Below are positions 1 through 64,000 of a stretch of 64,000 bases of DNA, in pieces. A model generated the notes under the pieces. It saw nothing but the letters and a program-made list of their open reading frames with translations, had not been told where the DNA came from and did not search any database. A program made the translations under genes and the position numbers. The stretch's first letter is position 1; every line of letters begins with the position of its first letter. This stretch comes from Mycobacteriales bacterium (lineage in GTDB: Bacteria; Actinomycetota; Actinomycetes; DATLTS01), in NCBI GenBank assembly GCA_035533475.1, contig DATLTS010000066.1, forward strand, positions 1 through 64,000. Reading direction: 5' to 3'.

Positions 1-135
1 TCGACCAACAGTGACCGCCAAGGGGGAAGTACGGCCGAGGGCACCAGCAACGGCACCGATAAGCCCAACTCTGGCGATCAACTGACAAACGATCAAGCCG
101 CCACGCCGGTCACCAGACGAAGACCGGCTGAGTAG
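1..135 (+). CDS. C-terminal tail of a gene entering from the left (partial)
   Basis: Frame 1 is open from the window edge to a TAG at 133-135. It encodes a hydrophilic, Ser/Thr/Asn/Gly-rich tail of 44 residues. The other two plus frames stop early. No domain can be seen, so this may be the disordered end of a larger protein or chance openness. Third-position GC is only moderate, which keeps confidence low. Confidence 0.35.
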   Translation, partial: STNSDRQGGSTAEGTSNGTDKPNSGDQLTNDQAATPVTRRRPAE

Positions 136-149
136 TTACGATATTCGAA

Positions 150-365
150 TCAGGTGCGGCTGATCCGATCGGCACTCGCAGGCTCGGGTGCTGGCATGCC
201 TTTACCGACGAACTCTGTTCCGCCTTCCACGGCCGGCGGGGGTGAATAGGTCGGCTCCAAAACGGGCCAGGGGTCGGCTCCGTCCGGGTCAGTCCGGTCC
301 ATGTCGGAGACGGATTCCGTCGTCATAGCCCGAGGATACCTCCGGTAGATGGGTAGTGTGATCAC
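150..365 (-). CDS. Short proline-rich hypothetical protein
   Basis: A 71-residue product starting at GTG 365. This start overlaps the stop of the upstream membrane-protein gene (GTGA arrangement), which suggests translational coupling and is the main support for the gene. The protein is polar and rich in Pro, Asp and Glu, with no membrane segment or recognisable domain. A later in-frame ATG near 327 could be used instead. Function unknown. Confidence 0.4.
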   Translation of the reverse strand: MITLPIYRRYPRAMTTESVSDMDRTDPDGADPWPVLEPTYSPPPAVEGGTEFVGKGMPAPEPASADRISRT

Positions 366-865
366 CTGAAATTAACTCCGCCCGCCACAGCCGTGACAGC
401 GGCGACACCTGCGAGCCCGGCCAGCGTGATTGCAATTTTGAGGAGCAGTCCCTTGAGGAACACCTTCTGTCTGTTCTGGCGGCGGGCATCCAAGAGGTTC
501 TGAATGAACCGCTCCTTCATCTGGGCGGGCGTCCCCTCGGCGTAACGGACGAAGACGTCCGCATTCGGTGCGTCCTCGTACCGGCGAACCAGAAACGCGC
601 CAGCGGCCGCGATGATTGCGAGTCCCAGCAGGGAGGCCACAACGACCCGCCAGTCGAAGGGGAGGTGGGTTGCGAGGAGAAACGCACCCGCCGCCGCAAC
701 CAAGACGCTGACGACGACGCCAGCTTTGGAGTCGAGCTGATCTATGTCGGCCAGCAGCTGAGACAGCTTTGCCGCCGCCACGTCGTAGGCAAGCTCGACG
801 CCAGGCGGTGGCCCTGAATGCACGGAGCCGTCGGACTCTGGTAGCGGGCGGTCAGACTCAGTCAC
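362..865 (-). CDS. Small membrane protein with paired helices (PycTM/SLATT-like architecture)
   Basis: A 167-residue protein. It has a Pro/Ser-rich N-terminus, an amphipathic helix ending in an Asp-x-Lys-Ala-Gly motif (about residues 38-50), two adjacent membrane segments (about 49-67 and 74-92), a charged cytoplasmic stretch and a third membrane segment near the C-terminus (about 142-162). The helix plus two-membrane-segment layout resembles the small membrane effectors of nucleotide-signalled defence systems (Pycsar PycTM, SLATT). No cyclase or nucleotide sensor lies next to it, so that role is speculative. The GTG start sits directly after a GGAAGG run and lies beside a 17-nt palindrome. 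It overlaps the next small gene by four bases. Confidence 0.7.
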   Translation of the reverse strand: MTESDRPLPESDGSVHSGPPPGVELAYDVAAAKLSQLLADIDQLDSKAGVVVSVLVAAAGAFLLATHLPFDWRVVVASLLGLAIIAAAGAFLVRRYEDAPNADVFVRYAEGTPAQMKERFIQNLLDARRQNRQKVFLKGLLLKIAITLAGLAGVAAVTAVAGGVNFR

Positions 866-882
866 CCTTCCATCATGGAAGG
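866..882. promoter_or_regulatory. 17-nt perfect palindrome upstream of the membrane-protein start
   Basis: Two 8-base arms (CCTTCCAT and ATGGAAGG) flank a single central base. The element touches the GTG start at 865 and includes the only Shine-Dalgarno-like run. It could be an operator, or an RNA hairpin that hides the ribosome site. The remaining bases to 1056 show no gene. Confidence 0.35.
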
Positions 883-1056
883 CCGGGCTGCCAGTTTCCG
901 GGTTGAAACGACGGGTCGTGGATAACCTGTGATCGGGCCAACGGCTGCACAGCGATCACCAAGATCGCTAAGACACCCGTTAGATTCGGCATCCTTAGTA
1001 GCGGGTCGACCGTTCGCTGTGCGCGACAACGCTGGGCCGGAGCTAGACGACGCGTA

Positions 1057-1083
1057 CCGGGTCACGTCCGGGGCATGACCCGG
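1057..1083 (-). terminator. Terminator-like hairpin after the M23 gene
   Basis: An 8-bp perfect stem (CCGGGTCA paired with TGACCCGG) with an 11-base loop lies 15 bases beyond the stop of the minus-strand M23 gene. There is no clear U tract, which is common in actinobacteria. Confidence 0.5.
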
Positions 1084-1097
1084 ACGACCCCGGACGA

Positions 1098-1982
1098 TCA
1101 GTGCTCGTAAGCCTGCACGAGTAGCTGGTACATGAGCTGGGACGTGGCCTGGAACGGCGGGCAACAGGTCGAGCCGCCGGGCAGGCTGACGCCGATCTCC
1201 AGGTGGGGACCGAAGGAGTAGCCCACGCTTCCGCAGCCGACTTCGGAGATCGGCTGCCCGGCGTGCACGTACGCGCCGACCGGGACCAGGTCAGGGCCGG
1301 TGTGCCCGTAGTAGACGTATCGGCCGACGAGCGGTCCCGAGCTCATCGACAGGACCGGCGCGCTGGGCCCGAAGCCCGGGATGCCTTCCTGAACGACCGT
1401 CGCGTTGCCTACGGCGACGAGGACCGCGGCTGAACCGCAGGCGTCGCCGAGCGCATTCACGTCGACCCCGTCGTCGCGGGTCCACGCGCCCGGTGACTGC
1501 ACCGACGCCGGGTCCGCGAACGGGAAGACGAAGCCGAGCGCGCTGCGCAGCGCGGACCGACTCGCCGCCAGCGGCCGAGTGATCGGACGCGTCGCGAACC
1601 GGGTGGCCCAAACCAGCCGGGCCGGCCCGGGCGCCGCGGCCCGGGCCGGTAGGGCGGTCGCCGCCGGCAGCACCACGGAAGGTTGACGGAGCGGCGCCGA
1701 GCTCGGCGTGCCCGGGCGCACGCTGGCCGCGGCCGGCAAAACGGCCAGCGTCGTGGTGACCACCGCGACCACGGCGGTCACGACGGCGATCAGCCGCCCG
1801 TCGCGCAACCCGGCGGAGTCGCCCCGTCCGACCTGGCCCAGCCGGACCGGGAGGGCGACCAGGGCCACAACCGCGGCGAGCGCATCGATCGCCACCGCCT
1901 GCACCACTTGGTGGACGGCGCTTTGCGATCGCCGTCGCAGGACGGCGATCAAGTTCCGGGCGCGCAGCCGGACGCGGGGCAC
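1098..1982 (-). CDS. M23/LytM-fold cell-wall protein with degenerate zinc site
   Basis: A 294-residue envelope protein. The N-terminal third has two hydrophobic stretches (about residues 25-48 and 63-87), followed by an Ala/Pro-rich linker. The C-terminal 140 residues have the LytM/M23 pattern: a DDGVD segment near residue 172, YYGHTG near 224 and GPHLEIG near 259. In active M23 enzymes the zinc ligands are HxxxD and HxH. Here the first His is Asp and the second motif reads HLE, so hydrolase activity is doubtful and a peptidoglycan-binding or activator role is possible. The GTG start has an AAGGA site seven bases upstream. The gene lies behind a c-di-AMP riboswitch, which fits control of cell-wall turnover. 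Confidence 0.85.
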   Translation of the reverse strand: MPRVRLRARNLIAVLRRRSQSAVHQVVQAVAIDALAAVVALVALPVRLGQVGRGDSAGLRDGRLIAVVTAVVAVVTTTLAVLPAAASVRPGTPSSAPLRQPSVVLPAATALPARAAAPGPARLVWATRFATRPITRPLAASRSALRSALGFVFPFADPASVQSPGAWTRDDGVDVNALGDACGSAAVLVAVGNATVVQEGIPGFGPSAPVLSMSSGPLVGRYVYYGHTGPDLVPVGAYVHAGQPISEVGCGSVGYSFGPHLEIGVSLPGGSTCCPPFQATSQLMYQLLVQAYEH

Positions 1983-1992
1983 TGGGGATCCT

Positions 1993-2160
1993 TCCGGGCG
2001 CCTGCGGGGTTAGCTGTCGGGTTCGGGCGGAAAGGCTGCCCGGCCACATGCGTGGCTTCACCCCGAGGCCGGCAGGGCCGGCCAGTGGACTGGTGGGTCC
2101 CCCACTCCTGCCCGCTGGCTCGTCTGGTCCCGCGGTCGGGGGCAGGGTTCGGCGAGCCGA
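1993..2160 (-). promoter_or_regulatory. c-di-AMP riboswitch (ydaO/yuaA type)
   Basis: Read on the minus strand, the leader contains the ydaO hallmarks in order: TCGCCGAACC, GGGGGACCCA, GGGGTGAA, and the 3' signature CCCGACAGCTAACC followed by CGCAGGCG. The closing helix pairs CGCC near the 5' end with GGCG at the 3' end. It ends about ten bases before the GTG of the M23-fold gene and includes no other gene. Known ydaO riboswitches bind c-di-AMP and usually reduce expression of cell-wall or osmolyte genes when the ligand is high. Confidence 0.92.
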
Positions 2161-2196
2161 CCGCAAGGGGTCCGGACCTGGTGGCCCGGACCAGCC

Positions 2197-2229
2197 GTTA
2201 CCGTACGGTGACCTTCACGCCGGCGTCCA
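2197..2229 (-). promoter_or_regulatory. Putative promoter of the riboswitch-M23 transcript
   Basis: On the minus strand a TGGACG -35-like hexamer and a TACGGT -10-like hexamer are 18 bases apart. The -10 lies inside a 16-bp near-palindrome (2197-2212, one mismatch) of GTNAC half-sites, which may be an operator. It lies just upstream of the riboswitch 5' end. Confidence 0.45.
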
Positions 2230-2272
2230 GGCAGGTTGCCCGGGTTCGGGCCCCGAGTCCGCTTCGTCCCGG

Positions 2273-3088
2273 TCAGCCGTTGGAAACCGTGAGCCTCAGG
2301 ATCTCCACGGAGAGCTTGGGCTTCCCGTCCCCGGCCGGGGTGCTGCCGGCCCGGGCCACCGTCGCCAGTACGGGCAACCCGGACACGATCGTGCCGAACG
2401 GTGTGTACTGCGGCGGCAGCTGGGTGTTCTTGTAGACGAGGAAGAACTGGCTGCCACCGGTGTGCGCCGTGCCGGTGTTCGCCATCGCCACCGTGCCGGC
2501 CGGATAGGTGGCGCCGGCGAGATTCTCGTCCGGAATCGTGTATCCGGGGCCGCCGGTGCCGGTCCCGAACGGGTCACCGCACTGGAGCACGTAGATGGAG
2601 GTGGTGGTCAGTCGGTGGCACGGCGAGTGGTCGAAGTAGCCCTTGCTCGCGAGGTAGCGGAAGGAAAAGGCCGTGCACGGCGCCTTCGCCGTGTTGAGCC
2701 GGATCTTGATCGTGCCCCGGTTGGTCACCATGGTCATGACCTCCGGGGTGCGGTCAGAGATTCCGCGCGTCGGTGGGATCCCGACGTTCTTCACCTTGCC
2801 GCCGGTCGCCGCCCGGAAGCTGCACGTGCCGTTGAAGACCGCGGGTGGCGCGGAGAGCGTGGCAACCGGGGTCGGTGTCGCCCGCGGGGACGCGGCTGAG
2901 CGCGACGGGCTCCCGGAGAGGTCTACGGCCAGGTAGGAGAGCCCGCCGACCAGCGCCAGGGTTGCCGCGATGGCCCCAATCGTTCGGTTGCGTCGCCGGG
3001 CCCGGGCCTGCGCCTCCTGTCGACGGGCCATCCGGCGCTCGTAACGGCGACGGGCGATCTCACGCTCGCGGCGCTTGCTCGAAGGCAC
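2273..3088 (-). CDS. Membrane-anchored cyclophilin-type peptidyl-prolyl isomerase
   Basis: A 271-residue protein with a very basic N-terminal helix, one membrane segment (about residues 36-55), a Ser/Pro/Thr-rich linker and a C-terminal cyclophilin domain. The domain includes RGTIKIRL, FDHSPCHRL, a GTGGPGYTIPDE stretch and SQFFLVY. The usual catalytic Arg region reads HSPCHRL, where the Arg is kept. The GTG at 3088 was chosen because AGGAGG lies a few bases upstream; an earlier in-frame ATG has no ribosome site. Genes like this sit next to the MBL hydrolase and hisS in many actinobacteria. It probably assists folding of exported proteins. Confidence 0.9.
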   Translation of the reverse strand: MPSSKRREREIARRRYERRMARRQEAQARARRRNRTIGAIAATLALVGGLSYLAVDLSGSPSRSAASPRATPTPVATLSAPPAVFNGTCSFRAATGGKVKNVGIPPTRGISDRTPEVMTMVTNRGTIKIRLNTAKAPCTAFSFRYLASKGYFDHSPCHRLTTTSIYVLQCGDPFGTGTGGPGYTIPDENLAGATYPAGTVAMANTGTAHTGGSQFFLVYKNTQLPPQYTPFGTIVSGLPVLATVARAGSTPAGDGKPKLSVEILRLTVSNG

Positions 3089-3191
3089 GAACCCTCCTGC
3101 GGTCTCGGTTGCGCGGAGTCTAGAGACTCCGGGCAACCCGGTTGTACGCCGCCGGTAGTCTCCGGGGGCCGCCTAAGAAGAAAGGACGCGC

Positions 3192-3863
3192 GTGCTCGTC
3201 GCCGGGTTTCCCGCCGGTCCGCCGCAGACCAACTGCTGGGTCGTCGCGCCGGCGCCGGGCGAGGAGTGCGTCGTCGTCGATCCGGGGATCGACGCCGAGC
3301 CGGCTCTGGACGCTCTGCTCGCGGAGCACAGGCTGCGGCCGGTGGCGGTTCTGCTGACCCACGGTCACTTCGACCACACGTTCTCGGTCGTCCCGGTCTG
3401 CGGCGCGCGGGGGATCCCGGCCTGGATCCACCCAGATGATCGGGGGCAGCTCGCCGATCCGGGCAGCGGCCTTGGGCTGGCGCCGGGCACCCCGCTTTTC
3501 GGCCGGCTCACCTGGAGCGAACCCGACGACGTTCGGATCCTCGCCGATGGCGAGGTCCTCGAGCTGGCCGGCCTGCAACTCCGGGTCGCCCACGCCCCAG
3601 GGCACACCCCCGGATCGGTGGCGTTCGGTACGGCGGGGGGGTTGTTCTCCGGGGATCTGCTCTTCGCCGGCTCGATCGGCCGCACCGACCTGCCCGGAGG
3701 CGACGGCCAGGCGATGCTCGACTCGCTGGCTCGGGTCTGCCTTGCGCTGCCGGACACGACCGAGGTCTGGCCTGGGCACGGGCCGGTGACCACGATCGGG
3801 CGTGAGCGTGTCGGCAACCCCTTCCTCACCGGGCTGCTCGCCGGCCAGGGTCGCGGGATCTAG
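3192..3863 (+). CDS. MBL-fold hydrolase (glyoxalase II-like)
   Basis: A 223-residue metallo-beta-lactamase-fold protein. The metal motif THGHFDH is near residues 56-62, HAPGHTPG near 134-141, FSGDLLF near 152-158 and WPGHGP near 192-197, so all five metal-binding regions are present. The GTG start follows an AAGAAAGGA site. The gene ends two bases before hisS, and the MBL-hisS pairing is conserved in actinobacteria. The family hydrolyses thioesters such as S-lactoylglutathione; the physiological substrate here is unknown. Confidence 0.9.
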
Positions 3864-3865
3864 CG

Positions 3866-5119
3866 GTGTTCCAGGCGCCGCGCGGCACCTTCGATCTGTT
3901 GCCCACCGACTCCGAACGCCAACTGGCCGTCCGGGCTGGCCTGGCCGCGCCGCTGCGCCGGGCCGGCTATGGATACGTGGAGACCCCGATCTTCGAAGAC
4001 ACCGCTCTGTTCAGCCGCGGGGTTGGGGAATCAACCGATGTCGTGAGCAAGGAGATGTACACCTTCACGAGCCGAGGTGGTCAGTCGCTGACCTTGCGAC
4101 CGGAGGGAACGGCCGGCGTGGTCCGCGCCGTGCTCCAGCACGGGTTGGACAAGGCCGGACGACCGGTCAAGCTCTGGTACAGCGGCCCGTTCTTCCGGTA
4201 CGAGAAGCCGCAGGCCGGGCGTTACCGGCACTTCACCCAGGTCGGTGCGGAAGCGCTCGGTGTCGAGGACCCCGCGCTGGACGCGGAGCTGATCGCGCTC
4301 GGTGTGGAGGCGTACCGCGGCCTCGGCTTACGACAATTCCGGTTGCTGCTCAACAGCCTCGGCGACCGGGAGTGCCGGCCGGCCTACCGGGAGGCACTCC
4401 AGTCCTTCCTCCGCGGGCTGGCTCTCGACGAGGAGACGCGGCGCCGGATCGAGCTGAACCCCCTTCGGGTGCTGGACGACAAGCGGCCCGATGTGCAGCA
4501 GCAGCTGGCCGATGCCCCACTGATCGCCGACTCGCTCTGCGATGCCTGCCGCCGCTACCACGACCAGGTGCGCGAGTTGCTCACTGAGGTCGGGATCGGT
4601 TACGTCGACGAACCGCGTTTGGTCCGTGGCCTGGACTACTACACCCGGACGGCCTTCACCTACGACCATCCCGGGCTCGGCGCTCAATCCGAGATCGGCG
4701 GTGGCGGTCGCTATGACGGCCTGGCCGAGGAGATCGGTGGGGATGCCCTGGCCGGGATCGGCTGGGCGCTGGGCGTGGACCGCACCGTCCTGGCGCTGGC
4801 TGCCGAGGCGATCGACGTCCCGGTCGAACCGGGCTGCGCCGTGTTTGCCGTGCCGATCGGGGCCGGCGCTCGCGGCGTCCTGTTCCGTCTGGTCCTCGAA
4901 CTCCGGGCTGCCGGCGTCGCCGCCGACCTGGCGTACGGGGGCCGTGGGCTCAAGGGCGCGATGAAAGCCGCCGACCGCTCGGGAGCGCGGTTCGCGATCC
5001 TCGCCGGGGAACGGGATCTGGCCGAGGCCGTCGTTCAAGTGAAGGAACTTTCCAGTGGTGAGCAGGTCGCATTTCCGCTGGACGGCCTGGTCGCGAGGCT
5101 CGTCGAGCGGCTCGCATGA
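3866..5119 (+). CDS. hisS: Histidyl-tRNA synthetase
   Basis: A 417-residue class II aminoacyl-tRNA synthetase that charges tRNA-His. Visible signatures are PRGTFDLLP at the N-terminus, the motif 2 region [17 protein letters not shown], the histidine-specific [10 protein letters not shown] and GGGGRYDGL, and motif 3 [10 protein letters not shown]. An anticodon-binding domain fills the last 90 residues. The GTG start follows the MBL gene by two bases and the stop overlaps the aspS ATG, so the three genes probably form one operon. Confidence 0.98.
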
Positions 5120-6879
5120 TCCGGACTCATGAGGCCGGCGGGCTGCGGATCGAGGATGCCGGCAGTCGGGTGGAGCTGGCTGGTTGGGTGGCACGCCGTC
5201 GGGACCTCGGCGGCGTCGTGTTCGTCGACCTGCGCGATGTAGGCGGAATCGTGCAGGTCGTGTTCCGGGAGGGACCGGCCGCCGAGTCCGCACATGAGCT
5301 GCGTGCCGAGTTCTGCATCCACATCGTCGGAACGGTCGCCTGCCGTCCGCCCGGCAACGAGAATCCGGAGCTGGCGACAGGGGCCGTGGAGGTAGTCGCG
5401 GAGAGCCTCGAGGTGCTTTCGGCGGCCGCGGAGTTGCCCTTCCCGATCGACGCCGGTGAGGAGATCACCAGCTCGGTGCAGGAGACCCGACGCTGGAGCT
5501 ACCGATATCTCGACCTACGTCGGGCCGGGCCGGCCCGGGCGATGCGGGTCCGGGCCCGGCTCACCTCGATCATCCGGCGGGTCATGGAGGCACACGGCTT
5601 CCTCGACATCGAGACGCCTAGCCTGACCCGGTCCACACCGGAGGGGGCACGCGACTTCCTCGTGCCGGTCCGACTCCAGCCCGGCCACTGGTATGCCCTG
5701 CCACAGTCCCCCCAGCTGTTCAAGCAGCTGCTCATGGTCGCCGGGTTCGAGCGGTACTACCAGATCGCGCGCTGCTTCCGGGACGAGGACTTCCGGGCGG
5801 ATCGCACGCCCGAGTTCACCCAGCTCGACGTGGAGCTGTCCTTCCTCGACGAGGAAGATGTGTACGCGTTGAGCGAGGAGCTACTCGCCACGCTGTGGCT
5901 CGAACTGCTCGACGTCGAGCTGCCGACTCCCTTCCCTCGGTTGACCTACGCCGAGGCGATGCGCCGCTACGGCAGCGACAAGCCGGACCTGCGTTTCGAA
6001 TTCGAGCTGGTCGACCTCACCGGGTTCTTCGCCGGGACCGGGGTCGGGGTCTTCGCGACCGCCGGGCACATCGGCGCGGTGTCGATGGCCGGTGGCGGGT
6101 CGCTGTCCCGGCGGGAGCTCGACGCGTGGGTGGACTGGGCGAAGGGTCGAGGCGCCAAGGGCCTTGCCTACGTCGCGGTCGAGCCGGACGGTAGCTTGCG
6201 TTCGCCGCTAGCCAAGTTCTTCTCGGAGCAGGAGACGGCCGGCTTCGCGGCGGCCGCGGGCGCCGCGCCGGGCGACCTTGTCCTGATCGCCGCCGGTGAG
6301 CGGCGGAGGACGCTCGAGTTGCTGGGCGCGCTCCGGCTTGCGGTTGCGCGCGACCGCGGGCTGGTCCGCGAGGGCGAGTGGCGCTTCGTCTGGGTCGTCG
6401 AGGCGCCGATGTTCGAGCCGACCGACGCCGGCGGTTGGACCGCGGTGCACCATCCGTTCACCGCGCCGACCACCGAATGGGGCGAGAGCTTCCACACCGA
6501 CCCGGAGGCTGCGCTGGCCCGGGCCTACGACGTCGTCGGCAATGGCATGGAGCTCGGCGGCGGCTCGATCCGGATCCATCGGGGCGAGATGCAGCAGCGG
6601 GTTTTCGACGTGATCGGGTTGTCCCGGGCCGAGGCCGCGAGCAAGTTCGGGTTCCTACTTGAGGCGTTCCGCTACGGGCCGCCTCCGCACGGCGGGATCG
6701 CGTTTGGCCTCGATCGGCTGGCTGCCGTGCTGGCCGGCACCGATGCGATCCGGGAAGTGATGGCGTTCCCCAAGGCGTCGAGCGGCGGCGACCCGCTCAC
6801 CGGGGCGCCGACGCCGATCACCTCGGAACAACGCCGGGAGGCGGGGATCGACACCGTTCCCCCGCCAGCCGACGGCTAG
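5116..6879 (+). CDS. aspS: Aspartyl-tRNA synthetase
   Basis: A 587-residue bacterial-type AspRS. It has an N-terminal OB-fold anticodon domain ([19 protein letters not shown]), the class II core with [19 protein letters not shown] (motif 2), a GAD insertion domain around residues 300-420, and motif 3 [15 protein letters not shown]. The ATG overlaps the hisS stop by four bases. Whether it also charges tRNA-Asn cannot be decided from this window. The gene is followed by the G-rich palindromic repeats. Confidence 0.98.
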
Positions 6880-6885
6880 GGCGCC

Positions 6886-6946
6886 GGGCCGGGTTGGGCT
6901 GGGTTGGGGTTGCGTTGGGGTTGGGCCGGGGTTGGGCTGGGCCGGG
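6886..6946 (+). repeat. G-run tract with G-quadruplex potential (copy 1)
   Basis: About eleven runs of three or four G separated by short TT, CT or CC loops, several in a telomere-like TTGGGG rhythm, lie just downstream of the aspS stop. A parallel G-quadruplex on the plus strand is likely, in DNA or in the aspS mRNA 3' end. It directly precedes the first palindrome. Confidence 0.75.
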
Positions 6947-6950
6947 CGCC

Positions 6951-7017
6951 GAGTGTGCAATTTCCGACACGGGCCCACGCTGGAAGGCCGGTGACGGGCG
7001 TCGGGAATTGCACACTC
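6951..7017. repeat. Palindromic element, copy 1
   Basis: 18-base inverted arms at 6951-6968 and 7000-7017 (GAGTGTGCAATTTCCGAC and its complement with one mismatch) surround a 31-base loop starting ACGGGCCCACGCT. The arms are AT-richer than the surrounding DNA. The element lies between convergent aspS and the PAP2 gene and could stop transcription from both sides. Confidence 0.85.
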
Positions 7018-7030
7018 GCGGGCCGAGGCC

Positions 7031-7049
7031 GGGCCGGGGTTGGGTTGGG
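7031..7049 (+). repeat. Minimal G-quadruplex motif (copy 2)
   Basis: Four G runs (3, 4, 3 and 3) with two-base loops, a textbook compact quadruplex motif. It directly precedes the second palindrome, repeating the arrangement of copy 1. Confidence 0.75.
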
Positions 7050-7058
7050 CCAGGCGCC

Positions 7059-7125
7059 GAGTGTGCAATTTCCGACACGGGCCCACGCTTGGACGCCGGC
7101 AAGAGGCGTCGGAAATTGCACACTC
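7059..7125. repeat. Palindromic element, copy 2
   Basis: The arms at 7059-7076 and 7108-7125 match perfectly over 18 bases and are the same sequence as copy 1. The 31-base loop also begins ACGGGCCCACGCT but differs in its second half. The two copies are spaced 108 bases apart, start to start. This looks like a REP or MITE-like element in tandem. Confidence 0.88.
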
Positions 7126-7162
7126 GCGGCTGATCACGCCGTATCGAGGGGTCCTGGTGGGG

Positions 7163-8029
7163 TCAGGCAGTCGCCGCGGGGTGCCCACCCGGGTGGCCCA
7201 GCCGCCAACGCTGCACGCCGAGCACCGCGGCGACCAGCAGGCCGGCGAGCAGGCCGTCGAGCCAGAAATGGTTCGCGGTGACGATGACGGCCAGCCCGGT
7301 GAGTGCCGGCTGGGCCAAGACGAGCCACCTCCACCGGCTGCGGCTCACCGTGATCACCGCGACCGCGATGAGGATCGCCCAGCCGACGTGTACCGACGGC
7401 AGGCTGGCGAACTGGTCGGTCCAGCGGTTCGCGGCGGCGCCGTAGACCGATTGGTGGTAAAGCCGGCCGGTGTCGACGAGCCCGAGGCCGCCGACCAGGC
7501 GGGGCGGGGCGACCGGAACCAGTTGGATGAGCAGGCAGGCGCCGGTGAAGGCGATCACCGCGGCGCGCCACCGTCGGTAACGGTCCCGATGCCGGAGGTA
7601 GAGCCAGCCCAGGAAGACGAGCATCGACCCGACGTGGGCAACGATGTAGAAGCCGTTGAGCAGCTCGATCAGCAGGTGATGGGGCAGGAAGGCGCGTTGC
7701 ACCGCGAGCTCGCTCGGCAGGTGTAGCGCGCGCTCGACGCGCCAGAGCCACTGTCCGTTGGCGATGGCGGCCGCTGGTTGCCGGTCGCCCAGGGCGCCGA
7801 CCAGTCGCCAACCGAGGAAAAGCCCGACGACGAGGATGAGCTCGCGGGCCGCGCCGATCGGTGCCGCCAGGTCGATCGGCGCCCGGGTAGGGGGAGCGAT
7901 CAGGCCGGCGGCGAACGGACGCCGGCACGCGGAGCAGACGTCGGCGCCCATCGCGTTCCGCGCGCGGCACTGGACACAGACCCAGCCGGGCGGGGCCATA
8001 CCCCGGGCGATCAGGCTGGTCTCGCTCAC
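7163..8029 (-). CDS. PAP2-superfamily membrane phosphatase/transferase with zinc ribbon
   Basis: A 288-residue protein. The N-terminus carries a CVQC-x11-CSAC zinc ribbon (about residues 18-35), followed by six or so membrane segments. The PAP2 catalytic signatures are SLPSVHVG near residue 210 and TANHFWLD near 254, typical of the inositolphosphotransferase/Aur1-like branch. It probably acts on lipid phosphates or transfers a phospho-head group at the membrane. The GTG start lies just downstream of a minisatellite; the stop faces the palindromic repeats. The zinc ribbon fused to a PAP2 domain is the uncommon part. Confidence 0.85.
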   Translation of the reverse strand: MSETSLIARGMAPPGWVCVQCRARNAMGADVCSACRRPFAAGLIAPPTRAPIDLAAPIGAARELILVVGLFLGWRLVGALGDRQPAAAIANGQWLWRVERALHLPSELAVQRAFLPHHLLIELLNGFYIVAHVGSMLVFLGWLYLRHRDRYRRWRAAVIAFTGACLLIQLVPVAPPRLVGGLGLVDTGRLYHQSVYGAAANRWTDQFASLPSVHVGWAILIAVAVITVSRSRWRWLVLAQPALTGLAVIVTANHFWLDGLLAGLLVAAVLGVQRWRLGHPGGHPAATA

Positions 8030-8046
8030 GGGTCTTGCTTCGGCAT

Positions 8047-8156
8047 CGGAGCCCCGGAACCGGAGCCCTGCACCCGGAGCCCTGCACCCGGAGCGCCGAA
8101 CCCGGAGCGCCGAACCCGGAGCCCCGCACCCGGAGCGCCGAACCGGAGCCCCCGGC
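8047..8156. repeat. 14-bp minisatellite (eight units)
   Basis: Units start CGGAGC at 8047, 8061, 8075, 8089, 8103, 8117, 8131 and 8144. All are 14 bases long except the seventh (13). The variable positions alternate between GCCGAACC, CCTGCACC and CCCGCACC endings. The array fills the gap between two minus-strand genes and its last unit touches the stop of the upstream gene. It could vary in copy number and affect PAP2 expression. Confidence 0.9.
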
Positions 8157-8398
8157 TAGTTCGAGCGCCCGCGCAGGACGCTGGCGACGAGCAGTCCGGC
8201 CACCAGCACCGGCAGCACGGCGATCGCCGCCGTGCGCGCCCCGCCGTGCACCAGGCCGGCTACGACGCCGAGCACGACGAGGGCGCCGACGAACAGTTCC
8301 GGGGTGTCGCCGACGAGGAAGTCCCACCAGAACCGGCCGAAGCCGATCAGCCAGCGCATCGGGAGTGGTCGGGTGACCGGCTCAGGCCGGGCGGACAT
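8156..8398 (-). CDS. Small membrane protein partnered with the COG4280 gene
   Basis: An 80-residue protein with two membrane segments (about residues 34-52 and 56-75) preceded by an aromatic FGRFWWDFLVGD segment. The ATG start lies inside the upstream gene, with a 17-base overlap, so translation is probably coupled. No known domain. The pairing suggests a subunit of the neighbouring transporter-like protein. Confidence 0.7.
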   Translation of the reverse strand: MSARPEPVTRPLPMRWLIGFGRFWWDFLVGDTPELFVGALVVLGVVAGLVHGGARTAAIAVLPVLVAGLLVASVLRGRSN

Positions 8399-9128
8399 CC
8401 GTCACCCGCCCGCGGCCCAGCGTGGAGACGACGAGGGCGGTGATCGCGGCGTAGCAGCCGACGAGCACCGGGATCGCCAGGTCGGAGCCGGGCCAGTGCA
8501 CGCCCAGCCCCTCCCCGCTCCAGAAGGTGCCGAACGAGACGAGCATTAGGCCCACACTCATTTTCATGGCGTTCTCCGGGACCCCTGCCAATTGCCGGGC
8601 GAGCACCGCACCCACCGCGGCGACGAGGACGACGGCGGCCCCCGCGGACAGTGCGGCAAGCCCGATGTGGCCGCCGGTCGTGCCGAGGGTGATCACGATG
8701 ACGACCACCTCGAGCCCCTCGAGGAATACCCCCTTGAACGCCACCGTGAACCCCACCGCATCGCGTCCAGGACGGCGGCCGGCGGCGGACAGCTCGGCCA
8801 CCTGCGCAGCGAAGATCGCGTCCTCGTCGTGCTTGGGCTTGTACCCGCTCGCCCGCAGCACGGCCTTGCGCAGCCACTGGAGACCGAAGATGAGCAGGAT
8901 GGCACCGACGACGAGGCGCAGCGCGGACAGCGGCACGTAGTGCACGATCGCCGGGCCGGCCGCGGCGACGAGCGCAGCCAGGACGAGCAGCGCGGCACCC
9001 AGCCCCTCGAACGCGGTGCGCCACCCCCGGGTGAGCCCGACGGCGAGCACGATGGTGAGGGCCTCGACCATCTCCACCGCGCTGGCGAGGAACACCGCGA
9101 CGACGAGAACTACGGTCGCGGAGTTCAC
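8382..9128 (-). CDS. COG4280-type polytopic membrane protein (transporter-like)
   Basis: A 248-residue protein with about seven membrane segments in two halves, each with an acidic membrane motif: VEMVEALTIVLAVG near residue 17 and FLEGLEVVVIVITLG near 132. Internally repeated acidic E-x-x-E motifs of this kind occur in FTR1-like and other cation transporters, so metal-ion transport is a reasonable guess, but no substrate can be named. A cytoplasmic loop (about 90-115) is rich in charged residues. The GTG start is six bases after a TAGGCT -10-like element, suggesting a leaderless mRNA divergent from rarA. Confidence 0.75.
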   Translation of the reverse strand: MNSATVVLVVAVFLASAVEMVEALTIVLAVGLTRGWRTAFEGLGAALLVLAALVAAAGPAIVHYVPLSALRLVVGAILLIFGLQWLRKAVLRASGYKPKHDEDAIFAAQVAELSAAGRRPGRDAVGFTVAFKGVFLEGLEVVVIVITLGTTGGHIGLAALSAGAAVVLVAAVGAVLARQLAGVPENAMKMSVGLMLVSFGTFWSGEGLGVHWPGSDLAIPVLVGCYAAITALVVSTLGRGRVTDVRPA

Positions 9129-9134
9129 CGGCTC

Positions 9135-9159
9135 AGCCTAGACAACCCCGGCGTAGGGT
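9135..9159. promoter_or_regulatory. Divergent -10 elements of two leaderless transcripts
   Basis: On the plus strand TAGGGT (9154-9159) is six bases before the rarA ATG. On the minus strand TAGGCT (9140-9135) is six bases before the COG4280 GTG. Both fit the actinobacterial TANNNT plus 6-7 base pattern of leaderless genes. The whole intergenic gap is 37 bases, so the two RNA polymerase footprints would overlap. Confidence 0.55.
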
Positions 9160-9165
9160 CGACCG

Positions 9166-10494
9166 ATGGCCGAGAGCCTGTTCGAGATGTCGGCGCGCCA
9201 GGCCGAGGACGCGGGCGCGCCGCTCGCCGTCCGGATGCGCCCGGCGAGCCTCGACGAGGTCGTCGGGCAGGATCATCTGCTCGCTGCCGGGGCCCCGCTG
9301 CGCCGGTTGGTCGAAGGCGGAGCCAGTGGGGCGCTGATCCTCTGGGGCCCGCCCGGCTCCGGCAAGACGACCCTCGCCATGCTCGTCGCGGCGGCCGCGG
9401 GACGGCGCTTCCGACAGCTCTCCGCGGTCGACGCCGGGGTCAAGGACGTCCGGGAGGCGGTCGTTGCGGCCCGGTCCGACCGTGGCCTGCACGGCGTGTC
9501 CACCGTGCTGTTCATCGACGAGGTGCACCGGTTCTCCAAGGCGCAGCAGGATGCGCTGCTCGGCCCGGTCGAGCGCGGTTGGGTCACCCTGATCGCGGCC
9601 ACCACGGAGAATCCGTTCTTCTCGGTGATCGCCCCGTTGATGTCCAGGTCCCTGCTACTAACGCTCCATCCCCTCAACGACGCCGATCTCCGCCTCCTCA
9701 TTCGTAGAGCACTTGCTGACCCGAGGGGTCTCGCCGACGCGGTGAGCCTCGACCCGGACGCGGAGGAGCACCTGCTCCGGATGGCCGCCGGGGACGCCAG
9801 GCGTGCGCTGACCGCGCTGGAAGCCGGCGCGGAGTCCGCCCGGGCCGCCGGGATGGCGGCGGTCGACCTGGCCACCCTCGAGGCAGCCGTCGACCGGGCG
9901 GCGCTGCGCTACGACCGGGACGGCGATTCGCACTACGACGTGGCGAGCGCCTTGATCAAGAGCATCCGCGGCGGGGACGTCGACGCGGCCCTGCACTACC
10001 TGGCGCGGATGCTCGAGGCCGGGGAGGATCCCAGGTTCGTCGCCCGGCGGCTGGTCATCCTGGCCAGCGAGGACGTCGGGCTGGCCGACCCGTCGGCCCT
10101 TCAGGTCGCCGTCGCGGCGGCGCAGGCGCTGGAGCTGATCGGTTTGCCGGAGGCCCGGATCAACCTGGCGCAGGCAACGATCCACCTGGCCCTGGCCCCG
10201 AAGTCCAACGCGGTGGTCAGGGCGATCGACGCGGCTTCGGCGGATGTGCGGGCCGGGCTGGTCGGGCCGGTGCCGACGCATCTGCGCGACGGGCACTACC
10301 GGTCGGCGGAGCGCCTGCAGCACGGGGCCGGGTACCGATATCCTCACGACTTCCCGGGCGGTGTCGTGGCGCAGCAGTACGCGCCGGACGCCGTCACCGG
10401 CCGGGAGTACTACCAACCGACCGATCGGGGCGGCGAGCCGGCCGCCCGCCTCCGGATCGCCGAGTTGCGGGCGGCGCTGCGCGGCCCGGACTAG
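9166..10494 (+). CDS. rarA: Replication-associated recombination protein A (AAA+ ATPase)
   Basis: A 442-residue AAA+ protein of the RarA/MgsA/WRNIP1 family, which acts at stalled replication forks. Walker [10 protein letters not shown] is near residues 61-69, Walker [11 protein letters not shown] near 113-122, sensor 1 AATTENPFF near 145-153, and the family C-terminal domain includes SEDVGLADP and YPHDFPGG. The length is normal for the family. It precedes the DUF948-alaS group, as in other actinobacteria. Confidence 0.95.
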
Positions 10495-10506
10495 GAGAGG
10501 GGACCC

Positions 10507-10935
10507 ATGCTCAGCGGAGGACAGGTTGCCGCCCTCATCGTCGCCGTGGCCTGGGCCGTCCTGGTCTGCTTCCTCAGCTACGTCCTGGTCAAGCTGGGCA
10601 AGGTGATCGGCGCGGCCGGGGGCCTGGTCCGCGGGGTCACCGACGAGACCGTCCCGCTGATCGCCGAGATGAAGCTGACCGTCGGCCAGGTGAACACCGA
10701 ACTCGGCCGGGTGGACTCGATCACCGAGCATGTCCAGGAGATCTCCGGCAATGTCTCGGCGATGACGTCGCTGGTCTCTGCCACCGTGGGCAGCCCGATC
10801 ATCAAGGTCGCCGCCTTCTCCTACGGGGTGCGCCGGGCGATCGGGGATCGGAACCGGGCCGACGTCGAGAAGCGGGTCAAGGACGAGCTCAAGGCTCAGC
10901 GGGCCGCCCGGCGCCGGGCCAAGCGGGACGGCTGA
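10507..10935 (+). CDS. DUF948-domain protein
   Basis: A 142-residue protein with one N-terminal membrane segment (about residues 8-30), a heptad-rich helical region typical of DUF948 (about 35-90), and a basic Lys/Arg-rich tail. A GGAGAGGGGACCC run lies upstream of the ATG. Genes of this family regularly lie between rarA and alaS in actinobacteria; the function is unknown, perhaps an envelope scaffold. Confidence 0.85.
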   Translation: MLSGGQVAALIVAVAWAVLVCFLSYVLVKLGKVIGAAGGLVRGVTDETVPLIAEMKLTVGQVNTELGRVDSITEHVQEISGNVSAMTSLVSATVGSPIIKVAAFSYGVRRAIGDRNRADVEKRVKDELKAQRAARRRAKRDG

Positions 10936-10939
10936 CGGC

Positions 10940-11169
10940 GTGCGCCGGGTCTTCTGGCTCGCGCTTGGCGCGACCGTGGGTGTCCTCGTCGTCCGTCGGG
11001 TCGGCCGGGTCGCGAACGCCTGGACGCCGGCCGGCCTGACCGAACGGGCCGGTGGGCTCGGCCAGCGGGTGAGCGGCTTCTTCGACGAGGTTGCTGCCGC
11101 GGCAGCCGAGCGGGAGGCCGAGTTGCGTTCGGCGCTCGGGGTCGACGGTCGGCCCGACGAGGTGGCCTG

Positions 11170-11170
<1 letters not shown>
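10940..11170 (+). CDS. Small membrane-anchored protein upstream of alaS
   Basis: A 76-residue product starting at GTG 10940, four bases after the DUF948 gene. It has a hydrophobic N-terminus (about residues 4-20) and a helical, Glu/Ala-rich C-terminus. Its stop overlaps the alaS start by one base (TGATG). The conserved position between DUF948 and alaS supports it as a real gene; the function is not known. Confidence 0.75.
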
Positions 11171-13841
<2,671 letters not shown>

Positions 13842-13845
<4 letters not shown>

Positions 13846-14303
13846 GACGCGGCATGCGACTCGGCATCGACGTGGGCACCGTGCGGGTCGGCGTGGCCGG
13901 CTGCGATCCGGGCGGCGTGCTCGCCGCGCCGGTGGCGGTGCTGCGCCGCGATCGGGCCGGAGCCGAGCTCGAAGAGCTGCGCCGGCTGGTGGTCGAGCGG
14001 GACTGCGTCGAGGTCGTCGTCGGCCTGCCGCGCAGCCTGTCCGGCCGGGCCGGCCCGGCCGAGCGGGCCGCCCGCGCCTACGCCGCCGGCCTGGCCGGGG
14101 TGCTCGCCCCGATCCCGGTCCGGCTGGTCGACGAGCGGCTCAGCACGGTCCAGGCGACCGCCGGCCTCGCCGCCGCCGGGGTCCGCGGCCGGCGCGCCCG
14201 GGCCCGGGTGGACGCCGCGGCGGCCACCGTGATCCTCCAGGCCGCCCTGGACGCGGAGCGGCGTACCGGGCGGCCGCCGGGGGAGCTGGCCGGCGATGCC
14301 TGA
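13842..14303 (+). CDS. ruvX: Holliday-junction resolvase-like / pre-16S rRNA nuclease YqgF
   Basis: A 153-residue RNase H-fold protein. It has the [14 protein letters not shown] first strand with its catalytic Asp, [12 protein letters not shown] in the middle and DERLSTVQA near residue 97. The GTG at 13842 overlaps the alaS stop (GTGA); the ATG four codons later would also give a normal N-terminus. In E. coli the family trims pre-16S rRNA. The alaS-ruvX-mltG-aroE order is conserved. Confidence 0.93.
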
Positions 14304-15408
14304 CCGCGGGCTCGCCGCCATCGGGTTCGACCACGGAGACATGCCCGGGCCGCCGACTCCCCGACCGCGACGGCGCCTCGCCGCCCCGCTCGCCCTCGGG
14401 GTGGCCATCGTGCTCATCGTGTCGCTGTCCGCGGTCGGTCTGGCGGCCGGCGTGCACGGCCTGTCGCACCTGTTCGGCACCCCGGACTACTCCGGCGCGG
14501 GATACGGCCGGGTCGTCGTCGCGGTCGTCTCGGGGGAGACGGCCACCCAGATCGGCCAGGCGCTGGACGCCGACGGGGTGGTCGCCAGCGTGCAGGCGTT
14601 CACCGATGCGGCCAACAACGACCCGCGCTCCCGGTTGATCGCACCCGGGTACTACCTGCTGCACAAGCATATGAAGGCGAGCCTCGCCCTCGACCTGCTG
14701 CTCGCGCCGGGTTCCGCCGTCGGCCGGGTGATCATCCCGGAGGGTTTCACCGTCGCGGAGATCCTCGCCCGGCTCGCGGCCCGGACTTCGATCAGCCGGG
14801 CCGCCCTCGCCGCCGCCGCCGCCGACCCGTCGGCGCTCGGGCTGCCCGGCTACTCCGGCGGCCGGCTCGAAGGTTTCTGCTTCCCGGCGACCTACGACTT
14901 CCCACCGGGGACCACCGCGACGGCCGCGTTGAGAGCGATGGTGGCGAAGTTCACCGCGGTCGCCGCCCAGCTCGAACTGACCACCGGTGCGGCGCGGCTC
15001 GGCCAGTCGCCCTACACGGTGCTGAGCATCGCCTCGATCGTCCAGCGGGAAGGTTTCAAGGCAGCCGACCTGCCGAAGATCGCCCGGGTCTTCGACAACC
15101 GGCTGGCCCGTGGGATGCCGCTGCAGAGCGACGCGACGCTCTACTACGTGCTCGGCCCGAACCACGGTCCGCTCACCGCCGTGGACCTGACCGACGCCAG
15201 CCCCTACAACACGAGAATCCACGCCGGGCTGCCCCCGACGCCGATCGCGAATCCGGGCACGGCCGCGCTCCAAGCGGCGCTGGATCCCGCCCCCGGCCCG
15301 TGGCTGTACTTCACCACCATGGACAAGGCGGGGGATACGGCGTTCGAGACGACGTACGCCCAGCACGAGCAGGATGCGGCGATCGCGGCCAGCCGCGGCA
15401 TCCACTGA
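14296..15408 (+). CDS. mltG: Endolytic murein transglycosylase MltG (YceG-like)
   Basis: A 370-residue protein with a cytoplasmic N-terminus, one membrane anchor (about residues 32-54) and a periplasm-facing YceG domain. Family motifs are the EGFTVAEIL segment near 150 and SIVQREGF near 250, whose Glu is the expected catalytic acid, followed by FDNRLARGMPLQSDATLYY. It cleaves nascent glycan strands and sets their length. It overlaps ruvX by eight bases. Confidence 0.95.
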   Translation: MPDRGLAAIGFDHGDMPGPPTPRPRRRLAAPLALGVAIVLIVSLSAVGLAAGVHGLSHLFGTPDYSGAGYGRVVVAVVSGETATQIGQALDADGVVASVQAFTDAANNDPRSRLIAPGYYLLHKHMKASLALDLLLAPGSAVGRVIIPEGFTVAEILARLAARTSISRAALAAAAADPSALGLPGYSGGRLEGFCFPATYDFPPGTTATAALRAMVAKFTAVAAQLELTTGAARLGQSPYTVLSIASIVQREGFKAADLPKIARVFDNRLARGMPLQSDATLYYVLGPNHGPLTAVDLTDASPYNTRIHAGLPPTPIANPGTAALQAALDPAPGPWLYFTTMDKAGDTAFETTYAQHEQDAAIAASRGIH

Positions 15409-16220
15409 CCCGATCCGCGGCCGCCGTGCTCGGCCGCCCCATCGCGCACTCGCTGTCGCCGGTGCTGCACCGGGCCGCCTACGCCGCGCTCGGTCTGGGC
15501 TGGACCTATCGCGCCGTCGACTGCGGCGTCGTCGAGCTGCCGGCAACCCTGCACCGGCTGGCCGCCGACCATGCCGGCGTCTCGCTCACCAAGCCGCTGA
15601 AGCTGGCCGCGGCCGGTCTGGTCGGCTCGTCGGATCCGATCGCGGCGGAGGTCGGGGCGGTGAACACGATCGTCTTCAACGGCGCGGAGCCGTCGGCCTG
15701 GATCGGCTACAACACCGACGTCGCCGGCGTCGTCGCCGCGGTGCGCGAGACCGGCGTCGAGGTGACCGGCGCCCCGGCGCTGGTGCTCGGCGCGGGTGGC
15801 GCCGCCCGGGCGGCCGTGACGGCCCTGATCCGGCTCGGGGCAGACCCGATCACGGTGTGCGCCCGCCGGATGGAGGCAGCCGTCGAGGTCGCAGCCTTGG
15901 GCGGGGCCGCCGCGGGCTGGGCGGCGGCGCCGCGGCTGGTGACCGGCGCGCGTCTGGTCGTCTCGACCGTGCCACCGGCCGCGGCGGAGGAGCTGGCCGG
16001 GGCGGGCTGGCCGGCGAGCGCTGCGGTCGTCGACGTCATCTACCAGGGTTGGCCGACCGGGCTCGGCCGGCTGGCCGGGGCCGCCGGTGCGCCAGTGGTG
16101 GGCGGCCTGGCCATGCTCGTCGCCCAGGCGGCGGAGGCGGTCCGGCTGATGACCGGCCGGGAACCGCCGGTGGCGGCGATGCGGGAGGCCGGGGAGCGTG
16201 CGCTCAGCAGCAAGCACTGA
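15405..16220 (+). CDS. aroE: Shikimate dehydrogenase
   Basis: Catalyses NADPH-dependent reduction of 3-dehydroshikimate. Motifs are VLGRPIAHSLSPVLH (shikimate site Ser), SLTKPLK with the catalytic Lys, NTIVFNG, NTDVAG and the nucleotide loop LVLGAGGAARA. The start is uncertain. A CTG at 15405 overlapping the mltG stop gives the expected N-terminus (TRSAAAVLG). The GTG at 15426 would remove part of the first strand, and a GTG at 15300 adds 35 unrelated residues. I chose 15405 on homology. The protein is 271 residues from there. Confidence 0.9.
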   Translation: MTRSAAAVLGRPIAHSLSPVLHRAAYAALGLGWTYRAVDCGVVELPATLHRLAADHAGVSLTKPLKLAAAGLVGSSDPIAAEVGAVNTIVFNGAEPSAWIGYNTDVAGVVAAVRETGVEVTGAPALVLGAGGAARAAVTALIRLGADPITVCARRMEAAVEVAALGGAAAGWAAAPRLVTGARLVVSTVPPAAAEELAGAGWPASAAVVDVIYQGWPTGLGRLAGAAGAPVVGGLAMLVAQAAEAVRLMTGREPPVAAMREAGERALSSKH

Positions 16221-16284
16221 TTTCTGGTGCGCCGGGACGCCTGCGGTCTCGCATCCGGTTTGACATGGGCGGTGACTCCGTAGC

Positions 16285-16485
16285 ATGCCGTCATTACGTC
16301 TACCATACGTAAGGACATGGGAGTCGGGTGAGCGAAGCAGCGGCCCCGAGTCCGACTTCCCCCGCTGGCTCGATCAGGCCGAGCCGGCGCTCGGTGGCTT
16401 CACCCGTCGGCACGCCCTCGAACATGGCCTCATCCCCACGGTTGAGGCGGCACTGGCCAAAGAATTGACCGCGGGCTCAGCTTGA
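16285..16485 (+). CDS. Possible small protein downstream of aroE
   Basis: A 66-residue open frame with fairly GC-rich third positions in its second half and no recognisable domain. A GTG-initiated alternative frame starts at 16328. A 19-base inverted repeat (TTACGT and ACGTAA arms with a 7-base centre) lies at its 5' end and resembles a small operator. This could be a remnant of a mobile or toxin-antitoxin locus, since the next genes are of that type. The gap 16221-16529 otherwise shows nothing. Confidence 0.25.
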   Translation: MPSLRLPYVRTWESGERSSGPESDFPRWLDQAEPALGGFTRRHALEHGLIPTVEAALAKELTAGSA

Positions 16486-16529
16486 CAAGAATCGCCATGG
16501 GGGAGGCCGGGATTCTCCGGCGCCGGACG

Positions 16530-16859
16530 CTACGCGCTTGCAACGTAACGCCGCAAGGCCTCGCGAGCGACCTCTGAGACGTCTCGATTTTGGCGCCGCG
16601 CCAGATCCTTGAGCTGATCTGCGAGTTCGTCCTCAACCCGGATACCCAGCCGTCGAGCCGGACCCTTCCGCGCGCTCAGCGGCGGCCGGCCGACGCGCCG
16701 CCGCTTGGCCGTGCCAAGGTCGTATCCGGCTTCCGCCTCCGCGGCCAACGCGCCGAGCACCTCGGGGCTCAGTTCGTCGCCGCCCTTCGACCGCAGTTGC
16801 CGAAGCGGCACCTGGTCGCTGCCCGCGGCGGCGCCTGCCCGTGCGTCTACCTTCGCCAC
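16530..16859 (-). CDS. Ribbon-helix-helix-type antitoxin
   Basis: A 109-residue protein. The C-terminal 45 residues look like a CopG/Arc-type ribbon-helix-helix motif (RRLGIRVEDELADQLKDLA followed by a helix ending in RRYVASA). The middle holds a basic RRRVGRPPLSARKG stretch, and the N-terminus is flexible. The GTG start overlaps the upstream toxin frame by 13 bases, so the two are translationally coupled in toxin-first order. It probably represses its own promoter as a dimer. Confidence 0.7.
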   Translation of the reverse strand: MAKVDARAGAAAGSDQVPLRQLRSKGGDELSPEVLGALAAEAEAGYDLGTAKRRRVGRPPLSARKGPARRLGIRVEDELADQLKDLARRQNRDVSEVAREALRRYVASA

Positions 16860-17122
16860 CGTTGCGCCTCCTGGTACTCGAACCGATATTTCGTCCGCAG
16901 CCTCATGGCGTGAATTACCAGCACGCTGCCGTCGGGGACCTCGACTGCCATCACTTCCAGCGCAACCCCGTTCGGATCATCGCCGAGGTACACCAACCGA
17001 TCCGTTCGGGGGGCCGTAGCTCCGCGCTGAATGAAGATCAGCCCGCAGTGCTCGATCACGAACTGGATGCGAGACCGAGTTATCCGGTGCTTACGAGCCG
17101 ACCGGGCCTACCGGTAACGCAT
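16847..17122 (-). pseudogene. Toxin of a toxin-antitoxin pair, interrupted by an amber codon
   Basis: The frame begins ATG CGT TAC CGG and is cut by TAG at 17110-17108 (codon 5). It then continues open for 86 codons, including a conserved-looking ARKHRITRSRIQFVIEHCG segment and VYLGDDPNGVALEVMAVE. This body is open and gene-like on both sides of the only later start (GTG 17059), which has no ribosome site and would drop about 17 conserved-looking residues. The family appears to be a small RelE/BrnT-like actinobacterial toxin, an assignment from memory. The result is a probable inactivated toxin beside an intact antitoxin, unless the stop is suppressed or a sequencing error. Confidence 0.6.
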
Positions 17123-17127
17123 CGATC

Positions 17128-17156
17128 ATTATGTCCCACAAAATGAAGGAGCGCAA
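17128..17156 (-). promoter_or_regulatory. Sigma-70-type promoter of the toxin-antitoxin locus
   Basis: On the minus strand TTGCGC (-35) and CATAAT (-10) are separated by exactly 17 bases. The -10 ends five bases before the toxin ATG at 17122, so the mRNA would be leaderless. No operator symmetry is obvious. Confidence 0.55.
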
Positions 17157-17351
17157 GGTCAGGTCTGTGCCGGCAACAGGGGTGGATCCTGTCTGCGGGG
17201 ATGCTGCGATGGCGACGAGTGGACGCGACGAGTCGATTCGAGGGGACCACCGCTGGCAAGGACGAAGCAAGCTGGCGGCGTGACGATCAGCGCGGCCCTT
17301 GTCCCAGGGGCGAGCGCAGGAGGTGGCGATGATGCGGGCGGCCGGGGAGGC

Positions 17352-17702
17352 TCAGCAGCAGTCCGGGTCGATGACCCGGCACAGCGCACCGAGCGCTGGC
17401 CGGACCGCGCGGTAGTAGACGTTCATCCCGCGCCGCTCGCGCTCGACCAGCCCGGCGGCGAGCAGCTGCCCGAGATGGTGGCTGACGGTGGCGTCGGTGA
17501 GGCCCACCGCACCCGCCAGGTCGCCGTTGCACGCTTCCGGCCCGGTCAACAGGATCGACATCAGCCGGATTCGCACCGGATCGGCCAGCGCCTTGAGCCG
17601 CAGCGCCACCTGGAGCGCGGCGTCGTCCCCGGTGCGCTCCGCGCCGATCGGGGCGCAACAGACCGGCGATCGGACGTCGAGGACCGGCAGCGGCTTCGGC
17701 AC
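17352..17702 (-). CDS. arsR: ArsR/SmtB-family arsenical-responsive repressor
   Basis: A 116-residue winged-helix repressor (LKALADPVRIRLMSILL, then the recognition helix region TDATVSHHLGQLLAAGLVERERRG). The GTG at 17702 was chosen because GGGAGG lies about seven bases upstream; an earlier ATG lies inside the operator. From this start, Cys15-Cys16 and Cys58 match the three-Cys As(III) site known in Corynebacterium glutamicum ArsR1 (Cys15, Cys16, Cys55). A further pair of Cys ends the protein. It is divergent from arsI and the aquaporin, with a TTGAC-N4-GTCAA palindrome in between. The stretch 17157-17351 downstream has no convincing gene. Confidence 0.88.
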   Translation of the reverse strand: MPKPLPVLDVRSPVCCAPIGAERTGDDAALQVALRLKALADPVRIRLMSILLTGPEACNGDLAGAVGLTDATVSHHLGQLLAAGLVERERRGMNVYYRAVRPALGALCRVIDPDCC

Positions 17703-17722
17703 CCCCCGATCCTCCCACCTTC

Positions 17723-17736
17723 TTGACATACGTCAA
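17723..17736. promoter_or_regulatory. ArsR operator and -35 element
   Basis: A 14-base palindrome with arms TTGAC and GTCAA around ATAC lies between arsR and arsI. This is the typical half-site of actinobacterial ArsR proteins. The left arm plus A also reads as a TTGACA -35 for the arsI side, so repressor binding would block RNA polymerase directly. Confidence 0.75.
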
Positions 17737-17783
17737 GGTAACTGGAACGGTGACGTCCGAGACGTTCGTCGAAAGAGGTGGTC

Positions 17784-18191
17784 ATGTCCCGGCTTCAGCT
17801 GGCACTCAACGTCGATGACATCGAGGAGTCGGTGGCGTTCTATACCCGGCTCTTCGGCACCGAGCCGGCCAAGCGCCGCCCCGGGTACGCGAACTTCGCG
17901 ATCGCGGAGCCGCCGCTCAAGCTCGTGCTTCTGGAGAATCCCGGCCGCGGCGGATCGCTGAACCACCTGGGTGTCGAAGGGTCCAGCGCCGAGCTGGCGA
18001 CCCAGCTCGCCCGGCTGACCGAGCGGGGATTTCGTCCCGACGAGGAGCTGAACACCACCTGCTGCTACGCGGTGCAGGACAAGTTCTGGCTGACCGCACC
18101 GGACGGCGAGCGCTGGGAGCACTACACCGTGCTCGCCGACAGCGACCCCGCGCCGACGGTCGATGGAACGGCCTGCTGCGCCACCGGGTGA
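17784..18191 (+). CDS. arsI: ArsI-type glyoxalase-fold C-As lyase (CadI family)
   Basis: A 135-residue type I extradiol-dioxygenase/vicinal-oxygen-chelate protein. The expected Fe(II) ligands are in register with characterised ArsI: Gln5, His61 and Glu112. The As(III)-binding vicinal pair is present at Cys93-Cys94 (NTTCCYAVQ). A second Cys pair lies at the C-terminus. ArsI cleaves the C-As bond of methyl- and aryl-arsenicals. The ATG at 17784 follows an AAGAGG site. The stop overlaps the aquaporin start (GTGA). Cadmium-induced CadI is the closest alternative name. Confidence 0.85.
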   Translation: MSRLQLALNVDDIEESVAFYTRLFGTEPAKRRPGYANFAIAEPPLKLVLLENPGRGGSLNHLGVEGSSAELATQLARLTERGFRPDEELNTTCCYAVQDKFWLTAPDGERWEHYTVLADSDPAPTVDGTACCATG

Positions 18192-18868
18192 ATGGGTTCG
18201 CCCGCAAGGCGCTCGCCGAGTTCCTCGGCACCGCCCTGCTCGTCGCGACGGTCGTCGGCTCGGGAATCTTCGTCACCGGACTGACCGGGGACCCCGCGCT
18301 GCGGTTGCTGACCAACGCGCTGGTAACCGGCGCGATGCTCGTGGCGCTGATCGTCGCACTCGGTCCGGTGTCGGCCGCCTTCAATCCCTGGGTGACGCTG
18401 GCCGAACGGATCTTCGGGGCGATCCGCACCGGCGAGGCCGTCGGGTTCGCCGTCGCCCAGACCGTGGGCGGGATCGCCGGAACGGTGCTCGCGAACCTGA
18501 TGTTCTCCCGACCGGCGATCGCCATCTCCACCCACGCCCGGACCGGGAGCGGGCGGTGGCTGTCCGAGGGACTGACCACGTTCGGGCTGCTGCTCGTCGT
18601 GTTCGGCGTGGTCCGGTCCGGCCGCCGGGCCCACGTCGGCTACGCCGTCGGCTGCTACGTCACCGCCAGCTACTTCTTCGCGGCGACCGGCTTCTCCAAT
18701 GCCGCGGTCACGATCGCCCGGATGTTCTCCGACACGTTCGCCGGGATCGCGCCGCGGTCCGTGCCGGGGTTTCTCGTCGCTCAGCTGATCGGCACCGTGG
18801 CCGCGGTGGCCGCGGTCCGGGCCCTGTACCCGCAGGCCCGGGAGCTCGCCGTGGAGCTGACCCGGTAG
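18188..18868 (+). CDS. Aquaporin-family channel of the arsenic cassette
   Basis: A 226-residue MIP-family channel with six membrane helices. It probably conducts As(OH)3 or small neutral solutes, as AqpS does in other ars operons. The first half-helix motif reads FNPWVTL and the second reads SNAAVTIAR, so the canonical NPA pair is altered to NPW and NAA; loss of the second Pro is unusual. It is translationally coupled to arsI, and no ArsB/Acr3 pump or ArsC reductase is present in the window. Efflux through this channel may therefore be the detoxification route. Confidence 0.82.
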   Translation: MNGFARKALAEFLGTALLVATVVGSGIFVTGLTGDPALRLLTNALVTGAMLVALIVALGPVSAAFNPWVTLAERIFGAIRTGEAVGFAVAQTVGGIAGTVLANLMFSRPAIAISTHARTGSGRWLSEGLTTFGLLLVVFGVVRSGRRAHVGYAVGCYVTASYFFAATGFSNAAVTIARMFSDTFAGIAPRSVPGFLVAQLIGTVAAVAAVRALYPQARELAVELTR

Positions 18869-18884
18869 CCGGCGTTCGTTCTGG

Positions 18885-18890
18885 CATGCT
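18885..18890 (+). promoter_or_regulatory. Possible -10 of a leaderless CPBP transcript
   Basis: CATGCT lies six bases before the ATG at 18897, the spacing seen for other leaderless genes here. It departs from TANNNT at the first base, and no -35 is convincing. Confidence 0.3.
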
Positions 18891-18896
18891 GCCCGG

Positions 18897-19775
18897 ATGG
18901 TCGGCCCGGTCTTCCGCGCGCCGCCGGGCTGGCCGCCGCCACCGCCGGGGTGGCTACCGCCCGAGGGCTGGCAGCCCGACCCCGCCTGGCCGCCGGCGCC
19001 GGCCGGGTGGCAGTTCTACCTGCCCGAAGCCGAGCACCCGCCGGCGGCGCCGGTCGGCGCGTCGGAGCGGATCGTCCTGCGCCGCGAGATCCTCGTCGTC
19101 CTCGCCTTCTTCCCGCTTCCCTACATCGTCAGCGCGGTGGCCGGCCTGGCCCAGGCGCTGTCCGGCCAGTCCCGCGCCCGATTCCCGGTCGTCGTCGCCG
19201 GGCACCCGGTCGCCTCCGCCGTGCTGCTTGCCCTCGACCTGCTCGCCGCCTTCGCCCCGGTGCTGCTGATCTGGTACCTGCTCGGCCGGAGCGGCGAATC
19301 GCTGCGCGCGATCGGTTGGGACCGCACCCGGCCGCGCTCGGACGCCGGCTGGTCGCTACTGCTCTGGCCGGGCACCTTCGTGGTCAATGCGGTGGTCGGG
19401 GTCTGGATTGTGCGGACGTTCCCGCACGCCGCATTCACGCTGCCCACCGGCCACCGGCTCGCCCTGGTCTACCTGCTGCCCGGTCTGCTGGCCGCGGCCA
19501 ACGCCGGCTTCGTCGAGGAGTTCGTCGTCACCGGATACCTGCTGCACCGGCTCGAGCAACTGGGGGTCTCCCGCCGGCGCGCCCTTGCGATATCGGTGGC
19601 CGTGCGGACGAGCTACCACGTGTACTACGGGATCAGCGCGCTCGTCATGGTCCCGCTCGGCCTGCTTTTCGGGGGATTCTGGCAGCGCAAGGGCCGGCTG
19701 ATCCCGATCGTGGCCGCGCACGCGCTCTACGACGCGCTGCTGCTCGGGGTCGCGATCGGGGTGACCGGACACTAA
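18897..19775 (+). CDS. CPBP/CAAX-type intramembrane metalloprotease
   Basis: A 292-residue protein. The N-terminal 45 residues hold Pro/Trp/Gly repeats (PPGWPPPPPGWLPPEGW type), a soluble extension typical of actinobacterial membrane proteins. About seven membrane helices follow. CPBP motifs are EEFVVTGYLLHRL (motif 1, near residue 205, with Gly where the family usually has Arg), RTSYHVYYG (motif 2 His) and AAHALYD (motif 3). The predicted role is intramembrane proteolysis or bacteriocin-type immunity; the substrate is unknown. The Arg-to-Gly change may affect activity. Confidence 0.82.
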   Translation: MVGPVFRAPPGWPPPPPGWLPPEGWQPDPAWPPAPAGWQFYLPEAEHPPAAPVGASERIVLRREILVVLAFFPLPYIVSAVAGLAQALSGQSRARFPVVVAGHPVASAVLLALDLLAAFAPVLLIWYLLGRSGESLRAIGWDRTRPRSDAGWSLLLWPGTFVVNAVVGVWIVRTFPHAAFTLPTGHRLALVYLLPGLLAAANAGFVEEFVVTGYLLHRLEQLGVSRRRALAISVAVRTSYHVYYGISALVMVPLGLLFGGFWQRKGRLIPIVAAHALYDALLLGVAIGVTGH

Positions 19776-19792
19776 GCCGCCGACGCGGGCGT

Positions 19793-19820
19793 TCAAGCAA
19801 CCCGGTCCGCCCGCCGATGG
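19793..19820 (+). promoter_or_regulatory. FliA/WhiG-type (sigma-28) promoter of the Roadblock operon
   Basis: TCAA (19793-19796), 16 bases, GCCGATGG (19813-19820). Known sigma-28 family promoters read TAAA, about 15-16 bases, GCCGATAA. The same layout recurs upstream of pilB, pilT, pilA and pilM. The initiating ATG of the Roadblock gene is 48 bases downstream. Confidence 0.7.
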
Positions 19821-19867
19821 CCATGGGGAAGCCAACGGCTCCGTGCTTGCCGAAAGAGGTGCGCCCC

Positions 19868-20419
19868 ATGTCCGACTCCGCCAGCCGCTCGGGCCGGCTC
19901 CAGATCGCCATCACCGAGCTGCTCCAGCAGGCTCCGGAGATCGAGGCCGCCGCCGTCGTGTCCTTCGACGGGTTGCCGATGGCCTCCGCCCTGCCGGCCA
20001 GCATGGACGAGGACCGGGTCGCCGCAATGAGCGCGGCCCTGCTCTCGCTCGGCGAGCGTGCGGCCGAAGGCCTGGGTCGCGGCGAGCTGTCGCAGGTCTA
20101 CATCGAGGGTGACAACGGCACCGTCTTCCTGGTATCCGCCGACAACGAGGCCGTCCTAGTCGCGGTCGCCAGCCGCGGGGCCAAGGTCGGGATGATGCTC
20201 TTCGAGGTGCGCCGCGCGGCTGTCGCGGTCGCCGACGCGCTGCGTGCCGCGGACCCGGTCACGGCTGTGGGGGGGCCGGCGGAGCCGGCCGTCGTTGAAG
20301 CCGAAGAGTCGTTCGGCACCGTGGAGCACCCGTCCTACGAGCCGGCCGCAAGCTGGCCGACGTATGCCACGAACGGCGCGGTCGCGGCCGTGCCCGCCGA
20401 TCCCACCAGCTGGTCCTAA
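19868..20419 (+). CDS. Roadblock/LC7-domain protein (MglB-like)
   Basis: A 183-residue protein. Residues 10-125 form a Roadblock/LC7 domain with IEAAAVVSFDGLPMASALP, a YIEGDNGTVFLVSADNEAVLVAVA strand pair and KVGMMLFEVRRAA. The C-terminal 55 residues are acidic and disordered. Such proteins regulate Ras-like GTPases: MglB in Myxococcus, CvnB in streptomycete conservons. It is followed by a DUF4388 protein and a GTPase, matching that logic. The ATG was chosen with a GAAAGAGG site upstream. A sigma-28-like promoter precedes it. Confidence 0.88.
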   Translation: MSDSASRSGRLQIAITELLQQAPEIEAAAVVSFDGLPMASALPASMDEDRVAAMSAALLSLGERAAEGLGRGELSQVYIEGDNGTVFLVSADNEAVLVAVASRGAKVGMMLFEVRRAAVAVADALRAADPVTAVGGPAEPAVVEAEESFGTVEHPSYEPAASWPTYATNGAVAAVPADPTSWS

Positions 20420-20455
20420 GTCCGCCCACCGATCAACGACCCGACGGGGCACACC

Positions 20456-21622
20456 GTGAGACTGGAAGGCTCGCTCGACGCCTTCAGCCTGCCGGACATC
20501 TTTGTTTTGCTGTCCATGACGAAGAAGTCCGGCGCGCTGCACCTGACTCGGCCCGGCGTGGCCGGCGTCGTGCACTTCACCGCGGGTTCGATCACGGGTG
20601 GCTGCTCCGACCTTTCCCGCCAGGCCCTCGGCCGCCGGCTCGCCGCCGGTGGTCTGATCGACGACGCCACGTTGAGCGAGGCGGTCGATCGGGTCGAGGC
20701 AGACCCGTCGCTGGGGCTCGCCCGGGTCGTTCAGCAGCTGTCAGTGCTCGACGACTCCGTGTTGCACGAGGCGATCGGCGAGCAGATCACCGACACGGTT
20801 TTCGACATGCTCCGTTGGCCTGACGGCGATTTCGCATTCGTCGTCGACGAAGCCAACCCGGACGACGTGGGAGTCACCCGCGGGGTGGACGAGGTGGTCG
20901 CCGACGCGCGCGGCCGGCTCGAATCATGGGCCCGGGTCTCGGCCACGATCCCCTCGCCGGCCGCCGTCGTTTCACTCGCGCTCGGCGTCCAGGTGGATGC
21001 CAGTGTGAGCCGTGACGAGTGGGCGGTCCTCGCCCTGGTGGACGGTCGCCGCAGCGTCGCCGAAGTCTGCCGGCTGGGTGGGCGCGGGGAGTACGCCGTT
21101 GTGTCGACGTTGGCCGAGCTGGTCGAACGCGGGCTCGTGCGCACCGACGACGACGAGGGGGTCGCGGCGATCGCCCGTCGCCAGTCCCTGCTCAGCCGCC
21201 TGGAGAGTGTGGATCCGCCGTCGGCGGCCTCGGAATCTGCGGAGCCTGCGGTCGAGCCGCCGGTCTCGCAGGCGTCCCGGCTCCCGGCCGATCCCGAGCC
21301 GGTGCCCGAGTCGATGGTCGAATCGATGGTCGAATCGATCGTCGAGGACGTCACCCACTTCGAATCCGACGGTCGGTCGGAGGTCACCCCGACCCGGCCG
21401 GAGCCGTTCCTTCCGCGCCGGCGCCCGGAGCACGCGGAGGACGTCCCGGTGCAGATCGGCCGTCGGGTCAGCGCGCCTGTTTCCCCAAGTGCCGGCAGCC
21501 CGGTTGCCGCTGCCGCGGGGAACGCCGCTGTCGCGACCGCGCCCGCAGCGGTCATCGAACGCGATCCGGGTGTCAACAAGAGTCTGCTGCTCCGGCTCAT
21601 CGCCGGGGTCCGGGGGTTGTGA
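20456..21622 (+). CDS. DUF4388 (PATAN-like) protein
   Basis: A 388-residue protein. The N-terminal 110 residues match DUF4388 (LEGSLDAFSLPDIFVLLSMTKKSGALHLTR), a domain often found in gliding, twitching and GTPase-regulatory systems. Residues 165-245 look like a winged-helix or FrzS-type module (DEWAVLALVDGRRSVAEVCRL). The C-terminal 130 residues are disordered, Pro/Glu-rich, and hold a short SMVESMVESIVE repeat. The GTG start is 36 bases after the Roadblock gene. It probably links Roadblock and GTPase to a localisation target. Confidence 0.82.
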   Translation: MRLEGSLDAFSLPDIFVLLSMTKKSGALHLTRPGVAGVVHFTAGSITGGCSDLSRQALGRRLAAGGLIDDATLSEAVDRVEADPSLGLARVVQQLSVLDDSVLHEAIGEQITDTVFDMLRWPDGDFAFVVDEANPDDVGVTRGVDEVVADARGRLESWARVSATIPSPAAVVSLALGVQVDASVSRDEWAVLALVDGRRSVAEVCRLGGRGEYAVVSTLAELVERGLVRTDDDEGVAAIARRQSLLSRLESVDPPSAASESAEPAVEPPVSQASRLPADPEPVPESMVESMVESIVEDVTHFESDGRSEVTPTRPEPFLPRRRPEHAEDVPVQIGRRVSAPVSPSAGSPVAAAAGNAAVATAPAAVIERDPGVNKSLLLRLIAGVRGL

Positions 21623-21623
21623 G

Positions 21624-22202
21624 TTGACGACACGTGCGCGCCGCCGCGGAACCGGCACTGCGGTCAAGATCGTCGTGACCGGGCCGTTCTCTGCCGGGAA
21701 GACCACGCTGATCCGCACGATCAGCGAGATCACCGTCCTCTCGACGGAGAAAGACATCACCGACGGGACCCGCTCGCGCAAGAGCGAGACGACCGTCGCG
21801 ATGGACTTCGGTCGGATCACCATCGACCGTGACCTCGTCCTCTACCTGTTCGGTACGCCCGGGCAGGACCGGTTCGACTTCATGTGGGAGATCCTCGGCG
21901 AAGGGATGCTCGGCTACATAGTTCTCGTCGACGCTTCCCGGCCGGACTCGCTCGAGGAGGCGGTCGGGATCCTGTCGGCGTTCCGCCGGATGGCGCGGGT
22001 GCCCTTCGTCGTCGCACTGAACCGGGCGGAGGGCCTCGACGAGGACGACGAGGCGCGGGTCCGCGCCGCGCTGTCACTAGCACCAGATGTGCCGGTCGTG
22101 CCCTGCGATGCCCTCGATCGCGAGTCGGTCAAGGCCGTGCTGCTCGCGCTCCTCTACGCGGTCGTCGACTCGCTGGAGTCCCCGGCGGCCGTACAGGCCT
22201 GA
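21624..22202 (+). CDS. Ras-like small GTPase (MglA/CvnD-type)
   Basis: A 192-residue GTPase: P-loop GPFSAGKTT (about residues 20-28), switch I Thr region SETTVAMDFG, switch II FGTPGQDRFDFMW, and NRAE in place of NKxD near 130. The layout fits the MglA/conservon D group rather than translation GTPases. The TTG start lies immediately after the DUF4388 stop. With Roadblock and DUF4388 it forms a complete GTPase switch without the histidine kinase and DUF742 partners of streptomycete conservons. Confidence 0.85.
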   Translation: MTTRARRRGTGTAVKIVVTGPFSAGKTTLIRTISEITVLSTEKDITDGTRSRKSETTVAMDFGRITIDRDLVLYLFGTPGQDRFDFMWEILGEGMLGYIVLVDASRPDSLEEAVGILSAFRRMARVPFVVALNRAEGLDEDDEARVRAALSLAPDVPVVPCDALDRESVKAVLLALLYAVVDSLESPAAVQA

Positions 22203-22204
22203 CC

Positions 22205-22465
22205 GTGCGCTGGCCCTGGAGCAGATCCCGCCGCGCTGCCCGAGCCCGTGGCGGTCGCCACCGTGCGCTCCCGCCGGGCGCCGTCGTCGCCGGCTGGTCC
22301 AGCCTGGATGGCTCCGTTTCGCCGCCGGGCCGCTTGGTCGCCGGCGTCAGCGGGGACGTCCGGCTGGTCTTCACCGACGGCAGCGAGTTGGTCCTCGACG
22401 GCGGGTCGTCCCCGGCGCAGGCGTTTCGGGAAGTCGCCCGGGCCATGACGGAGCGCCCACGTTGA
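22205..22465 (+). CDS. Small hypothetical protein between GTPase and sugar transferase
   Basis: An 86-residue product from GTG 22205, two bases after the GTPase stop, ending over the next TTG start. It has a very basic N-terminus (about 30 residues) and a compact acidic C-terminal half (DVRLVFTDGSELVLDGG). No domain is recognised. Its tight spacing in the operon supports it as real. Confidence 0.6.
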   Translation: MRWPWSRSRRAARARGGRHRALPPGAVVAGWSSLDGSVSPPGRLVAGVSGDVRLVFTDGSELVLDGGSSPAQAFREVARAMTERPR

Positions 22466-23922
22466 CCCAGCTCACCTCACTGCACGCCCCGCGGCAGGCC
22501 GGCGAGCGGATCTCGTCGGGGCCGCCGTGGTTGCGCCGGTTCCGCCGCAAGCTGGTCATCCTGGACGCCTTCGCCGGGGTCGCCGGGTCGGTCGCCGTCG
22601 TGCTCGTCCGCTACGACGGCAGGGGCGTGGACGTCGCCGGGACGGATGCCCGGTTGCTCGCGGTCCTCCTCGGCGCGGCCTGGGTCGGTGTCCTGGCCGG
22701 CAGTGGCGGCTACGAGCGGCGGGTCCTCGGGGTGGGCAGCGAGGAGTTCCGCCGGGTCGTCGGCAGCGCGGTCCGGTTGCTCTGCGGGCTGGTGCTGCTC
22801 GGCTTCGTGGACAAGGCCGACCTGTCGCGCAGCGTCATCGTGGCGACCGTCGTGACCGTCTGCGGACTGTCCCTGGGACTGCGCTGGCTGGCCCGCAAGG
22901 AGCTGCACCGAGCCCGGCGCCGGGGTCGGTGCCTGCACCGGACCCTGCTCGTCGGATCGGCGTCGGACGTGGCCGCGATGGTGGTGCGGCTCCGCCGGGT
23001 GCCCTACGCCGGGTACTCGGTGGTCGCCGCCTGCCTGCCCGGTGCTCCCGGCGGTCTCACCGACATCGATGCCGTGCCCGTCATCGGGGTAGATCTGGGG
23101 ATCGCGGAGGCCGCCGAGGCCGCCGGAGCGGACACGATCGCCGTGCTCGGGGACGGGGGCCTCGGCGACGGTGGGCTGCGGCGGCTGGGGTGGAGCCTGG
23201 AGAGCAGCCGGGTCGACCTGCTGGTGGCCCCCGGGCTCCTGGACGTGGCCGGCCCTCGGCTCGGCATCCGCTCGGTCGAAGCGGTGCCGCTGCTCGAGAT
23301 CGAGCGTCCCACCTTCGGCGGACCCCGCCGGATCGCCAAGGGGGCCTTCGACCGGATCGGTGCCGTGCTGGGCCTGCTCGTGCTAGCCCTCCCGCTTGCT
23401 GCCCTGGCGGCCGCCGTCCGGTTGAGCAGCCCGGGACCGGCGTTCTTCCGCCAGGTCCGGGTCGGCCAGGACGGACGCACATTCCGGATCTGGAAGCTGC
23501 GCACGATGATCGTCGACGCCGAGCGCTCTCATGCCGCCGCACACCTCGGGAACGACGCCGACGGGTTGCTTTTCAAGCTGCGCCGCGACCCGCGAGTGAC
23601 GCCGCTCGGGGCCTGGCTGCGGCGCTGGTCCCTCGACGAGCTCCCGCAGCTGCTCAACGTCGCCAGCGGGGAGATGTCCCTGGTCGGACCGCGGCCCCCG
23701 CTGCCGAGCGAGGTCGCAGCCTACGGCGACGACGTGCGCCGTCGACTGCTCGTCAAGCCGGGCCTGACCGGGCTGTGGCAGGTCAACGGTCGATCCGACC
23801 TGCCGTGGGAGGAATGCGTGCGGCTCGACCTGTTCTACGTGGAGAACTGGTCGTTCCCGATGGATTTGGTGATCATCCTACGGACATTGGCCGCCGCCGT
23901 CCGTGGGAGCGGTGCCTACTGA
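22462..23922 (+). CDS. Polyprenyl-phosphate phosphoglycosyltransferase (WbaP/PglC superfamily)
   Basis: A 486-residue protein. The N-terminal part has four membrane helices and a Rossmann-like CoA-binding domain; the C-terminal 200 residues are the bacterial sugar-transferase domain. Signatures are FRIWKLRTM, DELPQLLNV, MSLVGPRPPLPSEV and KPGLTGLWQVNGRSDLPWEE. It moves sugar-1-phosphate onto undecaprenyl phosphate, the first step of a lipid-linked glycan. The TTG start overlaps the previous stop by four bases (TTGA). High GC and neighbour-like codon use distinguish it from the lower-GC genes that follow. The gap 23923-24113 shows no gene. Confidence 0.92.
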   Translation: MTQLTSLHAPRQAGERISSGPPWLRRFRRKLVILDAFAGVAGSVAVVLVRYDGRGVDVAGTDARLLAVLLGAAWVGVLAGSGGYERRVLGVGSEEFRRVVGSAVRLLCGLVLLGFVDKADLSRSVIVATVVTVCGLSLGLRWLARKELHRARRRGRCLHRTLLVGSASDVAAMVVRLRRVPYAGYSVVAACLPGAPGGLTDIDAVPVIGVDLGIAEAAEAAGADTIAVLGDGGLGDGGLRRLGWSLESSRVDLLVAPGLLDVAGPRLGIRSVEAVPLLEIERPTFGGPRRIAKGAFDRIGAVLGLLVLALPLAALAAAVRLSSPGPAFFRQVRVGQDGRTFRIWKLRTMIVDAERSHAAAHLGNDADGLLFKLRRDPRVTPLGAWLRRWSLDELPQLLNVASGEMSLVGPRPPLPSEVAAYGDDVRRRLLVKPGLTGLWQVNGRSDLPWEECVRLDLFYVENWSFPMDLVIILRTLAAAVRGSGAY

Positions 23923-24113
23923 GGTGTGCTGCCGTGGGTGAGGCGGATCGAATCGGGGTGTAGTGGATCGGGCGGGCGATGCTTCGGACTCGGGCCCGGA
24001 AACCGTGACACCGGATCTCGGTGGGTCGAGCCGGCGTCGCTACCCAGATGACTTAACATGCGGCCGAGGCCAGGAAGGCTCCACTCGGCGCTCCTGAAGA
24101 AAAACGAGGCGTC

Positions 24114-25142
24114 TTGCTAGTTCAGGCAACGCTGGTCCTCTACCACTCAGACGACCGTCTTCTCCGGGAGACGATCGATGGTCTACAACGGCAACCCGAG
24201 CTGCGCCGGCTCCGGATCTTGCTCAACGTCGATTCGTCGCCCGCCGAGGGTGTGACTCCGACTGCCGCGAAAGGTCCGCGGCCCGCTGTCGAGAGTCTGC
24301 CGCGCGCTCTTGCGGAGAGTCGTATCCCGATCACGGTGTATCGGCCCGGCACGAATCTCGGCTTCGCGGGGGGCCACAACCTTTTGCTGGCCGAGGCCTT
24401 TACGGACGGCGCAACGCACGCCCTTGTTATCAACCCCGATCTCCGTCTGTATGACGGCGCACTTGCGGCGTTGTGTGCAGCCGATCGGCAACTGTCGCGG
24501 CCGTCGCTGCTTTCCGGAGCACTTCTGTTGCAGGCCAGAGACGCTGTGGGCAAGGTGCCGTCGCTTGTGGACAGTCGCGGAATCGTGTGGACGCGCTCTG
24601 CCCGGCACCTCGATGAGTCCCATGGCCGACCGATCGATGAGATCAACTTCACCGGGCGGCTTCGAGAGGTTGCGGGCGTCACAGGGGCTCTGATGCTCGT
24701 GCCGGCGGAAATTCACGCATCGCTCGTCGCAACCACGGGAGAATTCTTCGACGGTGACTTTTTTGCCTATCGAGAGGACGCGGAGCTAGGCTTGCGCGCC
24801 GGCATCCTGGGGATTGCATCCTACGTCGTGGATCGGCCGGTGGGCGTTCACTACCGGGGGAGTCCAGGAACGTCTCGCACCCGGGCGGGCGTCAACGCGT
24901 TCAGCGTTCGCAACCGTTTCCTCCTGGCAGCAAAATACGGGCACCGCCGCCCGGGACGCCGTCTTCGGACCCTCGGCCGGGACGCTGTCGTCATACTCGG
25001 GGTGCTCGCTGTGGAGCGGGGCTCCCTGGCCGGGCTGCTCGATGCCGGCCGGCTCAGGCGGAAGATGCGGGAGAAGCGGCGCCGCATCGAAGCGGCTTTG
25101 CGCGCGCCTCCGAGTGCGATCGTGTCCCAGACCACGAAATAA
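24114..25142 (+). CDS. GT2-family glycosyltransferase
   Basis: A 342-residue inverting glycosyltransferase of the rhamnosyltransferase-like GT2 group. It has NLGFAGGHN near residue 79, INPDLRLYDG near 106 (the DxD-like metal site reads NPD), and a DGDFFAYREDAELGLR acceptor-site motif near 209. The TTG start with an upstream GAGG is the best available. Codon use is clearly less GC-biased than in the flanking genes, suggesting acquisition by transfer. Confidence 0.88.
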   Translation: MLVQATLVLYHSDDRLLRETIDGLQRQPELRRLRILLNVDSSPAEGVTPTAAKGPRPAVESLPRALAESRIPITVYRPGTNLGFAGGHNLLLAEAFTDGATHALVINPDLRLYDGALAALCAADRQLSRPSLLSGALLLQARDAVGKVPSLVDSRGIVWTRSARHLDESHGRPIDEINFTGRLREVAGVTGALMLVPAEIHASLVATTGEFFDGDFFAYREDAELGLRAGILGIASYVVDRPVGVHYRGSPGTSRTRAGVNAFSVRNRFLLAAKYGHRRPGRRLRTLGRDAVVILGVLAVERGSLAGLLDAGRLRRKMREKRRRIEAALRAPPSAIVSQTTK

Positions 25143-25246
25143 CGAATGAGCTGGAACGATGGGATCCGCGGACACAGCCGGATGGTCGCCTCGGAGCTGG
25201 GACCCGCACCGAGCTGTTTGTTGGCGCGTGCGAGAGGAGGGCGGCG

Positions 25247-26167
25247 GTGACCGTTTCGCATAACGCCGAGCGCGCCGGTTACTGCCTTAGACGCGTCTGC
25301 GTCATCATACCGACATTCCGGCCTACCCTCACGCTGGTGGAACGGGTGGCAGCCCTGTCCACACGCTACGAGGTGGTTGTTCTCGACGATGACCCGGGCG
25401 GAGCCGGCGCATCCGAGGTGCTCGCGCGGATCGGCTGCCTCCGGGCGGTCACGCTACTGAGAAACCACACCAACCTTGGGATCGCAGCGACTCTCAATCG
25501 CGGAGTGAGGCACGGCCTGCAAACTGGCTGCGAGGGTGTCGTGACGCTCGACCAAGACACTGATATAGGGCCGGTGTTCGTGGAACAACTACTCGCGCAT
25601 GCCGGGTCGCCGGACCTAGGTGTCATCGGGCCGGGGAACATCGATGGCGTGGCGTACGGATCGGAGGTAAGGGCAGGTCTTCAGGAACCATACGAAATTC
25701 TTCAATCCGGTATGTACATACCTGCGGGCACCTTCGCCCGGGTAGGTTTGTTCGACGAAGGACTATTCATCGACTCGGTGGATACCGACTTTTGCCTGCG
25801 TGTTAGGGACGCAGGACTAAAGGTGTATGCCGTGGTGGGCCTGGACATGCAACACCAGCTTGGTGGTTCACGAAAGCGAAGCTTTCGTCGCGGACGGTAC
25901 CGCCCGGTGGCCACGGATCACCCGCCGTTTCGTTGGTACTACATCATCCGAAATCGTTTGGTGGTTCTGCGGCGATACGGTGCGCGCTATCCGAGATGGG
26001 CCCTGGTGAGCTTTCGGCGGCTGGTCGTGGCGGTGGCGCTGGCTCTAACCGTGGAGCAGGGTCGGATGCGCAAATTGCTCGCGATGGCCTGGGGGGCGTA
26101 CCACGCTCTTGTCGGCAGGGCCGGGCCCGCGCCGCAAAGGATCAGCCGTGACGTGCGAACCTGCTGA
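25247..26167 (+). CDS. GT2-family glycosyltransferase (rhamnosyltransferase-like)
   Basis: A 306-residue GT2 enzyme: CVIIPTFRP at the N-terminus, NLGIAATLNRGV near residue 84, LDQDTDIG near 103 (DxD motif), and FIDSVDTDFCLRVRDAG near 175, followed by YYIIRNRLVVLRRYG, a signature of RfbF-like rhamnosyltransferases. The GTG start has a GAGAGGAGGG ribosome site. GC is lower than the window average. It overlaps the flippase gene by 20 bases. Confidence 0.88.
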   Translation: MTVSHNAERAGYCLRRVCVIIPTFRPTLTLVERVAALSTRYEVVVLDDDPGGAGASEVLARIGCLRAVTLLRNHTNLGIAATLNRGVRHGLQTGCEGVVTLDQDTDIGPVFVEQLLAHAGSPDLGVIGPGNIDGVAYGSEVRAGLQEPYEILQSGMYIPAGTFARVGLFDEGLFIDSVDTDFCLRVRDAGLKVYAVVGLDMQHQLGGSRKRSFRRGRYRPVATDHPPFRWYYIIRNRLVVLRRYGARYPRWALVSFRRLVVAVALALTVEQGRMRKLLAMAWGAYHALVGRAGPAPQRISRDVRTC

Positions 26168-27623
26168 GCAGCTTCGAGGCCCGGGGAGGGACTCGGAGAG
26201 GCACCCGCCGAACGCCGGCGATGTCGCGGTGAACACAACGATACTGACTAGCGCCCGACTCACCTCAGTGCTGGTCGCCGGCGCATGCGTGGTACTCCTG
26301 ACGCATCACGTCGGGGCCAGCGAGTTTGGGGTCTATGTGATCGGGATCACCGCCGTTTCGATCGCGAGTTCGCTGGTGGATGGCGGGCTTCTTGCTGCGT
26401 CGATTCGAATCTCTTCGCGTGAGGAGGTGCCATTGGGCGAGCTGACCCGGGCGCTGTTTGCAGCGCGACTAGGACTCGCGTTGGCGCTCGGCTTGCCGAT
26501 GTGCGGGATCCTCTTCGTCGCGCTCCCCAGTTTCGTTGGGGCCCAGTGGTTCGTCGTCGGGTGTGGTGCACAGGTTGTCGCCGCGGCAGCCGTCGGAGCC
26601 GGTCAGCTCCCGGCGCAGCTCGGCGCCGGATTACGGCGCTGGGCCATGGCGGATCTCATCGGACGGACCATGGGCTCGTCCGGCCTGATCCTGCTGGCGC
26701 TTTTCGCGCCCGGCCGCGCGGTTGCCTACAGCACGCTTCTGATGGCGACTGGAACGGCCATCAGCTGGCTCACGCTGTGGATTCTGCCGCGAACGTATGT
26801 CGACGGGAAATGGTTCCGGTCGCCGCCTTCCCGGGCGCTCATCATACGGCTGTTCCGCGACTCGACGTCTCTCGGCGTCGCGCTCGTCATTAATACGCTC
26901 TACTTTCGGCTGGACACACTGCTGGTGGCCGCCCTGCTCAACTCACGCAGCGTCGGTCTCTACGGCATTTCTTACCGGCTACTCGAGATCATGCTCCTCG
27001 TGGGCACCTTCTATCAAACTTCGATGCTGCCTGCGGCGACCGCGCCTCGCAGCCCAGCAGAATTTCAGGCGATCCTGACGGCGGGATGGACATTGCTGTT
27101 CAGGTTTGGCCTGCCCTTGGTGGTCTTGTGCGACGTCTTGAGCGGCCCGATAGTTCGCGTTGCCGGTGGAGAAACCTACGCACCGGCGGCGTTGTCATTC
27201 GCGCTGCTCATGCCAGCAGGGCTCGTGACCTGGATCAATTCGGTGTCCGGTGCGGGATTGATCTCGGCCCGACTCGAGACCGTGGCACTGCCGATAAACA
27301 TCAGTGTGCTGGTGTTGAATCTTCTTGGAAACCTGGTGCTCATCCCGACTATCGGCATCGCAGGCGCAGCACTAATGACCCTGGTCGCGGAACTGATCGC
27401 CGCGGTCTTGGCCCTGAGTCTGCTCCGACGGCGCGTTGCCGTGCGGTTCGTAATCCTAGGTTGGCGGCGGGGTATCTATGCCTCCATCGCGTGGGGGATC
27501 TACGCCGCTATCTTGATTGCGCTCCCCATGCCTCCGGAGGTTCGCTTGGCGGCCGGCGTCGCCCCGTTCGGCATCTACGCACTAGTGCTCGGTTGGACCG
27601 GAAGGCGGCGGACAGTTGCCTGA
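26148..27623 (+). CDS. Wzx-type oligosaccharide flippase
   Basis: A polytopic protein with about twelve to fourteen membrane helices over 490 residues, of the polysaccharide biosynthesis (MATE-like) export family. It probably flips the lipid-linked oligosaccharide across the membrane. I chose GTG 26148 because GGA lies seven bases upstream; GTG 26229 is an alternative nearer the first helix. Lower-GC composition matches its neighbours. It overlaps the methyltransferase by eight bases. Confidence 0.85.
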   Translation: MTCEPAEQLRGPGRDSERHPPNAGDVAVNTTILTSARLTSVLVAGACVVLLTHHVGASEFGVYVIGITAVSIASSLVDGGLLAASIRISSREEVPLGELTRALFAARLGLALALGLPMCGILFVALPSFVGAQWFVVGCGAQVVAAAAVGAGQLPAQLGAGLRRWAMADLIGRTMGSSGLILLALFAPGRAVAYSTLLMATGTAISWLTLWILPRTYVDGKWFRSPPSRALIIRLFRDSTSLGVALVINTLYFRLDTLLVAALLNSRSVGLYGISYRLLEIMLLVGTFYQTSMLPAATAPRSPAEFQAILTAGWTLLFRFGLPLVVLCDVLSGPIVRVAGGETYAPAALSFALLMPAGLVTWINSVSGAGLISARLETVALPINISVLVLNLLGNLVLIPTIGIAGAALMTLVAELIAAVLALSLLRRRVAVRFVILGWRRGIYASIAWGIYAAILIALPMPPEVRLAAGVAPFGIYALVLGWTGRRRTVA

Positions 27624-28620
27624 GAGTCAATCGGGGGGCGTGACTGGTTCTGATCGGTGTCGTGCCTGTGGCGACAGGAGCGTTACGCCCCTTGTGCTTC
27701 GCGAGAACCTATTCGGTACAGGCCAGGAATTCACCTACCTGCGGTGCGATCGTTGCGCTAGCCTGTCCATAGCGGTCATTCCCGACGACATGAGCCAGTT
27801 CTACCCAGCCGCCTACTTTCGGGGACCGTTACCGAACGAAACGGTAAATCGCGGAGAGTTCAAGACCTGGCTCTTCGAATCACGTGACAGGTTCGCGGTA
27901 GGCCGCGGGTCCTTGGCTGGTTGCCTGTTCTTCCAGCTTTTCCCCAGGTACGACCTGCGCTCCTTGGTGTGGCTGGACCCGTCGCCTGGTCAGCGGCTGT
28001 TGGACGTCGGAGCAGGGACCGGAGAGTGGCTTCGCCGACTTGGGGAGTTAGGCGTACCCCTTCACCTTAGCGGCGTCGATGCCTTTGCCCCAGCCAGCGA
28101 CCTGGTTACCCCGGGTACGTTGAGCGATATCTCCGGTGAGACATGGGATCTGCTGACCTTTCATCACTCTCTCGAGCATGTAGGGGATCCGACTCTCTTC
28201 CTCGAGCAAGCGGGTCGGGTGTGCGCACCGGGAGCGAAGTTGCTCGTTGACGTCCCCACCGTGTCCTCAACGGCCTGGGCCAGATATGGCCCCGACTGGG
28301 TGCAGCTCGACGCGCCAAGACACTTCACCCTCTTTTCCCGCGAGGGGCTGATCGCTTGTGCGGTTCGCGCCGGGCTGCGCCTTATAGCCCTGCGCTATGC
28401 AAGTACCGGGTTCCAGTTCTGGGGTAGCGAACTCATCCGTTATGGGGAGCCACTTGTTGACCCAGCGGAACCCGGGCTTCTACCGCACCAGCGCGCCCGC
28501 GCTTCTTTCTCCCGTGCGCGGATGATCGGTTACGAAGCGCTGGCGCACGTGGCTAATGCGCGCCATCGGGGCGACACCCTGTGCGCAATCTTCACACCGG
28601 CTGAGATGCCTCTGCGGTGA
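27616..28620 (+). CDS. SAM-dependent methyltransferase with zinc ribbon
   Basis: A 334-residue class I methyltransferase. An N-terminal zinc-binding site (CRAC near residue 12 and CDRC near 45) precedes the SAM site LLDVGAGTGEWL (near 128) and the HHSLEHVGDP segment (near 183). The C-terminal part contains PRHFTLFSREGL, common in enzymes that modify nucleotide-linked or lipid-linked sugars. The TTG start overlaps the flippase stop. It is the last gene of the lower-GC block and probably methylates the glycan. Confidence 0.85.
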   Translation: MPESQSGGVTGSDRCRACGDRSVTPLVLRENLFGTGQEFTYLRCDRCASLSIAVIPDDMSQFYPAAYFRGPLPNETVNRGEFKTWLFESRDRFAVGRGSLAGCLFFQLFPRYDLRSLVWLDPSPGQRLLDVGAGTGEWLRRLGELGVPLHLSGVDAFAPASDLVTPGTLSDISGETWDLLTFHHSLEHVGDPTLFLEQAGRVCAPGAKLLVDVPTVSSTAWARYGPDWVQLDAPRHFTLFSREGLIACAVRAGLRLIALRYASTGFQFWGSELIRYGEPLVDPAEPGLLPHQRARASFSRARMIGYEALAHVANARHRGDTLCAIFTPAEMPLR

Positions 28621-28728
28621 GGGTCACGGCCGTATCCCCGGCGAGTTGACCGCTGTCGAAAGCGCGGCCGCGATGGTCGCCACTGCCCGCAGCTCGGCGC
28701 GCCGTGGCCGGACGTTAGGTCAGCCCCG

Positions 28729-28734
28729 TAACCT
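28729..28734 (+). promoter_or_regulatory. -10 element of a leaderless transcript
   Basis: TAACCT lies exactly six bases before the GTG at 28741, fitting the TANNNT leaderless pattern. The 120-base gap upstream marks the return to high-GC DNA and a probable new transcription unit. Confidence 0.45.
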
Positions 28735-28740
28735 CGCAGC

Positions 28741-30687
28741 GTGCGGACGCTCCTACGGCTGCGACGGCGCTCGGACCGCCTCCTCGTGCCGATCGACTTC
28801 GGTCTCGCGCTGCTCGCCTGCTACTCCGCGTACGTACTGCGCTTCGGAGGGGAACTCGTTCCGGCTTCCCTAATCGTGCGCTACCAGGCGTTGAGCCTGG
28901 GAGCGGCTGCGGGCTGGGTGGTGGCGGCACGGGCGGCCGGGTTGTACAGCCGGGCGGCCCTGCGCCGCGGTGCGTCCAACGTCGAGCCCACGGTCGGAGC
29001 GGCCTTCTGCGTCGGGCTCGCGCTGTGGATCGTCGAGGAGATCGTCACCGCCGGCAGCGTGTCGCGGGGGTGGGTCGGGCTCGTCACCTTGTTATTGATC
29101 GTCGCCGGAGTCGGGTCGCGGGCCCTAGTCCGTCGACTTCGCAGGATCCTCTCGCCGCTCGGCCTGGGGCTCGAGCGGTATGCGCTGGTGGGATCCGGCC
29201 CGGCCGTCCGTCGGCTGCGCAACGACCTGACCCGGGCTCCGGGGGCGCCCTTCGAGCTCGTCGGCGACCTTCCGGGCGAGCTAGGACCGGACGAGATCGC
29301 GGCCCGCGCGCGAGAGCTTCATCTGGATGGACTGATCATGCTCCCCGGGTCGCCGGCCGTGCAGGTAGCACAGCTCGCGGCGAGCCTGGCCGGCGAGGGC
29401 ATCGATGTGCTGCTCGCGCCCGAGGTTGGCCAGCTGGACTTACGGGTGGCGAGCATCGCCATCCTGCACGGAGTGCCCTTGTTGCGGGCCGCGGGACTTA
29501 ACCCGCGACGGCGCGGCATCCGGAGCGCCGCCCGTAAGCCCCCGGGCGGGGTGGCCATTCTCGGGACCCGAGGGATCCCGGCCAACTATGGCGGCTTCGA
29601 GACCTTCGCCGAGCGGCTCGCGCTCCATCTCGTCGCCCACGGGATCCCGACCACGGTGTACTGCCGAACGCACTTCGCGACCGAAGAATCGACGTGGCGC
29701 GGCATCCGCTTGATCACGTTGCCCACGATCCGGAACAAGTACCTCGACACGGTCGTCCATACATTCGGCTCGGCCTTGCACCTCATCCTGCGCGGCGGAC
29801 CGCGGAACGTGATCCTGTGCAACGCAGCCAACGCCCCCGTCATCCCGCTGCTGCGGGCCGCAGGCCGACGGGTCGTCCTGAACGTCGACGGCCTCGAGTG
29901 GCGGCGCAGCAAGTGGGGAAGCGCCGGGCGGACCTGGTATCGCATGGGGGAGTGGATGTCTGTACGGCTGGCCTCGGTGCTCGTCACCGACGCCGAGGAG
30001 GTGCGCACCTATTACCGGGTGCGGCACGACAGCGATTCGGTGATGATCCCCTACGGCGCTGACCTGCTCGAGCGCGGTTCCGGGCAACTACCGGCCGCGA
30101 TCCCGGTAGTCCGGGACGGCTACGTGCTCTACGTGAGTCGCTGGGAGCCGGAGAACAATCCGGTGCTGGTCGCTGCGGCGCACGCCGCATCCGGGGTGGA
30201 GTTGCCACTCGTCATGCTCGGCTCCGCGGCCTACGCCCCGGACCTCGACGTCGCGGTACGCCGCGCCGCCGCTGCCACGGCCGTGCTCCCCGGCGCAGTC
30301 TACGGTGCGGGCTACCGGGCGCTGCAGGCCAACGCGCGCTGCTACATCCAGGCCACCGAGGTCGGCGGCACCCATCCCGCGTTGATCGAGGCGATGGGCG
30401 CCGGAAACCTGTGCCTCGTCCTTGACACCCCGGAGAACCGGGAGGTTGCCGGGCCGGGCGGCGCCTGGTTCTTCGCGGACGAGACCGAACTCACCGAGCT
30501 CCTGCGGCGCGTGGAGAGACTCGATCGTGGGGAATTGTCCGTCTTGCGTACCAGGACCCGGGACTGGGCGGCCGCCCAATACTCGTGGTCGAGTGTGGGC
30601 GAGGCCTACCTGACCCTGCTGGGGGGGAGCGTCCCGAGCGACCTCAAACCCTCCCCGATCGTGTCGCGTGATGCTGCTGGGCCCTAG
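28741..30687 (+). CDS. Fusion: sugar-transferase-like membrane domain plus GT4 glycosyltransferase (DUF1972)
   Basis: A 648-residue protein. Residues 1-250 look like the N-terminal half of a polyprenyl phosphoglycosyltransferase (four membrane helices, then a Rossmann-like domain with ALVGSGPAVRRLR), but the catalytic sugar-transferase domain is absent. From about residue 263 a complete GT4 enzyme follows, starting with GGVAILGTRGIPANYGGFET, the DUF1972 signature, and ending in an EX7E-type region (ATEVGGTHPALIEAMGAG). The second domain probably adds a rhamnose-like sugar on the cytoplasmic face, with the first acting as membrane anchor or regulator. High GC. Confidence 0.85.
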   Translation: MRTLLRLRRRSDRLLVPIDFGLALLACYSAYVLRFGGELVPASLIVRYQALSLGAAAGWVVAARAAGLYSRAALRRGASNVEPTVGAAFCVGLALWIVEEIVTAGSVSRGWVGLVTLLLIVAGVGSRALVRRLRRILSPLGLGLERYALVGSGPAVRRLRNDLTRAPGAPFELVGDLPGELGPDEIAARARELHLDGLIMLPGSPAVQVAQLAASLAGEGIDVLLAPEVGQLDLRVASIAILHGVPLLRAAGLNPRRRGIRSAARKPPGGVAILGTRGIPANYGGFETFAERLALHLVAHGIPTTVYCRTHFATEESTWRGIRLITLPTIRNKYLDTVVHTFGSALHLILRGGPRNVILCNAANAPVIPLLRAAGRRVVLNVDGLEWRRSKWGSAGRTWYRMGEWMSVRLASVLVTDAEEVRTYYRVRHDSDSVMIPYGADLLERGSGQLPAAIPVVRDGYVLYVSRWEPENNPVLVAAAHAASGVELPLVMLGSAAYAPDLDVAVRRAAAATAVLPGAVYGAGYRALQANARCYIQATEVGGTHPALIEAMGAGNLCLVLDTPENREVAGPGGAWFFADETELTELLRRVERLDRGELSVLRTRTRDWAAAQYSWSSVGEAYLTLLGGSVPSDLKPSPIVSRDAAGP

Positions 30688-30695
30688 CCCGGCCC

Positions 30696-32762
30696 ATGCA
30701 ACGGTCGGCTGGACGGCGCTTCAAGCTGTTCACCCGAATGGCCGATAGCTCAGGCGTGACCGCCCTCACAGATCGCCCGCCTGCCCAGGCCGAATCGGAG
30801 CCCCGCCCACTCTCGGGCCCCCGCCGGTTCACCAAGCTCGAGGTCCCCGAGACCGTGGCAGTCCTCGGCGCGGTTGCCTGGTGGGCGATTCCCCTGACGC
30901 ACGCGGTCGGTGGGCGAACCCCCGGGGCAGTTCCCGAGGCGTTGCTGGCGATCGTGCCTGCGCTCGTTCTCACCCGCCCCTGGAGCCGGCTGCCCCGCTG
31001 GGTCCTGGCGCTCGGGCTCGCCGTCGCGGCCGGAGCGATCGCGGTCTGCGGGTTCGCGCCCACCGGCTGGACCGGCGCGGACACGGCCGCCGCGTACGTC
31101 TACGCCGTCGTGGCCTTCTGGGTGGCCATGGCCTACGCCCGAACCCCAACCCGCCAGCGGCTCCTCGCGGTCGCCGTCGCGTTGGCCGGCCTCGACCAGT
31201 TCGGGCACGCTTTCGAGCCGTTTTGGGACGGCGGCCAACCGGGTCGCACGATGGTCGGCACGTTCTACTGGCACAACCAGTACGCGGCGTTTCTGCTCGC
31301 TCCAGCGCTGGCCGGGTTGGCCCTCGTCGTCGGCGACGACCGTCGGCTGCGCCCGGTCGGCTGGGCCGTCGCGCCACTATCTGTAGCGGGCATCGTCCTG
31401 TCCACCAGCCGCGCTGCCCTGGCGTGCGCCGTAGTTGGTTGGCTCGTCGTCGGTCTGGTCGTCGCCGCTCGGAGCGGACGCCTCCGCCGGTTGGCTCGAT
31501 GGGGGGTTGCCGGTGGTCTGTGTGCGCTCGCGGTGATCGCGCTGACCGGACCGCCGTTGTTCCTGCACCGGGTATCGCCGTTCGGGGCGTTGCAGGCGCG
31601 CGCCGCCGCCGGCCAGAGCCTGGCTACGAATGGCGGGTACCGCGTCGACTTCTGGGTCGAGGCGTGGCGCGTGTTCGCCCACCACCCGGTCGCCGGCGGT
31701 GGCTACGGGTCACTTCCGGTCGCCGCTACCGGGCTTGTGCCGAGTAGCTGGGCCCGATCGACCTACGCCCACAACGGGCTCCTCCAGGCGGTCAGTGACG
31801 GCGGCCTGCTGCTTGGCGTGCCGTTCCTGCTGGCCTGCCTTGCGATCGGAACCGCGCTCCTGCGCCGCGCCTGGACGGCGTTCCGGCGCGACGGCGACGT
31901 CGTCCTCGTCGGCCTCGTCCTCGGTGCCCTAGCCCTCCTGGCGCATTCCGCCGTCGACTTCGACTGGAGCTACCCGGCACTGTTCACGATGACCGCCCTC
32001 GTGGCCGGGGCGGCGCTCGGTGGAGCGCGCCACCGCCGAACTATGCCGGACCGAGGTCGATCCGGAGGCTTCCGGGCCCTCGCGCTGCTCGCCATCACCG
32101 CGATCGTCGCCACCCCGCTGCTCGCCGCGGCTTCCACCTCATGGTCGGATGGCACCACAACGGCGCTCGAGCGGGCCAGCCACGAGTCACCGGCCACCGC
32201 CGTGGCCGCGGTGGAGCGCGCCTCCCGGCGCCCCCTCGGGGGCTACCGTCCGTGGGCCACCCTCCTGGAGTTCGCGCTTCCGGCCACCCCGGGTGGTCCG
32301 TTGAGGCTGCCACGGCAGGTGGTTCTCCAGGCTCTGGTCGGGACCTCGGCCGCCGCTCAGGTCGACCGCCGACTGGCCGTCGAACGGGTTCGTGCGCTCG
32401 CCCTTCTCGGTGAACCAGTGGCGGCCCGAAAAGCACTCGACGTCGCGTTGGCCAGCCTGCACGGCGATCTCGGCCCGGTGGCCGACCTGGTCGGGCTGGC
32501 CTATGCCGATCTCGGCGATCGAGCAGCCGCGCGCCGGATCCTGGTGACCGACCTCATCCAGTCGGTGGCGGCCCAGTCGCTGGCGGCGTCGTCTGACGTT
32601 GCTGCCCTCCTCGCGATCGACGCCAATGCGCTCGACGAGGTAGATCGTTGCGCATGGGCCCTCGCTTCCCCGGGAGCCCACGGCACCTTGGACGGGCTGT
32701 CCGCGCCGGCCGCACCCGCGGACCCCGCGTCGTGCCCGGCCGAACTGGCGGCCGCTTCGTGA
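30696..32762 (+). CDS. Wzy_C/O-antigen-ligase-family protein with TPR-like tail
   Basis: A 688-residue protein with about twelve membrane helices. The Wzy_C loop is visible (SRAALACAVVGW, then FWVEAWRVFAHHPVAGGGYGS and YAHNGLLQAVSDGG, whose Arg and His are typical of ligases). A soluble C-terminal region of about 200 residues contains TPR-like helices. The family transfers lipid-linked glycans to lipid A, to polymers or, in PglL/TfpO, to pilins. With a pilus operon directly downstream, pilin or exopolysaccharide ligation is a reasonable guess. Starts at 30696, 30738 or 30759 are all possible. Confidence 0.82.
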   Translation: MQRSAGRRFKLFTRMADSSGVTALTDRPPAQAESEPRPLSGPRRFTKLEVPETVAVLGAVAWWAIPLTHAVGGRTPGAVPEALLAIVPALVLTRPWSRLPRWVLALGLAVAAGAIAVCGFAPTGWTGADTAAAYVYAVVAFWVAMAYARTPTRQRLLAVAVALAGLDQFGHAFEPFWDGGQPGRTMVGTFYWHNQYAAFLLAPALAGLALVVGDDRRLRPVGWAVAPLSVAGIVLSTSRAALACAVVGWLVVGLVVAARSGRLRRLARWGVAGGLCALAVIALTGPPLFLHRVSPFGALQARAAAGQSLATNGGYRVDFWVEAWRVFAHHPVAGGGYGSLPVAATGLVPSSWARSTYAHNGLLQAVSDGGLLLGVPFLLACLAIGTALLRRAWTAFRRDGDVVLVGLVLGALALLAHSAVDFDWSYPALFTMTALVAGAALGGARHRRTMPDRGRSGGFRALALLAITAIVATPLLAAASTSWSDGTTTALERASHESPATAVAAVERASRRPLGGYRPWATLLEFALPATPGGPLRLPRQVVLQALVGTSAAAQVDRRLAVERVRALALLGEPVAARKALDVALASLHGDLGPVADLVGLAYADLGDRAAARRILVTDLIQSVAAQSLAASSDVAALLAIDANALDEVDRCAWALASPGAHGTLDGLSAPAAPADPASCPAELAAAS

Positions 32763-32770
32763 CCCACCCG

Positions 32771-32798
32771 TACAGCACGGGCGCAAGGCCGCCGATGA
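32771..32798 (+). promoter_or_regulatory. FliA/WhiG-type promoter of pilB
   Basis: TACA (32771-32774), 16 bases, GCCGATGA (32791-32798). It lies 43 bases before the pilB GTG. Spacing and -10 sequence match the other four sites of this set; the -35 is the weakest of the five. Confidence 0.6.
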
Positions 32799-32841
32799 AT
32801 CGCCCAGGGAGCCCGTTCGACCGCGGACCGGAGGTGTCACC

Positions 32842-34503
32842 GTGAAGCAGCTAGGTGACATCCTGCTGCAGGACGGCCTGGTCGATGCGGCACAGCTGGC
32901 CCAGGCCTACGAAGAGCATCAGCGGGTGGGCCGAAGCCTCGGCCGGGTCTTGGTCGAACGCGGGATCCTTTCCGAGTCCCAGCTTGTCTCGGCCCTAGCC
33001 ACGCAGATCGGGCTCAAGTTCGTCGACCTCGCCGACTACCAGGTCGACGCGTCGGCGGTCGCGCTCGTCCCATCGGCGGTCTGCCGCCGCTACACCGCTC
33101 TGCCGATCGGTCGGGAGGACGGCAAGCTCGTCGTCGCGATGGCCGATCCAGCCAACGTTTTCGCGCTCGACGACATCCGCTCGCTCACCGGGCTGGACGT
33201 CAAGCCGGTCGTCTCGACCCGCGGTGACGTGCTCAGCGCCATCAACCGTTTCCACCGGGTCGAGGGCGACCTCGACGACCTCACCGTCTCGATGGGGGCC
33301 GACGAGGACGAGGACCTCACCGACGTCCACGACGTGGTCGAGGACGCTCCGATCGTCAAGTTCGTCAACCTGCTGATCACCCAGGCCGTGCAGGACCGGG
33401 CTTCGGACATCCACGTGGAGCCGACCGAGCGTGACCTTCGGGTTCGGTTCCGCATCGACGGTGTGCTGCACGAGATCATGCGGTCCCCGAAGAGCATCCA
33501 GTCCGGCGTGGTAAGCCGCCTGAAGATCATGGCAGACATCAACATCGCCGAGCGCCGGATTCCCCAGGACGGGCGGCTGTCGGTCGTCGTCAACGGCAAC
33601 AAGGTCGATCTCCGGGTGGCCACCCTCCCCACGGTCTGGGGGGAGAAGGTGGTCATGCGGATCCTGGACAACGCCACAGCCATGCTGAAGCTGTCCGACC
33701 TCGGCTTCGGCGATGCGAACTACGAGCGTTACGCACAGAGCTTTTCCAAGCCCTACGGGATGATCCTGGTGACTGGCCCGACCGGCTCGGGTAAGTCGAC
33801 GACGTTGTACGCGACGCTGAACATCGTCTCGAAGCCCGAGGTCAACGTCATCACCGTCGAGGACCCGGTCGAGTACCGGCTGGCCGGGACGAACCAGGTG
33901 CAGACCAACTCGAAGGCGGGTCTCACCTTCGCCTCCGCGCTGCGCTCGATCCTGCGCTCCGACCCCGACATCGTGCTGATCGGCGAGATCCGCGACCACG
34001 AGACCGCCCAGATCGCCATCGAAGCGTCGCTCACCGGCCACCTCGTGCTGTCCACCCTGCACACCAACGACGCGCCCAGTGCGATCACCCGGTTGATCGA
34101 AATGCAGATCGAGCCGTTCCTCGTCGGGTCCGCGCTCGACTGCATCCTCGCCCAGCGTTTGGCGCGCCGGCTCTGCACCCGATGCCGGGAGGCATACACC
34201 CCGACCCGGGAGCAGCTGATCGGCTCCCGGTTCCCATGGGAGGACGGCATGGACCTTCCGACGCTGTACCGGGCGCAGGGCTGCTCGGCGTGCGCGAAAA
34301 CCGGCTACAAGGGCCGGCTCGCGCTGCATGAGGTCATGGTGGTGACCGAGGAGATCGAGCGGCTCGCGGTGGAACGCGCGTCCGCGGCACAGATCGGACA
34401 CACCGCCCGCGAGCAGGGCCTGGTCACCCTGCGTGAAGACGGCATGGCGAAGGTGCTCAAAGGTGTGACGTCACTCGAGGAGATCCTCCGAGTGGTGGTG
34501 TAA
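32842..34503 (+). CDS. pilB: Type IV pilus extension ATPase PilB
   Basis: A 553-residue GspE/PilB hexameric ATPase that powers pilus extension. Walker A GPTGSGKSTTLYA is near residue 312, the Asp box and Walker B region DIVLIGEIRDHET near 374, and a CTRC/CSAC tetracysteine zinc site near 446 and 477. The first 65 residues hold two tandem repeats of the form LGxxLxxxGLVxxxQLxxAxxxQ, matching the c-di-GMP-binding MshEN motif. The GTG start has a GGAGGTG ribosome site. It follows a sigma-28-like promoter. Confidence 0.96.
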   Translation: MKQLGDILLQDGLVDAAQLAQAYEEHQRVGRSLGRVLVERGILSESQLVSALATQIGLKFVDLADYQVDASAVALVPSAVCRRYTALPIGREDGKLVVAMADPANVFALDDIRSLTGLDVKPVVSTRGDVLSAINRFHRVEGDLDDLTVSMGADEDEDLTDVHDVVEDAPIVKFVNLLITQAVQDRASDIHVEPTERDLRVRFRIDGVLHEIMRSPKSIQSGVVSRLKIMADINIAERRIPQDGRLSVVVNGNKVDLRVATLPTVWGEKVVMRILDNATAMLKLSDLGFGDANYERYAQSFSKPYGMILVTGPTGSGKSTTLYATLNIVSKPEVNVITVEDPVEYRLAGTNQVQTNSKAGLTFASALRSILRSDPDIVLIGEIRDHETAQIAIEASLTGHLVLSTLHTNDAPSAITRLIEMQIEPFLVGSALDCILAQRLARRLCTRCREAYTPTREQLIGSRFPWEDGMDLPTLYRAQGCSACAKTGYKGRLALHEVMVVTEEIERLAVERASAAQIGHTAREQGLVTLREDGMAKVLKGVTSLEEILRVVV

Positions 34504-34547
34504 CGGCTCGAGCGCCTCGCGGCGTCGGGTGGGCTGACCCGTTCGGC

Positions 34548-34575
34548 TCAAGCCCGCTGCTCCCGCCGCCGATGC
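34548..34575 (+). promoter_or_regulatory. FliA/WhiG-type promoter of pilT
   Basis: TCAA (34548-34551), 16 bases, GCCGATGC (34568-34575). The ATG at 34572 falls inside this -10, which argues that translation starts at GTG 34614 instead. The site shares about 30 of 46 positions with the Roadblock-gene promoter region. Confidence 0.7.
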
Positions 34576-34613
34576 CCTCTGGGAACGCCAATCGTCGAGG
34601 GGACGACACGATC

Positions 34614-36005
34614 GTGGACAACTTTGGACCATCCGACGCGGGGTCGGCTGACCTGTCCGGCACCGGCTCGGTCTCGCCGCTTGACCCGAGCTGGTCCGTG
34701 CCCAATCGATCCGAGCCCGCCTGGATCGGGTCCGCGCCGGTGAACACGGTCGCTCCCACCTCGGTGTTGCCCGACCTGGCCCCCCCGGCGCCGGTGACGG
34801 GTCCGGTGGTACCCGCCCCGACACCGGCCGGTGAGGACTCGCCCGGGTACGTGCGGGCCAGCTCGCCAACGACATCGGTTCCTGAGGTACCGGAGACCGG
34901 CTACGGCCGGGCCGTGATCGAGGAAAACACCGACGTCGAGAGCGGAATGCTCACCGACCTGCTGATCACCCTCCTCGAGTCTGGCGGCTCCGACCTGCAC
35001 ATCACCGCAGGCGCGCGCCCGACCCTGCGCGTGCACGGCTCGCTTCAGCAGATGCAGGATCGGCCCGAGCTGACGCCCCCGGTCATCCAGCGGATGCTCT
35101 ACGCGGTCCTCACCCAGCGTCAGCGGGAGAAGTTCGAGGAGAACCTCGAGTTCGACTTCGCCTACTCGGTGCCCGGTCGGGCCAGGTTCCGGGTGAACAT
35201 CTACCGGCAGCGCGATGCCCTCGGTGCGGCCTTCCGGCTGATTCCTTTCGAGATCAAGAAGCTGGAAGACCTCGGACTACCACCTTCGATCTCCAACTTC
35301 TCGATGATGCCACGCGGGTTCGTGCTGGTGACCGGTCCGACCGGGTCCGGGAAGTCCACCACTCTCGCCTCGATCGTCGATCTCGCGAACCGGCAGCGCA
35401 AAGACCACATCATGACCATCGAGGACCCGATCGAGTTCCTCCACCGGCACCAGTCCTGTCTCGTGAACCAGCGGGAGGTCGGCGAGGACACCCACTCGTT
35501 CGGGAATGCCTTGAAGCACGTTCTCCGGCAGGACCCGGACATCGTTCTGGTCGGCGAAATGCGTGACCTCGAGACGATCTCGGTGGCGCTCACCGCCGCG
35601 GAGACCGGTCACCTGGTCTTCGCAACGCTGCACACCCAGGACGCCGCGCAGACCATCGACCGGGTGATCGACGTCTTCCCGCCCCACCAGCAGCAGCAGA
35701 TCCGCGTGCAGCTCGCCGGAACGCTCCAGGGCGTGGTCTGCCAGACGCTTTGCAAGACCTACAACGGGCAAGGACGGGTCGTTGCGACCGAGGTGCTGGT
35801 GGCGACGCCGGCGATCCGCAACCTGATCCGTGAGGGAAAGACCCACCAGATCTACTCCACACTGCAGGCCGGCGCCAAGCACGGGATGCACACGATGGAC
35901 CAGCACCTCGCCGAGCTCGTCAAGGGGGGCCAGATCACGTACGAAACCGCCCTGGAGAAATGCCACCACGTCGAGGACTTCAATCGCCTCTGCGGCCGAA
36001 GCTGA
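34614..36005 (+). CDS. pilT: Type IV pilus retraction ATPase PilT
   Basis: A 463-residue ATPase from GTG 34614. The first 100 residues are a Pro/Ser-rich disordered extension not found in proteobacterial PilT. The core has the PilT N-terminal motif (SGGSDLHITAGARPTLRVHG), Walker A GPTGSGKSTTLAS, Asp box EDPIEFLH and Walker B region DIVLVGEMRDLET. An AGGGGA run lies upstream of the GTG, at slightly long distance. It drives pilus retraction and so twitching. Confidence 0.95.
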   Translation: MDNFGPSDAGSADLSGTGSVSPLDPSWSVPNRSEPAWIGSAPVNTVAPTSVLPDLAPPAPVTGPVVPAPTPAGEDSPGYVRASSPTTSVPEVPETGYGRAVIEENTDVESGMLTDLLITLLESGGSDLHITAGARPTLRVHGSLQQMQDRPELTPPVIQRMLYAVLTQRQREKFEENLEFDFAYSVPGRARFRVNIYRQRDALGAAFRLIPFEIKKLEDLGLPPSISNFSMMPRGFVLVTGPTGSGKSTTLASIVDLANRQRKDHIMTIEDPIEFLHRHQSCLVNQREVGEDTHSFGNALKHVLRQDPDIVLVGEMRDLETISVALTAAETGHLVFATLHTQDAAQTIDRVIDVFPPHQQQQIRVQLAGTLQGVVCQTLCKTYNGQGRVVATEVLVATPAIRNLIREGKTHQIYSTLQAGAKHGMHTMDQHLAELVKGGQITYETALEKCHHVEDFNRLCGRS

Positions 36006-36019
36006 AGGGTTAGCCAACA

Positions 36020-37243
36020 ATGTCGACCACCTACAGCTACTCGGTCCGTGACCGCGGCGGCAAACTGGTGAACGGGACTCTCGACGCGCCCTCCCAGGCG
36101 GCCGTCGTCCAGCGGCTCAAAGCCATGGGGATGGCCCCGGTCAGCATCAGCGAGCAGAACGCCGGGCTCAAGAAGGAAATCAGCATCCCAGGCTTCGGCA
36201 AGAAGGTGAAGCTTAAGGACCTGGCGATCTTCTCCCGCCAATTCGCGACGATGATCAGCTCGGGGTTGTCGCTGCTGCGCGCCCTGAACATCCTCGCCGA
36301 GCAGACTGAGAACCCGCTGCTAGCGAAGACCGTCGGCGAGGTGCGGAACGAAGTCGAATCCGGCCAGTCGCTCTCTCAGGCCCTCGCCGTGCATCCGGAG
36401 ATCTTCCCGCCGCTCATGGTGAACATGACGAAGGCCGGCGAAGTGGGCGGCTTCCTCGACGCAACGATGGTGCAGATCGCGGAGAACTACGAGGCCGAGG
36501 TCAAGCTGCGCGGCAAGATCAAGTCCGCGATGACCTACCCGGTCGTGGTCTTCTGCATCGCCATGATGGCGGTCACGGTCATGCTGCTGTTCATCGTTCC
36601 GACGTTCGCGAAGCTGTTCGGCTCGCTCGGTGGCCGGCTTCCCGCGCCGACCCGGGCGCTGGTCTTCGCCTCGCACCTGTTGAAGATCGGATTCCCGATC
36701 CTGCTGGTGCTGGGTGTCGCCGCGTTCGTGGTCTGGGGGAAGGTGAAGCGCACCGATCAGGTCCGCAACTTCGTGGACCCGCTCAAACTTAAGATCCCCA
36801 TCTTCGGCAACCTGTTCCAGAAGGTCGCACTCAGCCGCTTCTCCCGCAACCTCGGTACGATGATCCGCTCGGGCGTCCCGATCCTCCAGTCGTTGGACAT
36901 CGTCGCGGACACGACCGGCAATGTGGTGCTCGCCCGGGCCGTCCGTGATGTCCAGGACAGCGTCCGCCAGGGAGAATCGCTCAGCGGACCTCTGGTCAAC
37001 CACGCGGTCTTCCCACCGATGGTGGTCCAGATGATGTCGGTCGGGGAGGACACCGGTGCCCTGGACGGCATGCTGGCGAAGATCGCCGAGTTCTACGACC
37101 AGGAGGTCGAGGCGACGACCGAGGCGCTCACCTCGCTGATCGAACCGGTCATGATCGCGGTTCTCGGCGGGATCATCGGCTGCATGGTGATCGCGCTCTA
37201 CCTCCCGATCTTCAACATCTACAACCTGATCGGCTCCGGCTGA
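36020..37243 (+). CDS. pilC: Type IV pilus inner-membrane platform PilC
   Basis: A 407-residue GspF-type protein with the two duplicated cytoplasmic domains (FSRQFATMISSGLSLLRAL near residue 73 and FSRNLGTMIRSGVPILQSL near 275) and three membrane segments. It couples PilB and PilT to pilin assembly. The ATG is 14 bases after pilT with a weak AGGG site. A strong hairpin terminator follows. Confidence 0.95.
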   Translation: MSTTYSYSVRDRGGKLVNGTLDAPSQAAVVQRLKAMGMAPVSISEQNAGLKKEISIPGFGKKVKLKDLAIFSRQFATMISSGLSLLRALNILAEQTENPLLAKTVGEVRNEVESGQSLSQALAVHPEIFPPLMVNMTKAGEVGGFLDATMVQIAENYEAEVKLRGKIKSAMTYPVVVFCIAMMAVTVMLLFIVPTFAKLFGSLGGRLPAPTRALVFASHLLKIGFPILLVLGVAAFVVWGKVKRTDQVRNFVDPLKLKIPIFGNLFQKVALSRFSRNLGTMIRSGVPILQSLDIVADTTGNVVLARAVRDVQDSVRQGESLSGPLVNHAVFPPMVVQMMSVGEDTGALDGMLAKIAEFYDQEVEATTEALTSLIEPVMIAVLGGIIGCMVIALYLPIFNIYNLIGSG

Positions 37244-37264
37244 CGAAGCTTCGACTGCTCCTGC

Positions 37265-37294
37265 CGGCTCGGCTCCGTTGGTGGGGCCGGGCCG
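37265..37294 (+). terminator. Terminator after pilC
   Basis: A 12-bp stem (two G-U pairs as RNA) with a six-base loop starts 22 bases after the pilC stop. It separates the pilB-pilT-pilC transcript from pilA, which has its own promoter at 37344. Confidence 0.7.
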
Positions 37295-37343
37295 GTTGGG
37301 GCTTAACGCTCAGCGGTGGGCTCGAGAGGATCGCGGTCCGGGC

Positions 37344-37371
37344 TAAAGCCCGAGGGGCTGGAGACCGATAT
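37344..37371 (+). promoter_or_regulatory. FliA/WhiG-type promoter of pilA (best of five)
   Basis: TAAA (37344-37347), 16 bases, ACCGATAT (37364-37371). The -35 equals the sigma-28 consensus exactly and the -10 differs at one base from the GCCGATAT form. Predicted transcription start is about 37378-37380, just ahead of the riboswitch. Confidence 0.8.
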
Positions 37372-37393
37372 CTGGAACGTCAACGAGCCGCAC

Positions 37394-37472
37394 GGCCAGC
37401 GAAAGGCACACCCGTCGTGAGGCGGGGCCGCAAAGCCAAGGAACCCGAGGGCCCGGGTCAGCCTGGCTGCCT
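37394..37472 (+). promoter_or_regulatory. c-di-GMP-I (GEMM-I) riboswitch in the pilA leader
   Basis: The closing helix pairs GCCAG (37395-37399) with CTGGC (37463-37467). The first hairpin is CCCGTC, GTGA tetraloop, GGCGGG (37411-37426), preceded by GGCACAC, and is followed by the class signature CGCAAAGCC (37429-37437). A second hairpin (ACCCG with CGGGT) and a GGTCAGCC segment complete the fold. These match GEMM-I in order, spacing and GNRA loop. It lies 84 bases before the pilA start. The rest of the 37244-37555 gap holds a terminator, a promoter and a CCCCGTTGGGG hairpin (near 37482-37492) that could be the expression platform. Confidence 0.88.
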
Positions 37473-37555
37473 CAGCCGGCACCCCGTTGGGGAGCCGCGC
37501 AGGGGGGATAGCACCAACCAGCGTGGCTCACCATCGTCATCATGGAAGGAACGAC

Positions 37556-38014
37556 ATGCTCGCTCGAATCCGGAAGGCGAAGGAGGAGGGTGAGGGCGGT
37601 TTCACCCTCATCGAGCTCCTGGTCGTCATCATCATCATCGGCATCCTCGCGGCGATCGCCATCCCGGTCTTCCTGAACCAGCGGAAGAAGGCGTGGGACG
37701 CGGCGGTCAAGTCCGACCTGCGTAACGCGGCCACCGCGGAGGAGACCTACAACACCGACCAAGGCTACTACACCGCCCTTAGCGGGGACCTGATCAACGA
37801 CGGCTTCAAGTTTTCGGCCGCCGGCAACTACACCGGCGCTCCCGCTTTCGTCTTCTCGCTCTACAATGCCTCAGGCGCTACAGCCACTGGCACGGCCGCG
37901 ACTGGCAGCTTCTGCTTGACCGCCACGTCGGCATCATCCCACGTGTGGGTGTACGACAGCGGCAACGGTGGGCTCCAGCCCAGCTCGGTCACGGGTTGCC
38001 CGGCTACCGACTAG
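37556..38014 (+). CDS. pilA: Major type IV pilin PilA
   Basis: A 152-residue prepilin. The leader of 15 residues ends in GG and is cut before FTLIELLVVIIIIGILAAIA, with the conserved Glu at mature position 5. A Ser/Thr/Ala/Gly-rich globular domain with two Cys (FCL near 123 and GCPATD at the end) suggests the usual disulfide loop. The ATG was chosen because AAGGA lies six bases upstream. Expression appears to depend on the sigma-28-like promoter and c-di-GMP riboswitch. A perfect hairpin terminator follows. Confidence 0.96.
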   Translation: MLARIRKAKEEGEGGFTLIELLVVIIIIGILAAIAIPVFLNQRKKAWDAAVKSDLRNAATAEETYNTDQGYYTALSGDLINDGFKFSAAGNYTGAPAFVFSLYNASGATATGTAATGSFCLTATSASSHVWVYDSGNGGLQPSSVTGCPATD

Positions 38015-38023
38015 GTTCAGCAG

Positions 38024-38040
38024 TCCGATCAGTGATCGGA
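38024..38040. promoter_or_regulatory. 17-nt palindrome after pilA
   Basis: Arms TCCGATCA and TGATCGGA around one central G. It lies ten bases after the pilA stop and four bases before the terminator stem. It may be an operator, an mRNA end-stabilising hairpin or part of a compound terminator. Confidence 0.5.
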
Positions 38041-38043
38041 TCA

Positions 38044-38087
38044 GAAATGTCTGGGGCCCGCGGCTTGCCGCGGGCCCCAGACATTTC
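38044..38087 (+). terminator. Perfect 20-bp hairpin terminator after pilA
   Basis: Arms at 38044-38063 and 38068-38087 pair over all 20 bases with a CTTG loop. No U tract follows. It probably makes pilA a separate abundant mRNA and limits read-through into the minor pilin genes, as expected for a major pilin. Confidence 0.85.
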
Positions 38088-38192
38088 CATGCCGGCCGAG
38101 CTCAGCACGTCGGCGCAATGGGCCCCGGCCCACAAGGACGGGCCCGGCGGACGCGCGATCGGCCGTCCGCCACATGCTGGTACTCCCATCGG

Positions 38193-38813
38193 ATGAAACC
38201 CGCGGATCCCGCTCCTGGCCTCAAGCGTCCAGCCGGGATCGCCGATAGCCCCAATGTGAAAGCCCTGCTCCGTATGGTGTGCTCCCGCGCGCGCGCGTTC
38301 GCGCCGGATGCGGATTCCACGGGCGAGGCCGGATTCACGCTCCTGGAACTGCTCGTGGCCATCGCCATAATGGGCATCCTCGGCGCCATCTCGGTCTGGG
38401 GGCTGCACGCCTACATAAACAGCCAGGACGAGTCCACGACCGCCCAGAAGACCCTGGCGATCCTGCGCGACGCTTCGACCCGCGCCCAGGCCGAGGGCCG
38501 CACCTACTGCGTGGCACTGAGCTCGACCGGCTGGACCGAATACCGGTACAACTGCCCGACCCCGCCCTCCGGGTCCACTCCGCCGGTCCAGGTGACCACC
38601 GGGGTGGTCACCGGCAGCGGCGTGACCCTGACCGCAGGTTTCGTCCCCCCGTCGGGGAGCACGCTCGGTTGCCCGACTAGCAATGCGTGCGCCTACTTCT
38701 ACCCGCGTGGTAACGCCCTCGCCGGCACCGTAACGGTGAGCCGCACGAACTCCGCTTCCGCGTACACCGTTCACGTCGAGGGGTTGACGGGCCGTGTCTG
38801 GCTGGTTCACTAA
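38193..38813 (+). CDS. Minor prepilin, FimT/GspH-like
   Basis: A prepilin with cleavage site EAG before FTLLELLVAIAIMGILGAIS and Glu at mature position 5. The globular part has a FimT/GspH-like beta-rich pattern. The leader is 47 residues from ATG 38193, 26 from GTG 38256 and 20 from ATG 38274. None has a good ribosome site; the longest is listed, but a shorter leader is more usual. It overlaps the next gene by 20 bases. It probably primes pilus assembly. Confidence 0.85.
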   Translation: MKPADPAPGLKRPAGIADSPNVKALLRMVCSRARAFAPDADSTGEAGFTLLELLVAIAIMGILGAISVWGLHAYINSQDESTTAQKTLAILRDASTRAQAEGRTYCVALSSTGWTEYRYNCPTPPSGSTPPVQVTTGVVTGSGVTLTAGFVPPSGSTLGCPTSNACAYFYPRGNALAGTVTVSRTNSASAYTVHVEGLTGRVWLVH

Positions 38814-40584
38814 AGCTCTGCCCCGGCGGCTTCGGAAATCTACCGACGCCGGTGGCTTCACCGTGATCGAGGTCATGGTCGGTCTGGCCATCCTTGGCAT
38901 TGTCGCCACCGCCACGCTGCCACTGTTCATCAACGCGTTGCGGGCGACCGCATTGGCCAAGCAAGAGACCCTGGCGAAGAACCTCGCCACGTCACGGCTC
39001 GACGCCATGCGCAACCTGCCGTTCCACGTCGCCTTCCAGAACGGCCCCTACGTCGACATGCTGGACAGCTACTACACGAGCACCTCCACCACCCCGGTGA
39101 CCATCCCCGCCACGACCGGTTGCGGCTCGGCGGCGGTGTCGTGCCCGTCGGGCACCGGCGTGTACGTAGCCAACGGGACCGGTGCCGGCGGAACCCCGAC
39201 TGGCCCCTATTACCAGGTCACCTTCACCCAGCTCCCGGCGGCGACCGGCTTCACCGAGATCGTCGACACCCAGTTCCTCGTCCCCAACACCAACCCGTCG
39301 CAGGCCGTCACCCCGCCGTCGACGTACAACAACGAAGCGGTCGGAACCGACAACCCGCCGTCCCTGCTCGTCGGAGTTACCGTGCTGACCTCCTGGTCGT
39401 CGGGCACCCAGTCCCACTCGGCCCGTGTCTACACCGAGATCGGCGCCACCGGTCACGACGCTCCGCTCGTCCTCGGCCAAGCCGGGGCGACCGCCCTGAC
39501 CATCAGCAGCACGGCCTACGACTCGTCGCTTCTCACCGGCACGCTCGCTCAGGTCGGGCTGAACGCCAACCTGTCCAACGAGTCCTCGGCGGCCGCCCAA
39601 GCCGTCGGCGCCAGTTTCAACCGGGCCGACCAGACGGGTAATCCGATCACGTCGATCAACGGTGCCGCAGCAAGCGTGGTCGCGCCGTCCGGCTCGAGCA
39701 GTACGGCCGGACCGGACAGCCCGACGTCCGGCGCTCAGCAGACGGACAGCGCCGAAGGGACTTGCGGCTGGGGGGCCTTCGGCCCGACCGACGTGACCGA
39801 TGCGTCCTCCTCGGTGGCAAACGCCGAGCCCCAGGTGCCCTCGGACGTCGAGACCGGAACTCCGGCCCCGACCGTCACTGCCGGCCTCGAGGCGCAGAGC
39901 GGCGGGGCATGTTCCGGGCTGTCCTTCACGAACGTGCTCGCCGGCGGCCCCGGCGCCGATCCCGCCCTGGGGATGTCCTCCAGCTCGGCCGTCGTCTACG
40001 TGCCGAACACGGACGGCGCCGGTAACGTGGTGGCCGCGGCCGGCAACGTCGACACGCCCTCCCTCAGTTCCGGGAAGCCGGTGGCGGCGACGGCGACGGC
40101 GACCTTCACGCAGCAGGTCCAGCTCTTCACCGGAACGAGCTACGCCGGCGGTCACCCGCTGGTCGAGATCACACTGTCGAACGCCACGATCTCGTGTGTG
40201 TCGACCAGCCAGTCCGCCACCGGCTCCTACGCGCTTACCCTGTCCTACTGGAGCCAGACGTCGCCGAGCGTGGGCGGATACGTCACCACCACGGTCAACT
40301 GGTCCGCCGGGCAGTCGGCTCCGACGCTACCGAACCCGGCCACGATCACGGTCGGCTACAACGGCACCACGGCGGTCCCGCTGTCCACGTTCATCCAGAG
40401 CTGGACGCTGGCCGGATCGATCGTCCAGCAGAGCGGCGGCGCCTCCGGCTCGGACGTCGGGCTGCACGCGATTCCCGAGGTGCTGAGCGTCCTTACGCAG
40501 CCCGTGCTCGGCAGCACGTACCCGGACTCGAGCGTGTCGGTAGGGATCGGCCAGCTGTCCTGCGTCACCGAGGACAACCGGTGA
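38794..40584 (+). CDS. Very large minor pilin (PilV-like, possible tip adhesin)
   Basis: A 596-residue prepilin. A 21-residue leader ending GG is followed by FTVIEVMVGLAILGIVATAT. The mature protein carries a C-terminal domain of about 520 residues rich in Ser, Thr, Gly, Val and Asn, with few charged residues, typical of secreted beta-rich adhesins. Typical PilV proteins are about 150-200 residues, so this one has a large extra module. It sits among minor pilin genes and could be the tip adhesin. Confidence 0.85.
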   Translation: MSGWFTKALPRRLRKSTDAGGFTVIEVMVGLAILGIVATATLPLFINALRATALAKQETLAKNLATSRLDAMRNLPFHVAFQNGPYVDMLDSYYTSTSTTPVTIPATTGCGSAAVSCPSGTGVYVANGTGAGGTPTGPYYQVTFTQLPAATGFTEIVDTQFLVPNTNPSQAVTPPSTYNNEAVGTDNPPSLLVGVTVLTSWSSGTQSHSARVYTEIGATGHDAPLVLGQAGATALTISSTAYDSSLLTGTLAQVGLNANLSNESSAAAQAVGASFNRADQTGNPITSINGAAASVVAPSGSSSTAGPDSPTSGAQQTDSAEGTCGWGAFGPTDVTDASSSVANAEPQVPSDVETGTPAPTVTAGLEAQSGGACSGLSFTNVLAGGPGADPALGMSSSSAVVYVPNTDGAGNVVAAAGNVDTPSLSSGKPVAATATATFTQQVQLFTGTSYAGGHPLVEITLSNATISCVSTSQSATGSYALTLSYWSQTSPSVGGYVTTTVNWSAGQSAPTLPNPATITVGYNGTTAVPLSTFIQSWTLAGSIVQQSGGASGSDVGLHAIPEVLSVLTQPVLGSTYPDSSVSVGIGQLSCVTEDNR

Positions 40585-41399
40585 ACCGGCTCCGCAGCGC
40601 GCCCGCCGACGCCGGGTTCACGCTGATCGAAATGATGATCGCCATGCTGCTCTCCGCCATCGTCGGCGGAATCCTGCTCACCACCCTGATCTCCAGCAGC
40701 CGGGTCTCGGCGCTGTCGGTCAACCAGAGCGACCTGACCGCGGAGGCCAGGGGGGCGTTGAACCGGATGGCGCTCGACCTGTCCCAGGCCAACCCGCTCC
40801 AGCAGCTCGGCGCCGGGGGGGCGACCACGGCGCTGCCCGCGATCACCGACGTGCAGAACCCGGATGGTCCGAACTACTCCGTCACCGGCGTGACTTCGGT
40901 CACTTTCAATGCGGACTTCGACGGCGACGGGTGTGTGGCCGGCGTGACGTCGAACAACCTGAGCCCGGTAGGCCAGCCGTGCAACCCGCCACCCGCGGTG
41001 GACCCGACCAATCCGGAGACCGAGACCTTCTGCTGGGACCCCTCGGCGCAGCAGATCTACCTCCTTCCCGGTGCGGTCACCGCCGGCACGTGCCAACCGG
41101 CCGGTGGCGGGAGCGCGCAACCTCTCCTCAGCGGCAAGGTGACCTCGTTCGAGATCTTCTATCGGTCCAACCTCTACCTCTACCAGGACGCCTCGAAGCT
41201 GGATCCGCAGGCCACCGGCACCACCACCTGGTACGACCTGGACGCGTCGGGACCGCCGGTCGGGAACGACAACAACGTCCTCGATACGCCTGAGCTGCTC
41301 AACATCAATTCGTTGGTGATCCAGATGACGATGACCGCGGCCGGCCACAGCCAACGGTTCTCCACCGGAGTCGAACTGAGGAACGTGAACCCGTCATGA
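40581..41399 (+). CDS. Minor prepilin, PilW-like
   Basis: A 272-residue prepilin with a 12-residue leader (cut before FTLIEMMIAMLLSAIVGGIL), mature Glu5 and a helical stretch (ARGALNRMALDLSQANPL) typical of PilW/GspJ proteins. The globular domain has several Cys and a DFDGDGC stretch that might bind calcium. The GTG start overlaps the previous stop (GTGA). Confidence 0.88.
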   Translation: MNRLRSAPADAGFTLIEMMIAMLLSAIVGGILLTTLISSSRVSALSVNQSDLTAEARGALNRMALDLSQANPLQQLGAGGATTALPAITDVQNPDGPNYSVTGVTSVTFNADFDGDGCVAGVTSNNLSPVGQPCNPPPAVDPTNPETETFCWDPSAQQIYLLPGAVTAGTCQPAGGGSAQPLLSGKVTSFEIFYRSNLYLYQDASKLDPQATGTTTWYDLDASGPPVGNDNNVLDTPELLNINSLVIQMTMTAAGHSQRFSTGVELRNVNPS

Positions 41400-42850
41400 G
41401 TACCTCCTGGATCACCCGGCTGCGCGCCCGCCTGACTGACGACTCGGGGGTGGCCCTCGTCGTCGTCATCATGTTCGTGATCGCGATCGGTGTGGTGGGC
41501 ACTACGGCCGCTGTCGTGGGCACTGCCGGCCTTCGCAACTCCGCCCACGACCGGGCGGCCGGCGGTGCGCAGGCCACCAGCGACGCCGGCGTCGCCGAGG
41601 CCATTTCCTACATCCGAGCGAACGGGCTCGGTGCGTTGACCTGCGCCGAGGCGGTGACTAGCGACCTACCTACTGGATGGACGCAGACGAGTGATCCCTG
41701 CAGTACCAACATTTCCTGGGCGAATGACGGCAGCCCGCAGACCGTCTCGACTGGTGGCGGCACCACCTGCTCGGGCAGCACGGCGTGCTACCGGGTCTGG
41801 ATCGGCACGCTGCAGACCTACGTTCCCGGCGCCCAGCCCGTGCCCGAACTGCTGCGGGTCCACTCGACGGGCTTCTTCGGTACCGGTCCCGGTGCTCGCA
41901 GCGTCGACGTCGACCTCTCGGTCAACCCCGCGGACTTCCCGCTCGGGATCTACGCCGACTCCGTCGGCACGAACGGCAACTCTTCTTTCGACTCCGTGAG
42001 CCTGTTCGTTCCCGGTAATGTGCAGATCAAGTGCCCGCCGACCGGTGTCGATCCGGCCTACAACCTCCCGGCGGCGGTCCACGCGGCCGGGACCATCACC
42101 TACGGACCGGGAAACAAGTGCGTGAAGCCGGCAGGGTCTGCACATCCGCCGGCCTGCAACACTGCGCGTCCGTTCGATCAGGACGGCAACGGTGGCCCGC
42201 TGACCTCAGGCGACGGGTGTTATCAGCAGGGTGCCGTGCAATACCCAGGGACCGACCCGAGCTATCCCACGACGTCGTACTTCTCTGCCAACGACCTGGC
42301 CAATTACGGTTACGTGCCGGGAGGCCTCACCCCGTCGGAGTACGAGGCGCTCAAGGCGGAAGCACAGGCAGAGGGTACCTACTTCACCAGTACCTCGACT
42401 TCTAGTCTGAACGGTGCGCTCACCACCCTGCAAGGCCAGGGAGTCCACTTCCCGGTGGTCTACTACGACTTCCCGAGCTGTTCGAACTGCTCCCTTCCGT
42501 GGGTGGCTTTTAACGAGTCGAAGGACATCCCCAGCGTCTACACCCGTGAGCCGAGCGATAGCAGCAATTGCGACGCGTGGGGTCTGATCATCGTGGTCAG
42601 GTACGGGAACATGAGTTTCGATAGCGGGGGGGACCTGACCCCACTGGTCGCCTCAATCTTCGTCCCGGAGGGGACGTTCAGTGGCACGAACAATTTCAGC
42701 CAGATCGGCACGCTGTTCGTCAAGAACCTCGACGTCACGGGCACCCAGACCCACGAGTTGGACGAATGTTTCAGCGACAACCCGCCGGGCGGCCTGCTCA
42801 ACGTGACCACCACGAACTACCGGGCCGTCGATACCCAGAACCTCCAGTAG
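41396..42850 (+). CDS. PilX-like minor-pilin-operon protein
   Basis: A 484-residue protein with an N-terminal membrane segment (DSGVALVVVIMFVIAIGVV, about residues 16-35) of the PilX N-terminal type, lacking the strict prepilin motif. The long extracellular part is Cys-containing, Ser/Thr/Gly/Tyr-rich and probably beta-helical toward the end (SFDSGGDLTPLVASIFVPEG). The ATG overlaps the PilW-like stop. It probably takes part in the pilus tip complex. Confidence 0.82.
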   Translation: MSTSWITRLRARLTDDSGVALVVVIMFVIAIGVVGTTAAVVGTAGLRNSAHDRAAGGAQATSDAGVAEAISYIRANGLGALTCAEAVTSDLPTGWTQTSDPCSTNISWANDGSPQTVSTGGGTTCSGSTACYRVWIGTLQTYVPGAQPVPELLRVHSTGFFGTGPGARSVDVDLSVNPADFPLGIYADSVGTNGNSSFDSVSLFVPGNVQIKCPPTGVDPAYNLPAAVHAAGTITYGPGNKCVKPAGSAHPPACNTARPFDQDGNGGPLTSGDGCYQQGAVQYPGTDPSYPTTSYFSANDLANYGYVPGGLTPSEYEALKAEAQAEGTYFTSTSTSSLNGALTTLQGQGVHFPVVYYDFPSCSNCSLPWVAFNESKDIPSVYTREPSDSSNCDAWGLIIVVRYGNMSFDSGGDLTPLVASIFVPEGTFSGTNNFSQIGTLFVKNLDVTGTQTHELDECFSDNPPGGLLNVTTTNYRAVDTQNLQ

Positions 42851-42870
42851 GCCAGAACCCGACGATCGGG

Positions 42871-42876
42871 TAGACA
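42871..42876 (+). promoter_or_regulatory. Possible -10 for leaderless pilD
   Basis: TAGACA is seven bases before the GTG at 42884. It resembles the -10 of other leaderless genes in the window but lacks the final T. Confidence 0.3.
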
Positions 42877-42883
42877 TACGCCC

Positions 42884-43666
42884 GTGACCGCCGTCCTCGC
42901 CGCTGCCTGCGGCGTGCTCGGCCTGGTCATCGGCTCGTTCCTCAACGTCGTGATCTGGCGGGTCCCGCGAGGGGAGTCGATCGTCCGGCCCGGCTCGAAG
43001 TGCCCGGGATGCTCGACGCCGATCCGACCGCGGGACAACATCCCGGTGCTGTCCTGGCTGCTGCTCCGCGGCTCCTGCCGGTCCTGCGGGGCTCGGATCA
43101 GCCCGCGCTACCCGCTCGTGGAGCTCGGGACCGCCGCGCTGTTCGCCACGCTCGCTGTGCGCCTGGGCGCGAACGCCGCGCTGCCGGCCTTCCTCTACCT
43201 CGGTGCGGTCGGCGTGGCGCTCGCGCTGATCGACATCGACGTGCAACGGCTACCGAACTCGCTGACCCTCCCGTCCTACGCCGTCGGGATCGTCCTGCTC
43301 GGTGCGGCGGCCGCGGCCGGACCGCACTGGTGGGCCTACCAACGGGCCCTGATCGCCATGGTGGCGCTGTTCGCCGGCTTCTTCCTGCTGGCCCTGGTCT
43401 ACCCGGGGGGCATGGGCTTCGGCGACGTCAAGCTCTCCGGCGTGCTGGGGCTGTACCTCGGCTGGATCGGTTGGGGCGCTCTTGTGGTCGGTAGCTTCGC
43501 CGGCTTCCTGCTCGGTGGCCTCTACGGGGTCGTACTCTTGCTGCGCCGGGTGGCCGGGCGGCGCTCGCGGATCCCGTTCGGGCCGTTCCTGCTGCTCGGA
43601 GCACTCGCGGGCATCCTGGCCGGCCAGCAGATCTTCCACGGCTACACCTCGGTCTTCGTCCACTGA
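42884..43666 (+). CDS. pilD: Prepilin leader peptidase/N-methyltransferase PilD
   Basis: A 260-residue polytopic aspartic protease. The cytoplasmic zinc motif has Cys40, Cys43, Cys65 and Cys68. The two catalytic Asp regions are LIDIDVQRLPN (near residue 122) and GMGFGDVKLSG (near 182). It cleaves and N-methylates the prepilins encoded upstream. The presence of the Cys-rich domain predicts both activities. Confidence 0.95.
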   Translation: MTAVLAAACGVLGLVIGSFLNVVIWRVPRGESIVRPGSKCPGCSTPIRPRDNIPVLSWLLLRGSCRSCGARISPRYPLVELGTAALFATLAVRLGANAALPAFLYLGAVGVALALIDIDVQRLPNSLTLPSYAVGIVLLGAAAAAGPHWWAYQRALIAMVALFAGFFLLALVYPGGMGFGDVKLSGVLGLYLGWIGWGALVVGSFAGFLLGGLYGVVLLLRRVAGRRSRIPFGPFLLLGALAGILAGQQIFHGYTSVFVH

Positions 43667-43743
43667 TGCCTTGAGCAGGCGGACCGCCGCGGTCGGCCCC
43701 GTCCGGAACTAGCCCCGTTGGCGCAGCGGAGTTGCATCTTCGC

Positions 43744-43771
43744 TCAAGCGGAGGGCACAGACGGCCGATCC
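43744..43771 (+). promoter_or_regulatory. FliA/WhiG-type promoter of pilM operon
   Basis: TCAA (43744-43747), 16 bases, GCCGATCC (43764-43771), 73 bases before the pilM GTG. The -35 lies in a short hairpin (43737-43752). The same -35/-10 spacing as the other four sites. Confidence 0.65.
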
Positions 43772-43844
43772 CCTTTCTTGACATCAATCCGCGGTCGGCT
43801 TCCACCGGCCGCGGTGGCACGCCACGGAAGGCAGGTAATCCGCT

Positions 43845-44915
43845 GTGGCTGGACGGAAAACCGTAGGGCTCGACATAGGGACCTCCGGCGTGCGGGCAGC
43901 AGAGCTGTCGGTAGCGCGCGGCACGGTCACGCTCGAGCGATTCGGGCAGGTAGCCCTGCCACCCGGCGCCGTGCGTGACGGCGAGGTCGCCGACCCGGAC
44001 AGCGTGGCGGAGGCGATCAAGCGGCTCTGGTCCTCGGGCAAGTTCAGCACCAAGCGGGTCACGCTCGGGGTCGCCAACCAGCGGGTCATCGTCCGCCAGG
44101 TCGACCTTCCGTGGATGCCGCTCGACGAGCTGCGCCGCTCCCTCGGGATGCTGGTCCAGGACGTCCTGCCGATCCCGGTCGAGCAGGCCATCCTGGACTT
44201 CCACCCGGTCGAGGAATTCGTGTCCGACAGTGGCGCCCGGACCCTGCGCGTGCTTCTCGTGGCCGCCGCCCGGGAGATGGTCCTGTCTTCGCTGAACGCG
44301 GTGGAGAAGGCCGGTCTCACCCTCACCCAGGTCGACCTCACCCCGTTCGCCGTGCTCCGCGCGCTCGTCGACGTCGACCACCTCTCGCTCGGCGAGCAGC
44401 AGACCGAGGCCCTCGTCGACGTCGGCGCAAGAGTTACGAACATCATCGTCCACCAGAACGGCGTGCCCCGCTTCGTCCGGATCCTGATGATGGGCGGCGA
44501 GCACCTCACCGAGGCCGTCGCCGAGCGTCTCGGGGTCCCGCTCGAGCAGGCCGAAACGGTCAAGCAGCAACTCGGCATGTCGCCGGTCGCCGGCGCGCTG
44601 CCAAGCGAGCACCCGGGGGCCCGCGTCCTGGAAAGCGCCGCGTCCGCGCTGGTCGAGGAGATCCGCGGGTCACTCGACTACTACCTGGCCCAGCCGGCGG
44701 CGGTGCCCCTCGGCCGGCTCCGGGTCTCCGGTGGCGGTGCCAGACTCACCAACTTCTCCGATCGACTGGCGGCGGGCTGTCGGCTTCCGGTCGACCGGGC
44801 CGGAACGTTCAGCCGGCTACAGGTCGGCAAGACCGGGCTCACGCCCGAGCAACTCAGCTACGTAGAGCCAGTTGCGGCCGTACCGGTCGGGCTCGCGATG
44901 GGGGTGGCCTCGTGA
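43845..44915 (+). CDS. pilM: Pilus assembly protein PilM (actin-like ATPase)
   Basis: A 356-residue FtsA/MreB-fold protein: phosphate-1 GLDIGTSGVRAAEL at the N-terminus, a second phosphate loop ALVDVGARVTNIIVHQNG near residue 189, and VSGGGARL near 295. It docks PilN on the cytoplasmic side of the inner-membrane alignment complex. The GTG start has an AAGGCAGG site and is the first gene of the pilMNO-P unit. Confidence 0.93.
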   Translation: MAGRKTVGLDIGTSGVRAAELSVARGTVTLERFGQVALPPGAVRDGEVADPDSVAEAIKRLWSSGKFSTKRVTLGVANQRVIVRQVDLPWMPLDELRRSLGMLVQDVLPIPVEQAILDFHPVEEFVSDSGARTLRVLLVAAAREMVLSSLNAVEKAGLTLTQVDLTPFAVLRALVDVDHLSLGEQQTEALVDVGARVTNIIVHQNGVPRFVRILMMGGEHLTEAVAERLGVPLEQAETVKQQLGMSPVAGALPSEHPGARVLESAASALVEEIRGSLDYYLAQPAAVPLGRLRVSGGGARLTNFSDRLAAGCRLPVDRAGTFSRLQVGKTGLTPEQLSYVEPVAAVPVGLAMGVAS

Positions 44916-45592
44916 CCACGCAAGTCGAGTCGAAGGTCGGCTTCGGGGTCCTGCCCCGCGCCAACCTGCTCCCGCCCGAGATCGAGGAGCGGAAGCGGTT
45001 GCGTCGGGTCCAGCTGGCCCTCGGCGCCGCCGGCCTGGTCACCGTGGTCGTCGTCGCCGGCCTGTACGTGACAGCACACTCCGGGGTGGCCACCGCCCGC
45101 CAGCAGCTGGACGCGGCCCGCCAGCAGCAGGTGACCCTTCAGGGGCAGCTCGCGAGCTACGCGAACGTCGAGGCCACCTACCAGGAGGTTTCGGCCCGCC
45201 AGACCATGCTGGTCGAGGCGATGTCGTCGGAGATCCAGTGGTCGCACTACCTCAACGACCTGAGCATCAGCCTGCCGGACAACGTCTGGCTGACCGGTGT
45301 GACGGCGACGGAGAACGGCTCGGCGGGTGCACCGACGGCAAGCTCGGCCACGGCGCTGGTTCCGACCGGAATCGGCTCGGTGGCGTTCAGCGGAGCCGCC
45401 TTCACCCACGACGACGTCGCGAACTTCCTGGACTCGCTCGCAAAGGAGCCGGGTTACACCTTCGCCTACCTGTCCGGTGACACGGTGGCGGCCACCCCGT
45501 CGGCGGGGACACCCCCGGTGACCTTCAACGCCTCCGTTGTCCTCACGAACAGCGCTCTGTCGGGGCGTTTCACTTCGACGGCTGGAAACTGA
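44912..45592 (+). CDS. pilN: Pilus assembly protein PilN
   Basis: A 226-residue bitopic protein. The N-terminal LPRANLLPPEIEERKRLRR matches the conserved NLLP PilM-binding motif. One membrane helix (about residues 38-58), a coiled coil rich in Gln (about 62-110) and a ferredoxin-like domain follow. The GTG overlaps the pilM stop (GTGA). Confidence 0.9.
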   Translation: MTTQVESKVGFGVLPRANLLPPEIEERKRLRRVQLALGAAGLVTVVVVAGLYVTAHSGVATARQQLDAARQQQVTLQGQLASYANVEATYQEVSARQTMLVEAMSSEIQWSHYLNDLSISLPDNVWLTGVTATENGSAGAPTASSATALVPTGIGSVAFSGAAFTHDDVANFLDSLAKEPGYTFAYLSGDTVAATPSAGTPPVTFNASVVLTNSALSGRFTSTAGN

Positions 45593-45593
45593 C

Positions 45594-46256
45594 ATGACGA
45601 AGATCCGCCAGTGGTCCCTGCTCACGGGGCTCGGCTGCCTGGCCCTGCTCGCCGCGGGGTGGTTCCTGCTGGTGTCGCCACAGCGCGCGCAGGTGTCCAG
45701 CCTGCGAGCTGAGACCGCCACGCAGCAGTCCGCGAACGCGCAGGTGGCCAACCAGATCCAGATGCGCCGGGCCCAGGAGCCGGGCCTGCCGGCCCAGCAG
45801 GCCAAGCTCGCCGCGCTGGCGCAGCAGATCCCGTTCACTCCGGCGCTCCCGGCGCTGATCCGCAGCCTCAGCTCGGCTGCGGACGCGGCCGGCGTCAACC
45901 TGCTGTCCCTGTCACCGTCCACCCCGGTGGCCGTCGCTCCGGTCGCCTCCGCGGCGCGGACGACGTCGACCGGAACGGCACCGGTCACCCGGGCCGCGGC
46001 GCCCTCGCTGGCGGCGATCAACGTCACCCTTCAGGTCAGCGGAACCTACTTCAACGTCGAGCAGTTCTTCAGCAACCTCGAGAGCATGACTAGGGTCATG
46101 CGGGTCACCCAGCTGACCCTGGGCAACAACACCGCCGCCTCCAAGAGCTCCTTCGGCAGCTCGCCGGTGCTGAACGCCTCGATCACCGGCCAGGTCTTCA
46201 TGAACGCGACCCCGGACACCACCTCGAGCGCCGGCAGCGCCGGCGTCGGGCACTAG
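45594..46256 (+). CDS. pilO: Pilus assembly protein PilO
   Basis: A 220-residue bitopic protein with a membrane helix (about residues 9-27), a coiled coil (about 30-75) and a C-terminal ferredoxin-like domain with the family-typical GTYFNVEQFFSNLESM. It pairs with PilN in the alignment complex. The ATG is one base after the PilN stop. Confidence 0.9.
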   Translation: MTKIRQWSLLTGLGCLALLAAGWFLLVSPQRAQVSSLRAETATQQSANAQVANQIQMRRAQEPGLPAQQAKLAALAQQIPFTPALPALIRSLSSAADAAGVNLLSLSPSTPVAVAPVASAARTTSTGTAPVTRAAAPSLAAINVTLQVSGTYFNVEQFFSNLESMTRVMRVTQLTLGNNTAASKSSFGSSPVLNASITGQVFMNATPDTTSSAGSAGVGH

Positions 46257-46268
46257 GAGACAGCCGAC

Positions 46269-46925
46269 ATGACCGAGTCCGCTTTTCCGTTCGAGCCCGT
46301 CGCCGCCGGGTCGGCCGCGCTGGATGAGGGCGACGGCCGCAACCGGCGGCTCGTGCTCGCCGGGGTGCTCGTCGCGGTCCTCCTGGTCGCGGTGGCCGGT
46401 TACTTCCTGGTCCTGAAGGGCTCGCCCAGCGCAGCCCCGAGCGCCGCGCCGTTGGTGCACCGGGTGCCCGTCACGGGTGCGCAGCACGTGAGCCGGAAGG
46501 CGCCGAGCGTGCAAACCCTCCCGGCGAGCTACAACGACGTGATCGGCCGCGACCCGTTCATGTCGCTGCTGAGCCCGCCGAAGCCGGCCGCGACCCCAGC
46601 CGCCCCGAAGCCGGCCGCCACGACGGCGCCGGTCGCGCCGACCGGTGGAACCTCCAGCGCCTCGACCGTTGCGGCCGCCACACCCTCGTTCATCGAGTTG
46701 GACAGCCAGAACGGAACCAAGACCGCGACCTTCGACATCGGCTGGACCGACGGCACGGTCACCGTCGTCCAGAACGTGGCTGCCCCGGTGAAGGGGAAGG
46801 CCACCGCCTTCGGCGGCGTCTTCTCCCTGCTCGCCTTGAGCAGCGGCACCGCCACCGTGCAGGAAGGGGACGGCGCGCCGTTCCAGCTCCAGCAGGGCTA
46901 CGCGAACCGGCACAACCTCGGCTGA
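46269..46925 (+). CDS. PilP-like membrane protein closing the pilus operon
   Basis: A 218-residue protein with one membrane helix (about residues 29-50), an Ala/Pro-rich linker, and the short sequence VIGRDPFMSLL (near 92), similar to the RDPF motif of PilP and GspC-like proteins that contact the alignment complex. The C-terminal domain is beta-rich. A GGAGA site precedes the ATG. Assignment as PilP analogue is from position and this motif only. Confidence 0.75.
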   Translation: MTESAFPFEPVAAGSAALDEGDGRNRRLVLAGVLVAVLLVAVAGYFLVLKGSPSAAPSAAPLVHRVPVTGAQHVSRKAPSVQTLPASYNDVIGRDPFMSLLSPPKPAATPAAPKPAATTAPVAPTGGTSSASTVAAATPSFIELDSQNGTKTATFDIGWTDGTVTVVQNVAAPVKGKATAFGGVFSLLALSSGTATVQEGDGAPFQLQQGYANRHNLG

Positions 46926-46940
46926 GCCAGCCGTCGCACC

Positions 46941-46974
46941 CCGCGTCCCCGTACTAGCGCGTGCGGGGACGCGG
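46941..46974 (+). terminator. Terminator between pilus operon and aroC
   Basis: An 11-bp perfect stem (CCGCGTCCCCG and its complement) with a 12-base loop starts 15 bases after the last pilus gene and ends 44 bases before aroC. Confidence 0.8.
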
Positions 46975-47018
46975 CGCGTTTACGGGTCGGGTTCGATCAC
47001 CGTGAAACAATCCGGCCC

Positions 47019-48194
47019 ATGCTGCGCTGGCTCACGGCGGGGGAGTCGCACGGTCCCGCGCTGGTCGCCATCCTCGAAGGGCTCCCCGCGGGCGTCGCGG
47101 TGACGACCGACGAGGTGGCGGACGAGCTCGCCCGGCGCCGGGGCGGATACGGTCGCGGCGCCCGGATGTCCTTCGAGCGCGACGAGATCCGCTTCCTCGG
47201 TGGCGTCCGGCACGGGCTGACCCAGGGCGGCCCGCTGGCCGTGGAGGTCGCCAACACCGAGTGGCCCAAGTGGCAGACGGTCATGGCGGCCGATCCGGTC
47301 GACCCGGCGGAGCTGGCCGGGCTCGCCCGCGCCGCACCGCTAACTCGTCCGCGGCCCGGGCACGCCGATCTGGTCGGCATGCAGAAATACGGCTTCGACG
47401 ACGCGCGCCCGGTGCTGGAGCGGGCCAGTGCGCGCGAGACCGCAGCCCGGGTGGCGCTCGGCGCGGTGGCCCGCCGCTTCCTCGAGCAGGTCGCGGGTGC
47501 CCGGGTCCTCAGCCACGTGGTCGCGATCGGTGCCGTGCAGGCACCGGCCGGTGTGCCGGAGCCGGGCGACGGCGAACGCGTCGACGCCGACCCGGTGCGC
47601 TGCCTGGATCCGGCGACGAGCGCCGCGATGCAGGCGGAGATCGACGACGCGAAGGCCGCCGCCGACACCCTCGGGGGCGTCGTCGAGGTCGTCGTGTACG
47701 GCCTGCCGCCGGGGCTCGGCAGTCACGTGCACTGGGACCGGCGGATCGACTCGCGGCTCGCGGGCGCCCTGATGGGCATCCAGGCCATCAAGGGCGTCGA
47801 GGTGGGCGACGGTTTCGCGGTCGCCCGCCGCCGCGGCAGCGAGGCGCACGACGAGATCGAGCCGACCGCGGCCGGCGTCCGGCGGCTGACCGGTCGTTCC
47901 GGCGGGATCGAGGGCGGCATGACCACCGGCGAGCTGCTCCGGGTCCGGGCGGCGATGAAGCCGATCTCGACGCTGTCCCGGCCGCTGTCCACGGTCGACG
48001 TGCGCACCGGGGAGCCGGCCAAGGCGATCGCGCAGCGCAGCGACGTGTGTGCGGTCCCGGCGGCCGGTGTCGTCGCCGAGGCGATGGTGGCGCTGGTCCT
48101 CGCCGATGCGCTGCTGGAGAAGTTCGGCGGCGACTCGGCCGGCGAGACCCGGCGCAACCTCGAGGGCTATCTCAGCTCGCTCGTGCTCCGGTGA
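47019..48194 (+). CDS. aroC: Chorismate synthase
   Basis: A 391-residue FMN-dependent enzyme making chorismate from EPSP. Signatures are [18 protein letters not shown] at the N-terminus, [25 protein letters not shown] and [17 protein letters not shown]. It begins the aroC-aroK-aroB-aroQ run; in related genomes aroE lies close upstream, so the pilus region lies between the two parts of the shikimate cluster. Confidence 0.98.
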
Positions 48195-48201
48195 GCCGCC
48201 G

Positions 48202-48705
48202 ATGAGCCCTCCGCTGGTCGTCCTCGTCGGGGCGCCCGGCTCGGGCAAGACGACGGTCGGGCGGATCGTCGCCGAACGCCGTGGCGTCGACTTCCGGGAC
48301 ACCGACCAGGACGTGGAGACCCGCGCCGGGATGAGCGTCGCCGACCTGTTCGTCGAATATGGCGAGGCGCATTTCCGGGCGCTGGAGCGGACCGCGGTCG
48401 CCACCGCGCTGGCCGAGCACGATGGGGTGCTCGCGCTGGGCGGCGGCGCGGTGCTCGACCTGGAGACCCGACATCGGCTGCGCGGCGCCCGGGTGGTGTT
48501 CCTCGACGTCGGGTTGACGGATGCCGCGCGCCGCGTCGGCTTCGACGCCGCCCGCCCGCTGCTCGTGCTCAACCCGCGCGCCGAGCTAAAGCGGATGCTC
48601 GACGACCGCCGGGCGCTCTACGAGGAGGTGGCGACGGTGACCGTGGCCACCGACGGCCGGTCCGCGGAGGAAGTCGCCGCCGACGTGCTGGAAGCCCTCG
48701 GGTGA
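48202..48705 (+). CDS. aroK: Shikimate kinase
   Basis: A 167-residue P-loop kinase: Walker A GAPGSGKTT (residues 10-18), a shikimate-binding Asp region (DTDQD near 33), FRALE and the GGGAVLD loop. It phosphorylates shikimate. The ATG follows aroC by seven bases and the stop overlaps aroB (GTGA). Confidence 0.96.
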   Translation: MSPPLVVLVGAPGSGKTTVGRIVAERRGVDFRDTDQDVETRAGMSVADLFVEYGEAHFRALERTAVATALAEHDGVLALGGGAVLDLETRHRLRGARVVFLDVGLTDAARRVGFDAARPLLVLNPRAELKRMLDDRRALYEEVATVTVATDGRSAEEVAADVLEALG

Positions 48706-49754
48706 GCGCGGACGTCGTGGTCGAAGGCCCCGCCCCGTACACCGTCACCATCGGCCGGGGCGCATTGGACGCCGCCCTGCCCGCACTGGTCGGCTCGGCC
48801 GGGACGGTGGCGATCGTCCACCCGGCGAGCCTCGCGCACCTCGCCGACCGGATCCAGGCGGCGCTGCGCGACGCCGGGGTCACCGCGACCGCGCTGCCCG
48901 TTCCGGACGGCGAAGCCGCGAAGGACAGCGCGGTGGTGGTCGAGCTGTGGGCGAGGCTCGGTGAGCTTCGCCTGACCCGCACCGACGCGGTCCTCGGCGT
49001 AGGGGGCGGCGCCACGACCGACGCGGCCGGCTTCGTCGCGGCCACCTGGCTGCGCGGAGTGCGGCTGGGGCTGGTTCCTACGACGCTGCTCGGGATGGTC
49101 GACGCGGCAGTCGGCGGCAAGACGGGGATCAACACGGCGGCCGGCAAGAACCTGGTCGGCGCCTTCCATCCGCCGGCGGGCGTCGTCTGCGACCTCGAAC
49201 TGCTCGACTCGCTGCCGGCCGTCGAGCTCGCCAGCGGCCTGGCCGAGGTGGCGAAGTGCGGGTTCATCGCGGACGCCCGGATCCTTGAGCTCATCGACGC
49301 CGGACCGCAGCGCCACCTCGAGGAACTGGTGGTCCGCTCGGTCGAGGTGAAGGCCCGAGTGGTCGGCGCGGACCTGCGGGAATCCGGGCTGCGGGCCGTG
49401 CTCAACTACGGGCACACGCTCGCCCACGCCCTGGAGCGGGTCGAGGGTTACCGGTGGCGCCACGGCGAGGCGGTCAGCGTCGGGTTGGTCTACGCCGCGG
49501 CGTTGAGCCGGCGGGTCGCCGGGCTGGCCGCGCGCGACGTGGACCGCCACCGCGAGATCCTCACCGGACTCGGCCTGCCGACGGCCTACCGGCCGGAGGC
49601 CTGGCCGGAGCTGCTGGAGTCGATGCGCTCGGACAAGAAAGCCCGGGGGTCGCGGCTACGTTTCGTCGTTCTCGAGGCAATGGGTCGCCCCGCGGTGGTC
49701 GACGCCCCGGACGACCAGCAGCTGGCCGATGTCTACGCGGAGGTCTGCGGATGA
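48702..49754 (+). CDS. aroB: 3-Dehydroquinate synthase
   Basis: A 350-residue NAD- and metal-dependent enzyme. It shows GVGGGATTDAAGFVAATWLRG, the SLP-like PTTLLGMVDAAVGGKTGIN segment, and the metal-binding NYGHTLAHALE and HGEAVSVGL motifs. It converts DAHP to 3-dehydroquinate. Coupled to aroK and aroQ by four-base overlaps. Confidence 0.97.
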   Translation: MSADVVVEGPAPYTVTIGRGALDAALPALVGSAGTVAIVHPASLAHLADRIQAALRDAGVTATALPVPDGEAAKDSAVVVELWARLGELRLTRTDAVLGVGGGATTDAAGFVAATWLRGVRLGLVPTTLLGMVDAAVGGKTGINTAAGKNLVGAFHPPAGVVCDLELLDSLPAVELASGLAEVAKCGFIADARILELIDAGPQRHLEELVVRSVEVKARVVGADLRESGLRAVLNYGHTLAHALERVEGYRWRHGEAVSVGLVYAAALSRRVAGLAARDVDRHREILTGLGLPTAYRPEAWPELLESMRSDKKARGSRLRFVVLEAMGRPAVVDAPDDQQLADVYAEVCG

Positions 49755-50206
49755 AGACCGTCTACGTGCTCAACGGGCCCAACCTCGGGCGGCTCGGTCA
49801 ACGCGAGCCGGAGATCTACGGTCGCGCCGACTACGCCGACCTGGTGGCCGTGTGCGCCGCCACGGCCGCCGACCTGGGCCTCGACGTCGACGTCCGCCAG
49901 AGCGACGACGAGGCGACCCTGATCGGCTGGTTGCACGACGCGGCCGACAACGCCGACGCGGTGATCCTCAACGCCGCGGCGTTCACCCATTACTCCTACG
50001 CGGTCCGCGACGCGGTCGCCGCGGTGAACGCGCCGGTGATCGAGGTTCATCTGTCCAACCCGGCGGCCCGTGAGGAGTTCCGGCACACCAGCGTCACCGC
50101 CGGGGTGTGCGTCGGTTCGATCGCCGGTTTCGGCCTTGACTCCTACCGGCTGGCGCTGCACGCGGTGGCCGGGCTGCTGGGCGGAGAACGCCGCCCCACC
50201 GGGTAG
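49751..50206 (+). CDS. aroQ: Type II 3-dehydroquinate dehydratase
   Basis: A 151-residue dodecameric-type dehydratase: NGPNLGRLGQREPEIYG carries the catalytic Arg and Tyr, with RQSDDEATLIGWLH, NAAAFTHYSYA and EVHLSNPAAREEFRH completing the site. ATG overlaps the aroB stop. The pepQ gene often found next in mycobacteria is missing. Confidence 0.97.
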   Translation: MKTVYVLNGPNLGRLGQREPEIYGRADYADLVAVCAATAADLGLDVDVRQSDDEATLIGWLHDAADNADAVILNAAAFTHYSYAVRDAVAAVNAPVIEVHLSNPAAREEFRHTSVTAGVCVGSIAGFGLDSYRLALHAVAGLLGGERRPTG

Positions 50207-50209
50207 TTT
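50204..50209 (+). promoter_or_regulatory. -10 element for leaderless efp
   Basis: TAGTTT overlaps the aroQ stop codon and is exactly six bases before the efp ATG. This fits a leaderless internal promoter for efp-nusB independent of the aro operon. Confidence 0.55.
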
Positions 50210-50215
50210 GGGCCA

Positions 50216-50779
50216 ATGGCGACGACCAACGACCTCAAGAACGGGATGGCCCTCGCCATCGACGGCGTGCTGTGGAACGTGGTGGAGTTCCAGCACGTCA
50301 AGCCGGGCAAGGGCGGAGCGTTCGTCCGGACCAAGCTGAAGAACATCCTCACCGGCCAGGTCGTCGAGCGGACCTTCAACGCCGGCGTCAAGGTCGAGGT
50401 GGCGACCGTGGACAAACGGGAGATGTCCTACCTGTACAAGGAGGGCGCCGACTTCGTGTTCATGGACACCGAGACCTACGACCAGACCCACGTCCCGGCC
50501 GCCACGGTGGGCGAGGTGAGCAGCTACCTGCTGGAGAACATGACCGCGACCGTCGCCGTGCACGAGGGCACCCCGCTCTACGTCGAGCTCCCCGCCTCGG
50601 TGGAGCTGCTCATCGCCGAGACCGAGCCGGGCGTGCAGGGGGACCGCTCGACCGGCGGGACGAAGTCGGCCACCCTGGAAACCGGCGCCACCATCCAGGT
50701 TCCGCTGTTCCTGACGACCGGCGAGAAGGTCAAGGTCGACACCCGCGACGGGCGCTATCTCGGCCGCGTCAACAGCTGA
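50216..50779 (+). CDS. efp: Translation elongation factor P
   Basis: A 187-residue three-domain EF-P that rescues ribosomes stalled at polyproline. The tip loop reads [11 protein letters not shown] with Lys32 at the functional position. Proline-rich proteins are common in this window, so demand is evident. Followed by nusB after four bases. Confidence 0.98.
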
Positions 50780-50783
50780 TCCG

Positions 50784-51194
50784 TTGTCCGCCCGCGGCAA
50801 GGCCCGCAAACGTGCGCTCGACGTCCTGTTCGAGTCCGACCAGCGCGGGCTCGACCCGCTGGTGACCCTCGAGGCCCGGCAGGCGGACGCCGACCCGCCG
50901 GTGTCCGCCTACACCGCGGAACTGGTCGAGGGGGTTCGGGCGCACGCCGAGCGGATCGACGAGCTGCTCAGCACCTACGCGGTCGGGTGGACCCTCGACC
51001 GGATGCCCGCCGTCGACCGGGCCCTGCTCCGGGTGGGGGTGTTCGAACTGCTCTGGTGCGACGACGTACCGGATCCGGTGGTGGTCGACGAGGCGGTTCG
51101 GCTGGCCCGCCAGCTGTCGACCGACGAGTCGCCGGCGTTCATCAACGGGTTGCTCGGGCGGCTGCTCGAGCTCAAGCCGACCCTGGCCCGGTGA
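50784..51194 (+). CDS. nusB: Transcription antitermination factor NusB
   Basis: A 136-residue all-helical protein: KARKRALDVLFESDQRG at the N-terminus, TYAVGWTLDRMPAVDRALLRVGVFELLW in the core, and ESPAFINGLLGRLLE at the end. It acts with NusE at boxA in rRNA operons. TTG start, four bases after efp. Its stop lies nine bases from the convergent bldD stop. Confidence 0.95.
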   Translation: MSARGKARKRALDVLFESDQRGLDPLVTLEARQADADPPVSAYTAELVEGVRAHAERIDELLSTYAVGWTLDRMPAVDRALLRVGVFELLWCDDVPDPVVVDEAVRLARQLSTDESPAFINGLLGRLLELKPTLAR

Positions 51195-51203
51195 GCCCGC
51201 GGG

Positions 51204-51716
51204 TCACACCCCCGCGTCGACCGCCCGCCGGGCTTCCGGGTTCAGGACCCCCCAGGAGATGAGCTTCTCGGTCAGGTCGCCGGGGGAGCGGTCGTAGATG
51301 ACGGCGAGGGACCGCAGGTCCTCCTGGCGGATCGAGAGCACCCGCCCGTTGTAGTCACCGCGCTGGCTCTGGATCGTGGCCGCATACCGGTGCAAAGGAC
51401 CCGCCTCGTCGGCCGGGACGCCCTGTAGCAGCTCGAGGTCGATGACGATCCTCGGCGGCGGCTCGCTCGCGGCAGCGGAGGAGATGCCCTCCGGGAGCAA
51501 TTCGGACACCGGAACGCTGTAGAAGTCGGCGAGCTCCGCCAGCCGCTGGACGGTGACCGCCCGGTCCCCACGCTCGTAGGAGCCGACGACCACGGCCTTC
51601 CAGCGGCCGTTGGACTTCTCCTCGACCCCGTGCAGGGACAAGCCCTGCTGGGTCCGGATGGCGCGCAGCCGAGCGCCCAACGCCTTGGCATAGCCCGAGG
51701 GCTGTTCTTCGGTCAT
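51204..51716 (-). CDS. bldD: Developmental regulator BldD
   Basis: A 170-residue DNA-binding protein. The N-terminal XRE-type helix-turn-helix spans about residues 10-78 (GARLRAIRTQQGLSLHGVEEKS...VGSYERGDRAVTVQRLAELADFY). The C-terminal domain keeps the c-di-GMP motif RxD-x8-RxxD: Arg119-Gly-Asp121, eight residues, Arg130-Gln-Glu-Asp133. In Streptomyces a c-di-GMP tetramer dimerises BldD to repress sporulation genes including whiG. A likely BldD box lies in the upstream gap. ATG start. Confidence 0.97.
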   Translation of the reverse strand: MTEEQPSGYAKALGARLRAIRTQQGLSLHGVEEKSNGRWKAVVVGSYERGDRAVTVQRLAELADFYSVPVSELLPEGISSAAASEPPPRIVIDLELLQGVPADEAGPLHRYAATIQSQRGDYNGRVLSIRQEDLRSLAVIYDRSPGDLTEKLISWGVLNPEARRAVDAGV

Positions 51717-51854
51717 TTGGGCTCCGGGGAGGATGCGGTCTGGAGCGGAACGTCGGTCTCACCAGTGGCTCGTCCTGGGGATGCGCCCACCGGCCGGATC
51801 GGCCGTCGGGCGCGTGGTGACCGCGGACCCCCAGGAGTCATCGCCTCGCTCCCA

Positions 51855-51869
51855 GTTACAGAGCGTAAC
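51855..51869. promoter_or_regulatory. BldD box in the bldD-pyrR gap
   Basis: GTTACAGAGCGTAAC matches the BldD consensus TnACnC(A/T)GnGTnA with one mismatch. It lies 139 bases upstream of bldD, consistent with the autoregulation known in Streptomyces. The surrounding gap (51717-52018) otherwise holds only a possible TACGGT -10 at 51994-51999 for the pyr operon. Confidence 0.65.
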
Positions 51870-51993
51870 GGTAAGTGCCCGAAGGTCGCTGGTCAAGGCC
51901 CATGCTCGGAACTCTGCGTGTCGGGCGATCACTCAGCGGCACGAAGCAACCCCGCCCGAGTGCGCTTCCGCGCTCGCTGGGGCGGGAATGCGG

Positions 51994-51999
51994 TACGGT
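51994..51999 (+). promoter_or_regulatory. Possible -10 of the pyrR operon
   Basis: TACGGT lies about 20 bases ahead of the PyrR-binding loop, a suitable place for the transcript start. No good -35 is visible. Confidence 0.4.
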
Positions 52000-52018
52000 G
52001 AACGCGCTTTCCCCGACG

Positions 52019-52054
52019 TCCTTTAAGACCCGTCCTGCGAGGCGGGGAAGGAGG
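52019..52054 (+). promoter_or_regulatory. PyrR-binding mRNA loop controlling pyrR translation
   Basis: TCCTTTAAGA, then CCCG, a terminal loop TCCTGCGAGG, CGGG and GAAGGAGG. The loop has the UCCNGNGAG core recognised by PyrR, and outer CCTT pairs with AAGG. The 3' strand is the AAGGAGG Shine-Dalgarno of pyrR (start 52063), with no terminator hairpin. PyrR plus UMP binding would stabilise the hairpin and hide the ribosome site, giving translational repression. Confidence 0.88.
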
Positions 52055-52062
52055 TCCGGTTC

Positions 52063-52680
52063 GTGACAGCTGTCCCGAAACGGCCCCGGCCGGTGACCGG
52101 GGATCCCGCCGCGGCCCGCCCGGTGCTCGACGCCGATGGCGTGAGCCGGGCGTTGACGAGAATCGCCCACGAAGTCCTGGAACGCACCAAAGGCGGCGTG
52201 GACGTCGTCCTGCTCGGCATCCCCACCCGCGGCGTCACGCTGGCCCGCCGGTTGGCCGCGAAGATCAACGACGTCGAGGGCCGAGCCGTCCCGGCCGGCA
52301 GCGTCGACCCCACGCTCTACCGCGACGACCTGCGGCTGCGCGGCGTCCGGGCGCTCGCCGCGACCGACCTGCCGCCGGACGGCGTCGACGGCAAGGTGGT
52401 CGTGCTCGTCGACGACGTGCTGTTCTCCGGCCGGACGGTCCGGGCGGCGCTCGACGCGCTCGCCGACCTCGGCCGCCCGCAGTCGGTCCAGCTCGCAGTC
52501 CTCGTCGACCGGGGGCACCGCGAGCTGCCGATCCGGGCCGACTACGTCGGGAAGAACCTGCCGACCTCGCTGCGCGAGACCGTGCACGTGCTGCTGGCCG
52601 AGAACGACGGCCGCGACGCGGTCCTGCTCGGCCCGGCGGACCCCGCCGCCCCCGCCGCTTTCCCCGGGGCCGGGTCATGA
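52063..52680 (+). CDS. pyrR: Pyrimidine operon regulator / uracil phosphoribosyltransferase PyrR
   Basis: A 205-residue PRT-fold protein. The PRPP loop [12 protein letters not shown] is near residue 110, with [13 protein letters not shown] near 48 and [23 protein letters not shown] near 147. It binds the pyr mRNA hairpin when UMP is high. The GTG is eight bases after AAGGAGG. First gene of an operon with four-base overlaps throughout. Confidence 0.97.
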
Positions 52681-53606
52681 ACCGCCATCTGCTCTCCGCC
52701 GCGGACCTCAGCCGCGACGACGCCCTCCTCCTCCTCGACACCGCCGAGGAGCTCGCCCGGGTGGCTGACCGGCCGATCAAGAAGCTGCCCACCCTGCGCG
52801 GCCGGACCGTCGTCAACCTGTTCTTCGAGGACTCCACCCGGACCCGCACCAGCTTCGAGGTGGCCGCGAAGCGGCTGTCCGCGGATGTCATCAACTTCTC
52901 CGCGAAGGGGTCGAGCGTGTCCAAGGGCGAGTCGCTCAAGGACACGGCACTCACCCTCGAGGCGATGGGCGCCGACGCCGTCGTCGTCCGGCACTGGGCT
53001 TCCGGCGCGCCGCACCGGCTGGCGACCTGGATCCGCGGCTCGGTGATCAACGCCGGCGACGGGACCCACGAGCACCCCACCCAGGCCCTGCTCGACGCGT
53101 ACACCATGCGCAGCCGGCTCGGCCGGATCGCCGATCTGCGGGTCGCGATCGTCGGCGATGTCCTGCACTCGCGCGTCGCCCGCTCCAACACGTTGCTCCT
53201 CGACACCCTCGGTGCGCACGTCACCGTGGTCGCACCGCCCACGCTGTTCCCGATGGGGATCGAGCGGTGGCCGGTCGAGGTCTCCTACGATCTCGACGCC
53301 GTGCTGCCGAAAAGCGACGTCGTCATGATGCTGCGGGTGCAGCGCGAGCGGATGAACGCGGCGTTCTTTCCCAGCGCCCGCGAGTACTCCCGGCGCTACG
53401 GGCTCGACGCCCGCCGGATGGCCCTGCTGCCCGACGACTCGATCGTCATGCACCCGGGCCCGATGAACCGGGGCATGGAGATCGCCGCCGAAGTCGCCGA
53501 CTCGGTCCGCTCGACGATCGTCGAGCAGGTCGCCAACGGGGTCAGCGTCCGGATGGCGGCGCTCTACCTGCTGCTCGGCGGAGCGGTCGAAGGAACCGGC
53601 GGATGA
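52677..53606 (+). CDS. pyrB: Aspartate carbamoyltransferase catalytic chain
   Basis: A 309-residue enzyme: carbamoyl-phosphate site [20 protein letters not shown] and HPGPMNRG, with the mobile-loop region containing MLRVQRERM. It commits carbamoyl phosphate to pyrimidines. No regulatory PyrI chain is present. ATG overlaps pyrR (ATGA). Confidence 0.98.
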
Positions 53607-54892
53607 GCGGCTGGCTGTTGACCGGGGCAAAGATCGTGGGTGCCCCTCCCCAGGACATTTTCTTCAACGATGGCCTCATCCTCGACGTCGCCGAGCACCT
53701 GAGCGCCCCGGCGGGAGCGACCGTCCTGGACGCCGGCGGGCTCATCGCCCTACCCGGCCTCGTGGACCTGCACACCCACCTTCGCGAGCCCGGCCGGGAG
53801 GACGCCGAAACCGTCGAGTCCGGCACGTTGGCGGCGGCGCTCGGCGGTTACACCGCGGTGCACGCGATGGCGAACACCGACCCGGTGGCCGACGTCGCCG
53901 GGGTGGTCGAGCAGGTCTGGCGGCTCGGTCGGGAAGCCGGGCACGCCGACGTGCACCCGGTCGGCGCGGTCACGGTCGGCCTGGCCGGGGCCCGGCTCGC
54001 CGAGCTCGGCGCGATGGCCGATTCCGCGGCCCGGGTCCGGGTGTTCTCCGACGACGGGAACTGCGTGGCCGACCCGGTCCTCATGCGCCGGGCCCTGGAA
54101 TACGTCAAGGCCTTCGACGGGGTCATCGCGCAGCACGCTCAGGAGCCGCGGCTCACCGAGGGTGCGCAGATGAACGAGGGCGTGCGTTCCGGGGAGCTCG
54201 GCCTGACCGGTTGGCCGGCGGCCGCCGAGGAGGCGATCATCGCTCGGGACTGCGTGCTCGCCGGGCATGTCGGATCCCGGCTGCACGTCTGCCACGTGTC
54301 GACCGCCGGCTCGGTCGAGCTGATCCGGTGGGCCAAGGCCAAGGGTTGGCGGGTCACCGCGGAGGTGACGCCGCACCACCTGCTGCTGACCGAAGACCTC
54401 GTCGCCGGCTACGACCCGGTCTACAAGGTGAACCCCCCGCTGCGCACCGCCGAGGACGTCGAGGCGCTTCGGGCCGGCCTCGCCGACGGCACCATCGACG
54501 CGGTCGCCACCGACCACGCCCCGCACGCCCTGGAGGACAAGGAGACCGAGTGGGCGGCCGCCGCGTTCGGCATGCTCGGCCTCGAGACCGCGCTCGGCGT
54601 CGTCGTCGAGGCGATGGTGGAGACCGGGCGCCTCGACTGGGCCGGGCTCGCCGACCGGATGTCCACCAGGCCGGCACGGATCGGCGGGCTGTCCGGTCAG
54701 GGCGGTCGGATCACGCCGGGGGGGAAGGCCAACCTCACCCTCGTCGACCCCGCCGCCCGATGGCGGGTGGAGGCGTCCCAGCTGGCGTCGAAGAGCCGCA
54801 ACACCCCGTTCGCGGGACTGGTGCTGCCGGCCCGGGTGGTCGCCACGTTCCTCGCCGGCCGGCCGACCGTGCTGGAAGGCAAGCCCACGTGA
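53603..54892 (+). CDS. pyrC: Dihydroorotase (class I)
   Basis: A 429-residue amidohydrolase: zinc ligands in [37 protein letters not shown] and ATDHAPHA. It closes the dihydroorotate ring. Coupled to pyrB and carA by overlaps. The small membrane protein found between pyrC and carA in mycobacteria is absent. Confidence 0.97.
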
Positions 54893-55994
54893 GCGGCGCG
54901 ATGCTGGTCCTCGAAGATGGCCGCGTCTTCACCGGTTCGGCGTACGGCGCGCCCGGCGAGGCCCTCGGCGAGGCGGTGTTCAACACCGGCATGACCGGCT
55001 ACCAGGAGACCCTCACCGACCCGTCCTACCACCGGCAGGTGGTCGTCATGACCGCCCCGCAGATCGGCAACACCGGGGTCAACGACGCCGACCCGGAGTC
55101 CGACCGGATCTGGGTGGCCGGGTACGCCGTCCGCGACCCGGCCCGGATCCCGAGCAACCACCGCGCCCGCGGCGGCCTCGCCGACGCTCTGGTCGCCCAG
55201 GGGGTGGTCGGCATCGCCGGGATCGACACCCGGGCGCTGACCCGCCATCTGCGGGAGCGCGGCGCGATGCGGGTCGGCGTCTCCAGTGTCGAGTCCGACC
55301 CGGCGGCGCTGCTGACCCGGGTCACCGCGAGCCCGGGAATGGTCGGCGCGGACCTTGCCCGGGAGGTGAGCACCGCCGAGCCCTACGTGGTCCCCGCGGC
55401 CGGTGAGGTGCGCTACCGGGTCGCCGCGCTGGACCTCGGGATCAAACGCTCGACGCCGGCCTACCTCGCCGAGCGGGGGGTCGAGACCCGTGTGCTGCCG
55501 GCGACGAGCACCGCCGCCGACCTGCTCGCTCACGAGCCGGACGGGGTGTTCTTCTCCAACGGGCCGGGTGATCCGGCCACCGCCGACTACGCGGTCGCGG
55601 CGATCCGCGGGGTGCTGGCCGCGGGGGTGCCGGTGTTTGGGATCTGCTTCGGCCACCAGGTGCTCGGCCGGGCCCTCGGGTTCGGCACCTACAAGTTGCG
55701 CTACGGCCACCGCGGGGTCAACCAGCCGGTCCAGGATCGGCGGACCGGCCGGGTGGCGATCACCAGCCACAACCACGGGTTCGCGGTCGACGCGCCGACC
55801 GGCGCGCCGGTGGACACCGAGTTCGGTCGGGTCGAGGTCAGCCACGTCAACCTCAACGACGGGGTGGTCGAAGGGCTGCGCTGCCTCGACCGCCCGGCCT
55901 TCTCGGTGCAGTACCACCCCGAGGCCGCACCGGGCCCGCACGACGCCACCGGCCTGTTCGCCGAGTTCACCCGGCTGATGGACGGGGGGCGCTG

Positions 55995-55995
<1 letters not shown>
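54889..55995 (+). CDS. carA: Carbamoyl-phosphate synthase small (glutaminase) subunit
   Basis: A 368-residue protein with an N-terminal CPSase small-chain domain ([14 protein letters not shown]) and a class I glutaminase. The catalytic Cys lies in [10 protein letters not shown] and the His-Glu pair in QYHPEA. It feeds ammonia from glutamine to CarB. The GTG at 54889 overlaps pyrC; an ATG five codons later is the alternative. Confidence 0.97.
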
Positions 55996-59260
<3,265 letters not shown>

Positions 59261-59264
<4 letters not shown>

Positions 59265-60142
59265 GCCCGGTCCAGGTCCGCGGGGAGGTTCTGACCGTCA
59301 AGCAGATGGGCGCCTACCACGCCATGACCGTGGTGGCGTCCGGGATCGCCGAGCACACCCGGCCCGGCCAGTTCGTCGCGGTCGCGGTCGGTGGTGAGGG
59401 CTCGGCGATGCTCTGCCGGCGGGCGTTCTCGGTGTACCAGGTCCGCGAGCGCGGGGTGTACGGCGGGACCGTCGAGTTCGTCTTCGCGGTGACCGGGCAG
59501 GGCACGGCCTGGCTGGCCCGGCAGCGACCGCACGACCCGATCGACGTCGTGGGCCCGCTGGGCCGCCCGTTCGGCCTTCCGCGCAGCCCGGCGAACTGCC
59601 TGCTGGTCGGGGGCGGGTACGGCTCCGCGCCGCTCTTCCCGCTCGCCGAGGCGCTGCGCGGCCGCGGCTGCCGGGTCGACGTCGTGCTGGGCGCGGCGAC
59701 GGCGGATCGCCTGTTCGGTGCCCTGGACGCGAAGCGGATGGCCGCGAGCGTCGTGTTCACCACCGAGGACGGGTCCTACGGGGAGGCCGGGCGGGTTTCC
59801 GACGTGCTGGCCGACATCATCGACCGGACCCGGACCGAGGTTGTCTACGCCTGCGGCCCGATGCCGATGCTCGAAGCGGTCACCCGGATCGCGGCGGAGG
59901 CCGACGGGGGTGTCGGGATCCCGGTCCAGGTCGCGGTCGAGGAGTCGATGGCCTGCGGGATCGGGGTGTGCATGACCTGCGTGCTCCCGGTCGTCGGGGA
60001 CGACGGGGTCACCCGGATGGTGCGCTCCTGCGTGGAGGGCCCGGTGTTCCGCGGCGAGCGCGTACGTTGGCCGGATCTCGGCAGCGTCCCGGGCGACGCG
60101 CTCGGGGCCCTCGCCGGCGCGGAAGGGGGCCGGGACCGGTGA
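59261..60142 (+). CDS. pyrK: Dihydroorotate dehydrogenase electron-transfer subunit PyrK
   Basis: A 293-residue FAD/NAD protein. It has the FAD region RRAFSVYQV, the nucleotide-binding [16 protein letters not shown] and [12 protein letters not shown], and a C-terminal [2Fe-2S] cluster with Cys in [13 protein letters not shown] and RSCVEGP. Together with PyrD it forms an NAD-dependent class 1B dihydroorotate dehydrogenase. ATG overlaps carB (ATGA). Confidence 0.93.
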
Positions 60143-61212
60143 GCGACGGGGTGATCGTCACCGGCCGGCCGGGCCCCGACCGCCCCCCGGTCGACGTGGA
60201 CCTGCGGACCGTGCTCGGCGGGGTGGAGTTCCCGAACCCGGTGTTCACCGCCTCGGGTTGCGCCGCCGCCGGTCAGGAGCTCGGCCAGTTCTTCGACGTG
60301 GCAGTCCTGGGCGGGATCGTCACCAAGTCCATCATGCTCGGTCCGCGCAGCGGCCGCCCGACGCCGCGGATGGCGGAAACCCCGAGCGGCCTGCTGAACT
60401 CGATCGGCCTCCAGGGGCCGGGGATCGACGCGTTCCTCGACAAGGACCTGCCCTGGCTCGTCGAACACGGTGCCCGCGCCGTCGTGTCGATCGCCGGCGG
60501 CAGCGTCGACGAGTACACCAAGCTCGCCGCCCGGCTGCGCGGCAGCCCGGTCAGCCTGCTCGAGGTGAACATCTCGTGCCCCAACGTCGACGACCGGGGG
60601 CAGGTGTTCGCCTGCGACCCGCGAGCCGCCGCGGAGGTCATCGCCGCGGTGCGGCGCACCACGAACAGCGCCGTCCCGGTCTTCGCCAAGCTCTCCCCGG
60701 ACGTGACCGACATCGTCGCGGTCGCCCGGTCCTGCGTGCAGGCCGGCGCCGACGGCCTGTCGATGATCAACACCATGCTCGGCATGGCGATCGACACGAC
60801 CCGGATGCGCCCGGTCCTCGCCGGGGTGACCGGTGGCCTGTCCGGTCCGGCGATCCGCCCGGTCGCGGTCCGCTGCGTCTGGCAGGTGCACGCGGCGCTG
60901 CCGCAGGTCCCGATCCTCGGGATGGGGGGCATCCGGACCGGCCACGACGCGCTGGAGTTCCTGCTCGCCGGTGCCTCCGCGGTCAGCGTCGGCACGGTGG
61001 TCTTCCACGACCCGCGGGCACCCGTCCGGGTCCTCGGCGAGCTGAGTCGGCTGCTCGCCGACCGCGGCGTCGCGCGGGTGTCCGACGTCGTTGGCCTGGC
61101 CCATCACCCACCCGAGCCCTCGATCCCCGCGGCCGCGGACCCACCCGGGGACGCCGAGGAGCTACCCGAGCCGCCGGCCCGCCGACCGGTCAGCTTCGAG
61201 GACGTCCGGTGA
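60139..61212 (+). CDS. pyrD: Dihydroorotate dehydrogenase, class 1B catalytic subunit
   Basis: A 357-residue FMN protein: FTASGCAAAGQE, KSIMLGPRSGRPTPRMAE, NSIGLQGPG and the catalytic Cys in EVNISCPNV, which marks class 1 rather than the Ser-based, quinone-linked class 2. A disordered Pro/Glu-rich tail of about 35 residues ends the protein. Adjacent pyrK confirms class 1B. Confidence 0.95.
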   Translation: MSDGVIVTGRPGPDRPPVDVDLRTVLGGVEFPNPVFTASGCAAAGQELGQFFDVAVLGGIVTKSIMLGPRSGRPTPRMAETPSGLLNSIGLQGPGIDAFLDKDLPWLVEHGARAVVSIAGGSVDEYTKLAARLRGSPVSLLEVNISCPNVDDRGQVFACDPRAAAEVIAAVRRTTNSAVPVFAKLSPDVTDIVAVARSCVQAGADGLSMINTMLGMAIDTTRMRPVLAGVTGGLSGPAIRPVAVRCVWQVHAALPQVPILGMGGIRTGHDALEFLLAGASAVSVGTVVFHDPRAPVRVLGELSRLLADRGVARVSDVVGLAHHPPEPSIPAAADPPGDAEELPEPPARRPVSFEDVR

Positions 61213-61904
61213 ACGAACGGGCCCCGATCGCGGTCGCCCTCGACGCTCCCGACATCGTGACGGCGGCCGCCTGGGCGGCCGCCGTCACCCCCTACGTCTC
61301 AACGGTCAAGGTCGGGCTGGGCCTGTTCTGCCGGTCCGGCCCCGGGATCGTCGAAGCGGTCCGCGGGGCCAGCGGGGTGGATCTTTTTCTCGACCTCAAG
61401 CTGCACGACATCCCGGCCCAGGTCGCCCTTGCGGCGAGGTCCGTTGCCAGGTTGAAGCCGCGCTACCTGACCGCGCACGCGCTCGGCGGCGCGGCGATGG
61501 TGCGGGCGGCGGTCGAGGCCGCCCCGGAGGTCGCCATCGCGGGGGTCACCGTGCTCACCTCCCTCGACGCCGGGGACCTGGCCGCCGTCGGCGTGTCCGG
61601 ACCACCTGCGGATGCGGTGCGCCGGCTGGCGGTTCTCGCGGTGGGGGCCGGTGCGCGGGCGCTGGTCTGCTCCCCGCAGGAGGTTGCGCTGGTCCGGGCC
61701 GAGGTCGGCCCGGACGTCACGCTGATCACGCCGGGCGTCCGGCCGGCGGGCGACGACGCGCAGGACCAGGCCCGGGTCGCCACCCCGGAGCGCGCGCTCG
61801 CCGACGGCGCCGACCTGCTGGTCATCGGCCGGCCGATCACCGGCGCCGCCGACCCAGGTGCGGTCGCCGCCCGGCTGGCTGCGGCGATCGGCCGAGCCGG
61901 CTAG
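61209..61904 (+). CDS. pyrF: Orotidine-5'-phosphate decarboxylase
   Basis: A 231-residue TIM-barrel enzyme. The catalytic DLKLHDIP motif (near residue 61) is that of group I PyrF, and the LITPGVRPAGDDAQDQARV segment binds phosphate. Many mycobacterial and other actinobacterial PyrF proteins are longer group II enzymes. It is the last gene of the pyr operon; a hairpin overlaps its stop. Confidence 0.96.
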   Translation: MNERAPIAVALDAPDIVTAAAWAAAVTPYVSTVKVGLGLFCRSGPGIVEAVRGASGVDLFLDLKLHDIPAQVALAARSVARLKPRYLTAHALGGAAMVRAAVEAAPEVAIAGVTVLTSLDAGDLAAVGVSGPPADAVRRLAVLAVGAGARALVCSPQEVALVRAEVGPDVTLITPGVRPAGDDAQDQARVATPERALADGADLLVIGRPITGAADPGAVAARLAAAIGRAG

Positions 61905-61929
61905 CCAGAACGGCCCAGGCCGTCCTGGC
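61904..61929 (+). terminator. Terminator of the pyr operon
   Basis: An 11-bp stem with one A-C mismatch (GCCAG.ACGGCC with GGCCGT.CTGGC) and a two-base minimal loop begins at the last base of pyrF. Confidence 0.6.
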
Positions 61930-62030
61930 CAGTTCGGGTCGTCTCTTGGCCATTTATGCCCCGAACCCGATCTAGACCGGCCGCTTCGGGTCATGCTGGC
62001 GACGCCCACCACCCCGAAGGCGAGGCAAAG

Positions 62031-64000
62031 ATGGCTGGTCCCAACGGGGGCCGCCTGGTCGTCCTCCTCGTAGAGGACGACCCCGACCATGCCTTCATCC
62101 TGACCCGTGGGCTCGCCGGTCTCGACGCCCCGCAGGTCCACGTGGAGCATGTCGGCTCGGCCGCCGCGGCGGTCGAGGCGCTGGCCGCCGGGAGTCCGAT
62201 CGACTGCGTGCTCTGCGACCTCACCCTGCCCGATGCCCGCGGGCTCGAGGCCCTCGAGATGGTGCGCCGCGCGGCCGGCGACGTCCCGATCGTCGTCCTC
62301 ACCGGAAACGACAGCGACGCGCTCGGGGTGACGGCGCTACAGACCGGGGCGCAGGACTACCTGGTCAAAGGCCGCGTCGACCCGGCGCTGATCGCCCGTT
62401 CGCTGCGCTTCGCCATCGAGCGCAGCGCCCGGGCCCGGGCCGAGCGTTCCCAGGTCGCCATCGCCGATCGCCTCCGCCTCGTCCTCGAGGCGATCGCCGA
62501 GGGGATCTGCTGGCTCGACCGCGACGGCCGGTGCACCTACCTCAACCCGGGGGCCGCGGAGATCATCGGATACCGGGCGGGGGACGTGGCGGGCGCCCGG
62601 TGGCACGACCTGGTCGGCTGTCGCGGACCCGACGACGAGTGCGGCCTGGAGGCGGCTCTGTCCAGCGCCGAGCCGGTCGACCTGGGGGACCAGATCCTCA
62701 CCCGGGCCGACGGCTCGGCGATCGTGGTCGAGGCGCGGGTCCGGCCGATCTTCGACGACGACGAGGCAGCCGTCGCCGGGGTGGTGGTCACCTTCACCGA
62801 CGTGACGGCCGCCCGGCGCGCGCAGACTGCGCTGGTCAACCGTGAGGCGCAGCTCGCGGAAGCCCAGCGGGTCGCCCGGCTCGGCAGCTTCGAACACGAC
62901 CTGGTCACCGGGCGCGTCGACTCCTCGCCCGAGCTGGGCCGCCTGCTCGGCATCCCCCCCGAGCAGATGCCGCACACCGACGCCCTGTTCGCCGCATACG
63001 TGACCCGGGTGCCGCCCAGCGAGCGGCCGGCGGTCACCGAGCTGCTGCGCCGGGCGGCGACCGCCGGGATCCCGGTGAGCTTCCAGCACCGCCTGAACCA
63101 TCCGGACGGCACGCAACGCTGGCTGGACTGCCGGATCGAGGTCCGCAACCGGGGCTCGAACGGGCACCCGACGAAGGTGGTCGGGGCGGTTCAGGACGTG
63201 ACCGACCAGAAGCTCGCCGAGGACGCCGTCGCGCATGCCGCCGTGCACGACGCCCTCACCGGCCTGGCGAACCGGGTGCTGCTCGCCGACCGGCTGGAAC
63301 GGGCCCTGCTGGTGGCCCGGCGCCGCGCCGGCTTCGTCGGCGTGATCTTCCTGGACCTCGACCGGTTCAAGCTGCTCAACGACAGCCTGAGCCATCGGGT
63401 GGGCGATCAGCTGCTGGTGCAGGTCGCCGGCGCGTTGAGCGAGGCGATCCGCCTCCCGGACACGCTGGCGCGTTTCGGCGGGGACGAGTTCGTGGTGCTG
63501 TGCGAGGACCTGCGCGACGAGCGCGCGGTGCTCGACGTGGCGGAGCGGCTCGCCGCCGCGCTGACCCGGCCGTTCAACGTCGGCGACCGCGAGGTCCGGG
63601 TGACCGCCAGCATGGGCATCGCGCTGGCCGGGCCCGGCACCATCGGCGACACCGAGGGCTTGCTGCGCGACGCCGACGCGGCGATGTACCGGGCGAAGGA
63701 GGCCGGTCGCGGTCGCTACGAGGTCTTCGACGCCCGGATGCGGGCCGCCGTGCGCAGCCGGATGGACACCGAGCAGGCGCTGCGGTCCGCGCTCGACCGG
63801 GATGAGATCACCGTCTTCTATCAGCCGATCGTCGACCTGATGACCCAGAGCGTGGTCGCCGTCGAGGCGCTGGCCCGCTGGTCGCACCCGCAGCACGGGA
63901 TCAGGGATCCGGCCAGCTTCATCCCGATCGCCGAGGAAACCGGCATGATCGAGGAGCTCGGCCGCCGGGTCCTCGACCTGTCGTGTCGCACCGTCGTGGA
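62031..64000 (+). CDS. REC-PAS-PAS-GGDEF-EAL c-di-GMP enzyme (cut by window end)
   Basis: Open from ATG 62031 to the edge (656 codons) with no stop. A receiver domain (VEDD at residues 14-17, phospho-acceptor Asp63, YLVKG near 117) is followed by two PAS domains (about 145-260 and 275-395). The GGDEF domain has the intact active site RFGGDEF (483-487) and an inhibitory RxxD site five residues before it. An EAL domain then begins (FYQPIV, EAL at 612-614). Both c-di-GMP synthesis and breakdown are possible. The ATG was chosen for AAAG and the receiver-domain start. Confidence 0.93.
   Translation, partial: MAGPNGGRLVVLLVEDDPDHAFILTRGLAGLDAPQVHVEHVGSAAAAVEALAAGSPIDCVLCDLTLPDARGLEALEMVRRAAGDVPIVVLTGNDSDALGVTALQTGAQDYLVKGRVDPALIARSLRFAIERSARARAERSQVAIADRLRLVLEAIAEGICWLDRDGRCTYLNPGAAEIIGYRAGDVAGARWHDLVGCRGPDDECGLEAALSSAEPVDLGDQILTRADGSAIVVEARVRPIFDDDEAAVAGVVVTFTDVTAARRAQTALVNREAQLAEAQRVARLGSFEHDLVTGRVDSSPELGRLLGIPPEQMPHTDALFAAYVTRVPPSERPAVTELLRRAATAGIPVSFQHRLNHPDGTQRWLDCRIEVRNRGSNGHPTKVVGAVQDVTDQKLAEDAVAHAAVHDALTGLANRVLLADRLERALLVARRRAGFVGVIFLDLDRFKLLNDSLSHRVGDQLLVQVAGALSEAIRLPDTLARFGGDEFVVLCEDLRDERAVLDVAERLAAALTRPFNVGDREVRVTASMGIALAGPGTIGDTEGLLRDADAAMYRAKEAGRGRYEVFDARMRAAVRSRMDTEQALRSALDRDEITVFYQPIVDLMTQSVVAVEALARWSHPQHGIRDPASFIPIAEETGMIEELGRRVLDLSCRTVV

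Follow-up and report, generated by a model that had tools for sequence, protein, structure and literature searches.

The window (the whole stretch of DNA analysed, 64,000 nt) carries a type IV pilus gene cluster on its forward (+) strand, to which all features described here belong unless noted otherwise. The assembly ATPase is encoded by pilB (32842-34503), and its N-terminus is of the MshEN / MshE-type, c-di-GMP-binding kind according to the profile matches (NF053729, 55.3 bits with a cut-off of 38; PF05157 MshEN, 89.9 bits). The inner membrane platform protein is encoded by pilC (36020-37243; T2SSF, PF00482). The major type IV pilin (152 aa) is encoded by pilA (37556-38014), which is assigned to an open reading frame with an internal start, has the N_methyl domain (PF07963) and is kept in relatives. 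PilM is a TIGR01175 match. The ribosome binding site of pilA (GGAAGG) is at 37544-37549.

An earlier note on this DNA had described an ordered set of elements between pilC and pilA. TAAA (37344-37347), ACCGATAT (37364-37371), an aptamer, a CCCC/GGGG hairpin, GGAAGG and the pilA start codon (ATG, 37556) are indeed all present in this order. The hairpin (37482-37492) is, however, only the core of a longer helix that extends over 37478-37496. The proposed pilC terminator did not hold up: there is at most a GC-rich hairpin lacking a T-run, and a scan of 37200-37600 returned no canonical terminator on the + strand, neither behind pilC nor between the aptamer and pilA.

The WhiG-type promoter and its probable sigma factor

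The flagellar-type consensus of WhiG promoters is TAAA / GCCGATAA. In the study that we follow here, TAAA and GCCGATAA are expected about 15-16 nt apart, with no more than two mismatches (PMC8325347). The WhiG/FliA-type promoter upstream of pilA (37344-37371) has TAAAG as its -35 element and ACCGATAT as its -10 element. Read as TAAA-N16-ACCGATAT (equal to TAAAG-N15-ACCGATAT), it falls within this definition, with two mismatches, both in the -10 element. The spacer after TAAA is 16 nt long, as had been claimed; this is the classical FliA/WhiG spacing plus one, and N15 and N16 occur alike in relatives. Transcription is predicted to start 5-8 nt past the -10 element (37376-37379).

Each of the 24 pilA leaders that were searched carries a looser form of the motif (a T[AC]AA-type -35 and NNCGA as -10), its -10 element being 34-44 nt before the aptamer core. 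The strict motif occurs within 100 nt upstream of 23 of the 27 pilA-linked aptamers (22 at -59 to -68, the one at locus L117 at -110), a set that includes near-identical copies, so that the effective number is smaller. The chance expectation from order-1 Markov resampling is 0.25, and the antisense strand has no match. The strict motif was also found at four of six loci of the secreted-CAP-domain-protein type, and at none of the seven GEMM-I loci of other genes. The occurrence of the promoter motif before pilA aptamers is not due to chance.

WhiG is represented in the genome by one clear copy (NF004935 equivalog, 419.6 bits, cut-off 343), the gene for which is located between an xerC-like gene and rpsB (locus L003). 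We infer that this is the sigma factor acting at the promoter at 37344-37371. It is improbable that another sigma factor uses this promoter, or that most pilA transcription is read-through from pilC, either of which would make the sigma gate irrelevant. The pilC-pilA gap lacking a T-run terminator fits such a reading, as does the lineage's set of -35 variants (TCAAG/TAAAG), which is broader than the classical TAAA. The genome scan, however, gave a single strong FliA/WhiG-family sigma factor (278 bits, the next best having 119), a sigma-70-type promoter was not found in the scan of 37200-37600, and the distance between motif and aptamer is nearly fixed, as a start site would need.

Two genes code for the anti-sigma factor RsiG (PF22802 matches). 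Each product has twin E(X)3S(X)2R(X)3[Q/H](X)3D motifs, of which EVDLSYTRRLLQGRID and ERVVSETRHTVQVIAD are examples that were read directly. A c-di-GMP-dependent RsiG-WhiG complex is known from Streptomyces and Rubrobacter (PMC8325347). As the genome encodes RsiG in two copies, c-di-GMP probably governs the sigma-factor gate as well, and by analogy the RsiG proteins of this genome would presumably require c-di-GMP. With 22 GGDEF domains encoded in the genome, c-di-GMP signalling is well represented; flagellin is not encoded in the genome. RsiG is found in 28 of the 29 GEMM-I-positive genomes tested. This co-occurrence was rejected as proof of a link, being unspecific, because 8 of the 13 GEMM-I-negative genomes tested also carry RsiG.

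The WhiG-type pattern, which was derived from the pilA leaders, has 43 matches in the genome (14 for the reversed pattern), the remaining sites being a partly independent test. Ten of the 43 are on the 93-kb contig to which the window belongs (binomial P 2.9e-7). Some of the 43, located inside genes, will be due to chance. Sites of the form TCAAG-N15-GCCGAT are found before or at the start of pilT (34548-34573), upstream of a minor pilin gene (38221-38246) and upstream of pilM (43744-43769).

Several further sites are outside the window. The second rsiG gene is preceded by a WhiG-type site (contig C41, 151646-151671), which suggests that WhiG might exert feedback on its own anti-sigma factor. 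The same contig has a second GEMM-I copy at position 62788 (RF01051, 54.6 bits; locus L002, 62699-62868), with a WhiG-type site (62699) about 90 nt upstream. The gene at this locus codes for a secreted CAP-domain (YkwD-like) protein, and the pairing of WhiG-type site and GEMM-I before a CAP gene is seen again in relatives. On contig C64, a c-di-GMP-II riboswitch (49224-49398, - strand; L175) directly follows a WhiG-type TCAAG-N15-GCCGAT (49373) and precedes the gene for a probably secreted protein, so that the pairing of WhiG site and riboswitch extends to the class II aptamer.

The aptamer and the pilA leader

The GEMM-I (c-di-GMP-I) aptamer, including its outer P1 helix (CGGC at 37393-37396 with GCCG at 37475-37478), extends over 37393-37478 and was detected with cmscan; P2 and P3 show covariation. 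The earlier note had predicted a complete aptamer and had proposed a search with the covariance model RF01051. This search placed a match of 57.5 bits (cut-off 35) at 37395-37474. The aptamer is complete, with a GNRA loop (GUGA), CGCAAAGCC and the closing helix. The best-scoring member of the clan is RF03167 (c-di-GMP-I-GGC), with 60.5 bits at 37396-37475 (cut-off 59, reached; E 8.5e-12 for the window).

Residues G20, A47 and C92 (numbering of Vc2) are ligand contacts of GEMM-I (PMC4744006; a broader residue list is given in PMC7288161). Their equivalents are G at 37405, A at 37432 and C at 37470, the numbering for the first and the last having been transferred by hand along the alignment and the second being taken from the cmscan alignment. 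These three columns do not vary among 16 aligned pilA leaders. With the canonical G20/A47/C92 set at its contact sites, the pilA-leader aptamer likely binds c-di-GMP.

We consider it quite improbable that the aptamer is instead a variant (c-di-GMP-I-GGC) for another signalling molecule, in which case the leader would integrate two different signals. Such a variant would be in line with the higher score of RF03167 (60.5 against 57.5 bits), and the GGC group was reportedly once separated as a putative altered-specificity variant. The name GGC, as we read it from the alignment, presumably denotes the bases at Vc2 positions 20, 47 and 92. At these positions, the window and the aligned pilA leaders read G-A-C. 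RF03167 has G as its consensus base at position 47, which would be the middle letter of GGC; the window lacks this G and has CGCAAAGCC where the consensus has CGCGAAGCC. The retained A47 rules out the altered-ligand GGC variant as the most likely identity. Furthermore, the canonical RF01051 model also scores well above its cut-off, and G20 speaks against the c-AMP-GMP type, of which G20A is the mark (PMC7288161).

Outside the aptamer core, the leader has additional helices. P4 is a hairpin, GGC-A-CCCC-GUU-GGGG-A-GCC (37478-37496), and four of its seven pairs show changes on both sides across relatives. P0 would connect the 5' end of the leader (GAGCCGC, 37385-37391) to 37523-37529, upstream of the ribosome binding site; five of its pairs were also predicted independently by RNAalifold and were counted on 16 leaders. 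The five-helix structure has 90.7% standard pairs on these 16 leaders, and 28 cells are changed on both sides, compared with 11.3 in shuffles (0 of 500 as high) and 4-14 in slid versions. P0 is rated as probable only, because it is short in most leaders (5-7 bp in most relatives) and many instances are not significant individually. In divergent leaders, equivalents formed by different complementary strands take its place, as at L121 (CUGCAAGCCGG/CCGGCUUGCAG, 11 bp) and at L081 (AUGACCGCU/AGCGGUCGU, 9 bp).

The 3' strand of P0 is part of GCGUGGCUC (37521-37529), which precedes the ribosome binding site by about 15 nt. According to the partition function, this segment can alternatively pair with GAGCCGCGC (37492-37500) to form P5. 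P5 excludes P0 and the outer part of P4, with which it shares strands, and it dominates the computed ensemble in the window (pair probability about 0.97 without ligand). A universal P5 switch hairpin was nevertheless rejected as the mechanism; it is strong in the window but missing in several relatives.

A decayed leader aptamer devoid of regulatory function is hardly credible, even though P1 of the window is weak (it has a C.A mismatch where relatives are paired) and folding shows no obvious expression platform, given that the contact bases are invariant across 16 divergent leaders and that P2, P3 and P4 covary.

The window and the rest of the genome contain further riboswitches. A c-di-GMP-II(-GAG) riboswitch (51743-51857, - strand, 50.1 bits, cut-off 40) is located directly upstream of bldD (51207-51716, - strand; NF050110, 293 bits). 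The bldD product contains RGD-X8-RQED, which we take to be the c-di-GMP-binding signature of BldD; a c-di-GMP riboswitch thus stands ahead of the gene for a c-di-GMP receptor. This arrangement is found in three of 15 bldD loci from relatives (L182, L188 and L192), and at L183 the riboswitch follows bldD. Two c-di-GMP-II aptamers in tandem (contig C66, 71242-71509; L176) precede the gene for a probably secreted protein. The window also has a c-di-AMP (ydaO) riboswitch at 2004-2105 (- strand, 52.1 bits, cut-off 38).

Probable two-stage control and its likely direction

The earlier note had proposed that pilin synthesis is gated twice, by a sigma factor and by a c-di-GMP aptamer, and the comparative evidence supports this. 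We consider it quite likely, leaving aside the direction of the switch, that the pilA leader provides two-stage control by c-di-GMP. The promoter, the aptamer and the MshEN domain of PilB together imply that one messenger probably acts on this pilus at three levels, namely transcription start, mRNA leader and motor.

The following sequence of events is proposed. Transcription would initiate at the WhiG promoter at 37344-37371. When c-di-GMP is high, the RsiG anti-sigma factors would hold WhiG, as they do in Streptomyces and Rubrobacter. The nascent mRNA would open with the canonical GEMM-I aptamer, to which c-di-GMP could bind. Binding would stabilise the P1/P2/P3 fold, and P0, P4 and the competing P5 would be rearranged. 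The strand shared by P0 and P5 is just upstream of the ribosome binding site, and pilA expression may thereby be altered after initiation. PilB would be the third input for c-di-GMP. The window leader is devoid of a classical terminator, and we therefore infer that translation or mRNA stability is the regulated step.

Computed folding gave no consistent sign for the switch. In partition functions of 19 leaders, the mean accessibility of the ribosome site was 0.52 with the aptamer enforced and 0.53 with the leader free. Two distant actinobacterial pilA leaders, at L117 and L056, have a readable sign of their own, as an intrinsic terminator comes after the aptamer there. One terminator arm, GUGGUUUGCC, is the exact complement of GGCAAACCAC in the aptamer, and the two pair as an antiterminator in the minimum-energy fold (L117, 2311-2460; L056, 1784-1925). 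Ligand binding should thus release the terminator, and both aptamers are predicted to be c-di-GMP-OFF. At both loci, the WhiG-type motif is absent from its usual place, and they are too distant to set the sign for the window. An antiterminator of the L117 type in the window was looked for by a search for complementarity between aptamer and downstream leader. Only GGGYCGC with GYGGCUC turned up, in about half of the leaders, which is not decisive.

Because these two homologues read as OFF, we lean moderately towards an OFF riboswitch in the window too, so that both gates would close at high c-di-GMP. The alternative is a riboswitch that is ON while RsiG and WhiG are OFF for the same messenger, with pilA being expressed solely at intermediate c-di-GMP (band-pass). 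This is possible but rather unlikely. It is compatible with the folding, which gave no sign, and both ON and OFF GEMM-I riboswitches exist (PMC9262584). Moreover, PilB has an MshEN domain, and in Vibrio, c-di-GMP favours pilus extension via MshE (PMC8325347). It is countered by L117 and L056, the only pilA-linked GEMM-I instances with a readable expression platform, both of which look OFF. A fuller version, which we regard as unlikely, has three readings of c-di-GMP with opposite signs: RsiG would shut the WhiG promoter, but the riboswitch and the PilB motor would require the messenger, and pili would be made at intermediate c-di-GMP. If true, the anti-sigma factor, the riboswitch and the receptor in the motor would form a single-signal band-pass circuit that is conserved across a whole actinobacterial lineage.

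Two-stage control at pilA bears on how c-di-GMP receptors are viewed. They have mostly been studied singly, and this pilus cluster appears to hold three kinds of input (anti-sigma factor, riboswitch and motor ATPase). Receptors stacked at one cluster allow one to ask whether the response is sharpened, faster or band-limited.

Distribution and comparison with known systems

A sample of 297 genomes of the class contained 44 with matches to RF03167. The pilA-linked type (records L046, L049, L079, L081, L087, L088, L089, L098 and L121) occurs in many families, and its records include Frankiaceae, Frankiales, Nanopelagicales and Actinomycetes MAGs. Judged from these sequences, the combination of promoter and riboswitch is kept across many families of the lineage. 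WhiG promoter and riboswitch would thus make up a c-di-GMP regulon motif for a large and mostly uncultured group of actinobacteria.

The earlier note had called the combination seemingly unusual. Its WhiG/FliA half is not, since such control of actinobacterial type IV pili has already been reported in Rubrobacter, and the case of Actinoplanes has been discussed (PMC8325347). Searches of openly available full-text papers turned up no account of a c-di-GMP riboswitch paired with a WhiG-type promoter. Taken singly, WhiG control of actinobacterial type IV pili is known, and so are GEMM-I aptamers at pilin genes.

The closest system is that of Rubrobacter, where the pilus cluster contains WhiG-type promoters with mapped starts and where RsiG binds c-di-GMP (PMC8325347). 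It shares with the window genome the promoters of the TAAA / GCCGATAA class within a type IV pilus cluster and the presence of both WhiG and RsiG. It differs in that its RsiG is a single-motif homodimer, whereas the window genome codes for two twin-motif RsiG proteins; riboswitches are unmentioned in that paper, and the -35 element in the window genome is often TCAAG. The zoospore pili of Actinoplanes missouriensis are a likewise actinobacterial case of type IV pilus genes controlled by FliA/WhiG-family sigma factors, but Actinoplanes is devoid of RsiG according to the same paper, which mentions no riboswitch there (PMC8325347). PilB shares with MshE/PilB-type ATPases the MshEN receptor domain for c-di-GMP (PMC5013675); in the window, this would be a layer added to the two leader controls.

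On the RNA side, RF03167 (c-di-GMP-I-GGC) is the best covariance match, but the leader differs from it by lacking G47 and having the canonical G-A-C binding site. In other phyla, GEMM-I riboswitches associated with pilus and surface genes (for example Vibrio Vc1/Vc2, Geobacter pilM and Clostridioides Cd1) share with the pilA leader the aptamer fold and the bases of the c-di-GMP-binding site. Compared to these, the pilA leader adds a probable 5'-3' helix (P0) around the aptamer and a hairpin (P4), lacks an intrinsic terminator and is under a WhiG-type promoter. The parts are known, and their conserved arrangement appears to be new.
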